From Thozetella sp. PMI_491 (Eukaryota > Ascomycota > Sordariomycetes > Chaetosphaeriales > Chaetosphaeriaceae), in the NCBI GenBank assembly GCA_021432635.1, contig MU270063.1, positions 372,001 to 436,000 on the forward strand: DNA of 64,000 nucleotides. Reading direction: 5' to 3'. Each line of letters begins with the position of its first letter. Position 1 is the first letter of the stretch. Shown in pieces: positions 1 to 64,000 of this stretch. The position numbers and the translations under genes were made by a program. The notes under the pieces were generated by a model. The model worked only from the letters and a program-made list of their open reading frames with translations, was not told the DNA's origin and ran no database searches.

Positions 1-268
1 GTCGGGGGCAGGCCTACATAGTATACGCTGCGATCAAGTGTACCCGCGTCCAGACGGTGGCGGTCGCCTCGACGGCACGCACACCGGCCTGGCTATCATC
101 AGGAATGCCCTTGCCATCCGAGTCTGTGCTGTCCGGCTCAGCAATAGCTTCATCCTGGGCTGGTGCGAGTGTGTCTTGGGTCTTCTCGGTTGTGGTCACG
201 GTCGACTGCTCGGTGGCTGCACCAGGGGTGCCGGCTGCCGCCGGCCCGTCACGCGAAGGCAGGCCCAT
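1..268 (-). CDS. MFS siderophore iron transporter, N-terminal exon (runs off left edge)
   Basis: Partial gene. The ATG at 268 sits in a good context (CACCATGG), and the open frame runs to about position 18, where GTAGGC can serve as a donor in phase 2. The rest of the gene lies left of the window. The 84 visible residues are a Thr/Ala/Asp-rich cytoplasmic leader followed by a GVRAVEATATVWTR-HLIAAY segment. In the fungal Sit/Mir/Arn siderophore transporters this kind of segment comes just before the first membrane helix. By family, such proteins import ferric siderophores by proton symport at the plasma membrane. The gene is divergent from a CFEM gene, and the shared promoter carries an iron-type GATA site, which supports the assignment. 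No membrane helix is visible here, so the call rests on the short leader motif and on context. Another 14-TM MFS member is the main alternative. Confidence 0.62.
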
Positions 269-722
269 GGTGCACTGGGAGGTAAGGGGCAGGTGCAGGC
301 TGCTTCTGCTCGAGTGGAAAAGCTTGGGCTCGGAAGCAACTAGCAAGGCACAGTGTTAAGAGCAGCGTCCGACCCTGCTCGGTCTCCTGTCAACCCTCCG
401 ATGCCGTGATCGGAGGAGTGCGGAGGAGCGAGAAAAGAAAGGCACCATCTTCTGAGGCGTGGCTTTCTCGGCCGGGCACGAGCCTATTGAAAGACCAACG
501 GCGCCTTTCGTGGGTAAACCGAGGCATGCTAAGGTAGCTACGAATGTATGGCGTTCCCCTCTGTCACATTTTCTCCTCGCTCTTCGCGCCCACGGCAAGA
601 CGGCAGCAGGGGTTGGTGGGCCAATTCAGACCTGCCTGTCCGGGACCATTGGCCGGCCAAGCGTGTTAGTGCGCTGTCGGACAGTGCGCGAGACTCGAGC
701 TGAAATCAAATCTAATCCGATG

Positions 723-731
723 ATCTGATAA
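723..731 (+). promoter_or_regulatory. Iron-responsive GATA-factor site ATCTGATAA
   Basis: The nine bases ATCTGATAA match exactly the published ATCWGATAA consensus for fungal iron-sensing GATA repressors (SreA/SRE/Sfu1). The site lies between the divergent transporter (ATG 268) and the CFEM gene (ATG 1296), about 455 and 565 bp from the two starts. Binding and iron regulation are inferred. Confidence 0.55.
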
Positions 732-1121
732 GATGAGAATTTTCTCGGTGGCGGCGGTGGGGCGACGAGTGTTGAGCCAACCAGGCTTCAGGCCTCGAGC
801 TGCTCCAGCCGTATTAGTGTTGGTGCTGCTGTGGTCGGCCCACCTCGGCTCTGGAGCCGAGCACATTTCCACGTATTGATCCCTGCCCCTCGGTTCGGCG
901 AGGTACTGGGACGGTACATGCCTCGCAAGGTACTGTACTTGCATGGTACGAAGTACGTACCACCTACACGGCCAAAAGTCCTGTGCGTGGTCCGACCGAC
1001 CTCTCCCCCCTTCATCTTGGCCCTGGTCTCGCTGCTCGACTGCACCGGAATGCCAAGTGAAGGCAAGCTTCTCTACTAGCCCAGGGTAGCTCCAGGCAGG
1101 TGCTACGTACGATAGTGTGCA

Positions 1122-1295
1122 TCATATAAACCAATTCCGGGCTGTCGCTGTCCGATGCAGGCCGATGCCTACCCCCCCCTTCCTCCGTCACGTCACGCGT
1201 TTCTTCGGCGATTGTCGACTGCTACTCTCGCCTCCTCCACCGTAGCTCCCCTCTGATCGAAAATTGTAATACCTGCACGAAGAAGTAACACCAAC
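1122..1295 (+). promoter_or_regulatory. Core promoter and leader of the CFEM gene
   Basis: A TATA-like element (catcatataaacc, near 1122-1134) is followed by a C/T-rich stretch and then the CFEM start codon at 1296 (ACCAACATGAAG). This is the usual layout of a filamentous-fungal promoter. An ACGCGT hexamer at about 1197 was seen but given no meaning. Confidence 0.4.
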
Positions 1296-1884
1296 ATGAA
1301 GTACCTAGCCCCCGTCCTCGCCACCGCCAGTCTGGTAGCTGCTGTGACCCTTCAGCAGTACTTCCCGGCATGCTCGGTTGACTGCCTTAATACTGCCATT
1401 GGCGCAGCAACAACGTGCAAGACGGACGACGGCGTGTGCATCTGTGTATTTGACAACTATGTTTCCATCGTCGACTCTGCCACCAACTGCGTAATCCAGG
1501 CCTGCGGGTCGGACGTCGCCGTCAGTGAGTATACCCTTTGTCTTGCTCCCTATAGCCATAGCTGTTTCCTCTGACCGCTTCGTTGCAGAGTCGGTGCTCC
1601 CCGCTGCCGCCGATTTCTGTTCTGCTGTTAGTTCAAGCGCCGGCATCGCTACCTCCACCGGAGAAAGCTCGCCCGCCACGACATCCCCCGGGACCGCAAC
1701 TACCACGGTAGGGTCTAACTCCGCGTCGACCACGGCGCACAGCTCTGCCAGCAACACAGGGTCGGCCGGCGCAGCTGGATCCACCGGCTCGGCACCCACG
1801 ACTTCCTCGTCCACGGCCGCTGCTCCTACCGGCGGCCCGGCCGGTCTGGTGGCCATGCTGGCAGTTGGGGCTGCGCTCCTGTAA
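1296..1884 (+). CDS. CFEM-domain, GPI-anchored cell-surface protein
   Basis: Two exons, 1296-1524 and 1589-1884, joined across a 64-nt intron (GTGAGT..TTGCAG), give 174 residues. Residues 1 to about 17 form a signal peptide. The next 80 or so residues hold eight cysteines in CFEM order: PAC-VDC, TTC, GVCIC, NC, QAC and, after the intron, DFC. The Asp before the CxC pair (KTDDGVCIC) is at the position that ligands haem iron in Candida Csa2. A Ser/Thr/Ala-rich linker of about 75 residues follows, then a hydrophobic GPI-attachment tail (GGPAGLVAMLAVGAALL). CFEM proteins are wall or surface proteins, and several capture haem or iron. An effector or adhesion role is also possible. The divergent siderophore-type transporter and the GATA site favour iron handling. 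Confidence 0.88.
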
Positions 1885-4296
1885 GAGGCTCTTGGAGGGT
1901 GGATGACGCAAGCCGGCAAACGAGGATACGGGGCATGACATAGATAGAGCAGTAATGTGAAGATAGCCCTTGCGCCAGCACGCAAAGATCTTAGCATGTT
2001 CCTGTCACGAAAAAGCCGCACTGTTCACTACAGTGATGCGCTGCAAGCTGTAACAATGTATCCGCTCGGACAAAACTAGTTGATTTTAATGGTCAATATA
2101 CACGGCCATCCCAGAGTATTCCGGTTAGTTATCACTAACTTCACGCCATTGTATCGGGATTTGGCCTGCATATCAAACATAGTTACTCTTGTCAGGTTTA
2201 ATGGCCAATCATCAATAACTACCACTTTAGAATTTTTTGGAGCGTTGGGGTCAGGGTTTCGATGGTGCTGTCCCTGATTGTTTTTGACACTGACCTAAAC
2301 GAGTACAGAGTAATTATCATACAATCGGGACGTAGACAAGGAGTCCCAAACGAGGGCTGCTGAACATCTGCTATACTAATTCTTATACTAATCCCAGACA
2401 AAGGGGACCCTGGGAATCTTGTTGAGGCTCTGCAACAATGCTTCCTCACGTCCCGAAGCGTTCTCATAGACAGCCTCTGATTGGATACCAGCCTATCTCG
2501 TGTGATTAACATACCGACAACCACATAATGGCTTTTAACGAGCTGCAAGCAATACTGAGAGCAACCATCATGGTCGATCGCCCCAATTAGGATAGACCGC
2601 TAAGAAAGCATCCACAGGCCCTGGCTCGACCACGCGGCCATTCCAGGGTGAACTTGACGCAGGACCGTGCGTTGCGATAAGAGACGAACACCTGGGCCTG
2701 CACTAGTCGGGGAGTCCCGACAACCAGGTTACCGGAATGCATCGAGAGGGGTTATGCGATGCCCCTGTCGTGAGGGGGAAAGCCAAAACCAACCTCTACA
2801 TCATGATCCATACCTGCCTTAGTGCTTTGGATAGAGGGGCTCCTCCGTAAGGAGGACGATATGGGTCCTGCCGCTGCGGTGTCGCCAAGCAACTGGACCC
2901 TCTGAGCCCTCTCTAGTCAGTAGACTTGCTTCGACACAAGGCATTCGCCTCTCACATGCGACGCCGACAAGCTTTTCGAACACTTGACACCGGTCCCGAA
3001 TTGCGAGGTGCGATGATGAAAGAGCTCTAATGTGCTCTCTTCAGCCCCCTCTCGTCCCTCTTCGCTCGACGGCCAAGTAATATGATGCTACCCGAACACT
3101 CAACCCCCATCACGGGGCCACCCAAAGGCAACAACCCTTTCCTGTGCGGTGGGGCTTCGGCCCGCTTCCGTGCTAAACCCTGGCATGTATCTGATGTCGC
3201 ACAAGATTCAAGCCAATCGTCGTCATCCTGGACTTCCATAGGCACTCCTGGGCCTGCGACGCCTTCGTTTTCTTCAACCATCGAGTTGACGTGCCGGAGG
3301 AGCTGAAGCGTATGGTCAAACTCGTCCACCATGGGTATCCCAACCGGGAATCCACGCGAATTCTGAGGCCACCTATTATGCAAGACCTGACAAGTGTAGT
3401 TACTAGTTCTTCGTGTCAAAGCAGGAGATAAAGGCGGTCTCGAGACCAAGGCATTCCTCGACGGTTTCCTTGCCGACGGTGCGAGGCTCTTGATCGATTC
3501 CAAGGAAAGAAACCGAAAGGCTGGGAACGTATCTCAACTGAGAGTATGTATGAAAGCCATTCCGCAGATTTGAGCGAGGCTTAGCCTTCTTCTTTGGCTG
3601 CGAAACTGCCACTTTTGTCATCGGTGACCGAAAGATCACAATGCTCAAGCCAGAATGGACGGCATCGCCGTTGGCCACGTATGGTTTTGGTAACCAGCAG
3701 ATTTGTGCGACATTCGAATAGCGTTGTGGGCGAGAAACAAAAATACGGATTTATCTATACACAGAGGGTGAGAATCCCAACTTATATTCCCATTTCGCTC
3801 GCTGCCGGATCTTGATACATCTCTATACATACTACCGCGTCTCAGATCTAGGCACCGAGTTAATTGTCTAAGCAGGTCCATTAGATTTCCTATCCTGTCT
3901 TTCCAGTCCTTTCTGGCCGACCATCTCAGCAGGACCAAGTGATCAAATCTAGCGAGGGTTATCTCCGCCTTTTATGGCATACCACTTTATCCTGCTAAAT
4001 CAACCCATGGCCCTGGAGGGAATCGCACACCCTTTTTGCACGGCGCGTTGCCAATTGCCGACAGATCCGGCAAAAGTAGCCACCCCTCCGTAGGCCACAA
4101 ATCACCCTTAACGATATTGGTGCTTTATGAAGTCTGATAGTTGGAGGGCCAATGATGGGGGAAGCCCATTTTCTGGGGCACAATATAACGGCCGCGCTCG
4201 TCCGTATCCACTCGCCTGGTCTCCCACCAAGACAAACTTCCGTCTGTTGTTGATTGCAAAGCTGTCCCAAGCACTGATTCTCCGAACCATCTGACG
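1885..4296. other. 2.4 kb without a confident gene
   Basis: No recognisable protein was found. Minus-strand open frames at 3027-3503 and 3403-3678 overlap in different frames and have protein-like stretches (for example VSFLGIDQEPRTVG and PMVDEFDHTLQLLRHVN). They could be exons of an unrecognised or decayed gene, but no family or splice pair was convincing. The stretch at 2060-2560 is richer in A+T than its surroundings. Confidence 0.3.
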
Positions 4297-5850
4297 ATGA
4301 TGTGGTCCAGCAGCCTCGTGGCTTTCGCGGCGCTCGCCCAGGCCTTGCCTCAGGGCCGCGGAGGTGGAGCAGGCGGCACGGCTATGCTGCGGTTCGGCTG
4401 CTCCCAGGTCGTAATCGAACGGCTTGACCCGTACGTGACCCGCACTCCCTGCATGAGACGAGACATGAGAGCCCAGCTGACCCTGCGTGCCTAGCCTGGT
4501 GAACCCGGACGTCAACCCTTCGCCGCACCTCCACCAAGTGTACGTCTTCGCGCGTTATGTATTGCCCTTTTCGGCGAATATCGGGAGCCTTTGAGATCTT
4601 GCTTTCGAGACATGCCCCAGGAAGCTACATAAACATCCATCTTAGGAAATTACTAACCCCCAGGCACGGACAGTGTGGGCGGAAATGCATTCAACCAGTC
4701 AATGCCGTCCACTGATATCTCCAAGGTCGCCACCTGCACCACCTGCAGCTTCGACCAGGACTTCTCCAACTACTGGACCGCGAACCTGTACTTCCGTGCC
4801 CGTAATGGCAGCTACAAGCGTGTCCCGCAGATCGCTAATCAAGGGCTTACTGGCGACAACGGAGGCATCACCGTGTACTATACCTCACCCGGCTCCAAGG
4901 CAACCACAGCATTCAAGCCCGTGAGTCGTCCTCCCCATTCTGAAGGGGAACAAGTACAGAAGCTAACTTGACTAGGGCTTCCGCATGCTTAGCGGTGACG
5001 CCATGAAACGGACGGCGGACAGCTTGGGGAAGAACATGCAGAGCTGCTTTCGTTGCTATACCGGTCCTAACTTCGGGGGTAACGTGGCGTCGCCGTGCTT
5101 CGATGCCAAGCTGGACACCGAGCACTTCCCCACGACACCATGCCCAGGCGGCATCCGATCTAACATCATCTTCCCACTGTAAGCCAACCGCTGCACTTAG
5201 ATCCTTGAAAGCTACTAACCCGCTGGATTAGCTGCTGGGATGGGAAGAACCTCGATAGCCCGAACCACCAGGACCACGTTGCCCACCCGAAGACTGGTCC
5301 GACTTCGTTTGCCGTCGTGAACGGGGAATGTCCGTCCACCCACCCGGTGAAGATCCCTCAGGTCCACCTCGGTACGTTGTCCCAAGAGCTCCAGACTGTG
5401 CTATATAACTTGCACGAGGAATCCGTACTGACATAGCTTCTAGAGATCATGTGGGATACGACTAGCTTTAACAACAAGGCAGACTGGCCTGAGGATGGTA
5501 GCCAGCCTTTCTACCTGAGCACGGGCGACAAGTAAATATCCCAGAAGATACGGCGAGAGATGGGGACTGACAGCTCCATAGGACTGGATTCGGCCAGCAT
5601 GCAGACTACGTCTTCGGCTGGAAGGACGACTCTCTCCAGAAGGCCATGGATTCCGGTTGCTACCTCAACAACTGCAAGGCCCTGACGACTCAGCAGACCA
5701 AGGTCAAGAACCAGTGCAGCGTTAAGAACACTGTCCACGAGGATACCGAAGGATGTGAGTCTCCCTCTTCTAGGCTACCCTATATCAGAGCAGAAACCAA
5801 CGATCTTCACAGGGCTAAATGAGCTTCCCGGCGGAGGGTTGGGCATGTAA
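4297..5850 (+). CDS. Secreted DUF1996-domain protein, eight exons
   Basis: Exons: 4297-4430, 4495-4539, 4674-4920, 4976-5178, 5232-5371, 5444-5531, 5582-5754 and 5813-5850. All introns are GT..AG; the second has a perfect TACTAAC branch site 17 nt before its acceptor. The product is 355 residues. A signal peptide (WSSSLVAFAALAQALP) is followed by the DUF1996 domain, with the family landmarks LRFGCSQVVIERLDP, HLHQVVGGNAFN, CTTCSFDQDFSNYW, GFRMLSGD and GGIRSNIIFP-CWDGKNLDSP. The C-terminus has NGECPSTHPVKIPQ and the GQHADYVFGWKDDSLQKA block. DUF1996 proteins are extracellular proteins of fungi with no established enzymatic activity, sometimes fused to WSC domains. No WSC domain is present here. 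A second in-frame ATG at 4300 is equally possible as the start. Confidence 0.92.
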
Positions 5851-6101
5851 AGGAAGAGCGGTGCTTAAGAAAACCTCTAGGGTATCTTGACTGTCTGGTG
5901 ATTCGTAGCTTTGTCCTTCACGCTGTTGCTCTCTATATATGGTAGGCAACATGGATATCTTAAGCCACTATCTCGCCTCCGCTCACCATGTGTGCACAGT
6001 TCCGGGACGAACTATTCGCCGGGCTCCGTAATTCTATTTCTATCTCATGCACCGGATTCCTCGCTTAATAGATCCAATGATCATGCACAATGGGAGTCCA
6101 T

Positions 6102-8551
6102 CTATGTCGGCTTTACGAGGTGCTCTTCCTCTCCCTCATCCTCGTCCTCATCTTCCTCCTCCTCGCTCTCCTCTTCTTCGGATTCTTCTTCCTCTTCTGA
6201 CTCCTCCTCAGTCTCTTCACTCTCTTCGTCGTCACCGCCATCATCTTCAGCGAGCCAATCATCTAGGGACTTCTCGCCGATGCCTTCTTGGAAGCCGTTG
6301 GATCGCGCGGATGGCGGACCGGCAGCCTGGTCCAGGCTCTGGGCCGCCGGGACTGCAATGCTCTTATCCCTCTCGTAGACACTAGGCGCTTCCGTCTCCC
6401 GTAGCCGTGCGTCGGGCTCTTTTCCCGGCTCAACCCAGTCTGGAAGTGGTTCGTATCCCCGGAGCCCATGAACGCCGCCGCCACCTGCGAGGACGAGCGT
6501 AGCGGATCCAAGAGTGAAACCTTTCCTTGTCTCGGAGGGGCTAGGAGCCTGTGGTGCCGGCTTCGGAGCCAGGAGCATCAGGGTGGCGAGCTGCGGGACG
6601 CCGAGCAACGCCTTGTACAGGCGGGCTCGGTCGCGAAGGTCGTACGATGTATCGTAGCGGACGAGAACTGTAATGTAATTCCAGAGTTTCGCGATCGGAT
6701 GGTCGTCATCCTCCAAGAGTTTTGGTGGTGGGCCAACCTCGCCGTCCTCGAGCCCATGAGCTGCATTCTGCCGATTGAGGTGATGCAGGTAGACCTTCGC
6801 GCCAAGCAGCACGATCTGCCGCTTCGCCACCTCCGACTCGGAGGAAAATTCCTTCAGGAGGATGCGGAGGACATCGGCTGCGATGTTGTCTTCCCCGTTG
6901 AGGCCGGAAAACTCACCAACAAGCCAGATAATGGTCGCCCGCGCTTCTGGATCAGTCGCAGAGTCAAGGTTCTTGGCAAGACGTATCACAGTTGACACAT
7001 GGGCATCTGGGTCTTGTTGAATCAGATGGCGGATGACCGTCAAGCTTTCCGCAGCTAGGGTGCCGTCGAGGCTGGAGATCTGGCCGAGCAGGAGCCGCAA
7101 GCATCGCGGGGCAGTGGCGGGATCGGTTTGTGCACACCGCCCGATGGCGCGCACGCCCTCACGCACTAGAATCTTGTCAGCCCCGCGGCTGAAGTGTTCT
7201 AGCTCGCTGAGGATGAGGCTCTTGACGTGTGACGGCGCATGCGGGAATATCAGAGTAAGTAGCTCGAGCTTCAGTTCCCACACGGGTTGCGTGTCAGTCG
7301 CCCGCACAAGAAAGTGCGACGAGTACTTGACGAACTCGGCAGGCCGGTTGAGGCAGATCGAGACTATGTTGAACAGGGCAATCTGCTGGATGTCCTGTCC
7401 GCCCCGAAGGAGAGCAATGAGGGGCCCGACGGCGAGTTTCACGTAAGCTGGCGTGCCGACTGCCTCGTAGCATCGCGCCACAGCTACGACAACGCCGGAA
7501 TTGCGAGACTGCAGTAGCGGCTTGATACCGTTGAGTAGGAGCTCTAAGTCGGGGTCCAGAATCACGGTCTGCTCGCCTTCGGTGCTCGCATCTTCACCCT
7601 CGCCGTAGAAGGCCTGGAGGTCCGTTGTCTTCTCCTTGCTCTTGGTGCTTCTAATGCGTCGCGGGAAGCACTTCCGCGCATAGACGGTCATCAGCCGCAG
7701 CGTGGCTAGCTGGCTCCATTCATCCATGTCCACCACCTTTTTGACCAAGCTCCTGTAGTGTTGGTGGATGAGGTCTATCCTCTCGGGGCAAATTTCTAGG
7801 AACGCAGACACGGCCGCTCCCGCTACGTAGTATTGCTTGTCACCCAACAGTGTGGAAAGATAGTCGAGCAGCTGGGGAAGCTGGGAGGGATCCAGGCGGT
7901 AACACTTGGGGATCGCGAGGGCGGCTGCCTTGCGGACGTATGGGCTCATGTCGGCCACGCCCTTCTTGATCGCCAAGCTGACGATCTGGCTAATAACCGG
8001 CACGCGGATGCCTGACATGGTGCGTAGGGCTAAGGCGCGGACTTGGGGGTTCGTATCGGAGAGCGACTTCTGGATGGTGTTGATGGAGAGGAGCGCAAGG
8101 TCGGGTTCCTGTTCGGCATGGTGGATGAGGTAGATGTAGACCAGCTTCTTGATCTCGAGGTTCGCCGATGCGACATTTTTGACCACAGAAGAGAAGAAGG
8201 GTAACGTCTTCTGCCCACGGTACATCATCTGCAGCAAACGAGAGCTGTTAGGACTTGCGCCTTGGACTGGGCAGGAAAGCATGCGAGAGGGGAGGGCAGC
8301 ATACCGAGACGACTCGACGCAGACCTTCCAGGACCTCCCGCTCGTTGCGGCTATCGATGAGCCTCTTGACTTGGTTCCGATCGAGGGGACGGCTGGAGGT
8401 GCGCACGCCGCGCGCGGCCGAGGCCGCGTCGAGCGTCAGCTCTCGCGCTGGCATCCCAGACGGTCAGTTTGCTGCCCAAAGGCGCCGCATAGGAAGGGGG
8501 CGAATGCTCACCGCTCTCGAGTAGCGAGGATATGCGAGAGATGGATTCCAT
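6102..8551 (-). CDS. APL6: AP-3 adaptor complex, beta subunit
   Basis: Exons (minus strand) 8551-8512, 8447-8305 and 8228-6102 encode 769 residues. The N-terminus MESISRISSLLESARELTLD and the adaptin block (TLPFFSSVVKNVAS, KKLVYIYLIHHAEQEPDLAL, SLSDTNPQVRALALRTMSG, KKGVADMSPYVRKAAALAIPK) are the hallmark of AP-3 beta. The HEAT-like trunk fills about residues 40-560. The C-terminal 60 residues are extremely acidic (long Glu/Asp/Ser runs), like the hinge of beta-3 adaptins; no separate appendage domain is evident, as is usual for fungal orthologues. With the delta, mu3 and sigma3 subunits it forms the coat that carries cargo from Golgi to vacuole. It is divergent from the small gene starting near 8872, with about 320 bp between the starts. 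Confidence 0.95.
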
Positions 8552-8871
8552 CTTGACCAGCTGCTGTCTTTCTACCTCGAGACCACTGGTTTGGCCGGAC
8601 GGCGCTGCGCTAAGCGGTCGCCGGGTGTCGTGTGCCGTAGGCTCGGCGGGACGTGTGATTTGACGGAGCCGGTGACGTTATCCTCCGGGATGGGCTTTGG
8701 TGGGGTGCGCTATGCACTTAAGCGGCGGGGATGCTTCAAATGAGGCCTCGAAGCCTGGGAATGAAGGAGCATCCCACGTGCTGGCCCGATATATTGTCAA
8801 ATGCCCGCCAACCCGAGACTCTCATAAACATTCTTGCTGACGTTAAAAGCCATGGGCAGGCCAGGTTCATC

Positions 8872-9531
8872 ATGGCTGTCACTCCCATTTTCGCGTCACC
8901 TGCGCTGCCGACCGAGCTCCTGCGCTACATCCTGCAGCACTGTGTCTACCCAACAACGCTGATCGTCTGCTCAGCTAAGGACGACTTCCTCGCGTCTCTC
9001 GCGCATGACATTGCGCACAACTCTGCAGGAGACGCGGGCGGGCGTATCGCAAGTGCGTCGGCGTCTGAGCTGTTGACCGCCAGTCTGCAGCAGCTCGGGG
9101 TAGCAAAGCACATACAAACGGTCTTTGTGCCTACCGTCTCGCACCTCCGCGCCTATCTCTCCGTCTTCGCCGTCGGGGCACACACAGTCCCCCCTCCACC
9201 CTCTGGGCCCTCCAAGGTACCTAGACTACTTCTCTACGGCTTTCTGGACATCCACCGGGGCACCAGCGAATGGACCGCGCAGGCTCTCAGCAACACTGTG
9301 TCCATTTTACTCGACGCCGCGAGTGATTTGAGCTTCCAGGCGACCATCGTCGAGCCCCGGACCCGTGAGGGCCGCACCGTATCTTTAGAATCGTTCCTTG
9401 ACGAGCGGATGCCCGTAGTGAAGGGAGGCGCAAGACAAGATGAGCAGGGAAACTGGATGGGCAGGACCGTGGACGCAGGGCGGGTCCTAGGCCGCTGGTT
9501 CGACTATAGAAAGGTGGAATGGGAGCGCTAA
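8872..9531 (+). CDS. Conserved-looking fungal protein of unknown function
   Basis: A single exon of 219 residues if the ATG at 8872 (TCATCATGGCTG) is used. In-frame ATGs at 8731 and 8758 would add up to 47 residues, but they lie very close to the divergent AP-3 beta start and the added sequence looks non-conserved. Visible blocks are LPTELLRYILQHCVYPTTLIVCS, a VFVPTVSHLRAYLSVF strand-helix, a PRLLLYGFLDIH strand that resembles a Walker-B-type beta strand, and the end GRTVDAGRVLGRWFDY. The alternating hydrophobic strands could fit a degenerate RecA-like fold without a P-loop, but this is a guess. I do not recognise a named family. The lack of introns and the steady coding character support a real gene. 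Confidence 0.75.
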   Translation: MAVTPIFASPALPTELLRYILQHCVYPTTLIVCSAKDDFLASLAHDIAHNSAGDAGGRIASASASELLTASLQQLGVAKHIQTVFVPTVSHLRAYLSVFAVGAHTVPPPPSGPSKVPRLLLYGFLDIHRGTSEWTAQALSNTVSILLDAASDLSFQATIVEPRTREGRTVSLESFLDERMPVVKGGARQDEQGNWMGRTVDAGRVLGRWFDYRKVEWER

Positions 9532-9745
9532 TAAAGCGCCGGGAGATCAGAGCTCCAGCGCTGGCCCGTTCAACATCATGTACGGGGCGTGTATTCGCGA
9601 CATCTTCTATGCATACATCCTCTGCAGAGAGCGCCAAATGCCCCTCGCCATTCCGAACCGAACTCCAAACGCCTTCCATGGTATGCTAAACCCTCCAGCC
9701 AGACGTGACGACATTACGACATTAAGCAGCGCGAGGTGGCGATTT

Positions 9746-11189
9746 TCATATAGCCTGCTCCATCTCGGTGATGTACAGCTTGACATGCGCCTCCAGCTTT
9801 AGGTACTCGTCGTGTGCCGCATGAACTTCGTTCTCGATGTTCTCTTTGAGGTCCAACATCTAATTTGTGGTTAGCAAGACTTGGACGCAAATGGGCGGAG
9901 ACAGCATGACATACCTTTCGCTCGGTCTGCTCGATGCGGACCTTTCGTCGCTCCATGTCCCTAGCTTTCTCGGACCGCTCCTCGCTCAGATTCCGGTGGA
10001 TCTCCCGCAGCTCTTCCATCTTCTCCTTGGCCTTCTGGGCTTTGTCCTGGCTCTGTTCGCGCAGCGCGTCGGTTCGCTCCGCCCATTTGGAAAGCTGCCG
10101 CGTGAGCAAGGCCTCGTGGCGCTCGACCTCACGGACGTTAGCGCCGCGCTCCGTAAGCGCTTCACGCTGCTTTGTGTTCTTGGCGTTCTCCTCCTCCTCC
10201 TTGGACAGCTCGCCCTGGATATCGTCGAGCAGCTTAATGCAGGACGCAACGTCTGTGGACACTACCGTGAACGAGTCCGTCGACGTCTGCAGTGCTCGGG
10301 CGCGTCGGTCCAGGGAGTCGATGTGCGCTTTCTCTCCGTTGAGTCGGTCGCTGAGTTCGGTCAGGCTCGCCTGCAGTGCAGAAGGGCTCTGGAGGACGTA
10401 TGGCCGCAGCTTCGCACTCTCCTGCTTAAGGAGCAGCTTTGCGGCAGTCTTGTCCTCGAGCAGCTGCGCCAGCTCGCCCTTCCGGACCTTGGCATCCTCC
10501 AGCCGCGCAGCAACCCTTTCCTGGTTGCGCCGCAGCTCCAAAAGCTTCTTCTTTAGCTCCTCGTTCCGGCGCGACTTCTCCGCTACTAGAGCCTCCATCT
10601 GTTTTCGGTTGACGCGCATCTCCTCCAATCGCGCCTCGTTGTCCTGGTTCTCCGAGTACAGGTTCTCGATGCGCGCCTTGGTTCCTTCGGCACGGTTGAA
10701 GTGCTTGTCAATGGTCGCCGTCTGACTCTCGCGGAAACGCACAAAGTTGATCAGGTAGCTAAAGATCTTGACGAGACGGTCGTGGGTCGGCTTGTACAGA
10801 TCCGTAAAGTTGAAGTCGGTAATCTGGCATTCGAAGAGCAGCCGGCGCAGCGACACGTAGAATCCCACCAAGTTTCGCGTATCGACCGGCACCAGCGCGT
10901 CGCTGTACTCGCCCACGACATCCTCGGCGGCCGCGCGCATCGCTGGCTCAACAGTTTCACGCGTTGCATTCAGAACGAGCTCGGCGAACCATTCAAATAT
11001 CATTTGGACCTGGAGTGGGTTCGGCTTTTGGAGATCTGCGAGGGTGAAGGGAATGCCGATGTCTGTGATGCAGCCGACGATCTCGCTGTCCTTGAGGCGC
11101 ATGAACGCGTCGGCCTCCTCCTCTCGCTTGCGCGCATGAGATTTTTGCTGCCCTGGGGGCAGGATCGACATTCTGGGATTGTAGGCCAT
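9746..11189 (-). CDS. NUF2: Kinetochore protein Nuf2 (Ndc80 complex)
   Basis: Exons (minus) 11189-9915 and 9859-9746, joined in phase 0 across a 55-nt intron, give 462 residues, close to yeast Nuf2. The N-terminal calponin-homology-like domain is seen in [39 protein letters not shown] and [20 protein letters not shown]. From about residue 150 to the end the protein is nearly continuous coiled coil rich in Glu, Lys, Arg and Leu. The short second exon starts [19 protein letters not shown] and ends MEQAI. Nuf2 pairs with Ndc80 and, together with Spc24/Spc25, links kinetochores to spindle microtubules. Confidence 0.95.
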
Positions 11190-14100
11190 TTTTTGAAGCT
11201 CCTGCTGTTTAATGAGAGCTGAAGAGAGTTGGCGCGCAGGTCGGCGCAGGATTTTTGTTCAGTGCTTTGTTGATTGCGCGCAGGTGGTGGGATGCTCTGG
11301 TGTTGATCAAATAAACGTGGGACGTGGGGCGGTTGCTTGGGAAACCAACTAAATGCGGCTATAGAGAGTCATATGACAAGCAACCCGCGAATATCGAATA
11401 ATGTCAGGAACTTCCACTTAAATGCATATTCGACGAGACAAGCCATCTTCATAAGCTGGACGATGCTTAATAATTTCATGGGATAGATACGTATTGCATT
11501 TGTAGCAACTGGGTATCTAAAGAACGAGTGTATCTAGGGCAACTGAATTGAACCAATTGTGCTGCCAATGCCGCTATGTTCGCTACCCGAAGCTGCGGGG
11601 TGCCAAAGGCTAGAATTATCAAACGGTGCTTTCCTAACAGCCAGAGGATGTCCTCGTTCGATGGGGGATACCGGCTGTGACTTTCCTTCGTTGCGGAGGG
11701 GGATACCGAGACCCCTGAAACAGCAACATCAGACGAGAGGGGGGCCCATTGAACACTAATGCAGTGGATCACATGCTCCCTTCTGATGTGTAGAACCATC
11801 AACCGTGCTATCGGCTGCCCTGCTGATCGTTCAGGATGATTTGAACTCCGCCGACTACCCACCACTTTACGTGGCCGGAATAGCTCACGACAGGGGTGCT
11901 CACTAGCCACAGGGAGGATGGGTTGGCGACACCAGCACTGCCGAGCCACCTACGAATCCCTAGGCCCTCGTTATTGGAGAGCTTCGGACCCTGCTGGTAC
12001 CACTCTGTAGCTGTGTTGGTCCAAGGGAAAGGAGGGATTAGCCACGCGCTAGATGCCCTGCAAGACATCCAACTTTTCATGCTCGGCTCAGAAGCCGGAC
12101 TGGCCCTTGACACTAATTGGCTCTAGATGCTACTAAGCTATGAAGACGGGCGGTGTCGGGCAAGGACCATGGCAGCGATGTCATGCTTGAGGGATCTCTG
12201 CCAAGCTAAGCACGCACTCCACGACATGTTAAGCTTGTTGTGGATTGGCGACCCCAGCCTTTCGGCACCGTTCTCTACTCTCCAACCCCTGTATGCTTGC
12301 TAGCTTGGTATGGACGAGACAGAAGCCAGCCAGGTTTAGGGCTTGAAAGCCAGTGGACGGCACTGTTGGGTCGTTGCTGGCCCTTTTGGCTCCCCGCTAA
12401 GCGGAGGCCTTTTAATCCTCTCGCTAACAAACAAACGGGGCACACTCGCGCCGCTGACGAAGGCAGTGCCGTGGTGCCTTTGGTCTCCGCCATCTACACG
12501 ATTTGCAAATCGAGATTTACGGCGCTGTCGAGCCGCGCAAGTCTGGGCACCCCGACGGCGCAAAATAAATTCAAGGGTCCTCTTGCATATTGCCCGGTCA
12601 TCGATGATGAACCGGCTGACCTTAACCTTCATGCTAAGGTTCCGATCGCCGCAACCTGGGCCTGCCATCCTCCCGTCAAATGCCCCGCGGGTGGGCGAGC
12701 CCATTGGCCGAGGAACTAGCAGGAAGGCTGACCATGAAACGACGGATCCCGGCTTAGAAGCCACTGTCGTTCATCGTCAAGTCACCGTTCCGGATCCCTT
12801 TGCACCAGGCCGCCGTTATCTCTGGCAAGAGTGTTGCTGGGCGGGCGCGGGGTGCCGAAGGCTGACGGAAGAGACACAATTGGCTGGTCAGGGAGACGAG
12901 CCAATTTACGCGTAGTCATCCATGCCTTCACCTAAAATCGCCCAGAGCCAAAGCTGCCGTTAAAGCAGCACTAGCTATCGGGGAACAAAGCTATTGTTCG
13001 TGCGCGTAGACGCGAATAGGCTAGAAGCTCCTCGAGACTTTTGGGCAACCTCTGAAGGCATTTAGGCCCGGACAGCGCGGCGCCATTCTGGGACACGGCT
13101 CTAGCCGGTAGCGAACGCGCTCGGTCGTGACAGACAGGAGCGGTCTGCGCGAGGGCCCGCGATGGCCACTGGGGCCGAGACAGACACCCCCGACCCGGCA
13201 GAAGCAATCTAGCCTGAGGCTGCTTGGCCGCCTGACCCTGGACCTCGATGGGAAGCCATTCTGGGGCGATGGGCACCCGCGCTGGGAGGCGTAAGTGGGA
13301 TATTGCCACTTTTCCGAGTCATGGATCGATGGAGTCTACTGGCTGGCGACGTCTCGTCCTATTTTACCGTACCAAGTCTGCCGGGCGTCCGGATCCCTCT
13401 GCTGGACGGTCGATCGCCGGACGTGCAGTGGCAACGCACCTACCTCGTGACTGTCGATGATGATCTTACGCTTCATATCCCCAGGGCAGTCTGGACAACC
13501 AATGGTAGATGCGGCATCGAACCGACACTACTCCTGCGTGGCTTCTGGCGGACGTCAAAGAGCCACACGGTTGGGCGCGCTTCCCGGCATTGGGCGTGTG
13601 TTTCGCCGCCTAGGTCGGGGACACGGCGCCATGCTAGGCTCATGTCACCACACACCATCGCTAGGCCGCAGGGATAGCCGGGCCTGTCTTTGCGAGCGGT
13701 GAGGGGAAGGCCGATGGAGGCCACTAAGCACCTCCGAGGGCAACGACGAACCAAAATTTAGAATTGAAGAAACGGGAGAGCTCTGGTTGGCGAGTGCTGG
13801 CTGTACATCGTGCACCAGGGTCCCATCTGTGTCTGCCCATGCACCTCAACGAACCTACGTGTCAGCCGGAGAGCGACCAGAGAGCCCGCTTAGGGGTCTG
13901 GCTCTGCAGAAACCGGGCGGGGCCGCCGTCTGTACCGGAGTACGTCGGCCAACTACTGGGCAGGCGAAGGTGTCGACCCCAGCCTGATTGTTGGCCACAG
14001 AGGGAAGCGGCCACAGCCGTTTGATACACGGAGAAGGCTCGCACAGCAGCTCCCTCAACGGCGACAAACAAGGACAAATGAGCTGCAAGGTACATTGACG

Positions 14101-14771
14101 TCGACTCAATGCAGGCGGGTCTGCAGTGGCCGGCCATTGTGCGCAGGAGAAAGCACTCGTTCCGGAACAAGGGCGACGCTGTGGGAGCTGCTTGACCAGG
14201 CTCGTCGACGCCATCGCGCAGCTCGGAAAGGTGGGAGAAAGGCTGGGGGGGGGAGGGGGGTAGTGCCGGGGGGTTGCTGCAGAGCTCCTTGCTTTGGCTC
14301 GCAGCCCTAACGAACGGCCGGGCAGAGCGCCGGCTCCGCACCAAAGTGGTGCGCGAGCCCACCCTATGACATAATTGGATCGTTTCTGTCAAGAGTAGGG
14401 ATCCCACGCTAGCTCTCTCAAATGCCCCCAACCGGCATAGAGCAGTTGGAGTTCCTTGGCCGTTCGTAATGGCTTAGCTGGAGGTGGTTGGTGCTATACA
14501 TAGCGGCGGGCCAGAGCAAGTGAGTGGGCTCCCCGTCACCGTCTTCCTGCCTTCGGCGGATACGAGCATGAAAAAGGCCTAATCCGATTTTTTTTTTCTG
14601 TCCGAGCCACCGGGCTGACGGTAGAACTGCTAGGCTTTCTGGGAAGAGATGCCGGGGAACTTTCTGCCGGTTTGGGGGCCTCCGGGGTCGAGAAAATGCG
14701 CGGCGCCATGCGGGACCAAACGAAGCAATGTCTGAGTGGCGCCGAGAGTGAGTCTTGGGTGATTCGAAGGG

Positions 14772-14774
<3 letters not shown>

Positions 14775-14808
<34 letters not shown>
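14775..14808. repeat. (GA)17 microsatellite
   Basis: An uninterrupted GA dinucleotide run of 34 nt in the long intergenic stretch. Confidence 0.95.
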
Positions 14809-14810
<2 letters not shown>

Positions 14811-15004
14811 AAGCTGGGGTCAATGGACCAGGGGGATCGCCCGTAGGCCGAACGAAGCAATGAAAGATGCGTAGCGGTCCCAGAACCATTCGCCGCCATG
14901 TACAGGCGTGTAGGTCCGAAGGGCCACGCAGTGCGCCATGGTAACATTGCATCACGGCCGCTCCCTGGGAATTGGCCGTGACGGCGACCTGTTGGCTACA
15001 AGAA

Positions 15005-15017
15005 GGGGGGGGGGGGG
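15005..15017. repeat. Poly-G run
   Basis: Thirteen consecutive G residues. The exact length may be affected by sequencing error. Confidence 0.8.
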
Positions 15018-16575
15018 CGTGACGGAGGGGTCACAAACGTGGGCTGCAAAGACAGCAGGGCCGAAGGCGCAAAGATAAGCCACAGCGAGGTATTCCGTAC
15101 CTTGACTGGCTTTGTACATGCCTCTTGACTCGCAGAGCTCGTCCGAACCGCGGTGGCTTCCAGCGTGCATGGGCGAGGGAGAGTAGGAGCAGGCCGCTGG
15201 GCGCTCCCTTGCGGCTTCCCCTTCTCAATGCCCCGTAGTACCATTGGCCCAATCGGGCAGCCACGAGGCCAGTTTCTTACCACTTTCACGACAGCCTCCC
15301 AATCTCCTGTGTCTCTCGATCCTCCCCAGCCAATACAGCCACGGAGCCAATGGCTTCGGCTCGCTGCATGGTCTGCTTGATGGCTCCAGCGCCGTCCTTG
15401 CACCTCGCAGAGGCTTTGCGCAGCATCCATCGTAGGCGGCTGCGGTGCCGTTGGAACTAGATGCTGTGCTGAGAAGCAGCCGATTTGTGACTGCGTCGGT
15501 ACCTTGCCGGCTGCCTACCCGCCTGCTGGTCTTGTCTGTGAGGCGACCAGGGTCGGTCGGTGCCGGCCAGGGTGGGCGGGCGGGAACCGTGGGAGCCAGA
15601 TAGTACCCACGCAAGGGGACCTTCGTGAGAACGTTGGGAAACGTCTAGGTAGGGGTGGGGAGGGGGGGCCGACCATGGGTATGTCCCATCACCTGCCAAA
15701 CCAAACCTTTTCGTCGAGAACGGTATCCCTTCTCTCTGCCCAGTCGCACCAGCAATACGTCCTTGCTCCGGTCTCCACCGACTCTGCAGATTCAGCAGCT
15801 TTAGCAGCTCCCGCACCTCCCATATTGAAGACGTGCGGGTACCTTGCTTTTATCTTGCTTCCTTCTTGTAAGCTCTGACCGGGGTGCAGCAGCACCACAC
15901 ACCCCCCGTCAGGTCAAATACGGAGCCCCTCCCCAGCTGCCGGGTCTCAAGGCCAGCCTTTTCTCGAACACGCCGCAGCACAGGAAACTGGGCCGCCGAT
16001 CATTCGATCGCACCCTCCCTCGGCACCCTCTTCCTCACTCCCTCACTCCCTAACTTCCTCCCTACCCTCCAAGGACTACTTTTAGACAGTTCCCTTTCTC
16101 TGTGACCATTCCAGCCCGAGGCCAGGAAGCCCGAGTCGCGACGCCTTTTGGCTCTCTGCATACCTGGGATAAGCAACACTCGAGCAGGCCAAGTCTGACT
16201 TCGTCCGACCTACATACCCGCAATACGTAAGTCCCCTACTTTCTGCTACGTCTTTCATCTGGGCATTCGCCACCACGCGCGACATGCCCCTCATCCGCAT
16301 TCCAAGCCCGGGTTCGCACTTTACGTTCGTGTTAGATCCCGCGCCGCCTGTCGCAATACGACTGCTCTTAAAGATGGCCTTCTTCCCTATCGCCCTCGTC
16401 TATAAGCAATTAGCCCCAAGTCCCGCTGACCCGTCCGTTGCGATTAGCGCCCCCTACCAGAGGTCATGATGACCCGACTTCCATCACACTCGATACTAGA
16501 TCACGACAACAGCGACCAGCCTTGTGCGGCGTCGAGGTCTAATTGATACAGACCGCGCAATCCAAGGTGGGGACC

Positions 16576-19053
16576 ATGGCGCTGTGGCCATTTCGGCGAA
16601 AGAGCCGGAGGAAACGCTCAAGAGGCAGCCCTTCCGACCTCGAAGGCGCTAGGGGCAGAGCCTCCGAACCGTTACCTCCCGCGCGATCCCACACCGGCGG
16701 CCCGGAAGCCACTATCGGTCTCGACGCGGCGCGGGCACAATTCAAACAAAGTACTGAGCCAAACAAGCTACAGCGGCGAGCGAGAACCTACAGCTTCTCG
16801 CCCGGGCGCAATGACTCCATTGGAGTCGGGCGCAAGAGAAGTGCAAGAGCGAGGGGAGACCGAGCTCCACCGGGACCGACCGCTGCAGGGGCAAACCCGG
16901 CCGCTGGGCTCAACCCTACATACAAGGATGATGATGGATTCAAAGGTGTCACGGCGTTTGAAGACGACCTATTGTACCGTGTTCCTACGCTGCACAACAA
17001 GCGCGATGGCGACGACTTGCCAAGAAAGAAATCCAGCAAAAAGCGACGGAAGGACGGCAACAGGGAGGCTGAGATCAGGGCGATGAGCGCCTTCGTCCCA
17101 CTCCGCCCGGCGACCGAAGACTGGCAGGCTGGCCGGCCAATGCGTAAGGATACTAGGAGAGTTCGGACGGTCGGGTTCGGTTTCAAGAGGCAGGGTAGCG
17201 GCGACTGGGAAAAAGAAAACCGGTCGTCCGACATATCGCTCCCTACCCACGACTCAATCCACTCAGCTATGTCCTCCGACTCTGAGCACATCTCTTTCAA
17301 AGTTGGTGCGCTTGAAGCACTGGCACCGCGGCCGACCTTGCGATACACCTCGTACCCCCGAGCATGGACGGAGAGCGGCGGCGGCGGGCTGGGGCGACGC
17401 CCTACCGAGCGCAGGAAATTTTCAGAGAAGGAGCCCCTGCCCGAAGCGACGTTGAAGGCTCACAAACGAGTTGACACCCTTGCTGATGAGCTGAGTGCCA
17501 GCGACTTGCGCGAGCTGATGGAAAGAGACCAACGAAGGCGAGAACGCAAACGCCAGAAAGAACAAGAGAAGATTGAGAGAAGACTCGTGCGCCAGGCCCA
17601 GAGGCTCAAGGCTGAGGAAGAACATGCAGTTGCGGAAGGAAGAGAGAGCCCGCCTAACCTTGAAAGGGGGGTGTTGGGTCGCGAACAAGTCGGGCTAGGA
17701 ATTCAGCCAGCATCGGTGGTGGTGACCTCTTCGCGGAGACGGGGCTCCGGCGCATCACCCCCGAAGCCGAGAAACAAGGAGGAAGGGGAGCCGATGGACG
17801 AAGACCGGCGAAGTCCGCTGGAGAACTTTCATAGGATGGACAGCATCCACATCGACCAGCCTGTGCCTGCTCAGCTCGAGGAATCACCAGAGGCCGAGCA
17901 CCCGACGCCCGCACCGCTCCCGAGCCCGACAAAGGGCCTCCTTCGCTCCAAGAAGTCACGCTCGAAGTCACCTTTGACACCCGATGCCAAGGGAGATGCA
18001 TCCGAGTCTCAGCGGAAAGGGTCGGACGGTAGTTCCCGTGGCCCGATGTCTTGGACGTCGTTCTTTAAATGGGGGAAGAGCAAACGCACCTCCTCTGGCG
18101 GCCCGTCTTCATTCTCCAATACGTCGCGAGACTCGATGCAGATTGTGCAACCGCTCCCAGCCGCTCCACCGGACGTTGTGCCGCGAAGAGTAAGCGCGGG
18201 TGTACCCAAGCGGACCATGTCTCGCTTCCGAGAAGACCTCCCCGAACTGCCTCTCTCGCCGCCCGACTCTCGAATCCAATCTCCCGAAGACGATCCCATC
18301 CCCCCCACGATTGCTGAAGCCTCGCCAGACCCCGGTGCCCATGTCGAGGGCTTCACGTATACCCAAGCCACGCAGCCTCCGAGAGACGACACACCAACCT
18401 CGGCCATGGATATCCCCGGCGACCGGTCAACATTGTCGCATAGGGAAGAGCAACCGGGCGTGTCCCCCGAGCCCGGCCACGCCATGTCGCTTGCATCAGT
18501 CGATTCGGAGGGCTCCTGGCTTTCTGGGCGGCCTTCTAAACGTCGATCACCCGCGATCCCACGGGCACCAACGCCGATCATGCATTTCGCACAGAGAGAA
18601 TCGGGCTCCGATGAACAAGAAACTGTCAACGAGGATATGTCGATTGCAGAGGATGAGTATCTATCCAGATTCGCACACTCATCGGCATCTGGGTGGAACC
18701 GCAAGTCTACTGGCGAAGCGAGGCCATCCAGCGACGAGGACGATGATGCTCGTTGGGGCTCCGTACCCGGTGCCCAGCGCCCAACTGTCGTGCACGGCCA
18801 CAGTGCGGATCGTATGAAGAGCCGCGAGGGCCTGCTCAACAGCTACGGCGAAGAGGTCGAGATCGACGAGGGCGCCAGCTATGTTGAGGACGAAATCGAG
18901 GGCGAAGGCCTCCAGCGTGCGACAAGCATCAATCTCGGAAAGGGGCACGTCAGGCACGTCAGCGCTGGCAGCGCGAGACTTCTGAACCTCACACCTCGCA
19001 ACTCGGTTGACAAGCGCAGGAGCGTCTCTCCTCGGCCGGAGGGCCCTGCGTAG
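16576..19053 (+). CDS. Large intrinsically disordered protein, unknown function
   Basis: A single exon of 825 residues from the ATG at 16576 (GGACCATGG context). It opens with a basic MALWPFRRKSRRKRSR segment, which could act as a membrane-surface or nuclear-targeting element. The only ordered-looking part is a charged helix at roughly residues 295-370 (ELMERDQRRRERKRQKEQEK and on), predicted as coiled coil. The rest is Ser/Pro/Arg/Glu-rich with many SP and RxxS sites, suggesting heavy phosphorylation. The C-terminus (NLGKGHVRHVSAGSARLLNL) is more conserved in character. No enzyme domain was seen. A cytoskeletal, polarity or signalling scaffold role is possible but not shown. The long C/T-rich leader upstream fits a regulated gene. 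Confidence 0.8.
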   Translation: MALWPFRRKSRRKRSRGSPSDLEGARGRASEPLPPARSHTGGPEATIGLDAARAQFKQSTEPNKLQRRARTYSFSPGRNDSIGVGRKRSARARGDRAPPGPTAAGANPAAGLNPTYKDDDGFKGVTAFEDDLLYRVPTLHNKRDGDDLPRKKSSKKRRKDGNREAEIRAMSAFVPLRPATEDWQAGRPMRKDTRRVRTVGFGFKRQGSGDWEKENRSSDISLPTHDSIHSAMSSDSEHISFKVGALEALAPRPTLRYTSYPRAWTESGGGGLGRRPTERRKFSEKEPLPEATLKAHKRVDTLADELSASDLRELMERDQRRRERKRQKEQEKIERRLVRQAQRLKAEEEHAVAEGRESPPNLERGVLGREQVGLGIQPASVVVTSSRRRGSGASPPKPRNKEEGEPMDEDRRSPLENFHRMDSIHIDQPVPAQLEESPEAEHPTPAPLPSPTKGLLRSKKSRSKSPLTPDAKGDASESQRKGSDGSSRGPMSWTSFFKWGKSKRTSSGGPSSFSNTSRDSMQIVQPLPAAPPDVVPRRVSAGVPKRTMSRFREDLPELPLSPPDSRIQSPEDDPIPPTIAEASPDPGAHVEGFTYTQATQPPRDDTPTSAMDIPGDRSTLSHREEQPGVSPEPGHAMSLASVDSEGSWLSGRPSKRRSPAIPRAPTPIMHFAQRESGSDEQETVNEDMSIAEDEYLSRFAHSSASGWNRKSTGEARPSSDEDDDARWGSVPGAQRPTVVHGHSADRMKSREGLLNSYGEEVEIDEGASYVEDEIEGEGLQRATSINLGKGHVRHVSAGSARLLNLTPRNSVDKRRSVSPRPEGPA

Positions 19054-20246
19054 AGACGGACGATGGCGAGCAGACATGAGGGCAGAAGCAACTGAGGCAT
19101 AGACGAACGAAGACGAATTTCGAACCAGCACCACACTCGCTTTCTATTTCCTAAGCAACTCTGTCAACAACCAGCCCCGACGGGATTTCCTTAACATATC
19201 TCATACCGACCACTATTCGCTCCTTCCGGCCCATTTCCTTAAACTACAGTCATGCAATACCAACAAAGCCCCTAAAAATCGGAAAAGCCATAAAACTACA
19301 TATTGCGTGGTCGGAATTTACTCGTCGTCTTCACTCTCAGTTGCCTCGTCCCCTACGCCTTGCCAGCCATCGCCTCACGCTGGCCCCTCCATCAGGTGCA
19401 TGGCATATAAAAGCCCATGTACACAACGAATAACGGCGGCTTCCTGCCTGCCTCTACTTTATCTCTTGCGTTTCTCTGCGATTCGTATATCAACTAGGAT
19501 ACCCCTTTGGGCGACATGTGTACTACCTCGACAGGAGCCGAGGTTCACGGAGCACGGAGTCGCGTTTTCGGTCTAGGGATATCTTGATGCGTCAGTTCAC
19601 AATCGGATATTGGGTTCTGTCGTCTGCCCTTGATGGGCCTTTAGACTTGGTCCTTGGCATACATTTGGCCGGGCTTACGGTGTATCTCCGTTGTAATACC
19701 TTGGTCATCTACTTCCCATCGTTCCTTAGGAAATCGGAGGGCCCCGGCACGCCATCTACACATATATGGCCGGCCGAGTGGGCTTTTGCTGGGAGGATTA
19801 GCATGGATACCCTATTATTACATGAGTGTGCGGGAGCGGACTAGAGGCATCATCACAGATATGCATTGCCCCCAGTTCTCGCTACTAGGCCATGTATCTA
19901 ACCTCTTTCCGTGTATCTACCTAAAAGTAGCTAGCCGATAGCTCCCCGCCCCCTAACAAAGGGGGGTTTAGAAACATTCAGTTCATTCAAAACAAATTCC
20001 CTTTCTCGTACTAGAGGCCGCGCCTACATTTCACGATAGAAGTCTATTTGCAAATAGGCTAAAGCCGATTCTGACTGTGCCACCCTGCTTACCCCTTTGC
20101 TTATCCTTATCTCCGAGAATCGAGCGTGACATCCAAAGTAAGCGGTTTGTTGGCCGCTGAATGATTCCGCGAGATGGTCCACATCCTGCTCCATGTAATT
20201 CTAGCTCTACCCTGAATTCAAGGCTGGAGTGCAGTGCTCTTTTGCC
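19054..20246. other. Intergenic, nothing recognised
   Basis: The 3' flank of the disordered-protein gene and the promoter of the secreted-protein gene starting at 20247. Open frames are under 110 codons and not protein-like. Confidence 0.4.
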
Positions 20247-21806
20247 ATGCGTTGCCTCAGGCCCCTCTCTCTTGCTAGGCTGTGGCTCCTTTGCCTCGCG
20301 ACACCAACAGCGCACGCCCGTTTCGAGCCCAGCGAGGGGGTCGCGAGGCAGAATGCCTTTCAGATCTTCAACGCTGTACATTCTGCTCTGCGACAATGGG
20401 GCTCGTCTCTGAACCACAACGGCATGTCCCTGTTTCTCGCAACCGTCCCGGCAGGCAACGTGTTCTACCATGGTGCGCCAGGGCCGGAAACGGCAACCGG
20501 GCCTGAGTGGCTCGCGTTCGAGATCGAGCATGCCGAAGGCTTTGCGCCTCGGCTTCCACCCTCTGGGGACGACTGGTTACCGCTGCCCCCAGATCCGGTT
20601 TCCATGCGCGGCTTGTCGCAAGCACCCATCCGCTATTCGAGTGTTGAAGAGGACGGAAAGAGAGGCAGCGAAGGACACGAGACTAATTCGTCGCAGCCTA
20701 ATGGTTATCTCCACATCTACCGCACCACGGAACCTCTTCATCTCCTCTACATCGATGGCATGGGGGCCGGGAAGACCGACTTGGGGACGCTCGATACCCA
20801 AGACCTACTGCTACGGGACACGCCATCTCACCCTATGGATGAGGGCCGCCGGGCCGACGCGCTGTGCGCGCTGGCGACGAGCTGGGGTCTCGACGGCGTC
20901 ATTCGGATGGAGGCCGGCTTCGAGATCATCAAGTGTGATTTCACCAAACAAATTGAGCTCCTGAGCGCGCAAGGCAGGCCCGCGGAAAGCATCCGCCACT
21001 GGGGCGACGAGCTCGGCGTGGAGATGCTGGCCTACATGCGTGCTGCGAGCCAGCGGTACGATGGCGTCGGCACGCACCGGGTGAGGGTCGACTGGGGCAG
21101 CATGGTGAGCGCGCTGTGGTATCCGGTCGACCTGGGCAACCCGGCCCAAGTGCGGAGGCAGGACGGGCAGCCACGCCTAGTCCACCTGAGCAGCATGGAG
21201 CTCAAAGGAATCCGGCAGAGGGTTGAGGAAGTGGTTACCGAACGGGCGGAGGGCAACAGACTGGCTGCGGGGGGCGGAGTCGACTGGCAAAGCGTGGTAG
21301 ATGCGATCGTGACGCGCTACGCGGATACGCTGCACTACATGGCAGAGAAGGCCGACTCCGTGCAGCTCATGCGCAGCGAGGTCGCCAATCTCGTGAAAAT
21401 TTACATTGACTACGAGAAGGAAGGACCAAGCCTTGACCTGTTCTATACCAGCTGCGTTGCGCACTACCTGTCGAACACGAGGCCGGTGACTCCCGAGGAC
21501 CGGCTCGTGTTCGCCGCGGTCGACGAGGTAAGCCGGACCATCTGCGCCGCGCTTCTCGATCTTTACGGAACCATTGTTGCGAACCCCGAGCCGGGCGAGA
21601 GAGCACTTGGGAAAGCTGTGGCCATTGTCAGAGATCTGATGGACAAGCTTAACTGGACAACGTGGCAGCGGTGTACAGCCTGCCCCAGGGACGAAGTGTG
21701 TTTTCTTCCTATGTGGCCGTTCGGTGACAGGGAGGACCACGAGAGGCCGAACTGCAAGACTAGATACGACCTGCGCCACGGCATGAAGCATATGTACTGG
21801 CGATAG
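20247..21806 (+). CDS. Secreted conserved fungal protein with possible ADP-ribosyltransferase-like N-terminal fold
   Basis: An intron-less gene of 519 residues from the ATG at 20247. Residues 1-24 are a signal peptide (LARLWLLCLATPTAHA). An N-terminal block has FNAVHSALRQWGSSLNHNGM, NVFYHGAPGP, PEWLAFEIEHAEGFA and GYLHIYRTTEPLHLLYIDGM. A GKTDLGTLDTQDLLL segment and a helical middle follow. The C-terminus is a Cys-rich patch, CTACPRDEVCFLPMWPFG and PNC, near residues 476-503. The order YHG, then WLAF-x-x-x-HA-x-x-F, then Y-x-H-x-Y-R recalls the first strands of ART-fold enzymes (His and Tyr positions of the H-Y-E type), but no clear catalytic Glu can be assigned. I know of no demonstrated function. 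The secretion signal and paired cysteines favour an extracellular or vacuolar location. Confidence 0.85.
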   Translation: MRCLRPLSLARLWLLCLATPTAHARFEPSEGVARQNAFQIFNAVHSALRQWGSSLNHNGMSLFLATVPAGNVFYHGAPGPETATGPEWLAFEIEHAEGFAPRLPPSGDDWLPLPPDPVSMRGLSQAPIRYSSVEEDGKRGSEGHETNSSQPNGYLHIYRTTEPLHLLYIDGMGAGKTDLGTLDTQDLLLRDTPSHPMDEGRRADALCALATSWGLDGVIRMEAGFEIIKCDFTKQIELLSAQGRPAESIRHWGDELGVEMLAYMRAASQRYDGVGTHRVRVDWGSMVSALWYPVDLGNPAQVRRQDGQPRLVHLSSMELKGIRQRVEEVVTERAEGNRLAAGGGVDWQSVVDAIVTRYADTLHYMAEKADSVQLMRSEVANLVKIYIDYEKEGPSLDLFYTSCVAHYLSNTRPVTPEDRLVFAAVDEVSRTICAALLDLYGTIVANPEPGERALGKAVAIVRDLMDKLNWTTWQRCTACPRDEVCFLPMWPFGDREDHERPNCKTRYDLRHGMKHMYWR

Positions 21807-22203
21807 GATAGGTATGCCAGGCGCTGAACTTAAAGCATTGTTTGTAAGATATCGGTAGCGCAGATCTACGGGGTGTCAACGTTGACCCTACGCCCGATGA
21901 GGGTTTATACGGCACGCGCATTCAGCACATATGCCGACATGTGGCGCGGGGCGACCACCACCGCCGACGTCACCTGCAAACGCGTCTGACCTACTACAGC
22001 GAGCAAACGCACACGGGGAGGCAGCCAAATGAATGTATGGAACGCATGTGATGGATTCATTCCTATGATCGGGTATAGCCGGTCCCATTCTATCGCTTCA
22101 TATATACACATTTTGGGTGCCACTCAATGCAACCTGCAAGCTTCCCTTCCCTTAGGATCGCTCCGGCAGTCGCGTGAATTTGGGGCAGTAGAGTGGACGT
22201 TGC

Positions 22204-22738
22204 TTAAGCGCTGTGCTTGTCGACCAGGGCCTTGAGGGCCGGGGGGTTGGCGCCGAGGAATTCGTCGACCTTCTCGCCATTCTTGAAGAAGGTGAAGGTG
22301 GGCATGGCGCGGATGCCGAGCTCCTGGGCGAGCTGGGGAAGCTTGTCGACGTCGAACTTGGCGAAGGTGATCTTCTCCTTCAGGGCCTCGTCTTCAGACC
22401 ACCTATTTAGGAGACAGTATGTTAGTAACAGTCTGGCAGAGAGCGGCGGACCGACAGCGCCGGAGTCAGGGGGGGGACGCTTACTTGGAGAGCTGGGGAG
22501 CGATGGCCTTGCAAGGGCCGCACCAGACGGCGAAAGCGTCGAGGATGACGGTGGGGTGAGCCGCGATGAACTCCTTGTACTCCTCGATGCTAGATTGACA
22601 CGCGGGTTAGTGTTTGCCGACAGGACACGGGAGTACCGCAACAGAGGGGACTTGGAGAGAGAGGGGTAGCATGAGGGGTACGGAGACGGTGTGCGGAAAA
22701 CCGAGCAGGACTCACGTCTCAATGCTGTGGACAGTCAT
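22204..22738 (-). CDS. Thioredoxin
   Basis: Exons (minus) 22738-22716, 22589-22485 and 22402-22204 give a 108-residue cytosolic thioredoxin. The active site is FAVWCGPCKAIAP. The Asp of the buried pair (ILDAFAVW), the cis-Pro loop (RAMPTFTFF) and the GANPPAL end are all present. It reduces protein disulfides and supplies electrons to peroxiredoxin, methionine sulfoxide reductase and ribonucleotide reductase. There is no targeting sequence, so it is not the mitochondrial form. The first exon codes for only seven and two-thirds residues (MTVHSIE plus part of Thr). Its promoter lies at 22739-23900. Confidence 0.96.
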
Positions 22739-23957
22739 GTTGGGCTTGGTGGTGTGGAAGTGTCTTGGGGATGAAGCAGTAGGCTGAGGCCGGTAGGCGA
22801 ATGCTGGAGTAGTTGACCGGAGGACTCGGTAGGCGGATCGCAATGTGTTGTTTGCTGAGGGATACATCGGAGCGGGAGGAAGCCGGAGAGGGCAGAGTGG
22901 GGACCTAGGGATTTATAGTGAGTGGTGGTGCTGGGCGTGGGCGGGTGTATGGCGGGAAGGAGGGTCGGTCGGAGCCGGTATCTGGCAGCAGAGAAATCAA
23001 ATTGCGGCAGGAGAGCAGAGGCTTCGAGATGCATGATGTAAGGGAAGCCGATTTGTCAGTGCACCCAATGACGCGAGCCCGACCCAGGCCTGCGCACCCC
23101 GCCGCGTGAAATCTCGGCCCTGCATGGAGGGGCTACAGAAAAACATGCTTCCCACCACCTGGCGCCGTCGCTCCGCCATGTGAGTTCTCTTTTGTCACGG
23201 CCGTTGCGCTGCGGGAGCCCTGGCCGGCGGGCCGGACCACCACCTTCGATCCAGTTAGTTCTAGGCCCTTCGGAAGACACATTGAAGCGTATTGCCTCAC
23301 CTAGTCACCCTCTGCTAGCCCAGAGACGGCTGAGGCGCTGGCCGCATCCTGCCTCGGCTCCATGCCTGGAACCCCTTCCTCCTCGGCCGGCAGTCGAATT
23401 TTCTGTAAGGGATCGGCGCTAGAATTTTCTCCCAGCAGAGCCCGAGCGTCTCAGCCCCCCGGATTCCTCATTGCTGGCAGACAGCACGCCATGATTACGG
23501 AGCTAGGCCTGTGACGAAGAGCGCTGTCAGCACTCGGGGTCTGGTCTACTTTGATGTCTCTTTCCATTCCAAATACCGAGCATTCAGCGCTCTCTCCGAA
23601 CGCTTTCCTGACGACAGTTTTCTTCTTCGTTTTTTTTTCTCTCTCGCGTTACCCAGAGATCTATCCGACGGACTCGCATAGATACGCCTGTCGCAGATAC
23701 GGGCTGAGTCCCCGTTCGGCCGGAAATCCCGCAAAGCCTTGGTCCCTTCGGCTTTGCATCCTATCGGGGTTTCTTTGTCTCCTCGCTTCGGCCATCCCAT
23801 TGGTCTATCGCAGAGACAGTAAAAACCAGCTTGCGTAACTGCCCGACAGCACAAATGACAATTAATAGAAGTGTCCTCACAGCGGGACCCCTGCAGTTGA
23901 TTGATTATCTTTATTACTATGTATGTTGTAATCCGAGATTGCTCTGACAAAACAGCG
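22739..23957. other. Thioredoxin promoter and 3' flank of the membrane-protein gene
   Basis: No gene was recognised. A pyrimidine-rich plus-strand tract lies near 23,600-23,650. Small open frames on both strands are not protein-like. Confidence 0.35.
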
Positions 23958-26498
23958 CTACCGCTTGAAGTTGCGGAATATAATGCTCCCTTCCCTCATC
24001 TGCTGGACGTCGCCCTCGAGGCCGAACCCGTACTTGATCTCGGCCGGCTTGTACGTCGTGGAGCCGTCGGCGCCGCCCCGGTCGCTCGGGAACGAACCGT
24101 CCAGCGTGCCTCCGCAGTGCAGCAGGCCGTAGCCCATCCGCTGCCCCTTGATATCCCTGGGCACGTCGGCGCCCGTGGCCGAGCCTCGCCCCTCCCAGTC
24201 CAGCTTGTCTAGGGCCGGCCCGCGAGTGGCGGCCGTGACGCTTGAGAAGCGCACATCCCGCAGCGCGCCGTCGTTCTCCCAGATGGCCCAGGCACCGGCC
24301 AGCACCCCCGCGAGCGCCAGCGTGATGGCGATGGCGTAGACGATCCAGAGATCGCGCTGGTGGTAGCTGAACATGTTGGCCGTGCGCGACCGCGTGCACG
24401 GCTGCATGTAGGCTGTCTCGTTGCCCCCGGAGCCCCCAGACTTGCGCTCGCCGCTCTGCTCGCCCGGCTGCGCAGCCCAGACAACGGGCACGAACTGGCC
24501 GTTGCTGAAGACGCTGAGGATCAGCTCCTCGTAGAAGGACTGGATCAGCGGGGCCAGGTCCGGCACGGGGAAGTAGTTGCTCGCCGGGTCCAGCAGCTTG
24601 GTCTGGATGGCGTCGGTGTTGACGATGGGGTTGGCAAGCGCCTCGTCGACCTCGACGGTGCCGTTGATGAAGTCGCGCAGCATGTAGCCGAGCGAGTGGT
24701 AGGCTCCGATGCGGCGGTAGCGCCCTACGTCGGTAGGGTACACGTAGTTGTCCTCGGGCACGGCCGTCGTGTTGTCGGCCGTGCCGTCATTCGCCTCGAC
24801 CCCGCGGAGGAAGGTGGTGTTGACGATCGGGTTCAGGAACTTGCGCGCCGTCACGTTCGTGTACTGCGTGCTCTCGGTGTAGTTGAAGGTTACGTTGTAC
24901 TGCGTCTCGTAGTGCTCACAAGCGAAGAGCTTGGAGGTGAAGGCAGCCTTCCAGTTGGGGTCGTTCGGGTCGTCTGGCGGCTGGACGTTCGGGTCGGCCA
25001 GGAGCGCGTAGCCGATCCAGATGACGGGCTCGGTGCGAAAGGCGCCAAAGTGCTTGGGGTACGGCGGCTTCGTCGTCGGGCGCCCACCGATGCCGACCTC
25101 CTTCATCTGCGTGGTTGAGTACTCGCCTCCGCTCGTGAAGGCGTAGTATGTATAGGGCCCCTTGGGGACAATGATATCCAGGTCGAACGGCGGCGCAATG
25201 CTGCCGGACGCCTGCGTGAGGTTCGTGGCCTTCGCGCCCACCCCGCTGGCGAGCTCGGTGCACTTATATCCCGGCGCGATGAAGCTAATGTCGTAGGTGC
25301 AGTTCCAGCCGCTGCCGCAGATGTCGATCGACGCGTTCTTCCGGGGCACGACCTCCTCCAGGAAGGCCCCAATGGTGGCGGTCTGCGCCAGGCGGGGATT
25401 CGGCCCGGTGTAGTAGTCGAACCATGCCTCCCCGTCGTCGGTATCTGGCTTGGTCGTGTTCCACAGGGACAACGGGATCTCGAACAAGTTCCCGATCTTG
25501 GCCTGCGTCCGCCAGTCGTTGGTCTCCTCAAAGGTAAAGTTCAGTGAGCGTGCTCCTGGGCACATGCCGGTCTCGACAGCTGTCATGGGCTCTACCACCA
25601 GCGTGTTGGACGTCAAGATGACGAGCAGCGGTGATATCCTAACCTTGTGTCAGTCATAGACGCCCGGGACGAGAAAGCCAACGAGCGGCCTAGCGGGGAA
25701 GGGCCCGCCTCAACCCACTCACCATACAAACACAGCTAGGGCGATGGCCGTCTTGGCCCTCCGGATGAACTCCCAGTTCCACAGCGCTCCGAAGTCTTCG
25801 GTCGCCGAGAAGAGGGAATCTAGCGCCTTAATGCTCAGCAGGCGCGTCCGCACGGTCGCCCATACACGCTGTCTATACGCCGTCACCACGGCGGCGCTGA
25901 GTCCCGCCTTGGACGCGAACGCCAGCAGCGTCCCGTACCGCAGCATAACCACCTGGTCCTGGGCAGGCTTCCTGTCCAGCGTGGTGTAGAAGATGTGGTG
26001 GCCGACCGCGCAGGCGATTCCGAACAGGAGAAAGACGTACATGAACCACGAGGGATGGAGGCGCCAGTGCCACGGCCAAGTGCACCACCGCCTAGGCTTC
26101 CACGGGCGCGGCGTACCCGGGTTCATGTACGGGCTGTGGTTGTAAGTCGCTGGGCTGCCATTGAGGGATTGGGGGAACGACTTGATCGGCCCGGGCGTCT
26201 GCATCAAGAGGGCCGTGTTGGAGGCATCAATGCCTTGGGCAGACTTGTTGCCGTAGCCGGGATCGTAGCTGGTGTCTGGGTACCCATGGCCTGAGTTTCC
26301 GAAGGGGGTGCGGTCGTACATGACCTCGGGGGTCCCCAGGTCGACGATCCCCAGCCCATAGTTTGCTGACCCCTTGGAGTCGGCCACCGGCGAGGCATAG
26401 GCACGCGATTGCTGGGGCGAGCCGAACGAGTCTGCAGAGCAGGCGGAAACCCCGTCGTCCGTCTTGGAGCGGACCCGTTCAAGCCGCACCGAATTCAT
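23958..26498 (-). CDS. Large membrane protein of unknown function (often labelled 'formylmethionine deformylase-like' in fungi)
   Basis: Exons (minus) 26498-25723 and 25638-23958, joined in phase 2 (AVFVW-ISPLLVIL), encode 818 residues. The N-terminal 140 residues are disordered and Pro/Tyr/Ser-rich. Membrane helices follow at WFMYVFLLFGIACAVG, a RYGTLLAFASKAGLSAAVVT segment and AIALAVFVWISPLLVIL. Then comes an extracellular region of about 400 residues with many N-glycosylation sequons (NFT, NTT, NCT, NLT, NVT, NGT) and paired cysteines. A last membrane helix is at WIVYAIAITLALAGVLAGAWAI, before a cytoplasmic tail. Proteins of this layout are common in Pezizomycotina. The deformylase name sometimes attached to them has no support in these residues: no HEXXH metal-binding motif was seen. 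Confidence 0.9.
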
Positions 26499-28226
26499 GA
26501 CGGGCCGGTGCGCCGGCGGCGGCGGCGTCTCGCTAGCGATTGCAACGCTTTGCGCGAGTTGAATCCCCCGCAAAATTGGGCAATTCCGATGTCGTCGCAG
26601 CCCCTCAGCGCCGGTGGTGACGAGCAGTTGTTGGTGTTACCTCGAGTCGTGGGCGAATTGGTGTTGAGGTCATAGTGATTTTTGTTTGGCGCTTAAGGCG
26701 TGGCGCAAGAGGTTGGGGGGGGACAAACTTCAAGACACGGATGTACCAGCTAGTGGACCAACACAGCTAGATATTGCGAGCATCGGCACCACAAGACTGG
26801 AAGCGCTAGATAAGGCGGGTTTGGAGAAGGGGTAGGGGGGAGACGTGGCGCGGGATCGGCGTCTGGCTGGGGCGAGCAGAGACACCCCGGGCATGATACT
26901 TTTATTCTCCATTCTGTTTTCTCCGACCCGATGGGCGGGCGGCAGCGGCAGCTTCAAGCTGACGTCTCGCGTATATCATTCCCAGTCTGGGCTAGCCTCA
27001 TGGAATTACATGGGGTGCGCATCACGACCACTAAGAAAATAGAGTTTTGTGGTTATAAAAACCGGTCCAAACGGGGGGCGCGGCTGCTATACTCCCGCTG
27101 GAAAAGTCCGGGTGCTTCCCTTTTGGCAGCCTTTGGCCGCCTGGTGGCCCCTGCCCTGTGTCGCCTACTGCAGGTAGGCACAGTAGAGAAAGGCCTGGGC
27201 CTAGGGCTGTGCTTACCTACATGCTGGGGCTGACGACTGACGACTGGCCCAATCCTGCGGGACCCTCCTGAGCCTGCAGGTTGGTGCGGGAGGACGTGCT
27301 GCGATTCGCCCCAATCCGCCCCCTTCCCACACGAGGCAAGAGGGGGCGCTTGGCCCCCCGATACCTGTCTGGGTCATATCTGACAGTGATGCTAGGGGGC
27401 TGGCCCTGTTTGGTCCGTTGTCCAGAGCACTATAGATAGTGTGTTTGCGTATGCCCCAATCCCTGCAGCAACCCCCAACCTCTCCTTCCCAGCTCCCATT
27501 GCCAGGCTTGCCAGTCAGCATGCGGCTGCCCCAAGAGGATCAAGGAAATCCAGGGGGTTTCAGGGGCCTAGCAGCCGAGCTCCCGGTTGAGATTGCCCAG
27601 GGCGCACCCTACTCCGTAATGACTTGGCGGTTCGTCAGATCTTCGCTCCCCCCCCCCCCCCCCCACATTCCTAACTCGCCGGTTGCTACTTTGTTGTAGT
27701 ATGCCTATACCTGTACTACTCTGGCCGTCTTGGTATCATAGACGAAGGATAATAAGCAGCCCCTTCATCCTCTCCGAAATTTGGGTTGCCGGTGAATCAT
27801 GAGAACTGCAGCATGACTACAGTATGCCTCTCCGTGCCTCCTTCCTTGCCTCGTACATGCTATTATCTCTCAACAGAAATTTTGTTGCAAGGGTATCCGG
27901 GGGCCTCGACCCAGGCAGCAGCAAAGGGGCATAGCTGATATTTTGGGCCATCGCGCCCAGCCCCTGCCACACTCTCAAATGTTGCCAAGGAAGCTGCTTG
28001 TGGAATTCTTTCGCATTTTTTCATTTCTAATTTTTATGGAAGCAATACCGAGTCCGTCGACGCTCTATGGGTATTGATACTGCCACATGCTGCCACCATT
28101 CTAACCGACTGCCCGCAACCTTGGCCGAGGTTGGCTGGAAGGCCACCAGGCCGCCTGTTCCTCGAGCCTGCTGATGCTTCCCCTCCTCCCCTCCCCCTTC
28201 GTTCCATCCGCATCCTTATGTTCCGC
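26499..28226. other. Intergenic, no gene recognised
   Basis: Shared by the promoter of the large membrane protein and the 3' flank of the small protein at 28227. It contains a 17-nt poly-C run (27648-27664) and no credible coding frame. Confidence 0.35.
27648..27664. repeat. Poly-C run
   Basis: Seventeen consecutive C residues in the intergenic region. Length is uncertain, as for any homopolymer. Confidence 0.8.
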
Positions 28227-28931
28227 TCAGGCTGCCGCCGCACTGGTCGCTGCTGCATTGTTCTTCCTGCGGGCTCGCACGTAAAGGCCGATGGCCGTGA
28301 TGACGGCCATGACAGCGAAGCGCTCCCCCAAAACGCCTGCGCCCCCGCTGCCCAGAAACTCAAACGTGAAGCGCTTGGACATGCTCATGCCCACCCGCGC
28401 GCAGAGGGCCACCGCCTCGCCGGTGCTCGAGCGAGTCAGCCGCCACCCCGTCAAGCTGCCGCCGAGGCGCGACACCTCGCTCCAGCTGCCATGGGTCCAT
28501 GCAAACTCCTCGCGGCGGGGGCCCTTGGGGCCGTCGACCTCGATGCTGAAGACGTACGACTTGGAGAGCCAGCCGTGGGAGGTCACGGCCTCCCGCGTGC
28601 TGCCGCCCGCCTGCGCCGGCGGCAGGTCGACGTCCATGCCCCCGCCCCACTTGTGCAGAGTGACGCTGGCGAGCGGTGGGGCCGATTCGGTCTTCCCGTT
28701 GTGGAGGATCACGTCCGGCTTGCCTGACCACCCCGTGTGGCCCGAGACGTAGTAGAGGGGCTCGTTCTGGTGCGGGCCGAGGATGCAGTCCCTGCTGAAG
28801 GCGCCGGCCCCGTAGATGCTGAATTCGGCGGGGAACTGTCGGTTGATCGACCCCGGCGGCGCCTCCATCAGGTCGCCGCCATACGGAGGCGGAGGGCCGG
28901 GCATCTTAGCGCTGGAAGGGACGGCAGTCAT
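28227..28931 (-). CDS. Fungal protein of unknown function with beta-strand-rich core
   Basis: A single exon of 234 residues from the ATG at 28931 (ATCACCATGACT). The upstream in-frame stretch has no ATG. The core blocks are LYYVSGHTGWSGKPDVILHN, APPLASVTLHKW, YVFSIEVDGPKGPRREEFAWTH and SWSEVSRLGGSLTGWRLTR. They alternate short strands and turns in a way that recalls the tubby C-terminal/LURP-one barrel, but this is only an impression. The C-terminal AVMAVITAIGLYVRARRK could be a weak membrane anchor. No catalytic motif was seen. Confidence 0.72.
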   Translation of the reverse strand: MTAVPSSAKMPGPPPPYGGDLMEAPPGSINRQFPAEFSIYGAGAFSRDCILGPHQNEPLYYVSGHTGWSGKPDVILHNGKTESAPPLASVTLHKWGGGMDVDLPPAQAGGSTREAVTSHGWLSKSYVFSIEVDGPKGPRREEFAWTHGSWSEVSRLGGSLTGWRLTRSSTGEAVALCARVGMSMSKRFTFEFLGSGGAGVLGERFAVMAVITAIGLYVRARRKNNAAATSAAAA

Positions 28932-29753
28932 GGTGATCCAGGGAGCAGCGGAAGGCTTGCTTAGCGGGGCTGGTGCTTTGGTGGCTGCTCGAGTGTCGCC
29001 GGATGATAGGTTTCGAGGTTTAGCTCGTTGTTGGATCTGTGGAATTCTCAAGGGACTGCTAGGTGGTAGTTTGACCTAGCCTATCATTCTGGGGATTTGA
29101 CTGGCGTCATCCTCCGGGCTCCCCCTCCCTTTAAACACAGGTCAGGCAGCGAGAAAGCGGGCTCCAGCGGGAGGTCGATCACCCCAGATCGACACCGAAG
29201 CATCGCACCTACCGCCGAGGCGGCTCAGCAGGCATGCGAGGTATGGGCAGTCGGCGCCCTATGCGGAATCCTTCCATCCAATGGGGCGGCCGCCTACAAG
29301 ACTGGTGTTGTAGCCTGTGCATATCCCGCACTCAGCCATCGCCTCTGGGGGGGCTGAAGGGACCCCGCTACGTCATGGTAAACTCAACCTCAAACGTCAT
29401 TTGGTCCTTCGGAGTGGCCTGCTGAGCCCCCAAAGGCATGTTGGTCCCCCCCACAACCCCCCCGGCTCCATGGACTTTTGCTCACGCGACTGTCAATCAG
29501 TGGGTGAAAGGAAACCTTTTTTTTTCTTCCGTTGTTTTTACTTATTCAAAGAAGAATGCGAATTATTTACGGCTTTTGTCCCCAGCCTCTCTCGCAGCGC
29601 CAAGTGGCACGCGAAGTAGGAGGTGGGGCTATAGTCGACAGCAGAGTGGTCATCGCAGGAACTCTCTGCTCCTTTACAATGCCAAAGGATCCCGGTTCCC
29701 TACCCCCTCCCTCCCCCCGCCCTTTGACCCCCCTCCCCCCTTTTTGCATTCCT
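28932..29753. other. Intergenic between the unknown protein and the GMC oxidoreductase gene
   Basis: No gene was seen. A T-rich tract lies at about 29,517-29,545 and a C/T-rich tract at about 29,700-29,745, just downstream of the oxidoreductase stop codon. Confidence 0.35.
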
Positions 29754-31651
29754 CTACGCCTTCTTCGCGTCCGCCAGGATATCCTCGGCCGCCTTGGCCG
29801 AGAGCATAAAGGTCGGGAAGACGGGGAAGGCGCCCGGCACCACGGGAAACGCAGACGCGTCGACCACGCGCAGGTTCTTGACGCCGCGCACGCGGAACTT
29901 GGAGTCCAGCACGGCCATCTTGTCGTCGTCGCCGCCGATGGCGCAGGTCGACGTGGCGTGGTGCGAGTAGGCCTGCGTCTTGAAGTGCTCGGCCTGCTGC
30001 GCGTCGGTGCAGCCGGCGCCGGCGTTGGTGCCCGGGCACGGGTGCGACTCGTTGAACGGGAGCACGGGGTTGCCAGCCGCCTGCCACGCCTTGCGGAGCA
30101 TGTTGGCCCCCTCGACCAGCTCGTTGAGGTCCTTGTCGCCGTTCTCCTCGAAGAAGCGGAAGTTGATGTCGGGCACGTCCTGCGGGTCCGCGCTCGTCAG
30201 CCGCACCGAGCCGCGCTGCGACTTGGGCCCGATGTGCACCATGGCGCACGTGTACTGGTTCGGCCCGTAGTACTCGGGGAAGCCCGGCCAGAAGCCCTCG
30301 AACGAGAAGACGCCGCACCAGGTGAAGATGTTGCGCTTCTTGGTCGGCGCCGACGGCGTCCGGAACATCATGGTGATGAGCCCGCCGTCGACCGGCACCT
30401 TGCTGAGCCCCAGCAAGCTGCCCTCGTAGTTGTCGGCCAGGCGCTCGCCCACGCCGGGGAGGTCCTTGATGAGCGGGATGCTGAACTTCTTGAGCTCGTC
30501 GGCGGGGCCAATGCCGCTGAGTTTGAGGATCTGCGGGCTGTTGAAGGCACCACCCGACACGATGACCTCGCGCTTGGCCGTGAACTTGACCAGCGGGCCC
30601 TTGGTGCCCGCCACGTGCTTGGGGTCGGCTTTGTAGCTCGAACCACCCTGCATGACCTCGACACCGATGGCCGCAGGTGCTGCGCCGGCGGTGGCGTTGG
30701 CGAAGAGCACCTTGGTCACAAACGAGTTGAGCTGCACCGTAAGCGGGTACTTCTTAGGGTCCTTGAGCGTCGCCTTGATGTAGTTATTGGGGCTCGACCG
30801 CTTGCCCTGGTTGTCACTGTGCTGCGCCATGTTGTAGAAACTGGTGATTTCGTCCTTGTTCTTGTAGTCGCCGAGGATATCGCGGTTGGCCAAGTTGGCC
30901 ACGTCATTGGGATCCTGGCCAGTCAGCCGGGCCATCTCCTTCATGATCTTGGTGCCCGAGAGGCTGGAGTTGGCAGCCCACGAGGCGTCGCCACGCGCAA
31001 CGGCGAGGAATCCTATATCACAAGTGTTAGCCGGCTGCTCGGGCTGAACGAAGGGTGGCAGTGGATTTTGCACTTACCATCGAAGCCATGGTTCGGGGTG
31101 GTCTTGGGCAGGTACTGGTTGTTCTCAATCTGGATGAGGTACTTGCGCATCTTGTCAGCGGCCCAGCTCGTGTCGCCCGTCTTGTTGACGATGATGTTCC
31201 AGTCGTCATCCTGCGGCAGCGAGCACACGGCGCCGTTGTGCATGGCGCAGCCGCCGAGCACGGCCGCGCGCGGGTACTGGATGCCCAGCTGCTTAGATCC
31301 GGGCGGGGGGTCCAGGCCGACGTAGAAGGTGCCGTCAGACTGCAGCCACGTCATGTGCTTAAACTTGAGCTCGCGCGCGGGGTCCTCCGAGTGCTTGACC
31401 CAGAAGTCCCAGCGGCTCAGGTCGTCGTTGGCGGCCTCGTTGAAGTTCTGCAGGTCCGCGTACAGCGGATTGTCGCCCTGGTCCGTGCCGGCCTCGAGGA
31501 GCAGGGTCGAGTACCCAGCCCGAGCGAGGTCGCAGGCCAGCGGCCCACCGCCGGGCCCGCTGCCGACGACGATGTAGTCATACTCGCTGGGCACGGGGTC
31601 GGCCGCCAGCACCACGGTGGCGGCCACGACCGAGAGCAATTGGTAACGCAT
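29754..31651 (-). CDS. Secreted GMC-type FAD oxidoreductase
   Basis: Exons (minus) 31651-31078 and 31012-29754, joined in phase 1, encode 610 residues. A signal peptide (MRYQLLSVVAATVVLA) precedes the FAD-binding Rossmann motif EYDYIVVGSGPGGGPLA and its LLLEAG end. The GMC signature RAAVLGGCAMHNGAV and the second signature GGAFNSPQILKLSGIGP follow. The first active-site His lies in SHHATSTCAIG (residues 542-543). At the usual place of the second catalytic His/Asn the sequence is PGAFPVFPTFMLS. Members oxidise alcohols, sugars or aryl alcohols and pass electrons to oxygen or quinones. The substrate cannot be told. Several NxS/T sequons fit secretion. Confidence 0.94.
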
Positions 31652-33204
31652 GTTTGGCAGTTCTCGCGGAGGCCGTCGCGTAGCTATCGTCTCTCGACTG
31701 CTCGGCTTCGAAGCATCCAAGGGACGTCGCACAATTCAGGTCCCAGGGGTAGCTTAGTATGTCTATTTTATAGCGCGCCCCTGAGATGGGCGGTTCTGTA
31801 ATCTAGCTCCCGCGGCCGGCACGAAAGCGGAAGGGCGCCATATCTCCCGGCGGCAGCAGCTCTGCGGTAATTGCAGGCGGGGATGTCGAGCGGCAAGATA
31901 GGCTTACGCCTTCTTAGCCAGTCCGGCGGCCGTCGACGTGGTCGGTTCCAGATGCTGGTTCCAATCTATTGGGTTTGTGGCTAAATAACCCGCCTGGGCC
32001 CGACAGGGCTCGATCGAGCACCCGGCCCATCCGCCTGGGAGAGGAACCGGCGTCCAGTGACATCGGCTTAAACGGCATGCAAAATTAATCCCCAATCGTC
32101 CCACGGCCGCATCTGCAGTCCCCTCGCCCCGGCGTCTACCCGTCTGCCCTGCGGTGATGGTTACATACTCTGTGCAACGCGAGGTAACGCGCGCGCCGGA
32201 ACCCCGATGTTCGCGGCCCTTCGGGACGTTGATACGACCTTGATATACGTAAGTAAGCAGTCCACCTTTTGCATAAGTCAGCTCGCGGCTGCAACCCATA
32301 GTGGTGCTAATTAGCTTTCACTTTCTGCTGTTAGGCCCGGGCGGGAGTCCCTTTTGCCCTTGTCTTCGTCGATCGGGAGGGTAAGGTGCTTGTGACCCGA
32401 TCCCGGAGGGGAAATCTACAGATCTGGCAATTTTATCGGCTACGCTAGGATTCGACATGCTGCAAGTCGTCGGCAGACTCTACTACATGTAAATCTCGGC
32501 GCAGGACAGTGTAGTGTACAGCAGGAGTATGCTACAGTGTAAGAGGGGCACAACGCCGCGCCACTGAAAAACTGATGGCAATGCTGGGGATGGACCCTAT
32601 AGACTCAGGAGAACACTCCTCCGATCCAGTACCATCACTGTTGCGCAGCCAGGAAGAGACAATACCTTCCGACAAAGTCCCTACGACAAAGTCCCTACAT
32701 GGTCTTACATCGTCAGCAGGGATCCAATCCGCGGGCGTCTCACAGGTGCCGACGTCTAGCGGCTGCTCGTTGCGTCAGCAATGTCACCTTGTGCGACCCC
32801 GCTGCCGATTATAGCAGTGTGATACAATAAAGGATTACACGAGTAGGGTGGTGGCAACCCCAATACGTTCTCCGGAGAATCTCACCTCGACGTACGCAGA
32901 ACAGAAGAGCAATGGCCTCACTACCTGGCGAGGGCCAAGGAAGGGTTACGATTGTGTCACCCCTTCATGCGAGAGGGCTAGTTGCGTTTCCGTAATCCAC
33001 CGGTTGCCACAAACATACATGAAGGAGTGAGGCTTGTCTTGTCGAATAGAAGAAAATTGGAAAGACTCCAGAGGCTAGCGAACCAACTGTCATGGGTGTG
33101 GAGGTACAAGGAAGAACACAATGACCACCCCTGCTCCTCATGTTTACCTATAAATAGAGCTGCTTCAGGATGGCGGATGACAGGTCCCTCATCTCATCAT
33201 CATC
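31652..33204. other. Intergenic, no gene recognised
   Basis: Promoter of the GMC gene and 3' flank of the SnoaL-like gene. It includes a perfect 14-bp tandem duplication at 32671-32698. Confidence 0.35.
32671..32698. repeat. Tandem duplication, 2 x 14 bp
   Basis: The unit gacaaagtccctac is repeated twice without change. Confidence 0.9.
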
Positions 33205-33696
33205 TCAGTTTCCCTTCTTTGACATCACAGTCTGGGCCCTCGCAGAAACTGGCGACGGATCCATGTATGTTCTCAATTCCACGGCCGTCAAGGTACCCTT
33301 GTCGCCTGTCGCAAGCTCAATGATATTGAACTCCTTCACCTTGATCTCCTGTCCCTCTTCATCATCCTTGAACACCGTCGTGCTGGTCGACTCGTATAGG
33401 ATCGTCCTCTTGCCGTCTTCCTTGCCAACGTCCCATACAGTATGTACATCGTGGAGGAATTTGGAGACCATCGTGCTCCGCATGGCCAGCATAGGAAGTA
33501 CTTGCTCGGCTGGTTTAGGCTCGCCGTTGTTGATGGCGAAGGTCGCGTTCGGCGCAAGGTACTCGTGAAGAGCGGCGTGGTCGTCACTGTTTAGGGAGTC
33601 CAGGATTGGTAGGAAGGACTTTAGCCAAACCAGTCCTGAGGACGCGTCGGAGGGAATCGACTGGTAAGCGCCTTGGTGAATCGCAGCAGTAGCCAT
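33205..33696 (-). CDS. SnoaL/NTF2-like fold protein
   Basis: An intron-less gene of 163 residues. The pattern WLKSFLPILDSLNSDDHAAL, LAPNATFAINNGEP, then the strand block RTILYESTSTTVFKDDEEGQ and IKVKEFNIIEL fits the cone-shaped alpha+beta NTF2/SnoaL fold (the N-terminal helix, the F-x-x-NG loop, the long sheet). Such small proteins are often stand-alone polyketide cyclases, isomerases or ligand-binding proteins of secondary metabolism. No catalytic Asp/His set can be assigned with confidence. It stands alone, next to a secreted glycosidase on the other strand. Confidence 0.75.
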   Translation of the reverse strand: MATAAIHQGAYQSIPSDASSGLVWLKSFLPILDSLNSDDHAALHEYLAPNATFAINNGEPKPAEQVLPMLAMRSTMVSKFLHDVHTVWDVGKEDGKRTILYESTSTTVFKDDEEGQEIKVKEFNIIELATGDKGTLTAVELRTYMDPSPVSARAQTVMSKKGN

Positions 33697-34591
33697 TGTG
33701 CTTTCTCATTGATTCCATTTACTCTGATGATGAGGAGTCGTCACCTAGGCGCGACGTTGGTGGCGTCTACTGGCGAATTAAATACCTGTGCATGTAGCGC
33801 CGGTGGCGCGGCTGCGAATTCGTCCGTCGTCTTACATCGAATGCCCCTTCATAGCCCAATGAAATGAGCTGTAAGTACCGGGCTCACAGAGCGCAAGTGT
33901 ACAAATTGAAATTTCGCAGGCATAGCTACCCAGCGCATACTCCTGTATACTCCTTTCCCGTGAAGTATATACTTCAGCGCATGACTTCTATGGCCGGCCT
34001 CGCGTCTCACGGCAACCTGCCGCCACTATTCCTTTTTTCTTCGACCTAAGCACTCCTCTCCTTGTTATTTAGAGATGACGATAATGAAGCGACTAAGGAA
34101 GGAACTGTCTTAGAATTTGAATCAATATAAGTTATAAGGTATAGTTAGGGGCCTTTCTTTCAAGAACAATCATTGGGCGGGCGAATAGAAAGTAACACGC
34201 TCGCTCGCTCGGCCGGGTCTTGCCCGATTGCGACAGAGGGACGAGATTGACTCGCGACCAGAATGATGCGATGGGAAATCCATGTGAAGAACGCGGGGAT
34301 ATCCACCTAGTCCGACCGGATACTACACAGACTTTGTCAGTAAGGTGGTATTTAGCGGGGGAATATCCCCGGATTTCGTCACCTCCTCCGAGCCGGCGAG
34401 GCGCGCCAATGAGGCTTGCTTTTCGATCTGTATAGCCGCGGAAGAAATGTGCCCAGGGATCCCTGCGTTGTTATATCGGTGGCATATAAAGACAATGGAT
34501 TGGCTGGCACAGGCACTTCTAGAGCCGTATTGCAGACTCGGTGGAGGTGTTAGGAATCACACTGGCCGGAGCTACTAGGTTCGATTTCGAC
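33697..34591 (+). promoter_or_regulatory. Divergent intergenic promoter with TATA box
   Basis: The region between the SnoaL-like gene and the glycosidase. A TATA-like element (gcatataaag, about 34481-34490) lies roughly 105 bp before the glycosidase ATG. The part at 34,030-34,170 is A/T-rich. No other gene was seen. Confidence 0.4.
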
Positions 34592-36628
34592 ATGGTGCTA
34601 AAACTACATTCCGCCTCGGTCCTGTTATTGGCAGGGGCCGCCAATCTTGTTGCCGCAGCGCTCGACGCAGACGCGCTTCTAAAGGAGCGGTACGGCAACG
34701 ACAGTGCCTGGTACCTCTCGAGAATCCCCATCTTCGACTCGAGTGATGCCGCCATTAACGACGTGTACTACTACCGCTGGAACATCTTCCGTGCTCACCA
34801 GCGTGACCTAGGTGCGCTAGGATACATCTCCACTGAGTTCCTCGACGATGTTTCCTGGCAGCTGTTTCCTTGGGCCTCTCTCAACGACGCGACTGGTTTC
34901 CATCTCGGTGAGGGCCGATGGAGCCGGGACCGTCGATTTACCCATGACTACATCGATTTTCTCTACACAACCCACAATGGGGTGTTCGGCAACGATAGGC
35001 ACTTCTCTGAGGCGATCGCAGATGCAAGTTGGAGGGTGTATCTCGTGGATGGCGATGCATCCGGCGTCACGCAGCACCTGACGGCCATGAAGTCTATCTA
35101 CAATGCATGGTCGGACCGTTATGATTCCTCTAAGGGCCTGTACTGGGTCGAGCCTCTGTACGATGCTACCGAGTATACAATCTCTTCGATCGACGCTACA
35201 GGCGGCACAGATGGCTTCACCGGTGGAAACGCCTTTCGTCCTTCTATCAATTCATTCCAGTATGCCAATGCGCGGGCCATTGCGAACATTGCCACCTTGG
35301 CTGGAGACTCCTCCACAGCGGCCGACTACAATGGAAGGGCTGCTAGGCTGCGGGCGAATTTCACAGCCAGCCTGTGGAACGATACGCTCGGCCACTTCAT
35401 CGACCGGTACCAAGTCACCAACCAATATGTGACCTACTGGAATCCCATCCGTGGCCGTGAGCTCGTTGGCCTTCTTCCATGGATGTTTGACGTTCCTGAG
35501 GACCAGCCAAAGTATGCTCGGGCCTGGCTGCATGCGTTCAATACCTCAGAGTTGCGAGGGCCTTTTGGCCTTAGGACGGTCGAGCCTAGCTACCAATACT
35601 ATATGCGACAGTATCGGTACGACTCCGCAACCGGAAACCGCGAGTGCCAGTGGAATGGGCCCGTCTGGCCGTTCCAGACGACGCAGGCGCTGCACGGACT
35701 TGCGAACCTCCTGGACCACTATGAAAGCGCCGCCGGCGTCGTGGACCAGGGAGATTACCTTGAGCTTCTCCGCCTCTACACGCAGCTGCACTACGGTCCG
35801 GACGGTGTTCTCAATCTGCAAGAAGACTACGACCCGGCCACTGGCCGCGCTATCGTAGGGCTCGCCCGGAGCCCGCATTACTTCCACTCCGGGTTTGTCG
35901 ACAATGTTCTCACTGGCCTAGTCGGCATTCGCCCGCGCGCGGACAACTACCTAGAGGTCAACCCCCTGGCGAGCGGGCTAGCCTGGTTCCGAGTTGAGAA
36001 CGTCCCCTACCACGGACACAGCGTGAACGTTCAATGGGACGCCGATGGCTCACACTACGGCAAAGCAGGCCTCCTCGTTGAGATCGATGGGGTGCAGGCC
36101 AATTCATCGACAACCCTCAAGCGTCTAGTGACGCCGATAGGCCGCTCCACTCCATCAGCCATTAACCGTGTGATAGCGAAGTCCGTCCAGCTCCAGAGCT
36201 CCTCCGCGTATCCAGTGGGGACGGTCTCGGTGGCTGGTGCCGACGTCGAGCGCATTCACGACGCCATCGATGGACGTGTGTGGTTCTGGACGGAACTGGT
36301 GAATGGCTACGACTCTGCAGTCGGAGATGGGAGCGCCTCACAGTGGTACTCTATCGACTTTGGCAACGCGACCGCCATCTCGGGGGCCGAGCTGGCTTTC
36401 CACGCCGGGAGCGTCGGTGGCCAGTTTGCCGTGCCGTTGGGATACTCGATCGAATATCTTGGGAGTGACTCAACGTGGCGGGCGCTTCCAGGAGCCACCT
36501 TGGACGAGCCTATTGCAAACGGCATCACGCACGCTTCGTGGCCGAGCATCTCGGCGCGGAATGTCAGGCTCTCGTTTGTTCCCCGAGCTAATACCCAGGT
36601 TCGATTGGTCGAATTCAAAGTCTACTAG
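34592..36628 (+). CDS. Secreted GH63/MGH1-like (alpha/alpha)6 glycosidase with discoidin-like C-terminal domain
   Basis: An intron-less gene of 678 residues. A signal peptide (HSASVLLLAGAANLVAAA) is followed by a six-hairpin domain (about residues 30-500). Its blocks include YYYRWNIFRAH, FLDDVSWQLFPWASLNDA, GLYWVEPLYDATEYTIS, FRPSINSFQYANARAIANIA, QYVTYWNPIRGRELVGLLPW and the signature RECQWNGPVWPFQTTQALHG. This pattern matches the GH63 / mannosylglycerate-hydrolase-like family, acting on alpha-linked mannose- or glucose-containing substrates. Candidate acids are the Asp in LDDVSW and Glu/Asp residues in the QEDYDP region. About residues 540-678 form a galactose-binding/F5-8C-like beta sandwich (SQWYSIDFGNATAISGAELA, ISARNVRLSFVPRANTQVRL). 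Enzyme specificity is unknown. Confidence 0.9.
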   Translation: MVLKLHSASVLLLAGAANLVAAALDADALLKERYGNDSAWYLSRIPIFDSSDAAINDVYYYRWNIFRAHQRDLGALGYISTEFLDDVSWQLFPWASLNDATGFHLGEGRWSRDRRFTHDYIDFLYTTHNGVFGNDRHFSEAIADASWRVYLVDGDASGVTQHLTAMKSIYNAWSDRYDSSKGLYWVEPLYDATEYTISSIDATGGTDGFTGGNAFRPSINSFQYANARAIANIATLAGDSSTAADYNGRAARLRANFTASLWNDTLGHFIDRYQVTNQYVTYWNPIRGRELVGLLPWMFDVPEDQPKYARAWLHAFNTSELRGPFGLRTVEPSYQYYMRQYRYDSATGNRECQWNGPVWPFQTTQALHGLANLLDHYESAAGVVDQGDYLELLRLYTQLHYGPDGVLNLQEDYDPATGRAIVGLARSPHYFHSGFVDNVLTGLVGIRPRADNYLEVNPLASGLAWFRVENVPYHGHSVNVQWDADGSHYGKAGLLVEIDGVQANSSTTLKRLVTPIGRSTPSAINRVIAKSVQLQSSSAYPVGTVSVAGADVERIHDAIDGRVWFWTELVNGYDSAVGDGSASQWYSIDFGNATAISGAELAFHAGSVGGQFAVPLGYSIEYLGSDSTWRALPGATLDEPIANGITHASWPSISARNVRLSFVPRANTQVRLVEFKVY

Positions 36629-36761
36629 GCTATATGACTGTGTACGAATCGTTAGTTAATTGCCTCAGGGCTTTGTTATTAATTGTTGAAGGCACCGCCG
36701 ATAAGATGTTTTTAATGGCACTTGATCTCTCCTAAAAGCAAATCTTGTTGCGACCGTAGCC

Positions 36762-37496
36762 TCAGGAACCTTCCTCTCCGTATATTTCATCCCTCATGTC
36801 GCACATATCCCGAATCTCCTGCTCACTGCCAAACAGCACACTGGCGAACACCCTATCCTGGCCAGAGAAGTCCGGCTCGGAATGCACAGGGGAGTCCTCC
36901 TGCCCCCAGGTAAAACGAATTATCTGCCCTGGCTCGACAGCCAGAGCCTCGCAGCCCACGAGCTTCTCTGCCAAAACCAATCGGTTCTCCCAGTGCTGCC
37001 CAATGCTCATCACTTCATCGACGTATGCAGAAGGAGCCAAGATCCTGGTAGCTGGGCCGAGGAGCGAGACTGCGTACTTCGAGTGCGGTACTGCCGGATC
37101 TGCCCTGCATGTGCACTGGAACATGCGGCCGTCACGATGCCATCGCGGCTGGACATATTCATCAGTGGGACCAAAGGCTCGGATGCAAAGCCAGCATGCT
37201 GTGCCGATGGCGGGCACGTCGGCTGGGTCGGACGACTTGAGGCAGTCCTCGTGCGACATGTTAAGGAAAGTAGAGAAGGCCGCGACCAGAGCGTCATGGT
37301 TGCCGTCACTTAGACCCGCAAGGAACTTCGCTCCAGACTGGGCTAGAGAGGAGGCATCAAACTTCCCAGAGAAGCTATAGGTCGACGACTCGCTGTTGAG
37401 TTTTGAGAGGATATTCGATCCTGTCAGCGATCCATCGAATTTCATGAAAGGCTCAGGCCTCGCGCGGCTCGACTCGTTCTCTTGAGGGAGAGACAT
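36762..37496 (-). CDS. Double-stranded beta-helix (2-oxoglutarate/Fe(II)-oxygenase-like) protein
   Basis: A single exon of 244 residues. The central part carries QPRWHRDGRMFQC (H120, D122), YAVSLLGPATRILAP, VEPGQIIRFTWGQEDSPVHS (H205) and DFSGQDRVFASVLFGS (R215). An HxD motif, a distant His about 83 residues later and a following Arg is the metal- and 2-oxoglutarate-binding arrangement of the cupin-fold dioxygenases. The strand spacing also fits. This is my reading of the motifs; no named family was recognised. The partner gene starting at 38414 on the opposite strand encodes a flavoprotein; the two share a 0.9-kb divergent promoter and may act together. Confidence 0.75.
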   Translation of the reverse strand: MSLPQENESSRARPEPFMKFDGSLTGSNILSKLNSESSTYSFSGKFDASSLAQSGAKFLAGLSDGNHDALVAAFSTFLNMSHEDCLKSSDPADVPAIGTACWLCIRAFGPTDEYVQPRWHRDGRMFQCTCRADPAVPHSKYAVSLLGPATRILAPSAYVDEVMSIGQHWENRLVLAEKLVGCEALAVEPGQIIRFTWGQEDSPVHSEPDFSGQDRVFASVLFGSEQEIRDMCDMRDEIYGEEGS

Positions 37497-38413
37497 AATG
37501 ATGGCACAATCAGGAGAGGAACCTCTGCGCGTGGTACTATCACCATGAGGAGAGGAGATTTCAGGTCACTACGGAGATTTAAGAGGCTTTGGCCTTCGTC
37601 CCCTTTGGGAAACAAGGCTAGCATGTTCTTGGTCACGTTTCATAGCGGGTCTTCCGAATGAGTCACTCCGGACGCATGCAAGTGCCCGCTACTGAAGGCT
37701 TCTTCATGAGTGGCCCGAAAGACTATGCATGCCTAAAGGAGTAGACGCCACTTCATTTGCGTAGCTAGGGCTCGCCCGTGGCTCAACAGCACCCCTGCCG
37801 ATGCCTAGGTGCCTGGGCCGAGCATTGTTTTCTCTTGGCCCGGCTCCAGGTTGATTGAATACATCATTCAGATCTGGTTCCTTGGTTGCTGGATTTTGCT
37901 TCTCACTAAATGTGCGGGCCGACTTGAAGCCCGAAGCAAACCGGAGCCGAACCTGTCCAGAATTCCCGGAAAGTGTGGATCTCTCTCGGCTCCGGCATGC
38001 CAACAACCGTTCCGCCAGGCCCGGCTGGGAGATCGGAGGTACCTTATCTAAGCTTACAACCTAATCGTGTTTCAAATATGTCTAGCTAAATATGGCTGGC
38101 GCGTGGCTTCCTCGCCATATTTGGTACGGTGCTTGTTAAACGAAGCCCAGCGACCATCAAGGTAGCCATCAAGGTCCTCCAGATGCGGTGGGCGACTAAC
38201 GACTTACATCGAAAGAGGATGGGGTCTCGACAATGATAGAGCCCAGGACAGTACCTGATCTCCTGACGCATGGTTCAGCAAGGTTCTTGCCCCGATGCCC
38301 CTTATGTTGACTTGTCCCCGTAGATGTAGACGCAGGCAAACCATGTAGCTCAGCCTCCGGACGTACCCTATAAGTTTGTCGTACACTTGCTGGGAAATAC
38401 CGAGACTCTAACA
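37497..38413. other. Divergent intergenic region between DSBH protein and flavoprotein
   Basis: No gene was seen in this 0.9 kb. It must hold the promoters of both flanking genes. Confidence 0.4.
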
Positions 38414-40181
38414 ATGGCAGAGTACAGTAATGATAGCCCTCTCCGTCTTGATTCTCCGGATCTCGACGATGGCCAAATTCACGACGTCATTATCGTCGGT
38501 GCGGGGCCCTGTGGCCTTGCAGTCGCAGCACGCTTGCGAGAGTCGAACCCAGCCGCCCTTTTCACTGACGAAGAGCATCGACGCTTCCAGTGGATGAAGC
38601 GTCATGGGAGAAAGATGGCCCTGAAGCACGTGAAAGGTGGACGCGTCTCGAACGCGGCACCGAGTGCTCAGCCAGCGTACGACATGGTAGTGCTAGACGC
38701 GGAGCACGACGCGTGGATGGGCCGCTGGAACCGGCTCTTCGCCACATACGATATCCGGCACCTGCGCAGCCACATGCTATGGCATGTGGATCCTGGCGAC
38801 CGCGACAGTCTCTTGTCCAAGGCGTACGAGCAGGGACGAGAGAGCGAGCTTGTGGAGATGAAAGGCTGCGTGGGGAAAGAGCTGAGCAAGCATACCAAGA
38901 AGAAGCGGCAAGGAAAGTTCATTGGTTCTAAGTGAGCCGGCACCCTGCCTCTCAGGTCTTATGTTTCGGAGTCACTCATCCACACGCAGGCAAGATTTTC
39001 AGGTTTCTATTAATGAGCGAGATCGGAACGATTACTTCAACCCTTCGCAGGCTCTATTTTGCGATCACTGCAGCGGCGTGGTCGACCGGTACCAGTTGGG
39101 CGAGGGGCTAATTCAAAGAGAAAGCTTATTGGACATTTCGTATGGTTCCGTTAATGGCCTCTCTGTCAATGATGAGAGGCTCTTCACAGTTCGAACTAGC
39201 AAAGGCACTCGCCTGTCCCGGGTGGTAGTCTTGGCTGTTGGTCCTGGGAATGCGCCTCGCATACCCCGGCTCTTGTCCAGCCCACCCCAGCTGAGCAAAC
39301 TCGGGCACGAGTGCCTGCCACAGGCTTGCCACAGCATGCATATCCGCGAGTTCCCAGACATAACCGTCAGCAAGCGCGTAGCGGCCGGCCTGCAGACCAA
39401 CGTGCTTGTCATCGGCGGCGGGTTGACCTCCGCCCAGCTCTCGGACCTCGCACTCAGGAAAGGCGTCTCAAAGGTTTGGCAGCTAATGCGAGGACCTCTG
39501 CGAGTCAAGCACTTTGATGTCGACCTGCTATGGATGGGCAAGTTCCGCAACCACGAGCACTCGCGCTTCTGGCAGGCTGAGTCTGACGAGGAGCGGCTGG
39601 ATCTGATCAAAGAAGCCAGGGGTGGAGGCAGCATCACACCGCGGTTCCACAAGATCGTCAAGCAACACATTGCTTCTGGGAAGCTCGTTCTACGGGAGAA
39701 TACAACCCTAGTGGACGCCACGTTTGAGGAAGATGTCAGACGGTTGGGAACCCGAGGGGCTTGGAGAATCAAGTCGGAGCCGCCGATAGAAGATGCACCG
39801 CTGATGGATTACATCTACTTCGCGACCGGGATCCAAACCGACTTCCGTGCGCTGCCTTACCTGCAGACGATGCTGAGAGACTACCCCATTCCTGGCCACG
39901 GAGGATTTCCGTGTCTCAACGACGACTTGATGTGGAAGGACGGCGTCCCGCTGTTTGCCGCAGGAAGGCTCGCGGCACTGAGGCTCGGGCCAGCCGCCCC
40001 CAATCTGGGCGGCGCCAGGCTTGGGGCCGAGAGGATATCCTGGGCGGTTGAAGACATCATGTCCAAGGCGCACGAGGATGGGCGCTATCCTGTGTATGAA
40101 AGCGATGGCGAGGACGAGCTTATTGACTATGTCACCGGCAAGGGTAGCAAGTTCAGCAGCCTGTCAGAGGCCTCATCCTGA
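38414..40181 (+). CDS. FAD/NAD(P)-binding monooxygenase-like protein (ornithine/lysine N-hydroxylase superfamily)
   Basis: Exons 38414-38931 and 38990-40181 (58-nt intron, phase 2) encode 569 residues. The FAD Rossmann motif is DVIIVGAGPCGLAVAARL (GAGPCG at 29-34). The segment HLRSHMLWHVDPGDRDSLL resembles the region after the FAD motif in N-hydroxylases. The second, NAD(P)H-type motif is TNVLVIGGGLTSAQLSDLAL (about 311-320), followed by ITPRFHKIVKQHI and the conserved YIYFATGIQTDF. Proteins of this layout oxygenate amines or related groups using NAD(P)H and O2. The substrate is unknown, and it is not clearly SidA itself. No signal peptide is present. Confidence 0.85.
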
Positions 40182-40690
40182 GATCCCTGCATGTTTCCGT
40201 CAAATATATCACTAGTTTCGTTGCAATCGGATGCAGCTATAACCGTCTTGGTGGTTGACTCAGCGCGCAGAGAGTCTGGTGTTCAAGAGGGGTGAATCGA
40301 TGCGGGCCATAGCGACAAGGTGGCGGTGCAGCGAGCCGGACAGGAGGTCGCCCTCAATGGCAAAAGGTGTAGTTGTGTATCTCTGTAAAGAAGGGGTCTA
40401 GGCGACGAGACCAACCCCAAGTGGTACTAAATCACGACCAATTGTGTCGTGTCCAGCAGCCAAACGCGCCTACCAGAGCTGCTGCCTAAGGGATGACTGC
40501 CTGCACGACAAGACAGCATCTGCAAATGCAGCCTCTCCTCTCTGAAATCCTTGGCTCAGAGGGGTCGTACATAGGTGCCTCCACCATTAGCTTCATATCA
40601 GTCAATGCATTGTCCAAACAGGGTGCCCAATATCATCGGCCTCGTCCAGCCCAGACCCGCTCGTCCCCCGACAGACAACCCACCGGCGCC

Positions 40691-41646
40691 ATGTGCCGTC
40701 CAGGCATAGACCAGACCACCCGCAGCCCCCCGAGGTGGAATCTACTGGCGCCGCAGCTGGAGCAACGGCTAAAGCTCCTCGCCAACACGCGAGTACGGAA
40801 ACGCCAAGGGCCCATGGAATTCCTTCAGCATGGCCTGTCGTGGACCGAATTCGAGAAGCTCGCCCGCATCCCGGCCGCGGCCGGCGTACGGCCACCGTCG
40901 TTGCTCCCTTCGCTCGGCCGGCCATTCCCGACCGGCAGCATATCCACGCTTGAGCTTCTACCTTCAGAGATTCTCTTAACCATCATAGAAGCACTTGCGA
41001 TCCCCGACCGGTTGGCTCTGGCGCCCTCACAGGTGCTGTGGCGCCATGTGGTCGGGGTACTACAGTGGGCCTCCGACGACAGACGGCACCATGGGCCGGC
41101 ACCCCCTTTATCTGCAAGGGCAGTTGGTTAGAAAACCTACCGGGACCGTTGGTTACCCTCTATCCCGAGCTGGAGGAGAAGCTCGCCCAGTAGTGAGCGA
41201 GCGCGCAGGCATACATGTCACCGACTCGAAGTTGGAACTGGGCCACCTACACGTACGCTGATGTGAATAAAATCGACGTCGAGAAGCAATATCGTTCAGC
41301 ATTTTGGGCGCAAATAGGCGCAAGCGGCATTGCTGAAGAGCTGTACGATAAGCTAGGTAGCACGCTACAGAGGTACCGTCTCTGCTACTTGGACTTGACA
41401 CCGGCCCTGGGTGCTGCGCAACCTCAACACTCGGGAGGTACTGCGCAGACAGCTGAGCGGAGGAGACGAAAATGGAAACGTGAGGCCGCCGTGAAAGGGA
41501 TCCCTTGGCTCACTACCGACTACGTGTTGGTCCTGCACATCTCTTGGATAGTGGACGGCCTCGGCGCGGCAGGCGACCTTGTTCTGTACGCCGGCATGTG
41601 GGCAGGCCACTGTTTCGATCATCCCGGCGTCGACTACCGGCTCTAA
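40691..41646 (+). pseudogene. F-box protein gene, broken
   Basis: The frame from about 40691 encodes LEQRLKLLANTRVRKRQGPM, FLQHGLSWTEFEKLARIP and a typical F-box start (ISTLELLPSEILLTIIEALA, then WRHVVGVLQWAS). The coding sense then jumps to another frame near 41,070-41,090: WAGTPFICKGSWLENLPGPL and LYPELEEKLAQ. In that frame two adjacent stops (TAGTGA, near 41191) are followed by continuing protein-like sequence (WATYTYADVNKIDVEKQY, AQIGASGIAEELYDKLGS, DYVLVLHISWIVDGLG) to the stop at 41646. No intron of reasonable size removes both breaks, so this looks like a decayed host gene. An assembly error or very unusual splicing is the alternative. F-box proteins act as substrate receptors of SCF ubiquitin ligases. 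Confidence 0.6.
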
Positions 41647-42274
41647 TGGGGGATGGAAAGATGTCACTAGGGAGATCATCAAGAGGGCATTTCAGGGGAG
41701 GGTATGTCAAGTTTCAGAGGCGACCTTGAAGCAGCAATGGCGTGCTGACAGGCTTAAAGCAAGACAGTTTCCGGGATGATGACTGTTAAGACTCATCGGT
41801 GAGATCAGCTTAATTTCTTTATCTTTGACTATCCCTTCCTCTAACTCATCTCATATCCAATACCGTTTTGCGCTTTCAATCCCCGCCATATTAGAGGAGA
41901 ATAAACTAACTCCGCTGCTTTGAGTATACAAAGTTATACAAGTCCACTATGCTCTGCGAGCAACTGAAATCCCTGCAAGGTTTCACCGGGAAGGTCCAGC
42001 CACTCTGAGTTGATGGTCAACCAACACATTGTTTGCCTGATGATATCGCCAACATATCAAGCAGACGCTCCATGGAATGCCAAACCCAACATGATTCTCT
42101 GGCTCTGAAATATATCCTGCGTCGTTGCTTTGCATTTCGCCCTATGAAGACAATAGAAGCGAACATCAGCTCTATCCAGCGAGCTCATCGTTTTCGATCA
42201 AATTCATGCGTGCACGAGTCATTTGATGCTTTTTAGGCATCTTGCTGATACCAACCTCATTGTCTATATATTTA
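41647..42274. other. Intergenic, nothing recognised
   Basis: The 3' flanks of the broken F-box gene and the GT64 gene, A/T-richer than the surrounding coding DNA. Confidence 0.4.
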
Positions 42275-43478
42275 TCATCCAGTTGGAAGAACGCCCAGGA
42301 CGATACGTTCCGTTGTGTTAAACAGTGGCATGTAGCCAAACATACTGGGGAAGAGATTGATGCACTCAAGCCGGACCGACATGTGCGGTGCATTCCTGCT
42401 TAAGCCAACGGGAGGGTCGCGGTTTACCGCTGGCTTCGCCCCAGTGATTTGCAAAGGCCCCTCACAAGTGAGCATCGCGGCTATGAAGTTCAGGGCGATA
42501 TCCTCGCAATTGAAGACCTTCTCGACGTGGTCCCGTATCTTCGTCATAAGGGCATCGTCGGAATGATAGTAGTCAAGGAAGGAAACGTGGATAAATGCCA
42601 GGCCAGTGAGGACCAAGGAATAATGGGGCTGCGACCGACAAAAGTCATACCAGTAGCCGCCGCCGTCTGGGTTCGCCACCACACAGCGGGCAAAGGCACC
42701 CGTGATGCGGTTGCGCCCATACTTCCGCCACGTCTGAAACACAAAATCCAAGTCGGACGGCTCGTAGTAGACATCGTCATCGGAGAGGAGGACTGCCTGG
42801 GTGTTGTAGCCGGGATCTGGTCGCAGCTTTTCGTTCAAGCTATTGCGCTCCGAGGCCCTGTAGCGAACGCCGACGTTGTGAGCGGTGACATAGTCTTCCG
42901 GAGGGCCAGTGCCGACGTTGTTCCACACGACAACAATCTCGTAGAGCGAGGGGATCTTGGTATCCGTAAGAATCTGTAACGTTTTGTTGAGTTCCTCCGG
43001 CCTTTCGTACGTCTGTACAACAATTCTGCCAGTGAAGTCTTCAGTTAGCGGGGCCGCTAGCAAGATTGAGACACTCGATCTTGCATCCAAGCCCTCTGAC
43101 TCACGTGAACTTGTCATCCATCAAATCGCTGTATTTTGTCTGGGACTCCGTCCAGATACCCCGCGCTACCACTTGCTCGCGTGCTGCGCAAGTCTGCTTT
43201 TCTTCCGCGTTTGAGGGTCTCGTGAGGTTGGGGTCCAGAGGAAGGCTGGGCCCTTGGTGCACGGTGAACAGCTTTTCGAAGTTGGAGAAAGTGGCCGCTG
43301 AGACTTCCGAGAGTCTGACGCTGGGGTGGAAGCCGGAGAAACTCGAAAACGCGGTAGACGCGAAGAAAAGGGAAGAGAGGAGGAAGGCGGCGGCGATGAC
43401 GAGCCTGAGGATCTTTTTCGAGAGCCAAGTCGGCAGGCTGCCAAGAATGGCTGGCGACTTCTGTTCGAAGAGTGCCAT
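42275..43478 (-). CDS. GT64 (exostosin-like) glycosyltransferase, type II membrane protein
   Basis: Exons (minus) 43478-43105 and 43025-42275, joined in phase 2 (DDKFT-IVVQTYERPEEL), encode 374 residues. A short cytoplasmic N-terminus precedes a signal anchor (ILRLVIAAAFLLSSLFFAST) and a stem. The GT-A catalytic domain has VVQTYERPEEL, EIVVVWNNVG, the DxD-type motif AVLLSDDDVYYEP and FQTWRKYGRNRITGAFAR. Further on are the DYYHSDDALMTKIRDHVEKV region, NCEDIALNFIAAM and TGAKPAV. The GT64 domain is that of exostosin-like GlcNAc/GalNAc transferases. Fungal members act in the Golgi on unknown acceptors. The fold, the acidic metal site and the ED at the catalytic position are present, so it looks active. 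Confidence 0.92.
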
Positions 43479-44349
43479 GGCGGGCCGGCCGCAAGTCTGA
43501 GTGGTATCCCCGTTAACGTTGAATTGTGCTACAGAGTGTACCCGGCCGCCTACTATGCCTCCATGGACCTTAAGACTGTTTCTAGTAGAAAAACATGGAG
43601 CAGGACTGACGCGCCTTGGGGTACTAGTGGAAAGCAGGTCGCAAATAACAGAGAGCCAAGGAGGGACGAAACATGGGCCTGGATTCAGAAACGAGAATAA
43701 TAGCTACAATGGCTCAGTGCTGCCCGTAGGAGGCTCTCCAGCCGGGGAATACCGTAGGCACATTTAGGACGCCAGCATTCCAGGGATACATTTCTGCTTT
43801 CAAGGTATCCCCAGGTAGTGCTCATAACCCCAAAAAATGCTAACCCTTTGACGGGTGGTCTAGTCCCCCTGATTCGTTCAAATTCCCACCGGGAGTGCGA
43901 CAAGGGCGACACGGTTTCGGTCACCGGCCGCCCGAGACACATGTATGTGGCATTCTGCTATCGGCGCGACGTGGGGCACGGGTGCGTCAAGATGCAAGCG
44001 TTGCTCGAACGAACGAGGCACCATGCCATGTCTAGCTACCTAACGGTAGAGCTAATCGTCGCAGCCTGGCTTTCTGTTCTCCCCCCTGCATCTCTAGATC
44101 TCTCTTGTTGGACCGTGGTAATTCTCAGGGCAATCTTTGGGCTGCCATCCGTGCTCTCTCGATCTTGGGCATTCTATCCCTGCCCACCCCATGGCGTCCT
44201 CTCCTTTGCCCCTATCTGAAGGCACGCCCGTGTCGGCTTCGCCCCCACAGGCTGGCCATTCATGGTATAGCGCACTGTATATTATGTGCGTTTTCACTCT
44301 GTCGCGATGTCGCGAACGCCGGCCCATCACGGTGTATCGCTGACGCTAC
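43479..44349. other. Divergent intergenic region upstream of GT64 and the transporter
   Basis: No gene was recognised. A GTTCAAATTCCC stretch near 43,879 resembles a tRNA T-loop but does not form the stems. Confidence 0.35.
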
Positions 44350-45616
44350 GTGGAAAGCATCTACATCGCCTCATCGAATCTCACCATCGTATTTAACAAG
44401 TGGCTGATTGACACTGCTGGATTTGGTGGGACTTGAATGCGATACGTATACCTCGAGCAATTAGCTAATCGACAGTGTCAGGCTATCGTACGTTGTGCTC
44501 ACATCACTCCGAGACTGAATCGAGGCTCAGGTTTGACTATCGCATTCACCGCACTCATGCCATTTCGCAGCTATTCTTTTGACCTCTTGGCATCTCATTT
44601 TCGCTGCCTTGGTGACCCAGATCCTCGCGCGGACGACCAATCTCGTTGACGGTCGGCATAACCTTCCTGTCAACCGGAGATTTTATGCACGCACCATCAT
44701 GCCTATCGGCATCATGGCCACGGGGTCCCTCATCTGCTCTAACCTCGTTTACCTCTATCTCAATGTTGCCTTTATACAGATGCTAAAGGCCGTGTCACCG
44801 GTTGCCATGTTGTTTGTATCCTGGATGATTGGCATTGCGAATCCCACCTTCGGTTCCGTGGTCAACATTCTCGTCATCGTAACTGGCGTCTTCCTCTCCA
44901 GTCTAGGTCAGGTCAATTTCTCGTGGACTGGAACAGCCTTCCAGTTGTCAGGAACCATGTTCGAGACTTTCCGAGTCGTCTTAATTGAACTCATGCTAAA
45001 GAGGGATGGGCTTAAGATGGACCCCATGGTCGGTCTTTACTACTATGCACCGACGTGCGCGGCCATGAATTTCCTGGTCGCTCTCTTCGCAGAAGTACCT
45101 CGGCTCTCCTGGGACGACTTTGCAATGGTTGGATTTCCGATCCTTCTTCTCAACGCTGCCGTGGCTTTCTTCGTTAACTGGACTAGCATGGTGTTGGTGA
45201 GTCTCATTGTCCCGGCATGGCGATCAAGCTGGTAGGATGCTAAACCATTTCCGTAGATTGCCAACACTTCTGGCCTTGTCTCATCTCTCACTGGGATTTT
45301 CAAGAATATTCTCCTTGTTGTCTCATCTGTCTTATTTTGGAATACGCATCTGGAAACAAGCCAGGTGGTTGGATACAGTCTCAGTCTTTCCGGTCTAGCC
45401 TACTACTCCTTCGGTTACCAACAGCTAATGTCCGCGGGTCGCACTGTAGTAATCTGGTTCTCGAAAGCGGCGCCAGTTCTATCCTCTGAACTTGCTAACG
45501 GCCGCTGGCGGTGGTATCAGCGCTTCATCACTATGGCCGCTCTGGTCTTCCTAGTCTTGTTGGGTGGCTATTATCTTGTCTGGTATGCAGCTCAACGTAA
45601 CTTGTCTCTCGAATAG
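44350..45616 (+). CDS. Sugar-phosphate/nucleotide-sugar transporter (TPT, DMT superfamily); 5' part unresolved
   Basis: The main exon (about 44571-45196) and the last exon (45257-45616), joined across a GTGAGT..CCGTAG intron, encode most of a triose-phosphate-transporter-type protein. Blocks are SWHLIFAALVTQILARTTNL, the LICSNLVYLYLNVAFIQMLK signature, AVSPVAMLFVSWMIG, QLSGTMFETFRVVLIE and NTSGLVSSLTGIFKNILLVV. Upstream, 44350-44426 encodes IYIASSNLTIVFNKWLIDTA, the first helix of the family. No satisfying donor joins it to the next exon without losing about three residues (the usual RYP), and no clear ATG-bearing first exon was found; stops flank the fragment on both sides. Either there are odd exons or the 5' end is decaying. 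Members exchange sugar phosphates or nucleotide sugars across Golgi/ER membranes. It is divergent from GT64, a plausible functional partner. Confidence 0.72.
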
Positions 45617-46148
45617 GTAGCTAGTTCGAACTGATAGGCCATGGCAGAGGGGAGGGCTAAGAGCAAGAAGAAAATCAACCGGCTATCCCAAGCTCTACCA
45701 ACCAGTCCTTTGGCCCTGGTTGCCACAGGTCTGTGTCGCCATGATGGGCGCACTAAACGAAGACAACTTCGTTACATGTGCCTGATCAGCAATAAGGTTC
45801 AAAAACCATGTACATGAGGATCAGCCGCAACTTGGAGATATCAAAGAGTTGAACGTTTAACCTCACCACCTAGATGGCTGGTTGAAGGGGACTAGTTGAC
45901 CCTATTTTAACAATAACTAGGCTTAATAGCTCCATCATGTGCGCCCTTAAGGGGGAGTGCGACGTAAAAATATGGAGAGTTTGTAACACCGCGTTTTCGC
46001 GAGGAGTTGTTCTGCGGGGGAAACGAATAGGAATATTCAGCGAGAGAAAGGGCCAGCATTATGAGTTATAGGCATGAGCTTAGCTATGTTAGTAAATACC
46101 TCTCTGAATTACCGCCACTGAGGATAACACCAAGGCGCTGCGATCTAG
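45617..46148. other. Intergenic, nothing recognised
   Basis: The convergent 3' flanks of the transporter and the large membrane protein. Confidence 0.4.
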
Positions 46149-48385
46149 CTAACTAGACAATTTGACATTCTCCTGGGATTCTTCATTGGAGGACCTGGGA
46201 TCTTTCACTATAGCCAAGGAGTTGAATGTCTCTCGATCCTGTGTCCGTGGGACGGCAAGGTTGCCGTGCATCCACAAGCCACGGCCGAGACCATGGAAAG
46301 CCAGCTGCTGGAGACTGAATGTCTCATTGGCTCTCCACTCAATATCCTTGGGAGATAAATGTTTCTGCCGTCTCTCTAGACACTCGAATAAGGGCTCCAT
46401 GATGTAGGATAATATAATGATGACGGCTCCGGTGACGAAGACGAAGCCCAAGCCAAAGATGCTGACGGAAGTGTAATCCGTACTACGAATTTTCTGCCCT
46501 TGTTTGTCAGCACATGTGGAACTTGGGCCAATGTGGTCCGCTGACAAGACTCACCTGGCTGTTGCACATCACCTGTTGATAGGCGTCTCCCGGGGTACGT
46601 AGAAAGCGTGTCAGAGCGGTATCCCGGGGGCCAGTGGCTGTGTTGACAAAGGAGGCCTGGAAAGACGCCAACCAGGTGGACCAGAGATGTGCTATGTCTA
46701 ACTGCCATTGATTATCCGGCAGCGGGCCTTGTGATCCTCCGCGCAGGGCCTGTTGCGAGATTAGGGCCTTAGCTCCGAGTACCTGCACCGTGGCTTCTGG
46801 TAAGGTAGCCGAGCCAGGCCAGGCGCTGATAAACCACAGAAACTGACTGGCTAACTGGCTGTCAGCTGTATTGTTATCCCATATTTGCTCAGCCGTCAGG
46901 TTGAACAGCGGACCCGCGCCCAAGGCGGCATCATAATAGCTTCCTAGTGGGCCACAGCGGCTCTCGGGCGGAAGCATCGTGTTACAGTACTGGTACTGTT
47001 GCACGCATCCCATAGGCGATGCTGCCTCAGCCGGCTGATATGATGTCTCAGTGCCATTGACGTTCCCGTAGAAGGTCTGTGGTCCAGGGACAGTGGCGCG
47101 GTACCAATCGTCGTCCATCTTCTGCTTGAAGCGCACACCGTTCCCCACTAGAAATAACACCTCGGAATCGCCATTTGGGTGCTGTAAGTCAACGCCAGGT
47201 ATAAATTCGGACTGGTCTGGAATGACAGTTCCGTTGAACGAGTTGGAGGGCAATGAGCTATAAGAGTCAGAACGTGAGAAGCTTGATCCATGTGCGACAG
47301 ATGAGCGTTAAATGTGCGAACCGTGCCAGAAGCACAGACAGATCCGAGCAAGATTTGAGAAAAAAGGTATGCTCTCACATGAGGCGAAAATTGGCGCCAA
47401 ATTGGCTCTGAAAATTGTCCCTCTGGCTCTGATACTGCGAGTTGAGGCTGGGAATCTCAAAGGTATAGTTTTGTAGTGTCAGGTTATCGGAGGAGCCTCT
47501 GATGGCGGAGCCATAGCGGTATCGAGTATAGTTTAGGACTAAGCCGTTGAATTCGCTTGAATATCCATCGGTACGTAAGGGGGCGCAATGGTATATATGG
47601 CGAAACAGGATCCGCTCGCCAGTGGGCGCGTTGATGCCTAGGTGCTCGTGGCTGTCGATATATCCCGTGTCCAGGAGCAAGTTAGAAGAATTAGTTCGAC
47701 AGATACCATTCTGGAAAGGACAAGGTGCCTGGCCGTCGACAGAGACTGGCAGCTTAGGAACCACAAAGTGGTCACAGTTAAACATGCCAGTACTATTAGA
47801 GGAGTAGCACTGCTGGGCGTAGTTCTCGGCGCTGTCCACCAGCTGGGCAGTACGTGCTATGACGAGGTCCATGTCGGCCTGGGTTCTGAGCTGCGTATTA
47901 TCCACCAGCGCGCAGGCGTTTCCATCTAGCAGCACCTCGTCGCCGATGCCGGTTGAAACGCGCGATGAGAAGCCCGAGGCAGCGGCAAAGGCAGTTAGGC
48001 ACAAGACAGCTGTCAAGAAGCCAGGCAGCGTCCGTAGCAGCACGAAGCGGGCTGCCCCGCGCCAGGCCCAAAACAACTGACCAAAGACCCAGGCTCCGCC
48101 AGCTGGCGTGGCCGAGTTGCGGAGGACGGCCTGGCGCTGATGATGCAGAGCATCACGAGCATGGGGGGTCGAGTAGAAGCGGTGCAAGAGAAGACAGGCG
48201 ATGCGCCAGAAGCGGGACGACACCAGTCCCACAAAAAAAGCAGTAAAAGCAATTAATAAGTTGCCATCCTCTCGCGTCATCGTCAGTGTAGCGCCCAGCA
48301 CAGTACCTCGCGACCAGTTTGTCCATGTGCCCAGCCGTACATTGTACTTGATGCTTGACTGGGTTGCATTCAGATACGTGTCCAT
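46149..48385 (-). CDS. Large fungal transmembrane protein of unknown function
   Basis: Exons (minus) 48385-47379, 47257-46555 and 46493-46149 encode 684 residues. Near the N-terminus is the block REDGNLLIAFTAFFVGLVSSRFWRI, followed by RDALHHQRQAVLRNSATPAG and FGQLFWAWRGAAR. This combination recurs in a large Pezizomycotina family. Membrane helices are seen at LLIAFTAFFVGLV, LLRTLPGFLTAVLCLTAFAA and, in the last exon, IFGLGFVFVTGAVIIILSYI. Between them lies a lumenal or extracellular part of about 400 residues with many NxS/T sequons and cysteines. No enzyme motif was seen. The overall plan (N-terminal helices, glycosylated ectodomain, one C-terminal helix, short tail) parallels the protein at 23958-26498, without obvious sequence identity. 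Confidence 0.88.
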
Positions 48386-49758
48386 AGTAGAGAATTGTGC
48401 TAAGTTCGCTGATGCTGCTTCACGTCGTATGCCGCAGTTGCCAGGAGAATCACTCAGTCCCCACCTTCTAGCAGTATCTAAAGGGGACAGGCATGCTATA
48501 TGAAGAGAGAAGGATACACAAACTCTGTGCAGGTTTAATTATGGCACGCTTGCTATCAAGCTACTAGGGCTAAAAATATATCCAGCTTGGCGACCCAAAT
48601 AGCAAATCATGATAACATTAATTTAGAAGTTCGGAACCAGTATAAAGCATGCATAGACCAGCTGCCGTTAAGCGCTCGTGTAACCCAGCCAGAGGTCCAT
48701 TTGCAACCGGATTCGTGCTCGCACCTGTTGCAACCTCGGCTACATGTACTCGCCACCAGCCCACAGAGTGACGGATTTCAGGTCTATGCAGTTGTTGACT
48801 CTCAAATACTATAGGCTAATTCCTTCCGACGTGAGCCCTATCGCTTAAATCTAGAATAACTTTTCGCATCGCCTGTTTCTTTAGTGTAGGCTATCTGACC
48901 GAACATTGATGAGAAGCTCACACTCTGACTGGCTAGCCATGCAGGTATTGAAAAGTCGAAGGAGAGACCATCTGGAACGTCGGTTTCATATAAATTCTAG
49001 TTGTGTGACTATAAGTTCACTGATGATAATACCAACCCGTGCCAATAGTTTGCCATACGACAATACCTTCCGCTAGTCGACCTCAGATAAACAGCGCACA
49101 GCCTTGCAGTGGTGTAATTCTGCAACATCCGTTTCAATTTGCTTAAAATAGGCTCGCCAAGGAGGTTACAATATACTTGTACATTGGCGTTTGCTTGACA
49201 TTTGTATCCCAATGGAAACTAGGTCCGAGTCTGTTGCCTCAAGAATTTCCGCGCTCGCGTCATTCGTAGCCATCATAGGTGTGTGCAGATGTTTATAAAG
49301 AACTAAGGCATATATAAGGTACGGTAGTTTAATCAGTGTGCTTATTACTCGTACTCCTGGCGAAGAACAATGTAACGGCTGAAAACTATCAGTCATTGAC
49401 TACGAACCCAGCGCTCAGGCTTCTTCTGTTCACAGCATTTTCCGATGTCACCGCGCTGGCCGATCCATTGAAGAACTTCGAGGCCGAACTCCTGGCTGAG
49501 AGTAAGTCTGAAGAATACGGTTAGCCCCTGAGGTCACTGATTCCTTCCTTTCAGTCTAATCCATGGGTGTTGATCAGTTGGGCCGTGTTGAGGCCAACAG
49601 GACTGAAGAGGAAGTAGAAGCAGCTGGCGGAGACGCGCCCGACAGTTGTGTCGCGCAGTTGCTATTGTTGAGCTGTGAAGCCTCACCAGATGTAAGATAA
49701 ATATTGTAAATACCCCATAAAAGACACGCCATCTCGAGCTACCTAGTCACGGTCGACC
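48386..49758. other. Intergenic, A/T-richer, no confident gene
   Basis: A small plus-strand open frame (49336-49524) has a protein-like end (SDVTALADPLKNFEAELL) but no family, promoter or splice context. It is not called. Confidence 0.35.
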
Positions 49759-52683
49759 TCACGCCACAGCCTCTCTCTTGTTCTTGAAGAACATATTTAG
49801 TGCGCCCATCAACCCCTGCAATCCCTTGCCTTCGGAACCTTCCTGGATTCCCCCCCGTATCCATCCGGGAAGTTTGCTTCTGATTCTGTCCGTCGCGAAC
49901 CTCCTATCCACCAAAATGATGGATGCATAGTCTCCGCGGTGACGAATCGCACGTCCGATGCTCTGATTGACCGCGCGCATGCAGGCGTTCTCATAGAAGT
50001 CTCGGGCCGCCTGTTTAGATGTAGCGAGTGCCTGCTGACGGTTGGGGTGACTAGCGTGTTCTGACGGGCCTTCCTCTGCAGAGCCCATTAGACGATCCAT
50101 AGTGGAAGTCTCCAGGTACTCGGTTCGAGCCTTCCACTCAGGGGAGTTGGCGTTGGGGTACGGCAGACCGACAATCATTACGCAGCGCCCGAGACGGTCC
50201 GAGAAGTTGATGCCCTCGCTCATCTTCCCGCCCACAACACTCAGCAGCAGAGCTCCTCTCGGAGAGCCTTTCGCCGGGACCCCTGCCTGGTTCGGGCCGA
50301 GGATGGCTTCGCTGTAGGCTTGGAGCACCTGGTCACTCGAGCCACCCTTGGCCTCTTTAAAAAGACTCTTTTTGGCCTCCAGCCTGTCCCATATGGTCTT
50401 TCCTTCTTTTCCAGCCTCCAGAGTCTGCCAGACCGCCACGACCTCGTCCAAGTATCCATAGCTGGGAAAGAACACGACGACTCCGTCTGGGACAACGGCG
50501 CAGACATTCAGGATAGAAAGCCCCAGTTGCCTAACCATGGTCTTGTCGCTGCGCTTCTGGAAACTGAACTCAAAAGCGTCCGGCCCTCCCGCTCCACCAC
50601 CGCCCGGCCGGGTGGACGCAAGAGTCCACACGCAAAGATTCGAGGCTGGGATGACGTGGCCACAGCTCATAGTCAATATCTTCTCAGGGGCAAGATAGGG
50701 GAACAGATGGGCTTTATAATCGTCGAACGGTGACATTGTCCCACCTGCAAGTATGACCGCGCGCGCACTCTTGGCGATATGAGAGAAGGCGTGGGTCGGC
50801 GAGAGGAGTAGGTAAGAAAGCTTGATGTCTCCTGTGTTTTGCGGCAATTTCTCGTAGAAGATTCGACCCTCGCTGCTCAAGTTCGTCAGAGAGTTTAGAA
50901 ACGAGACTAGGGTGTGAAGAACTGGTGTGGATGATACAGGAGTCGTGGACCCTGACTGCTGCTCTTCCGCGTAGCTGGCATAGCTTTCGATCTTATACGC
51001 CAGTTTTGACTCTTGTATGTACTTTATCAGTTTGTACAGGTTGATCTGGTCAGCTCCTCGGTTCTTTAACAGTAAGTTGGGATCTACGATCCCTTGCTGC
51101 CCCTAATGCGGGTTAGCAAAGATGGGCAAAAAGCGTATTCTAGTCCTTGCCACCACCGACTGACCTTGACTTTAAGCGCCTCATCAAGCCACTCCGTTAG
51201 GGATTCGACGACTTTGGCAATCTGGGCGACCATGACTCGGTTTTCGCCCTTAAGCTTCTTACCGAACCTCTTCACATAGCCAGCGAGCATCTGCCTCGCC
51301 CTCTTGAGCTCTCCGAGGCGTATCTCGGCCGCATAGACGCTCGCAACTGCATCCATGATGTTATGAGCTTCGTCTATGACCACCACGTTGCCTTCGAGCT
51401 TGATACCCAGCGCCTCTCTAGCAGTCTCCTGAAGGAGCAGTGGGTATGGTAGGGTGATAATTTCCGCGCCAGGTATAGCTGTGCGTGAAGCGTAGTACGG
51501 ACACACTTGAAGCTGTTTGCCGGTGTGGTACATGTCCTCGATGTCAGGGAGCGTGGCCAGCGCGGTGTCTCGGAACTGATGTGTCGCCTTGAGGTTGTCC
51601 GCATTGGGTACGAACTTGCACTTCTTGTCCTTGGTTTTGGACTGCTGAAGCTCTGCACATCGGTCATTGATCGCGGATAGCGATCCGAGCCGCGAAACAG
51701 AGGGGTTGATGCATAGTTTCTGTCGGGATGACAACGGTATGTGTTTGACACCCTCCGTATCCGGTGTGTCTTCACCCTGCGCACGCTCGTGCGGCATGGA
51801 CGAGGGGAAGGTGGGCCGGCGGAGCTCGGAAATAAACTGTGCTAGCTGGGAGTGGGTTCTAGAAGCGTAGTAGATCTGATATTCGGGTCAGCGTGGCTAG
51901 ACGTAAACAGGATTTGCTGTTCCTACCTTGATCTCGTCCTCGTCCGGCTCGTCCTCTGCCTCGCTGGTCTTCGAGATAAGACCCACCTGCTCCATCAACT
52001 GCCTTGTCTCTTTGCTGAAGACGGACAGAGGGTCATCGTCTGAAGGACCATCTTCCGACCACTCCGGTACCAGGAACTCGGCCTCTTCGTCCTCGACCGA
52101 TCTGGCTTGGCCCCCGGCGCTTGGGCCCTCGATGCGTCGACGCTTCGCCCCGCGAGCCTCCATGGCTTTTTCCTTTGTTCGTATCTTCTCGAGACGCTCT
52201 TCTCGTTCCTTCCAAGATCTTGAGATCTCTTCGCGCTTTCTCCGCAGACTCTGCTCGATGATCCAGTCCGGCTCGCCCTGCATTCCCTCTGCCACGGACG
52301 CGAAAGACGTCTCATGCTTGCTTCTCTTGTGGCTTCGAAGCCATGTGAGTGCTCCACATATCAAGGAAAGGGATTTTCCCTAGGTTTTATCAGCCGTACG
52401 ACCTTATTAAGCCAATGGGTGGCGTGGTCGAAAGGGGCCACTATGCTGCTGACAGCCATGCCTTCGCAGGCACGAGCGTACCCCTCGGTCCGGCGCTGGG
52501 CCTGTTACTACTCACCGTGCCTGTAGGGCTTTCTAAGATGCCTATTTGACCGTTACCAAGCTCTAGAACGTCGTATACAGCCTTCATGAACTCAAGCTGG
52601 ACGTCGTAGGGCGTGTATGGGTGGTGAAAGTCGATGTCGCGACTGTGCTCATCGCCGCTCCCCGCCGCCAGAGAACTGGCCAT
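49759..52683 (-). CDS. CHL1: ATP-dependent DNA helicase Chl1 (DDX11/FANCJ-type, Fe-S)
   Basis: Exons (minus) 52683-52516, 52379-51927, 51875-51165 and 51102-49759, all joined in phase 0, encode 891 residues. The Q-motif region [13 protein letters not shown] is followed by Walker [16 protein letters not shown], split by the first intron. A charged insert follows, then the [13 protein letters not shown] motif Ia. Four Fe-S cysteines are in [23 protein letters not shown] and QVCPYYASR. The DEAH box is [13 protein letters not shown]. Motifs IV-VI include [30 protein letters not shown] and [14 protein letters not shown]. Chl1 is a 5'-3' XPD-family helicase needed for sister-chromatid cohesion at replication forks. 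It lies in the same orientation as the condensin gene behind it. Confidence 0.96.
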
Positions 52684-53416
52684 GGCACCTGGTCCAAATC
52701 GCACACCAAGCGCCGTCTTGTCACAATTGAGATGAGAGAGAATACTAAGGCGCTTCTGGTGGTTACAGAGGCCCGGACTGGCAGATGCGATGCGTCGTGC
52801 TGATAGGCCGCGAGAGGATTGAGGTGACCTCCGAAATTTGGGCGAGGTGAGTACCGATCTGAACAGGTGGGGTGCTGGGCGAATAGGCATGCCGCAATTT
52901 GGTAGACAGCCCGTGACACCAAAATGAGAAGAAGCCCTCCAAGCAGGAATCGAGGCCTTGCATCTGCAGCAATCAATCTCAAAGCCAGCCTTGAGGCGAT
53001 ATCTAGATAGCTTAACAGTTCCAAAAAATTTCGGCTAGGGGACCATACACCGCTAACATAGTACCGACGCAGCTTGCTTACAAGATGTCAATGCTATCAC
53101 TCAGACGGGCCAAGTTTTATGAGCACTATACACACTTTTCAGCACATCATCCATTCATACCTCAACATGTGCGCTCAGCATCTGCTGTCTGAGTCTACGG
53201 CATCCAGGACGAAGTACTTCGAACAAAATCATCGCAGTCATTATTACTCATCAAGGATATTCTCGCATCATCGCTACCGTACATCCAGAAATCCTTCCAA
53301 GGAAACCCCAGATGCACCCATCCACCCTGCCACCGACGCCGGGACCGCACTTCGGCCTTTCACTACAAATCAGTCTAGCGCTGGATCATCATACACCGAA
53401 GGAGCAGTCCAAAGCT

Positions 53417-56400
53417 CTAGGCCGCCAGCTGCACCAGCTTGAAACCCTCAGACACCAGCTTTGTGATGTCTTCATTCTTGTGCTGCAGGAGGCCAAGTGC
53501 AAACGCCACATCGTTCCACTGGCGTTCTGACTCGCAGCGTGGCAGTCGGGCAGCAAGCTTGTCGGCAAGTTGCTTCGCATGTTTATCCTATGAGATGTTA
53601 GTGATCGTGGGTCACAGGCAACAGGCGATGTGCCAATGAGACATACCTTCTCGACAAATCCGAGCAGGAAGCGGATCACCCTGCGGAAGTTGTCCTCATC
53701 CATCTCTCGATCAGCCGACAGCAGGCTGAACATGTCGACAAAGTGGTTATACACAGCATTGTCCTTCGTACTGAGCTCCGTGAAGAACATACGCGCCAGG
53801 TCCGCGATGCGCTTGTCGTCGTCCTCAAGGCACTTGGCCATCTCACCCAGTTGGCCCTTGACCTTGACTTGGCCAGCGAGGATAAGGAACGTCAGCGTCA
53901 TCAAGCAGGTACGCTTGACCGAGGGCTCGGGGTCGGCGAGACGACGGTACAAGAAGTCGGTGTTCTCGTCGATGAGGTGATTGAAGCAGACCGCCATGTC
54001 ACCAAGAGCAATGACAGCATTGCTCCGCACGGTGGCATCTGTAGACCGCTCCATGATGGTGATGAGGAGCGGCAGGTTGGCCTCGCAGTACTCGGCCGAT
54101 ACACACATCAACTTGGCCAAGCACAAGGTGGCAGCCTGCTGGAGACCGCGATCCTTGTACGTCGTGTTGTTGGCGCATATTTCGCTAACCAGAGGACCGA
54201 AGACCGCAAGGAGCGATGTCGGGCCGAACAGCAGCTCTCTCTCACGAATATGAGCCATCGCCTCGGTAAAGTCGTCTTCCGACGTGCCGCCAATGAGGTC
54301 GAGCTCGTCGCCCTCCTCTTCCTCGGCTGGCTTATCCTTACCGGCAGACTTGCGGCTGGAGGTGGAAGCGGCAAGGGAAGTATCCTTAGCTGCAGCAGCG
54401 TTCTTCTCCTTCTCCTGCTTCCGACGCTTGAAGTCGAGCTCGCATAGTTCTAGATGGACAATCTGCTTGATCGCAACGTGTCCAACGATGAACAGCAGCT
54501 GCGACAGCCCAATCGTGTTGTCCTTCTTCGCCCTCTTGGACGGGGTGGCCGGCAGCTGCTGCTGGGCCGGTATGACAGTCGCGTCACCTTCTTCGTCACC
54601 TCCCATCGCCACCGTCGCCTCGGGTTGCGCCTCGTCCCGGGAGCCGGGGCGCGAAGCCTGAGGGGAGAACACGACCTTGGTCTTACGGCGGATGATCTCC
54701 GAGCACAGGACATCGGGGTGCCTCGAGATGGCATAGATTGCGTTGATGGCTTGCTCAGCCACGCCATACCATTCCTTGCTCTCCGACGGGACTTCGGCAA
54801 TAGCGGCCAGCTTGCCCAGGACAGCATGGTCGTTACCCAGCCGTGAGAACTTGATAGCTGAATCCTTCGCCTGGCGACCAGTCGGGTTGATCCGTCTAAG
54901 AGCAACGCACGTGTACTTGGCAAGTTGTAGGTCAGAAGCACCGTGGCCGCCGAGCCCAATGCGGAGCATAGTCTCCATCTCATTCACGACAATCTCGGGC
55001 GCGGCGGTGGCAAGCATGCCCAAAACCATGATGGCTCCTCGCCGCTGTGTGCGAGAGATCTCACGCTTCTGGACGCCGTAGACCTGCCACAGCTTGGCGA
55101 TAACTATGTCCGGGATCATGCCACCCTTCATCATGGTGCTGAGCAGCTGCTCCAGAGACGTGAGCTCCGCCGGCGTGGCGCCAAAGGTAAGGCTGATCAT
55201 ATTCCTGGCAACGTAGTTCGCCGCATCGTTGGGGCTAAACGTGTCCGGTGCCTCGAAGAACAGCCGCTTGTAGGCGTCAATAAGGTGAGTCTGCACACCC
55301 TTGCCCTCATCGCTGTTGCCCTTGGTCCAGATGAGTCGCAGCATGCGTCGGATGCCAACCTTGTTCTGCTCGATGTTGTAGGCGTCGCCAATCTCGAAAT
55401 AGTCCATAGCCTCGATGACCTCGCTCTTGTTTTTGGAGCCAAGCAGCTGGCACACAGTGCTTGTGGCGTCATGAAGGACGTCAATGAACTTGAGGGCCTC
55501 GCTGTAGTAGCGCTTTGTGAGGGTGAGCTTCTCAATGGCCTCCGAGGTTGCCGCCTCCTCCTGGGCTTTTCGAATCGCGGCCAGCTTCTCTTCATCAGTC
55601 ATCTCGGTCACCTGCTTCTTTGGAGATTCAAGCTGGGTGGCCTCATCCAGAAGCTCATTGTCAACGGTGGTGTTGCCCTTGTCCCCGAGCTCGGGAGCTC
55701 CCGCAGGGGGCTTCAGCGAATCAAGTTCTGATTGGACCTTCTCGAGACGCTCCTGCCAGTCCTTCCTCGACAGCTGCGCACCATGCAGAGCGGTGAAAGG
55801 ATGGGTTCGAATCAGTGTACCAAGAAGTTTGATAGCATTTCTCCGGACATGGCTGCTCTTGTCTTCCAGGCTTCGGCAGGCCAACTCTGCCGCCTTCTGC
55901 CTGCGCTTGGGAAACTTCTGGTCGAGCTCACTTAGTTTGACGTAGACCTGGATGGTCCTGCACCGACAGTACGGGTTAATGTCGAGAAATCTCTCCTCCA
56001 GAACGTCGAAGAAAGCATTCATCTGGGTCTTGTGGTTCTCGCCACGCTCATCCGACTTGCTGAGGTGCGCAAGCATGTTTCCGAACACTTCGATAAGCGC
56101 GCATCGCAGAGTGTGCGACTAGCAAAGTTAGACTGCGCCATACTACAAAGTCAAGCGCGTTGCTTACCTCGGAATCGAGCTGCTTCGCCATCAGCGTGAC
56201 CTGCTTGATGACCAGCCGCGGGGCGAGCTCGGAAAGCTTGATCATGAAGGTCGAAACTGATTTAGGCCCCTTAGTGTCGTTGCTGTTGAACTCTTTGTTA
56301 CTGAGCTCTCGCAGGATCTCGTCTGCCAACTGGGGATAATCATATTGCTCAGCCAGAATGTGTAAAAACTCGGCCATCGGCTCAGACAAGTGTTCAAAGT

Positions 56401-57358
56401 AGGTCAGGTTCTGGACAATAGAAATTTGGGCAGCTGTATCGCGTTAGAGAAATGACCAAAAGAGTGTTTCAGGGTGTATACCATAGCCGTGGCCGTGATG
56501 CTTCACAGCAATGCACAGCACCTTGAACGCATGCATCCGGATGCTGGTATTCTTAGACCTCTGCTCGCTCTCGAGGATCATGTACACTGGCCGCGTCAAG
56601 AGTCCGATGAAAGTATCACGCTCGCTCGTCGTCAGGAAGATCTTCCCGAGCTTGAGCCTCAGCACCTTGCACATGGTGTTTAGCGCCGTCTCGAGCTGCG
56701 TAGACGAGTCCCACTGGCCGTCTTTTCCCGCGTCCTTCTTGCTCTTGGGCTTGCCGCGTCCGCGCGCCGGTACCGTGGTAGATGACTTCTCAGCAGCCTT
56801 GACTTCGACGGCGGCGATGGTCCATTGGAGCAGGAAGCCATAAATTTCTAGAAGCTGTCTGTGCTGAGCAATGAGCTCCTGCTCGTCCGCCTCGAGATCG
56901 TGGTTGATGACATCGGCCTGTGTGGCGAGACCGGAGGTGATTAGGTCAAAGATCTTGCTCAGCGAATGCGCTGAGAGAAATGATGCGTATCTAGATGGTT
57001 TAAAAGGCTCAGAATGCCGTCCAACTGAGGAACGATCGGGAGAGTAACCCCGTGAGAATGATCGGCGAGAGGAATCAGGCCTAAGGGGAGGGAGGATAGG
57101 GCTAAAGGAAATGGGTGCACACTTTAACAGGAACTGCAGTGAATCGAAGATATGGCTGCGCGTAATCGCATCTGGATTCTCTGCCACGGCATCAACGATA
57201 GGGTTCAGCACCCCGTTGATGATGCCATTATCCGTGAGGGACTCAGGATCGTTCTCGCAGTCTACCAGAGCTCCATCCGCCTCGGGAGTCGGGATGCTGG
57301 CAGGGTCACTCATATAATGCTTGAGCGCATCATTGATGTCGAAGTTGATGTTGTCCAT
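53417..57358 (-). CDS. CND1: Condensin complex subunit 1 (CAP-D2/Cnd1/Ycs4)
   Basis: Exons (minus) 57358-56482, 56433-56168, 56118-53647 and 53587-53417 encode 1261 residues. The N-terminal condensin domain starts MDNINFDINDALKHYMSD and has LLEIYGFLLQWTIAAVEVKA. HEAT repeats make up most of the protein. The conserved C-terminal Cnd1 domain has NTTYKDRGLQQAATLCLAKL, TDATVRSNAVIALGDMAVCF, DFLYRRLADPEPSVKRTCLM and RMFFTELSTKDNAVYNHFVD. The last exon (DKHAKQLADKLAARLPRCES to KLVQLAA) completes it. It is the HEAT subunit that binds DNA and Brn1/Cnd2 in condensin and drives mitotic chromosome compaction. A Ser/Arg/Pro-rich insert at about residues 85-125 lacks a clear family counterpart and could hide an unspliced intron, though it is in frame. 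Confidence 0.95.
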
Positions 57359-57981
57359 GGCGGACAGCGGCGCAATCGAAATCGCGATCGCTCCGGGGAT
57401 GTGGTGGTGCAATGAAGGAGAAAATAAAGAATACGGCCTTAGTATCTGTTCGTCGTGGCCGTCTATCGCCGCATCGGAATGTCGCTGCTGCAGGTCGTGT
57501 GTTGTCTTGGGGTGGCAGTCTGGTTTATGATGATGATGATGCGCCCTGTGTTTGTCCCTCTTTCCTTTTTCAGCCCTTAGCAACGGTTTGTTTGTTGACT
57601 TTGCGCCCAAAGTCGAACGCGCCTCCCCCGCATCTAGGCCTTCGCGTCAGACCCACTAAACTTGGGGAACGCCAAGTAGCCACAAAAAACACGCCAAATT
57701 TTCGAGGAATTGGCCATTTTTTCTGTTGGTCTTTTCCGCCCCTCGTTCTGTGTACTCGATCAGTTCATCCCACCCAAATACAAGCGGATCCCTGCCAATC
57801 ACCGGCACCTTTCTTCTTTTCCATTTGCTGTGGATGAATTGAAGGACGTGAGATCGCTATTGGGAGCCTATCCCACGAAACGTTCATAATAGGCTGAGGG
57901 CGGCTTGGTTAGGCTAGTCCAGCTCGGAAGAGTATTCGTGTCTTGCTGCTTCCTTCGACGCGTCTGGTCCAAAGGATAAAT
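57359..57981. promoter_or_regulatory. Bidirectional CND1-CDC7 promoter with MCB-type elements
   Basis: 623 bp separate the two divergent starts. A perfect MluI cell-cycle box, ACGCGT, lies at 57958-57963, 18 bp before the CDC7 ATG, and an ACGCG core lies at 57617-57621 (GAACGCGCC). MBF (Mbp1-Swi6) binds such boxes in G1/S genes of yeasts. Its role here is inferred. Confidence 0.45.
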
Positions 57982-59475
57982 ATGGCGACTACTGCTTCCC
58001 GCCGTCGCCAAGAGGAGGCCTTCCATATCCACGAAGATGCACCCTCGACTGCCGATACGGAGATGAACGAGGAGTTGCAGGAGGAGGAGGAGGGCGATGC
58101 TGAGCAAGAAGAGGACGGTGAGGACCAGCAGTCAGATTATGACGAGAGCTCCGAGGACGAGCCTATCGACTCAACGGTTCAAGAAGACATGGAGAGGTTG
58201 CAGCACAGCTTGCCTCTTTTCCGAGAGAGATACCGCCTGATCAAGCGCATTGGCGAAGGTTGTACTACCCGTCCTCCTCGGCGTGACCACCACTGACGAG
58301 ATGGCACAGGCACGTTTTCGACCGTTTACAAGGCCGAGGATCTCCAGTACGACCTTTTCGAAAACGACTGGGACATGGACAAGGAAAATGAAAAGTGGAC
58401 GCCTCCGCCGCTCAAGCGCTTCCGGGACGTCACGTCTAGTGGTACGATCGATGCTTCGGAGCAACAGTTACAAGAACGGCGACGGAAACCCAAGTACGTT
58501 GCCATTAAAAAGATCTATGTGACTTCGTCACCATCGCGGATCCTCAACGAGCTCGAGCTTTTGCACGACCTTCGGTCCTGCCCATCCGTCTGCCCGCTCA
58601 TTACGGCCTTCCGCCATACCGATCAGGTGGTCGCAATTCTACCCTATTTCCGACACGCAGACTTCCGGGAGTACTTCCGGAAGATGACAGCGGTGGATAT
58701 GGCGATCTACCTGCGGGCTCTCTTCACTGCTCTATCTTCTGTGCACGCCCACGGCATCATCCACAGAGATATCAAGCCAACCAACTTTTTGTACGACCCA
58801 GCCACCCAGCGTGGCGTCCTTGTTGACTTCGGTCTCGCAGAGCGCGAGGGCGTCGAGTCGAAGCCCTGTGTCTGCCACGAGGACCCACTCGTGCGCAAGA
58901 ACCGCCTCAAGGCTGCATTCCACTCCAGCTCGGCGCCGCACAATGGCTACCCCAAAAGCGATACGCGCCCTTCGCGGCGCGCCAATCGTGCAGGCACACG
59001 GGGTTTTCGTGCCCCCGAGGTGCTCTTCAAGTGCACAGAGCAGACAACCAAGATCGATGTATGGAGCGTTGGAGTGATTCTACTCACAATCTTGTCCCGC
59101 CGATTTCCATTCTTCAACAGCGCCGATGATGTGGAGGCCATGATCGAAATCGCCACTATCTTTGGCACGCGACGCATGCGCCTTGCGGGTCAGTTGCATG
59201 GCAGCATGTTTGAGACGAACATACCCACGATTGGTACCACGGGCTTCAGTCTCGAGAAGATTGTCTTATGGAGCACGTGCCGCACCGACCCGGACAGCGA
59301 ACCACTGAGCAAGGAAGAGAAGCTAGCGCTCGAATTCCTCAACCGGTGCATGGAGCTAGATCCCTCCAGGAGAATAAGTGCCGAAGAGGCATTGCAGCAT
59401 GACTTTTTGAAGCTGGGCTTGGACTCTGTCCCTGAGAGCGGTGACGATGAGGATATTGACATGCTTAAGGCCTGA
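57982..59475 (+). CDS. CDC7: Cdc7/Hsk1 protein kinase (DDK catalytic subunit)
   Basis: Exons 57982-58258 and 58310-59475, joined inside the glycine loop (KRIGEG-TFSTVYKAED) across a 51-nt intron, encode 480 residues. An acidic N-terminal tail (about 65 residues) precedes the kinase: VAIKKIYV (ATP Lys), PYFRHADFREYFRKM (a Cdc7 hallmark), HGIIHRDIKPTNFLYD, GVLVDFGLAEREG, a kinase insert with CVCHEDPLVRKNRLK and GTRGFRAPEVLFKC. The C-terminal lobe has TKIDVWSVGVILLTIL and FGTRRMRLAGQLHG. With Dbf4 it phosphorylates MCM2-7 to fire replication origins. The intron donor GTTGTA is weak but is fixed by phase and by family sequence. Confidence 0.96.
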
Positions 59476-60045
59476 GCACTGCAGCATCATTTTGCGGGGG
59501 CGTACGGTAGCTTTCCGGGTGTACCATGTATCATTACTGTACTGTAGACAGGGGTGCTCTAATTGAATGGAATGAATAGATAATGTGCGAACCAACCCGG
59601 TCGTGCAATCTAGACGTGATCGCTCATGATACGCCGGGGATGGTGAGAACTAAAGGCAGTTTGCATATTGCTAGCTTAAATATTCGCAGGTGAGGATCAA
59701 GGATGAGTTGATTCGGCCGTAGGCTTCGCAAACATGCTACCGATCAGCAGTAGACTGCTTCACATATGCTAGAAAGCCAGACGCGATGGGTACCACATTG
59801 CCAACCACGTAGTATCACGCCAAGCACAAGCGTTTCAGCCGTTGCTGTTCATTTCATGATGTTGAAGACCTTTTTTTCATTCAGAACTCCGTGTAGAATC
59901 CGTATCATGCAATGCTCAAATGGAGCCCGGCCAAGATCCCCGTCCGATACAGCCTGCGCAGTTCCATTGCTCGCCCATTCTCTCGGGAGTGGATATCTCG
60001 AGCTCCGTGATGACCAAGTCAGCCTCTTAGCCCCTCTCAACTCCT
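59476..60045. other. Convergent 3' flanks of CDC7 and the uL15 gene
   Basis: No gene was seen in this stretch of about 570 bp. Confidence 0.4.
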
Positions 60046-61511
60046 CTAAGCGACAAGCTCAACAACGCCTCCCTTCTCGGTGATCTTCTTCTCCGCCCTA
60101 TGTCTGTTAGCGGACGGCGTGCGGCATCAGGATGCAAGAAACTTACAACTTCGACACCCAGCGCGCACGGACAACCAGGGGGAAGTCGGGGAGGCGGCCC
60201 TTGCCAAGGACCTTGGAGTAGCCGAGAGGAAGGAGATCAAGTACGGGGACGGTGTCCGACTTCTTGCCGGCGAGGTACTCGGCACGGGTCTCCTCGGGGA
60301 TGAGCGAAACAAGCTTGTCGAGGTTGACAACGGGCTTCCAGAAGTGGTTCTGCTGCTTGTGGAAGTATCGCATACCAACCTTACCGAAGTAACCAGGGTG
60401 GTACTAATCGAAATGTCAGTCACCGAAACAATTCAGCAGCGAAGTAACTCCACTGTAAGGACAGGGAGGTGCCCATCGAGCAGCTGTCGAACAAGACCAT
60501 CGCTGTAGAGCCGGCAGCTTGCGCACCAGCCCATGGCGTAGCTATTATCGTTCGTTTAAACCACTCGTCGGAATCACCCCTCCCGTCCCGCCAGTGCCGC
60601 CAGATAAGGGTAGAGCCGAGGATGTGTACCTTGTCGAGGTTGGTTCGGTGGTGGTGCTGACCACCGGCAAGACCACGACCACCGGGGTGCTTGCGGTGTT
60701 TGCCCTGAAAATTTGAGTCAGTCTCCTGATCACTGACTTCGATGGGATTGCCCAGCGCGCTCGTCCGTCTAGTCCGCCGAGAGGCTCCAGATTTGGCCCG
60801 GTATAGGTTTACTTACGACACGACTGTTAGCGGTTAGCAGGCAATTTCTCAAGCGTGCGGCATGAAGTAGGCTCGACCCAGCGAGTATGAAGTCCTTTCG
60901 CAAGAAAGGATTCCACTATCCGCCGAATCACGACCCCAGGACAGGAATACATACCCCTTACCGGCGGACACGTGGCCGCGGCTACGAAATAAGTCGTTAG
61001 CATCTCCTCCACATCTTGCCCAGTTGAGCCGCCAGATCTGCTGCCATGTGCCATGTGCCGGGTGTCTCGGCCATCGTCTGAGGTGTGCTTTCCGCCGTCG
61101 AAGTCCAGTTTACCGTGTCCCCTCAGCGTCGTCGCCTACACCCAAGAGAGGGAGAGCCGGGGAGAGCCGGGGGAGTTGGAAAGTTCACATCGCAAGTCCC
61201 CTCCTGTGATGGCATCGGGGTGCCATGCTCGCTGCACCCAACGCTCGCCCGGCAATCAAGACAACGCGGCACCCCGTAGCGAAACTCGTCCAGTGGCAAT
61301 CATGGCAGCAGATCGGATGCGAATATCACGGGAGGTCAAAACATACTGCTCTGTAGAGAAATCATGTTAGCAATTGAAAGAAGACGAACAGAGTCGAGCA
61401 AGGAGCGTTCGGTCGAGCCGGGAAGGCAGGACCCCAGGCGCCAGCAGAACACAGAAGTGAGGGATAGAAAGGAGGTAACGTACTCCTCGTCTTGCTGAAC
61501 CTAGTAGGCAT
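60046..61511 (-). CDS. 60S ribosomal protein uL15 (L27a/L28) with 4-nt and 7-nt micro-exons
   Basis: Seven exons (minus): 61511-61484, 61350-61347 (4 nt), 60981-60955, 60823-60817 (7 nt), 60704-60630, 60403-60147 and 60097-60046. They sum to 450 nt and give exactly 149 residues, the usual eukaryotic L27a length. The sequence reads [40 protein letters not shown], then [40 protein letters not shown] and GGVVELVA. The 4-nt exon AGCA supplies the end of Lys10 and the start of His11. The 7-nt exon TCGTGTC completes Gly-Arg-Val. Both are flanked by good sites (CTACAG/GTATGT and AACAG/GTAAGT) with CTAAC branch sequences upstream. uL15 is a structural component of the large subunit near the tRNA exit side. 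A telobox-like element lies in the promoter. Confidence 0.95.
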
Positions 61512-61639
61512 GATGTCGATATGCCCTGTCGTGACCTTGAAAGTTGTTCTGTCTCAGGGTCGAGATTCGCGATGAATGTTTTTCGAGGACTTAGCCCGCC
61601 GCAAAAATCGTCCTTGCAGTTTGGTGTGGGGGAAATTCG

Positions 61640-61647
61640 TAGGGTTT
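61640..61647 (-). promoter_or_regulatory. Telobox-like element AAACCCTA in the uL15 promoter
   Basis: On the minus strand the octamer AAACCCTA lies about 130 bp upstream of the uL15 ATG. Telomere-repeat-like boxes bound by Tbf1-type proteins are known in ribosomal-protein promoters of several fungi. One copy can also arise by chance. Confidence 0.35.
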
Positions 61648-63307
61648 GCCCGATGGGAGGAGAGTGGGGCGCACCTTCCAACACTGCCAATCACTCAAGA
61701 GACCCAATCTAGTCACATGATACAGGTCTGCCCTTGTGCCAAGAGTTCATCCGCGAAATGTGATTAGGTCAGCTAGATAACGAGGCCCTTAACTCTCTAA
61801 CTTACCTATCAGGTAGTTGCCGGCCAGTAGTTAACCTATCTCTCAACACGCCTTAGTGGTCACATCAGCCCACCAGACCAGATCATTTCCAGCTCTCGTC
61901 AGCTTTGGTGCCGCGACACGGTGCCGTGCACCACAGGTGCGTGCTAAGATAGGTTAACGCTCACAGCAGCGTAGAAGACTTGGCCTGAAGGTATCTAATG
62001 TAGTCGCCGCCAAGTAGGCTACTAACATTATGTCCTCTGCAGCAATAAAGGAGAGGGTTCTTCAAAGTTACAATCTGCTTTAAGCCCCACGAGATCACAG
62101 CGGGCCTATCACAAACCAACTGAACTGCTTGTCAACTTGTCAATTTGCCCAACTTCACATGAAGAATGAGTACATGGGAGGAGTAACCCACTCTCGCGTC
62201 CGTGTCATCGTAGCCTATTTAGGGGATTTAATTATTTTAAAATAATATCTTTCTCTCAGAGGTTCCTAGCCAAGAACATCGGTGAGGCCTCTTGTTCCTC
62301 ATAGCTGTCTCGCTCTACATGACATACTGAGAAGGCTGGCAACTTGCAAATTACCGGCAGATACTGCGGCACATTGGCACATTCGCCGATTGGTTTAACA
62401 GAGTACCTAATCAGAGGATTCGTATACAGGAGACCTTAGACCAAGCTTTACCTGCAGCACAGGTGCCAAACCAATGTATCGTCGTGAGCCTACCTCTGTC
62501 TTCCTATTGGCTAGGAAAGTTGGTCGCCGTCCCACAGTTTAAAGCATAGTCTTTTTCGACATCCCAGACACCAATTAGCAATTAATTCACCCTGTCCCAC
62601 AAGTCGAGCGGGCTGAAACTCCCATGGCTCGGGCAACTGGGCCCGTGGACCGAAAAGCTTACTTGAACAAGATGCTGGGTACTGCAAAATTCCCCGATTC
62701 TTCCTTCCAGCTATACCATTTTTCTACTACGATCAGATGCGTATTCCATCACTACTTCTTGGGAAATCAAGAATGCGGTGCGGCCAGCAAATATGTGGCG
62801 ATGCATATCACACACCCCAAAATAGACAAGTAAGCTAACCTCTAGCAATGTCAGCTGGAGCGCTGATTTGGTAGTGATTCTCTTAGTATATGAGAGGCAG
62901 CGCTGTAGGAATTACCTGATTATATAGTACTATGAAAAGCAGACAAAGCAAAAGTACTAGAGCCTCTCAGCCCTCTACTTACGATATAATGGATGATATA
63001 ACTTCCTCATAGAAGTAGAAAATGAAATATATTAAATAGTTTGTCTTCCTGTCTAAGATATTGTGCAGTGAGGCGAAAGGGGTGATGCCATAGGTGCAGA
63101 CAGCGTGTTTCTGCCACTATAAACAATGAAAAGAGACCATGACATTTAAATAGGTAACCAAAAATAGTACTAGTTGCCCATAGCACCATCCCTAAGGTAG
63201 CGACCTTGTAACTGTAACTTTCGTCTACATATGTCTGCACCTAGCCAAGCAACGTGGAAAGTTAATTAACTAAGGCCCGCCTTATATCGACGCCACATTG
63301 AGTGACC
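61648..63307. other. 1.7 kb A/T-richer intergenic DNA, no gene recognised
   Basis: Only short frames are present, the longest being 69 codons at 62624-62833. Composition becomes A/T-rich after about 62,200. No inverted-repeat ends or transposase-like sequence were seen. Confidence 0.4.
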
Positions 63308-63994
63308 TTAGAGGGTAGACTGGGAGGCAGACGAGGGTGATGATGAGGAGACAGATGATGGAGCAGATGAGAAGGCAGGTGAGGCAGATGAGGGTGATGA
63401 TGAGGAGGCAGGTGAGGCAGAGAAGGGGGGTGATGAAGAGGCAGATGAAGCCGATGAAGCACCCGGGCTGCCTGATTTATCCTGCGGAGAGTCCAACACC
63501 ACGCTAAGTGGGCCTAGAGGGCATTTGGAGTACTTGGACTGGGTGATGTTTTGCGCACAGGGCGTATAGCCGACCTCGATACCCTGCAGGTCGTCATCCT
63601 CGTTACTCTCTTCGTTGCCCTCCTCGCTGTTTTCCTCGCTGTTCTCCTCGCTGCTCTCCATGTTGTCCTTTTTGACGTGTACGTTATTTCCCTTATTTTT
63701 GCACTTTTCCAACTTGTTTTTACACTTCTTCAACTTATTGTTACACTTTTTCGAGTTGTTTGTGCACGTTTTCGGCTCATTGGGCTTCTCGCTGTTTACA
63801 TTATTGTCGGTCATGTTACTCGTCTCGGGGGCTTTGGGGCCGTCTTCGGAGAGCTTCAGCTGCAGCACAAAACAAGAAGGAATCACCGTTAGCCCGCCGC
63901 GGTGCATGTGAAGGGCATGGGATCATTTGCCTCAAGATGCGGTCAAGTAGTGTTAAGAAAAGAACGGGCTCACATAGGCGCAAAACTCCACCAT
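63308..63994 (-). CDS. Low-complexity protein with cysteine-heptad segment, unknown function (may extend past right edge)
   Basis: The body is 63859-63308 (minus). Upstream, a well-formed acceptor (TTTTGTGCTGCAG, branch GCTAAC) and a GTGAGC donor at 63973 allow an exon MVEFCAY starting at the ATG at 63994. The gene could also begin further right. The predicted product (about 190 residues) has a Lys/Asn-rich part in which four cysteines are exactly seven residues apart (CTNNSKKCNNKLKKCKNK and on). A Glu/Ser/Asn acidic part and EVGYTPCAQNITQSKYSKCP follow, then a Ser/Pro/Ala-rich tail of about 55 residues encoded by imperfect repeats. No family was recognised. The compositional bias leaves doubt that it is a functional gene, but the splice context supports it. 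Confidence 0.45.
63324..63440. repeat. Imperfect tandem repeats, period about 57 bp
   Basis: The motif gaggcagaYgagggtgatga recurs at 63324 and 63381, 57 bp (19 codons) apart, with shorter gaggcag/gcagatga variants between. The repeats encode the Ser/Pro/Ala tail of the minus-strand gene. Confidence 0.7.
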
Positions 63995-64000
63995 ATTATC

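Follow-up and report, generated by a model that had tools for sequence, protein, structure and literature searches.

The window analysed here is a stretch of 64,000 nucleotides of contig MU270063.1 from Thozetella sp. PMI_491, and all positions refer to it. On its minus strand (61511-60046) lies a gene with seven coding exons for the ribosomal protein uL15 (L27a; yeast RPL28/CYH2), the product of which is 149 amino acids long. Exon 1 (61484..61511, 28 nt) encodes MPTRFSKTR and the first base of Lys10 and was placed by spliced alignment blind to micro-exons. It is followed by intron 1 (61351..61483, 133 nt; GTACGT...CTAAC...CTACAG) and by a second exon of only 4 nt, AGCA (61347..61350), which completes Lys10 and starts His11 and so splits two codons, as had been claimed in a preliminary description of this DNA. 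Intron 2 (60982..61346; GTATGT...CTAAC...CGTAG) is with 365 nt the longest of the gene and leads to exon 3 (60955..60981), which at 27 nt is micro-exon sized too. Intron 3 (60824..60954, 131 nt; GTATGT...CTAACCGCTAACAG) is followed by the 7 nt exon 4, TCGTGTC (60817..60823), which completes Gly20 and encodes Arg21 and Val22, and by intron 4 (60705..60816, 112 nt; GTAAGT...CTGAC...TTTCAG). The rest of the gene, likewise on the minus strand, consists of exon 5 (60630..60704, 75 nt), intron 5 (60404..60629, 226 nt), exon 6 with most of the PF00828 match (60147..60403, 257 nt), intron 6 (60098..60146, 49 nt) and exon 7 (60046..60097, 52 nt including the TAG stop).

We define a micro-exon as an internal exon of up to 30 nt and an ultra-short one as an internal exon of up to 15 nt. 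The 4 nt and 7 nt exons are micro-exons by this definition, since each has a canonical GT-AG intron with a branch motif on either side, and the evidence for each comes from path counting, shuffling, blind alignment and site scores. The preliminary description had placed them at 61350-61347 and 60823-60817 of the minus strand in a gene for a protein of 149 amino acids, which is where they were found. It had also counted four introns in the first 24 codons; four are indeed present, but they all fall within the first 22 (28 + 4 + 27 + 7 = 66 nt). The three successive internal exons of 4, 27 and 7 nt together comprise 38 nt.

After splicing the reading frame is unbroken over all seven exons. The product matches solved fungal uL15 chains over residues 1-149 (best match 7olc chain La, E 5.6e-78), and PF00828 is found in it with 51.6 bits against a cut-off of 21.5, a full-length family match.

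Upstream of the gene, approximately 130 nt from the uL15 start, AAACCCTA is located on the minus strand (61640-61647); it was the sole one found of five motifs tried, and it resembles a ribosomal-gene promoter element. A reading frame for a protein kinase (plus strand, 58297-59475; PF00069, 140 bits), by eye similar to Cdc7, converges on the uL15 gene. An in-frame ORF directly upstream of it (57913-58296) looks like the start of the kinase, split off by a probable intron.

Micro-exon path

For the 47-residue start, encoded by the first five exons from the ATG onwards, exactly one splice path exists, and it uses both AGCA and TCGTGTC; the target peptide of this count was the translation of the model itself. 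Neither lowering the minimum intron length from 40 to 20 nt nor admitting GC donors besides GT changed this result, acceptors being AG. Other nearby sites that could supply Lys-His or Gly-Arg-Val, a possibility raised in the preliminary description, were looked for, and in this sequence no GT/GC-AG path that yields exactly this peptide makes use of any. Both micro-exons are required for the frame together with the conserved protein, and no other path gives identical residues, in agreement with the earlier claim that a family-like uL15 depends on them. A path that keeps the frame with altered residues does exist and is treated below.

Protein-to-genome spliced alignment gave the same structure. 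The aligner was informed about consensus splice signals but not about the micro-exons, and with yeast uL15 as query it returned exactly these seven exons; with Chaetomium uL15 it did so again.

How often such paths arise by chance was estimated from shuffles of the interiors of the two regions, in which dinucleotides were preserved and the outermost 10 and 25 bases of the introns stayed fixed. A GT-AG path of any kind that supplies the required residues was counted in 117 of 20,000 shuffles of the exon 2 region and in 96 of 20,000 for the exon 4 region, the latter number rising to 206 of 20,000 once Arg21 could also be replaced by Lys and Val22 by Ile. When every donor had to fit GTRNGT and every acceptor had to be a YAG with a CTRAY branch motif, none of the 20,000 shuffles of either region contained a path. 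In the 72.3 Mb genome the pattern CTAAC-N(3-25)-YAG-AGCA-GTRNGT occurs once, at uL15, as does the same acceptor-donor pattern with TCGTGTC, and the reversed control gave no occurrence for either; since these patterns were derived from the sites themselves, the counts measure rarity and not prediction.

Splice sites

Donor and acceptor models were built from 22 introns, all predicted in this genome and belonging to eight further ribosomal protein genes (uL14, eL32, uS12, uS11, eL15, uL5, eL19 and uL3). By these models, which are partly circular because the training introns came from an aligner that favours consensus sites, the uL15 gene has 84 GTs, of which the donors of introns 3, 4, 1 and 2 score best. 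A branch motif lies upstream of 17 AGs, and among these the two micro-exon acceptors rank first and second. The good donors, acceptors and branch sites noted earlier were borne out. Within introns 1-4, GTRNGT is present solely at the first base and CTRAC solely near the 3′ end. By acceptor score alone, the micro-exon acceptors come first and sixth of all 72 AGs, four AGs that lack a branch motif (before 60502, 60452, 60483 and 61135) outscore the acceptor of the 7 nt exon, and exon 3 and exon 5 have acceptors in 18th and 12th place. These ranks make the acceptor score alone less telling than the donors. The intron 2 acceptor is at or above just 5 of the 22 training acceptors.

Two further sites of the gene deviate. 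The donor of intron 5, GTACAC (60624-60629, minus strand), scores below all 22 training donors, and the exon boundary there is required by the protein. At intron 6 there is a tandem acceptor, in which CTAACAG before 60103 outscores CATAG, the family-consistent site 6 nt away before 60097; use of the former might lead to an in-frame insertion of two residues.

The eight other ribosomal genes contain 14 internal exons of 25 to 674 nt, so that the 4 nt and 7 nt exons of uL15 are outliers by comparison. Six of these models (uL14, eL32, uS12, uS11, uL5 and eL19) have no ATG start, and tiny first exons could be missed in them. From this survey L008 (uL14; score -7.5 forward, 97.5 reversed) and L017 (uS12; score 70, forward only) were dropped as giving no usable model, and L001, L007, L016 and L024 were left out. 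Short exons near the 5′ end were seen elsewhere, namely a 13 nt first coding exon in uL3 (L013) and a 25 nt internal exon in uS11 (L006).

The path with altered residues appears when the micro-exon acceptors are blocked in the aligner. The best path then uses tandem donors 4 nt downstream of the proper ones, GTAC/GTTACC after exon 1 and GTAT/GTATTC after exon 3, which join exon 1 to exon 3 and exon 3 to exon 5 in frame with no micro-exons. This gene structure keeps the protein otherwise full length, with Ser-Thr in place of Lys-His and Tyr in place of Arg-Val, and blocking costs an alignment score of 17 for the first acceptor and of 17 or 16 for the second, with conserved residues changed. With a score of -1.7 each, where the proper donors reach 9.2 and 9.3, the tandem donors fall below all 22 training donors; the second of them makes uL15 one residue shorter. 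The residues that they alter are identical in the fungal sequences compared, save for Val/Ile at 22: KH and GRV or GRI are found at the same residues in five fungal uL15 alignments from three species, among the best 60 of 69 matches tabled. Splicing at the tandem donors would moreover leave the strong acceptor, micro-exon and donor signals without explanation. We consider it extremely unlikely that the gene is spliced in this way.

Copy number and relatives

A search of the 72.3 Mb genome (157 contigs) with the full uL15 protein gave this gene as the sole match, through exons 5 and 6, with three candidates scored. PF00828 was found at the uL15 gene and at one other place, on contig C5, which is probably the gene for the mitochondrial uL15m. 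Cytosolic uL15 is single copy in this assembly, which may be incomplete. That incompleteness leaves room for a missing copy, in which case the locus could be a decaying duplicate of an intact gene elsewhere and its micro-exons chance matches. Positive support for such a copy was not found. The full-protein search returned this gene only, the frame is intact throughout, and chance paths with good signals were absent from the 20,000 shuffles at each micro-exon place. The probability of a decaying copy is close to nil, and this explanation was rejected on the PF00828 and full-protein searches of the genome.

Relatives were sought in a collection of genome contigs and in one of viral contigs. The exon 6 peptide gave no match among 125 candidate stretches of the former and one among 20 of the latter, a 20-residue match of 50% on L004 that was judged to be due to chance. 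With the full protein, none of 9 candidates matched in the viral collection and one of 153 in the genome collection; no fungal relative was recognised in either. The one match, from the MAG of an uncultured archaeon (L028:5001-5420), is a uL15 that aligns with fungal residues 1-145, with 39% identity in the best segment, and has a similar start, MPTRFRKVRKLRG. The archaeal gene is intronless, and in its product KL and GQI stand at the two places, at unchanged spacing.

Skipping and retention

If exon 2 alone is skipped, an out-of-frame product of 154 amino acids results, and loss of exon 4 alone gives one of 153 amino acids; in both cases the stop lies beyond the last exon junction. Skipping of exons 2 and 4 together leads to a stop after 50 amino acids. 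Of the seven combinations of skipped exons 2-4 that were tried, just one keeps the frame, namely the omission of exon 3 by itself. A transcript that retained any one of introns 1-4 would run into a stop after 37-54 amino acids. A search of 59800-61700 against Rfam up to E = 1 gave no match, and intron 2, folded alone, is not unusual (z = -1.61, 8 of 100 shuffles as good).

The preliminary description had proposed that splicing of this gene could be a regulatory point. On this proposal the micro-exons are real and in addition regulated, so that their inclusion or skipping, or intron retention, would tune the supply of uL15, for instance by autoregulation; it is compatible with constitutive micro-exons, being an addition to that model. 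The yeast CYH2/RPL28 pre-mRNA is a classic substrate of nonsense-mediated decay, which offers a lead only. The four introns in the first 22 codons and the early stops upon retention could be taken in its favour, although such stops are expected for almost any intron. A glucose-dependent micro-exon of 20 nt is described for Trichoderma virens (PMC11121469). Against regulation, the uL15 donors are strong and not weak, the Rfam search and the fold of intron 2 were unremarkable, the micro-exon lengths are not divisible by three, and no skip that includes a micro-exon restores the frame. Loss of a single micro-exon extends the frame past the last junction instead of stopping it early. Strong sites, such lengths and late stops do not have the look of a designed switch, and the proposal was not supported for the micro-exons; regulation of this kind is improbable.

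Discussion

Taken together, the data suggest, with a probability of about 0.93, that this locus is a cytosolic uL15 gene with seven coding exons and two constitutive micro-exons of 4 and 7 nt, spliced intron by intron. Both micro-exons would then be included in the uL15 mRNA, as the genome sequence predicts. We infer intron definition, in which the splicing machinery would identify every intron as a whole through the donor and the branch/acceptor region that belong to it. The introns flanking a micro-exon might be removed one after another: once intron 1 or intron 2 is gone, AGCA would sit inside a longer, ordinary exon, and TCGTGTC would be taken up likewise. According to a steric argument in PMC8378409, two introns around a 4 nt exon are unlikely to be engaged simultaneously, which is why removal in turn is to be expected. 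Under intron definition, exon size would have no lower limit. The 22 introns of the eight other ribosomal genes are 50-248 nt long, and the majority carry a strong donor and a branch motif, which is what recognition of introns as units would lead one to expect; intron 2 of uL15 is long in comparison. The earlier point that exons of this size are too small for exon definition matters little if the genome uses intron definition, as these 22 introns suggest. The micro-exons would persist because they encode parts of Lys10-His11 and Gly20-Arg21-Val22 in the strongly conserved N-terminal tail and because any loss shifts the frame.

A more far-reaching interpretation starts from the premise that three successive exons are too small for exon definition. 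The 4-27-7 nt run might then be ancient and conserved within a fungal clade and place the single-copy uL15 gene under splicing-dependent control, with uL15 output depending on ordered intron removal, or with tandem donors altering residues 10-11 or 21-22 in ribosomes. On the sequence at hand we regard this as very improbable.

Micro-exons have been described before from fungi, animals and plants, and the 4-27-7 nt run is an extreme case among them. What stands out is that a single ribosomal gene contains two ultra-short exons, separated by one of 27 nt. Among the literature matches listed, no report of micro-exons in a fungal uL15 gene was found by title and start of abstract. This negative result is limited by a 1987 paper on the Neurospora CYH2 homologue, which reportedly may well describe this gene structure.

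The closest parallel is found in the CYP621A P450 genes of Fusarium, in which a 1 nt exon is present in 20 orthologues and covered by RNA reads; an 8 nt exon in Phanerochaete is also mentioned (PMC12940212). As in uL15, a tiny exon in a fungal gene lies in a conserved motif and is needed for phase and protein sequence, and a homologue served as length marker for the inference; the Fusarium exon was missed by gene models. The two cases differ in exon length (1 nt versus 4 and 7 nt) and in number, with one such exon described per gene. They differ also in that the Fusarium exon belongs to a rarely expressed P450 with RNA support and 20 orthologues, whereas the uL15 exons are predicted from the genome sequence. 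Exon 2 of human MPC1 is, like exon 2 of uL15, 4 bp long and frame-shifting, and it is constitutively included; unlike in uL15, its flanking introns are long, and minigenes show dependence on exon-definition sequences in them (PMC9929638). The micro-exon of Xlr2 in Trichoderma virens, also a filamentous ascomycete, is likewise a second exon and was missed in the reference annotation, but it has 20 nt and is part of a glucose-dependent isoform switch in a transcription factor (PMC11121469). Plant micro-exons of up to 15 nt are often absent from annotation as well; in contrast to the uL15 exons, the 2,398 plant exons were found with RNA-seq (PMC8831610). The expectation that tiny exons are often missed by annotation is consistent with PMC12940212 and PMC8831610.

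By themselves the uL15 micro-exons reveal no new mechanism. If RNA confirms them, an essential gene would be routinely splicing exons of 4 and 7 nt with one of 27 nt between them, and the gene would be a clean natural substrate for intron definition with exons below the footprint of the spliceosome. It would also call for caution, as even ribosomal protein genes may carry wrong annotation in fungi.
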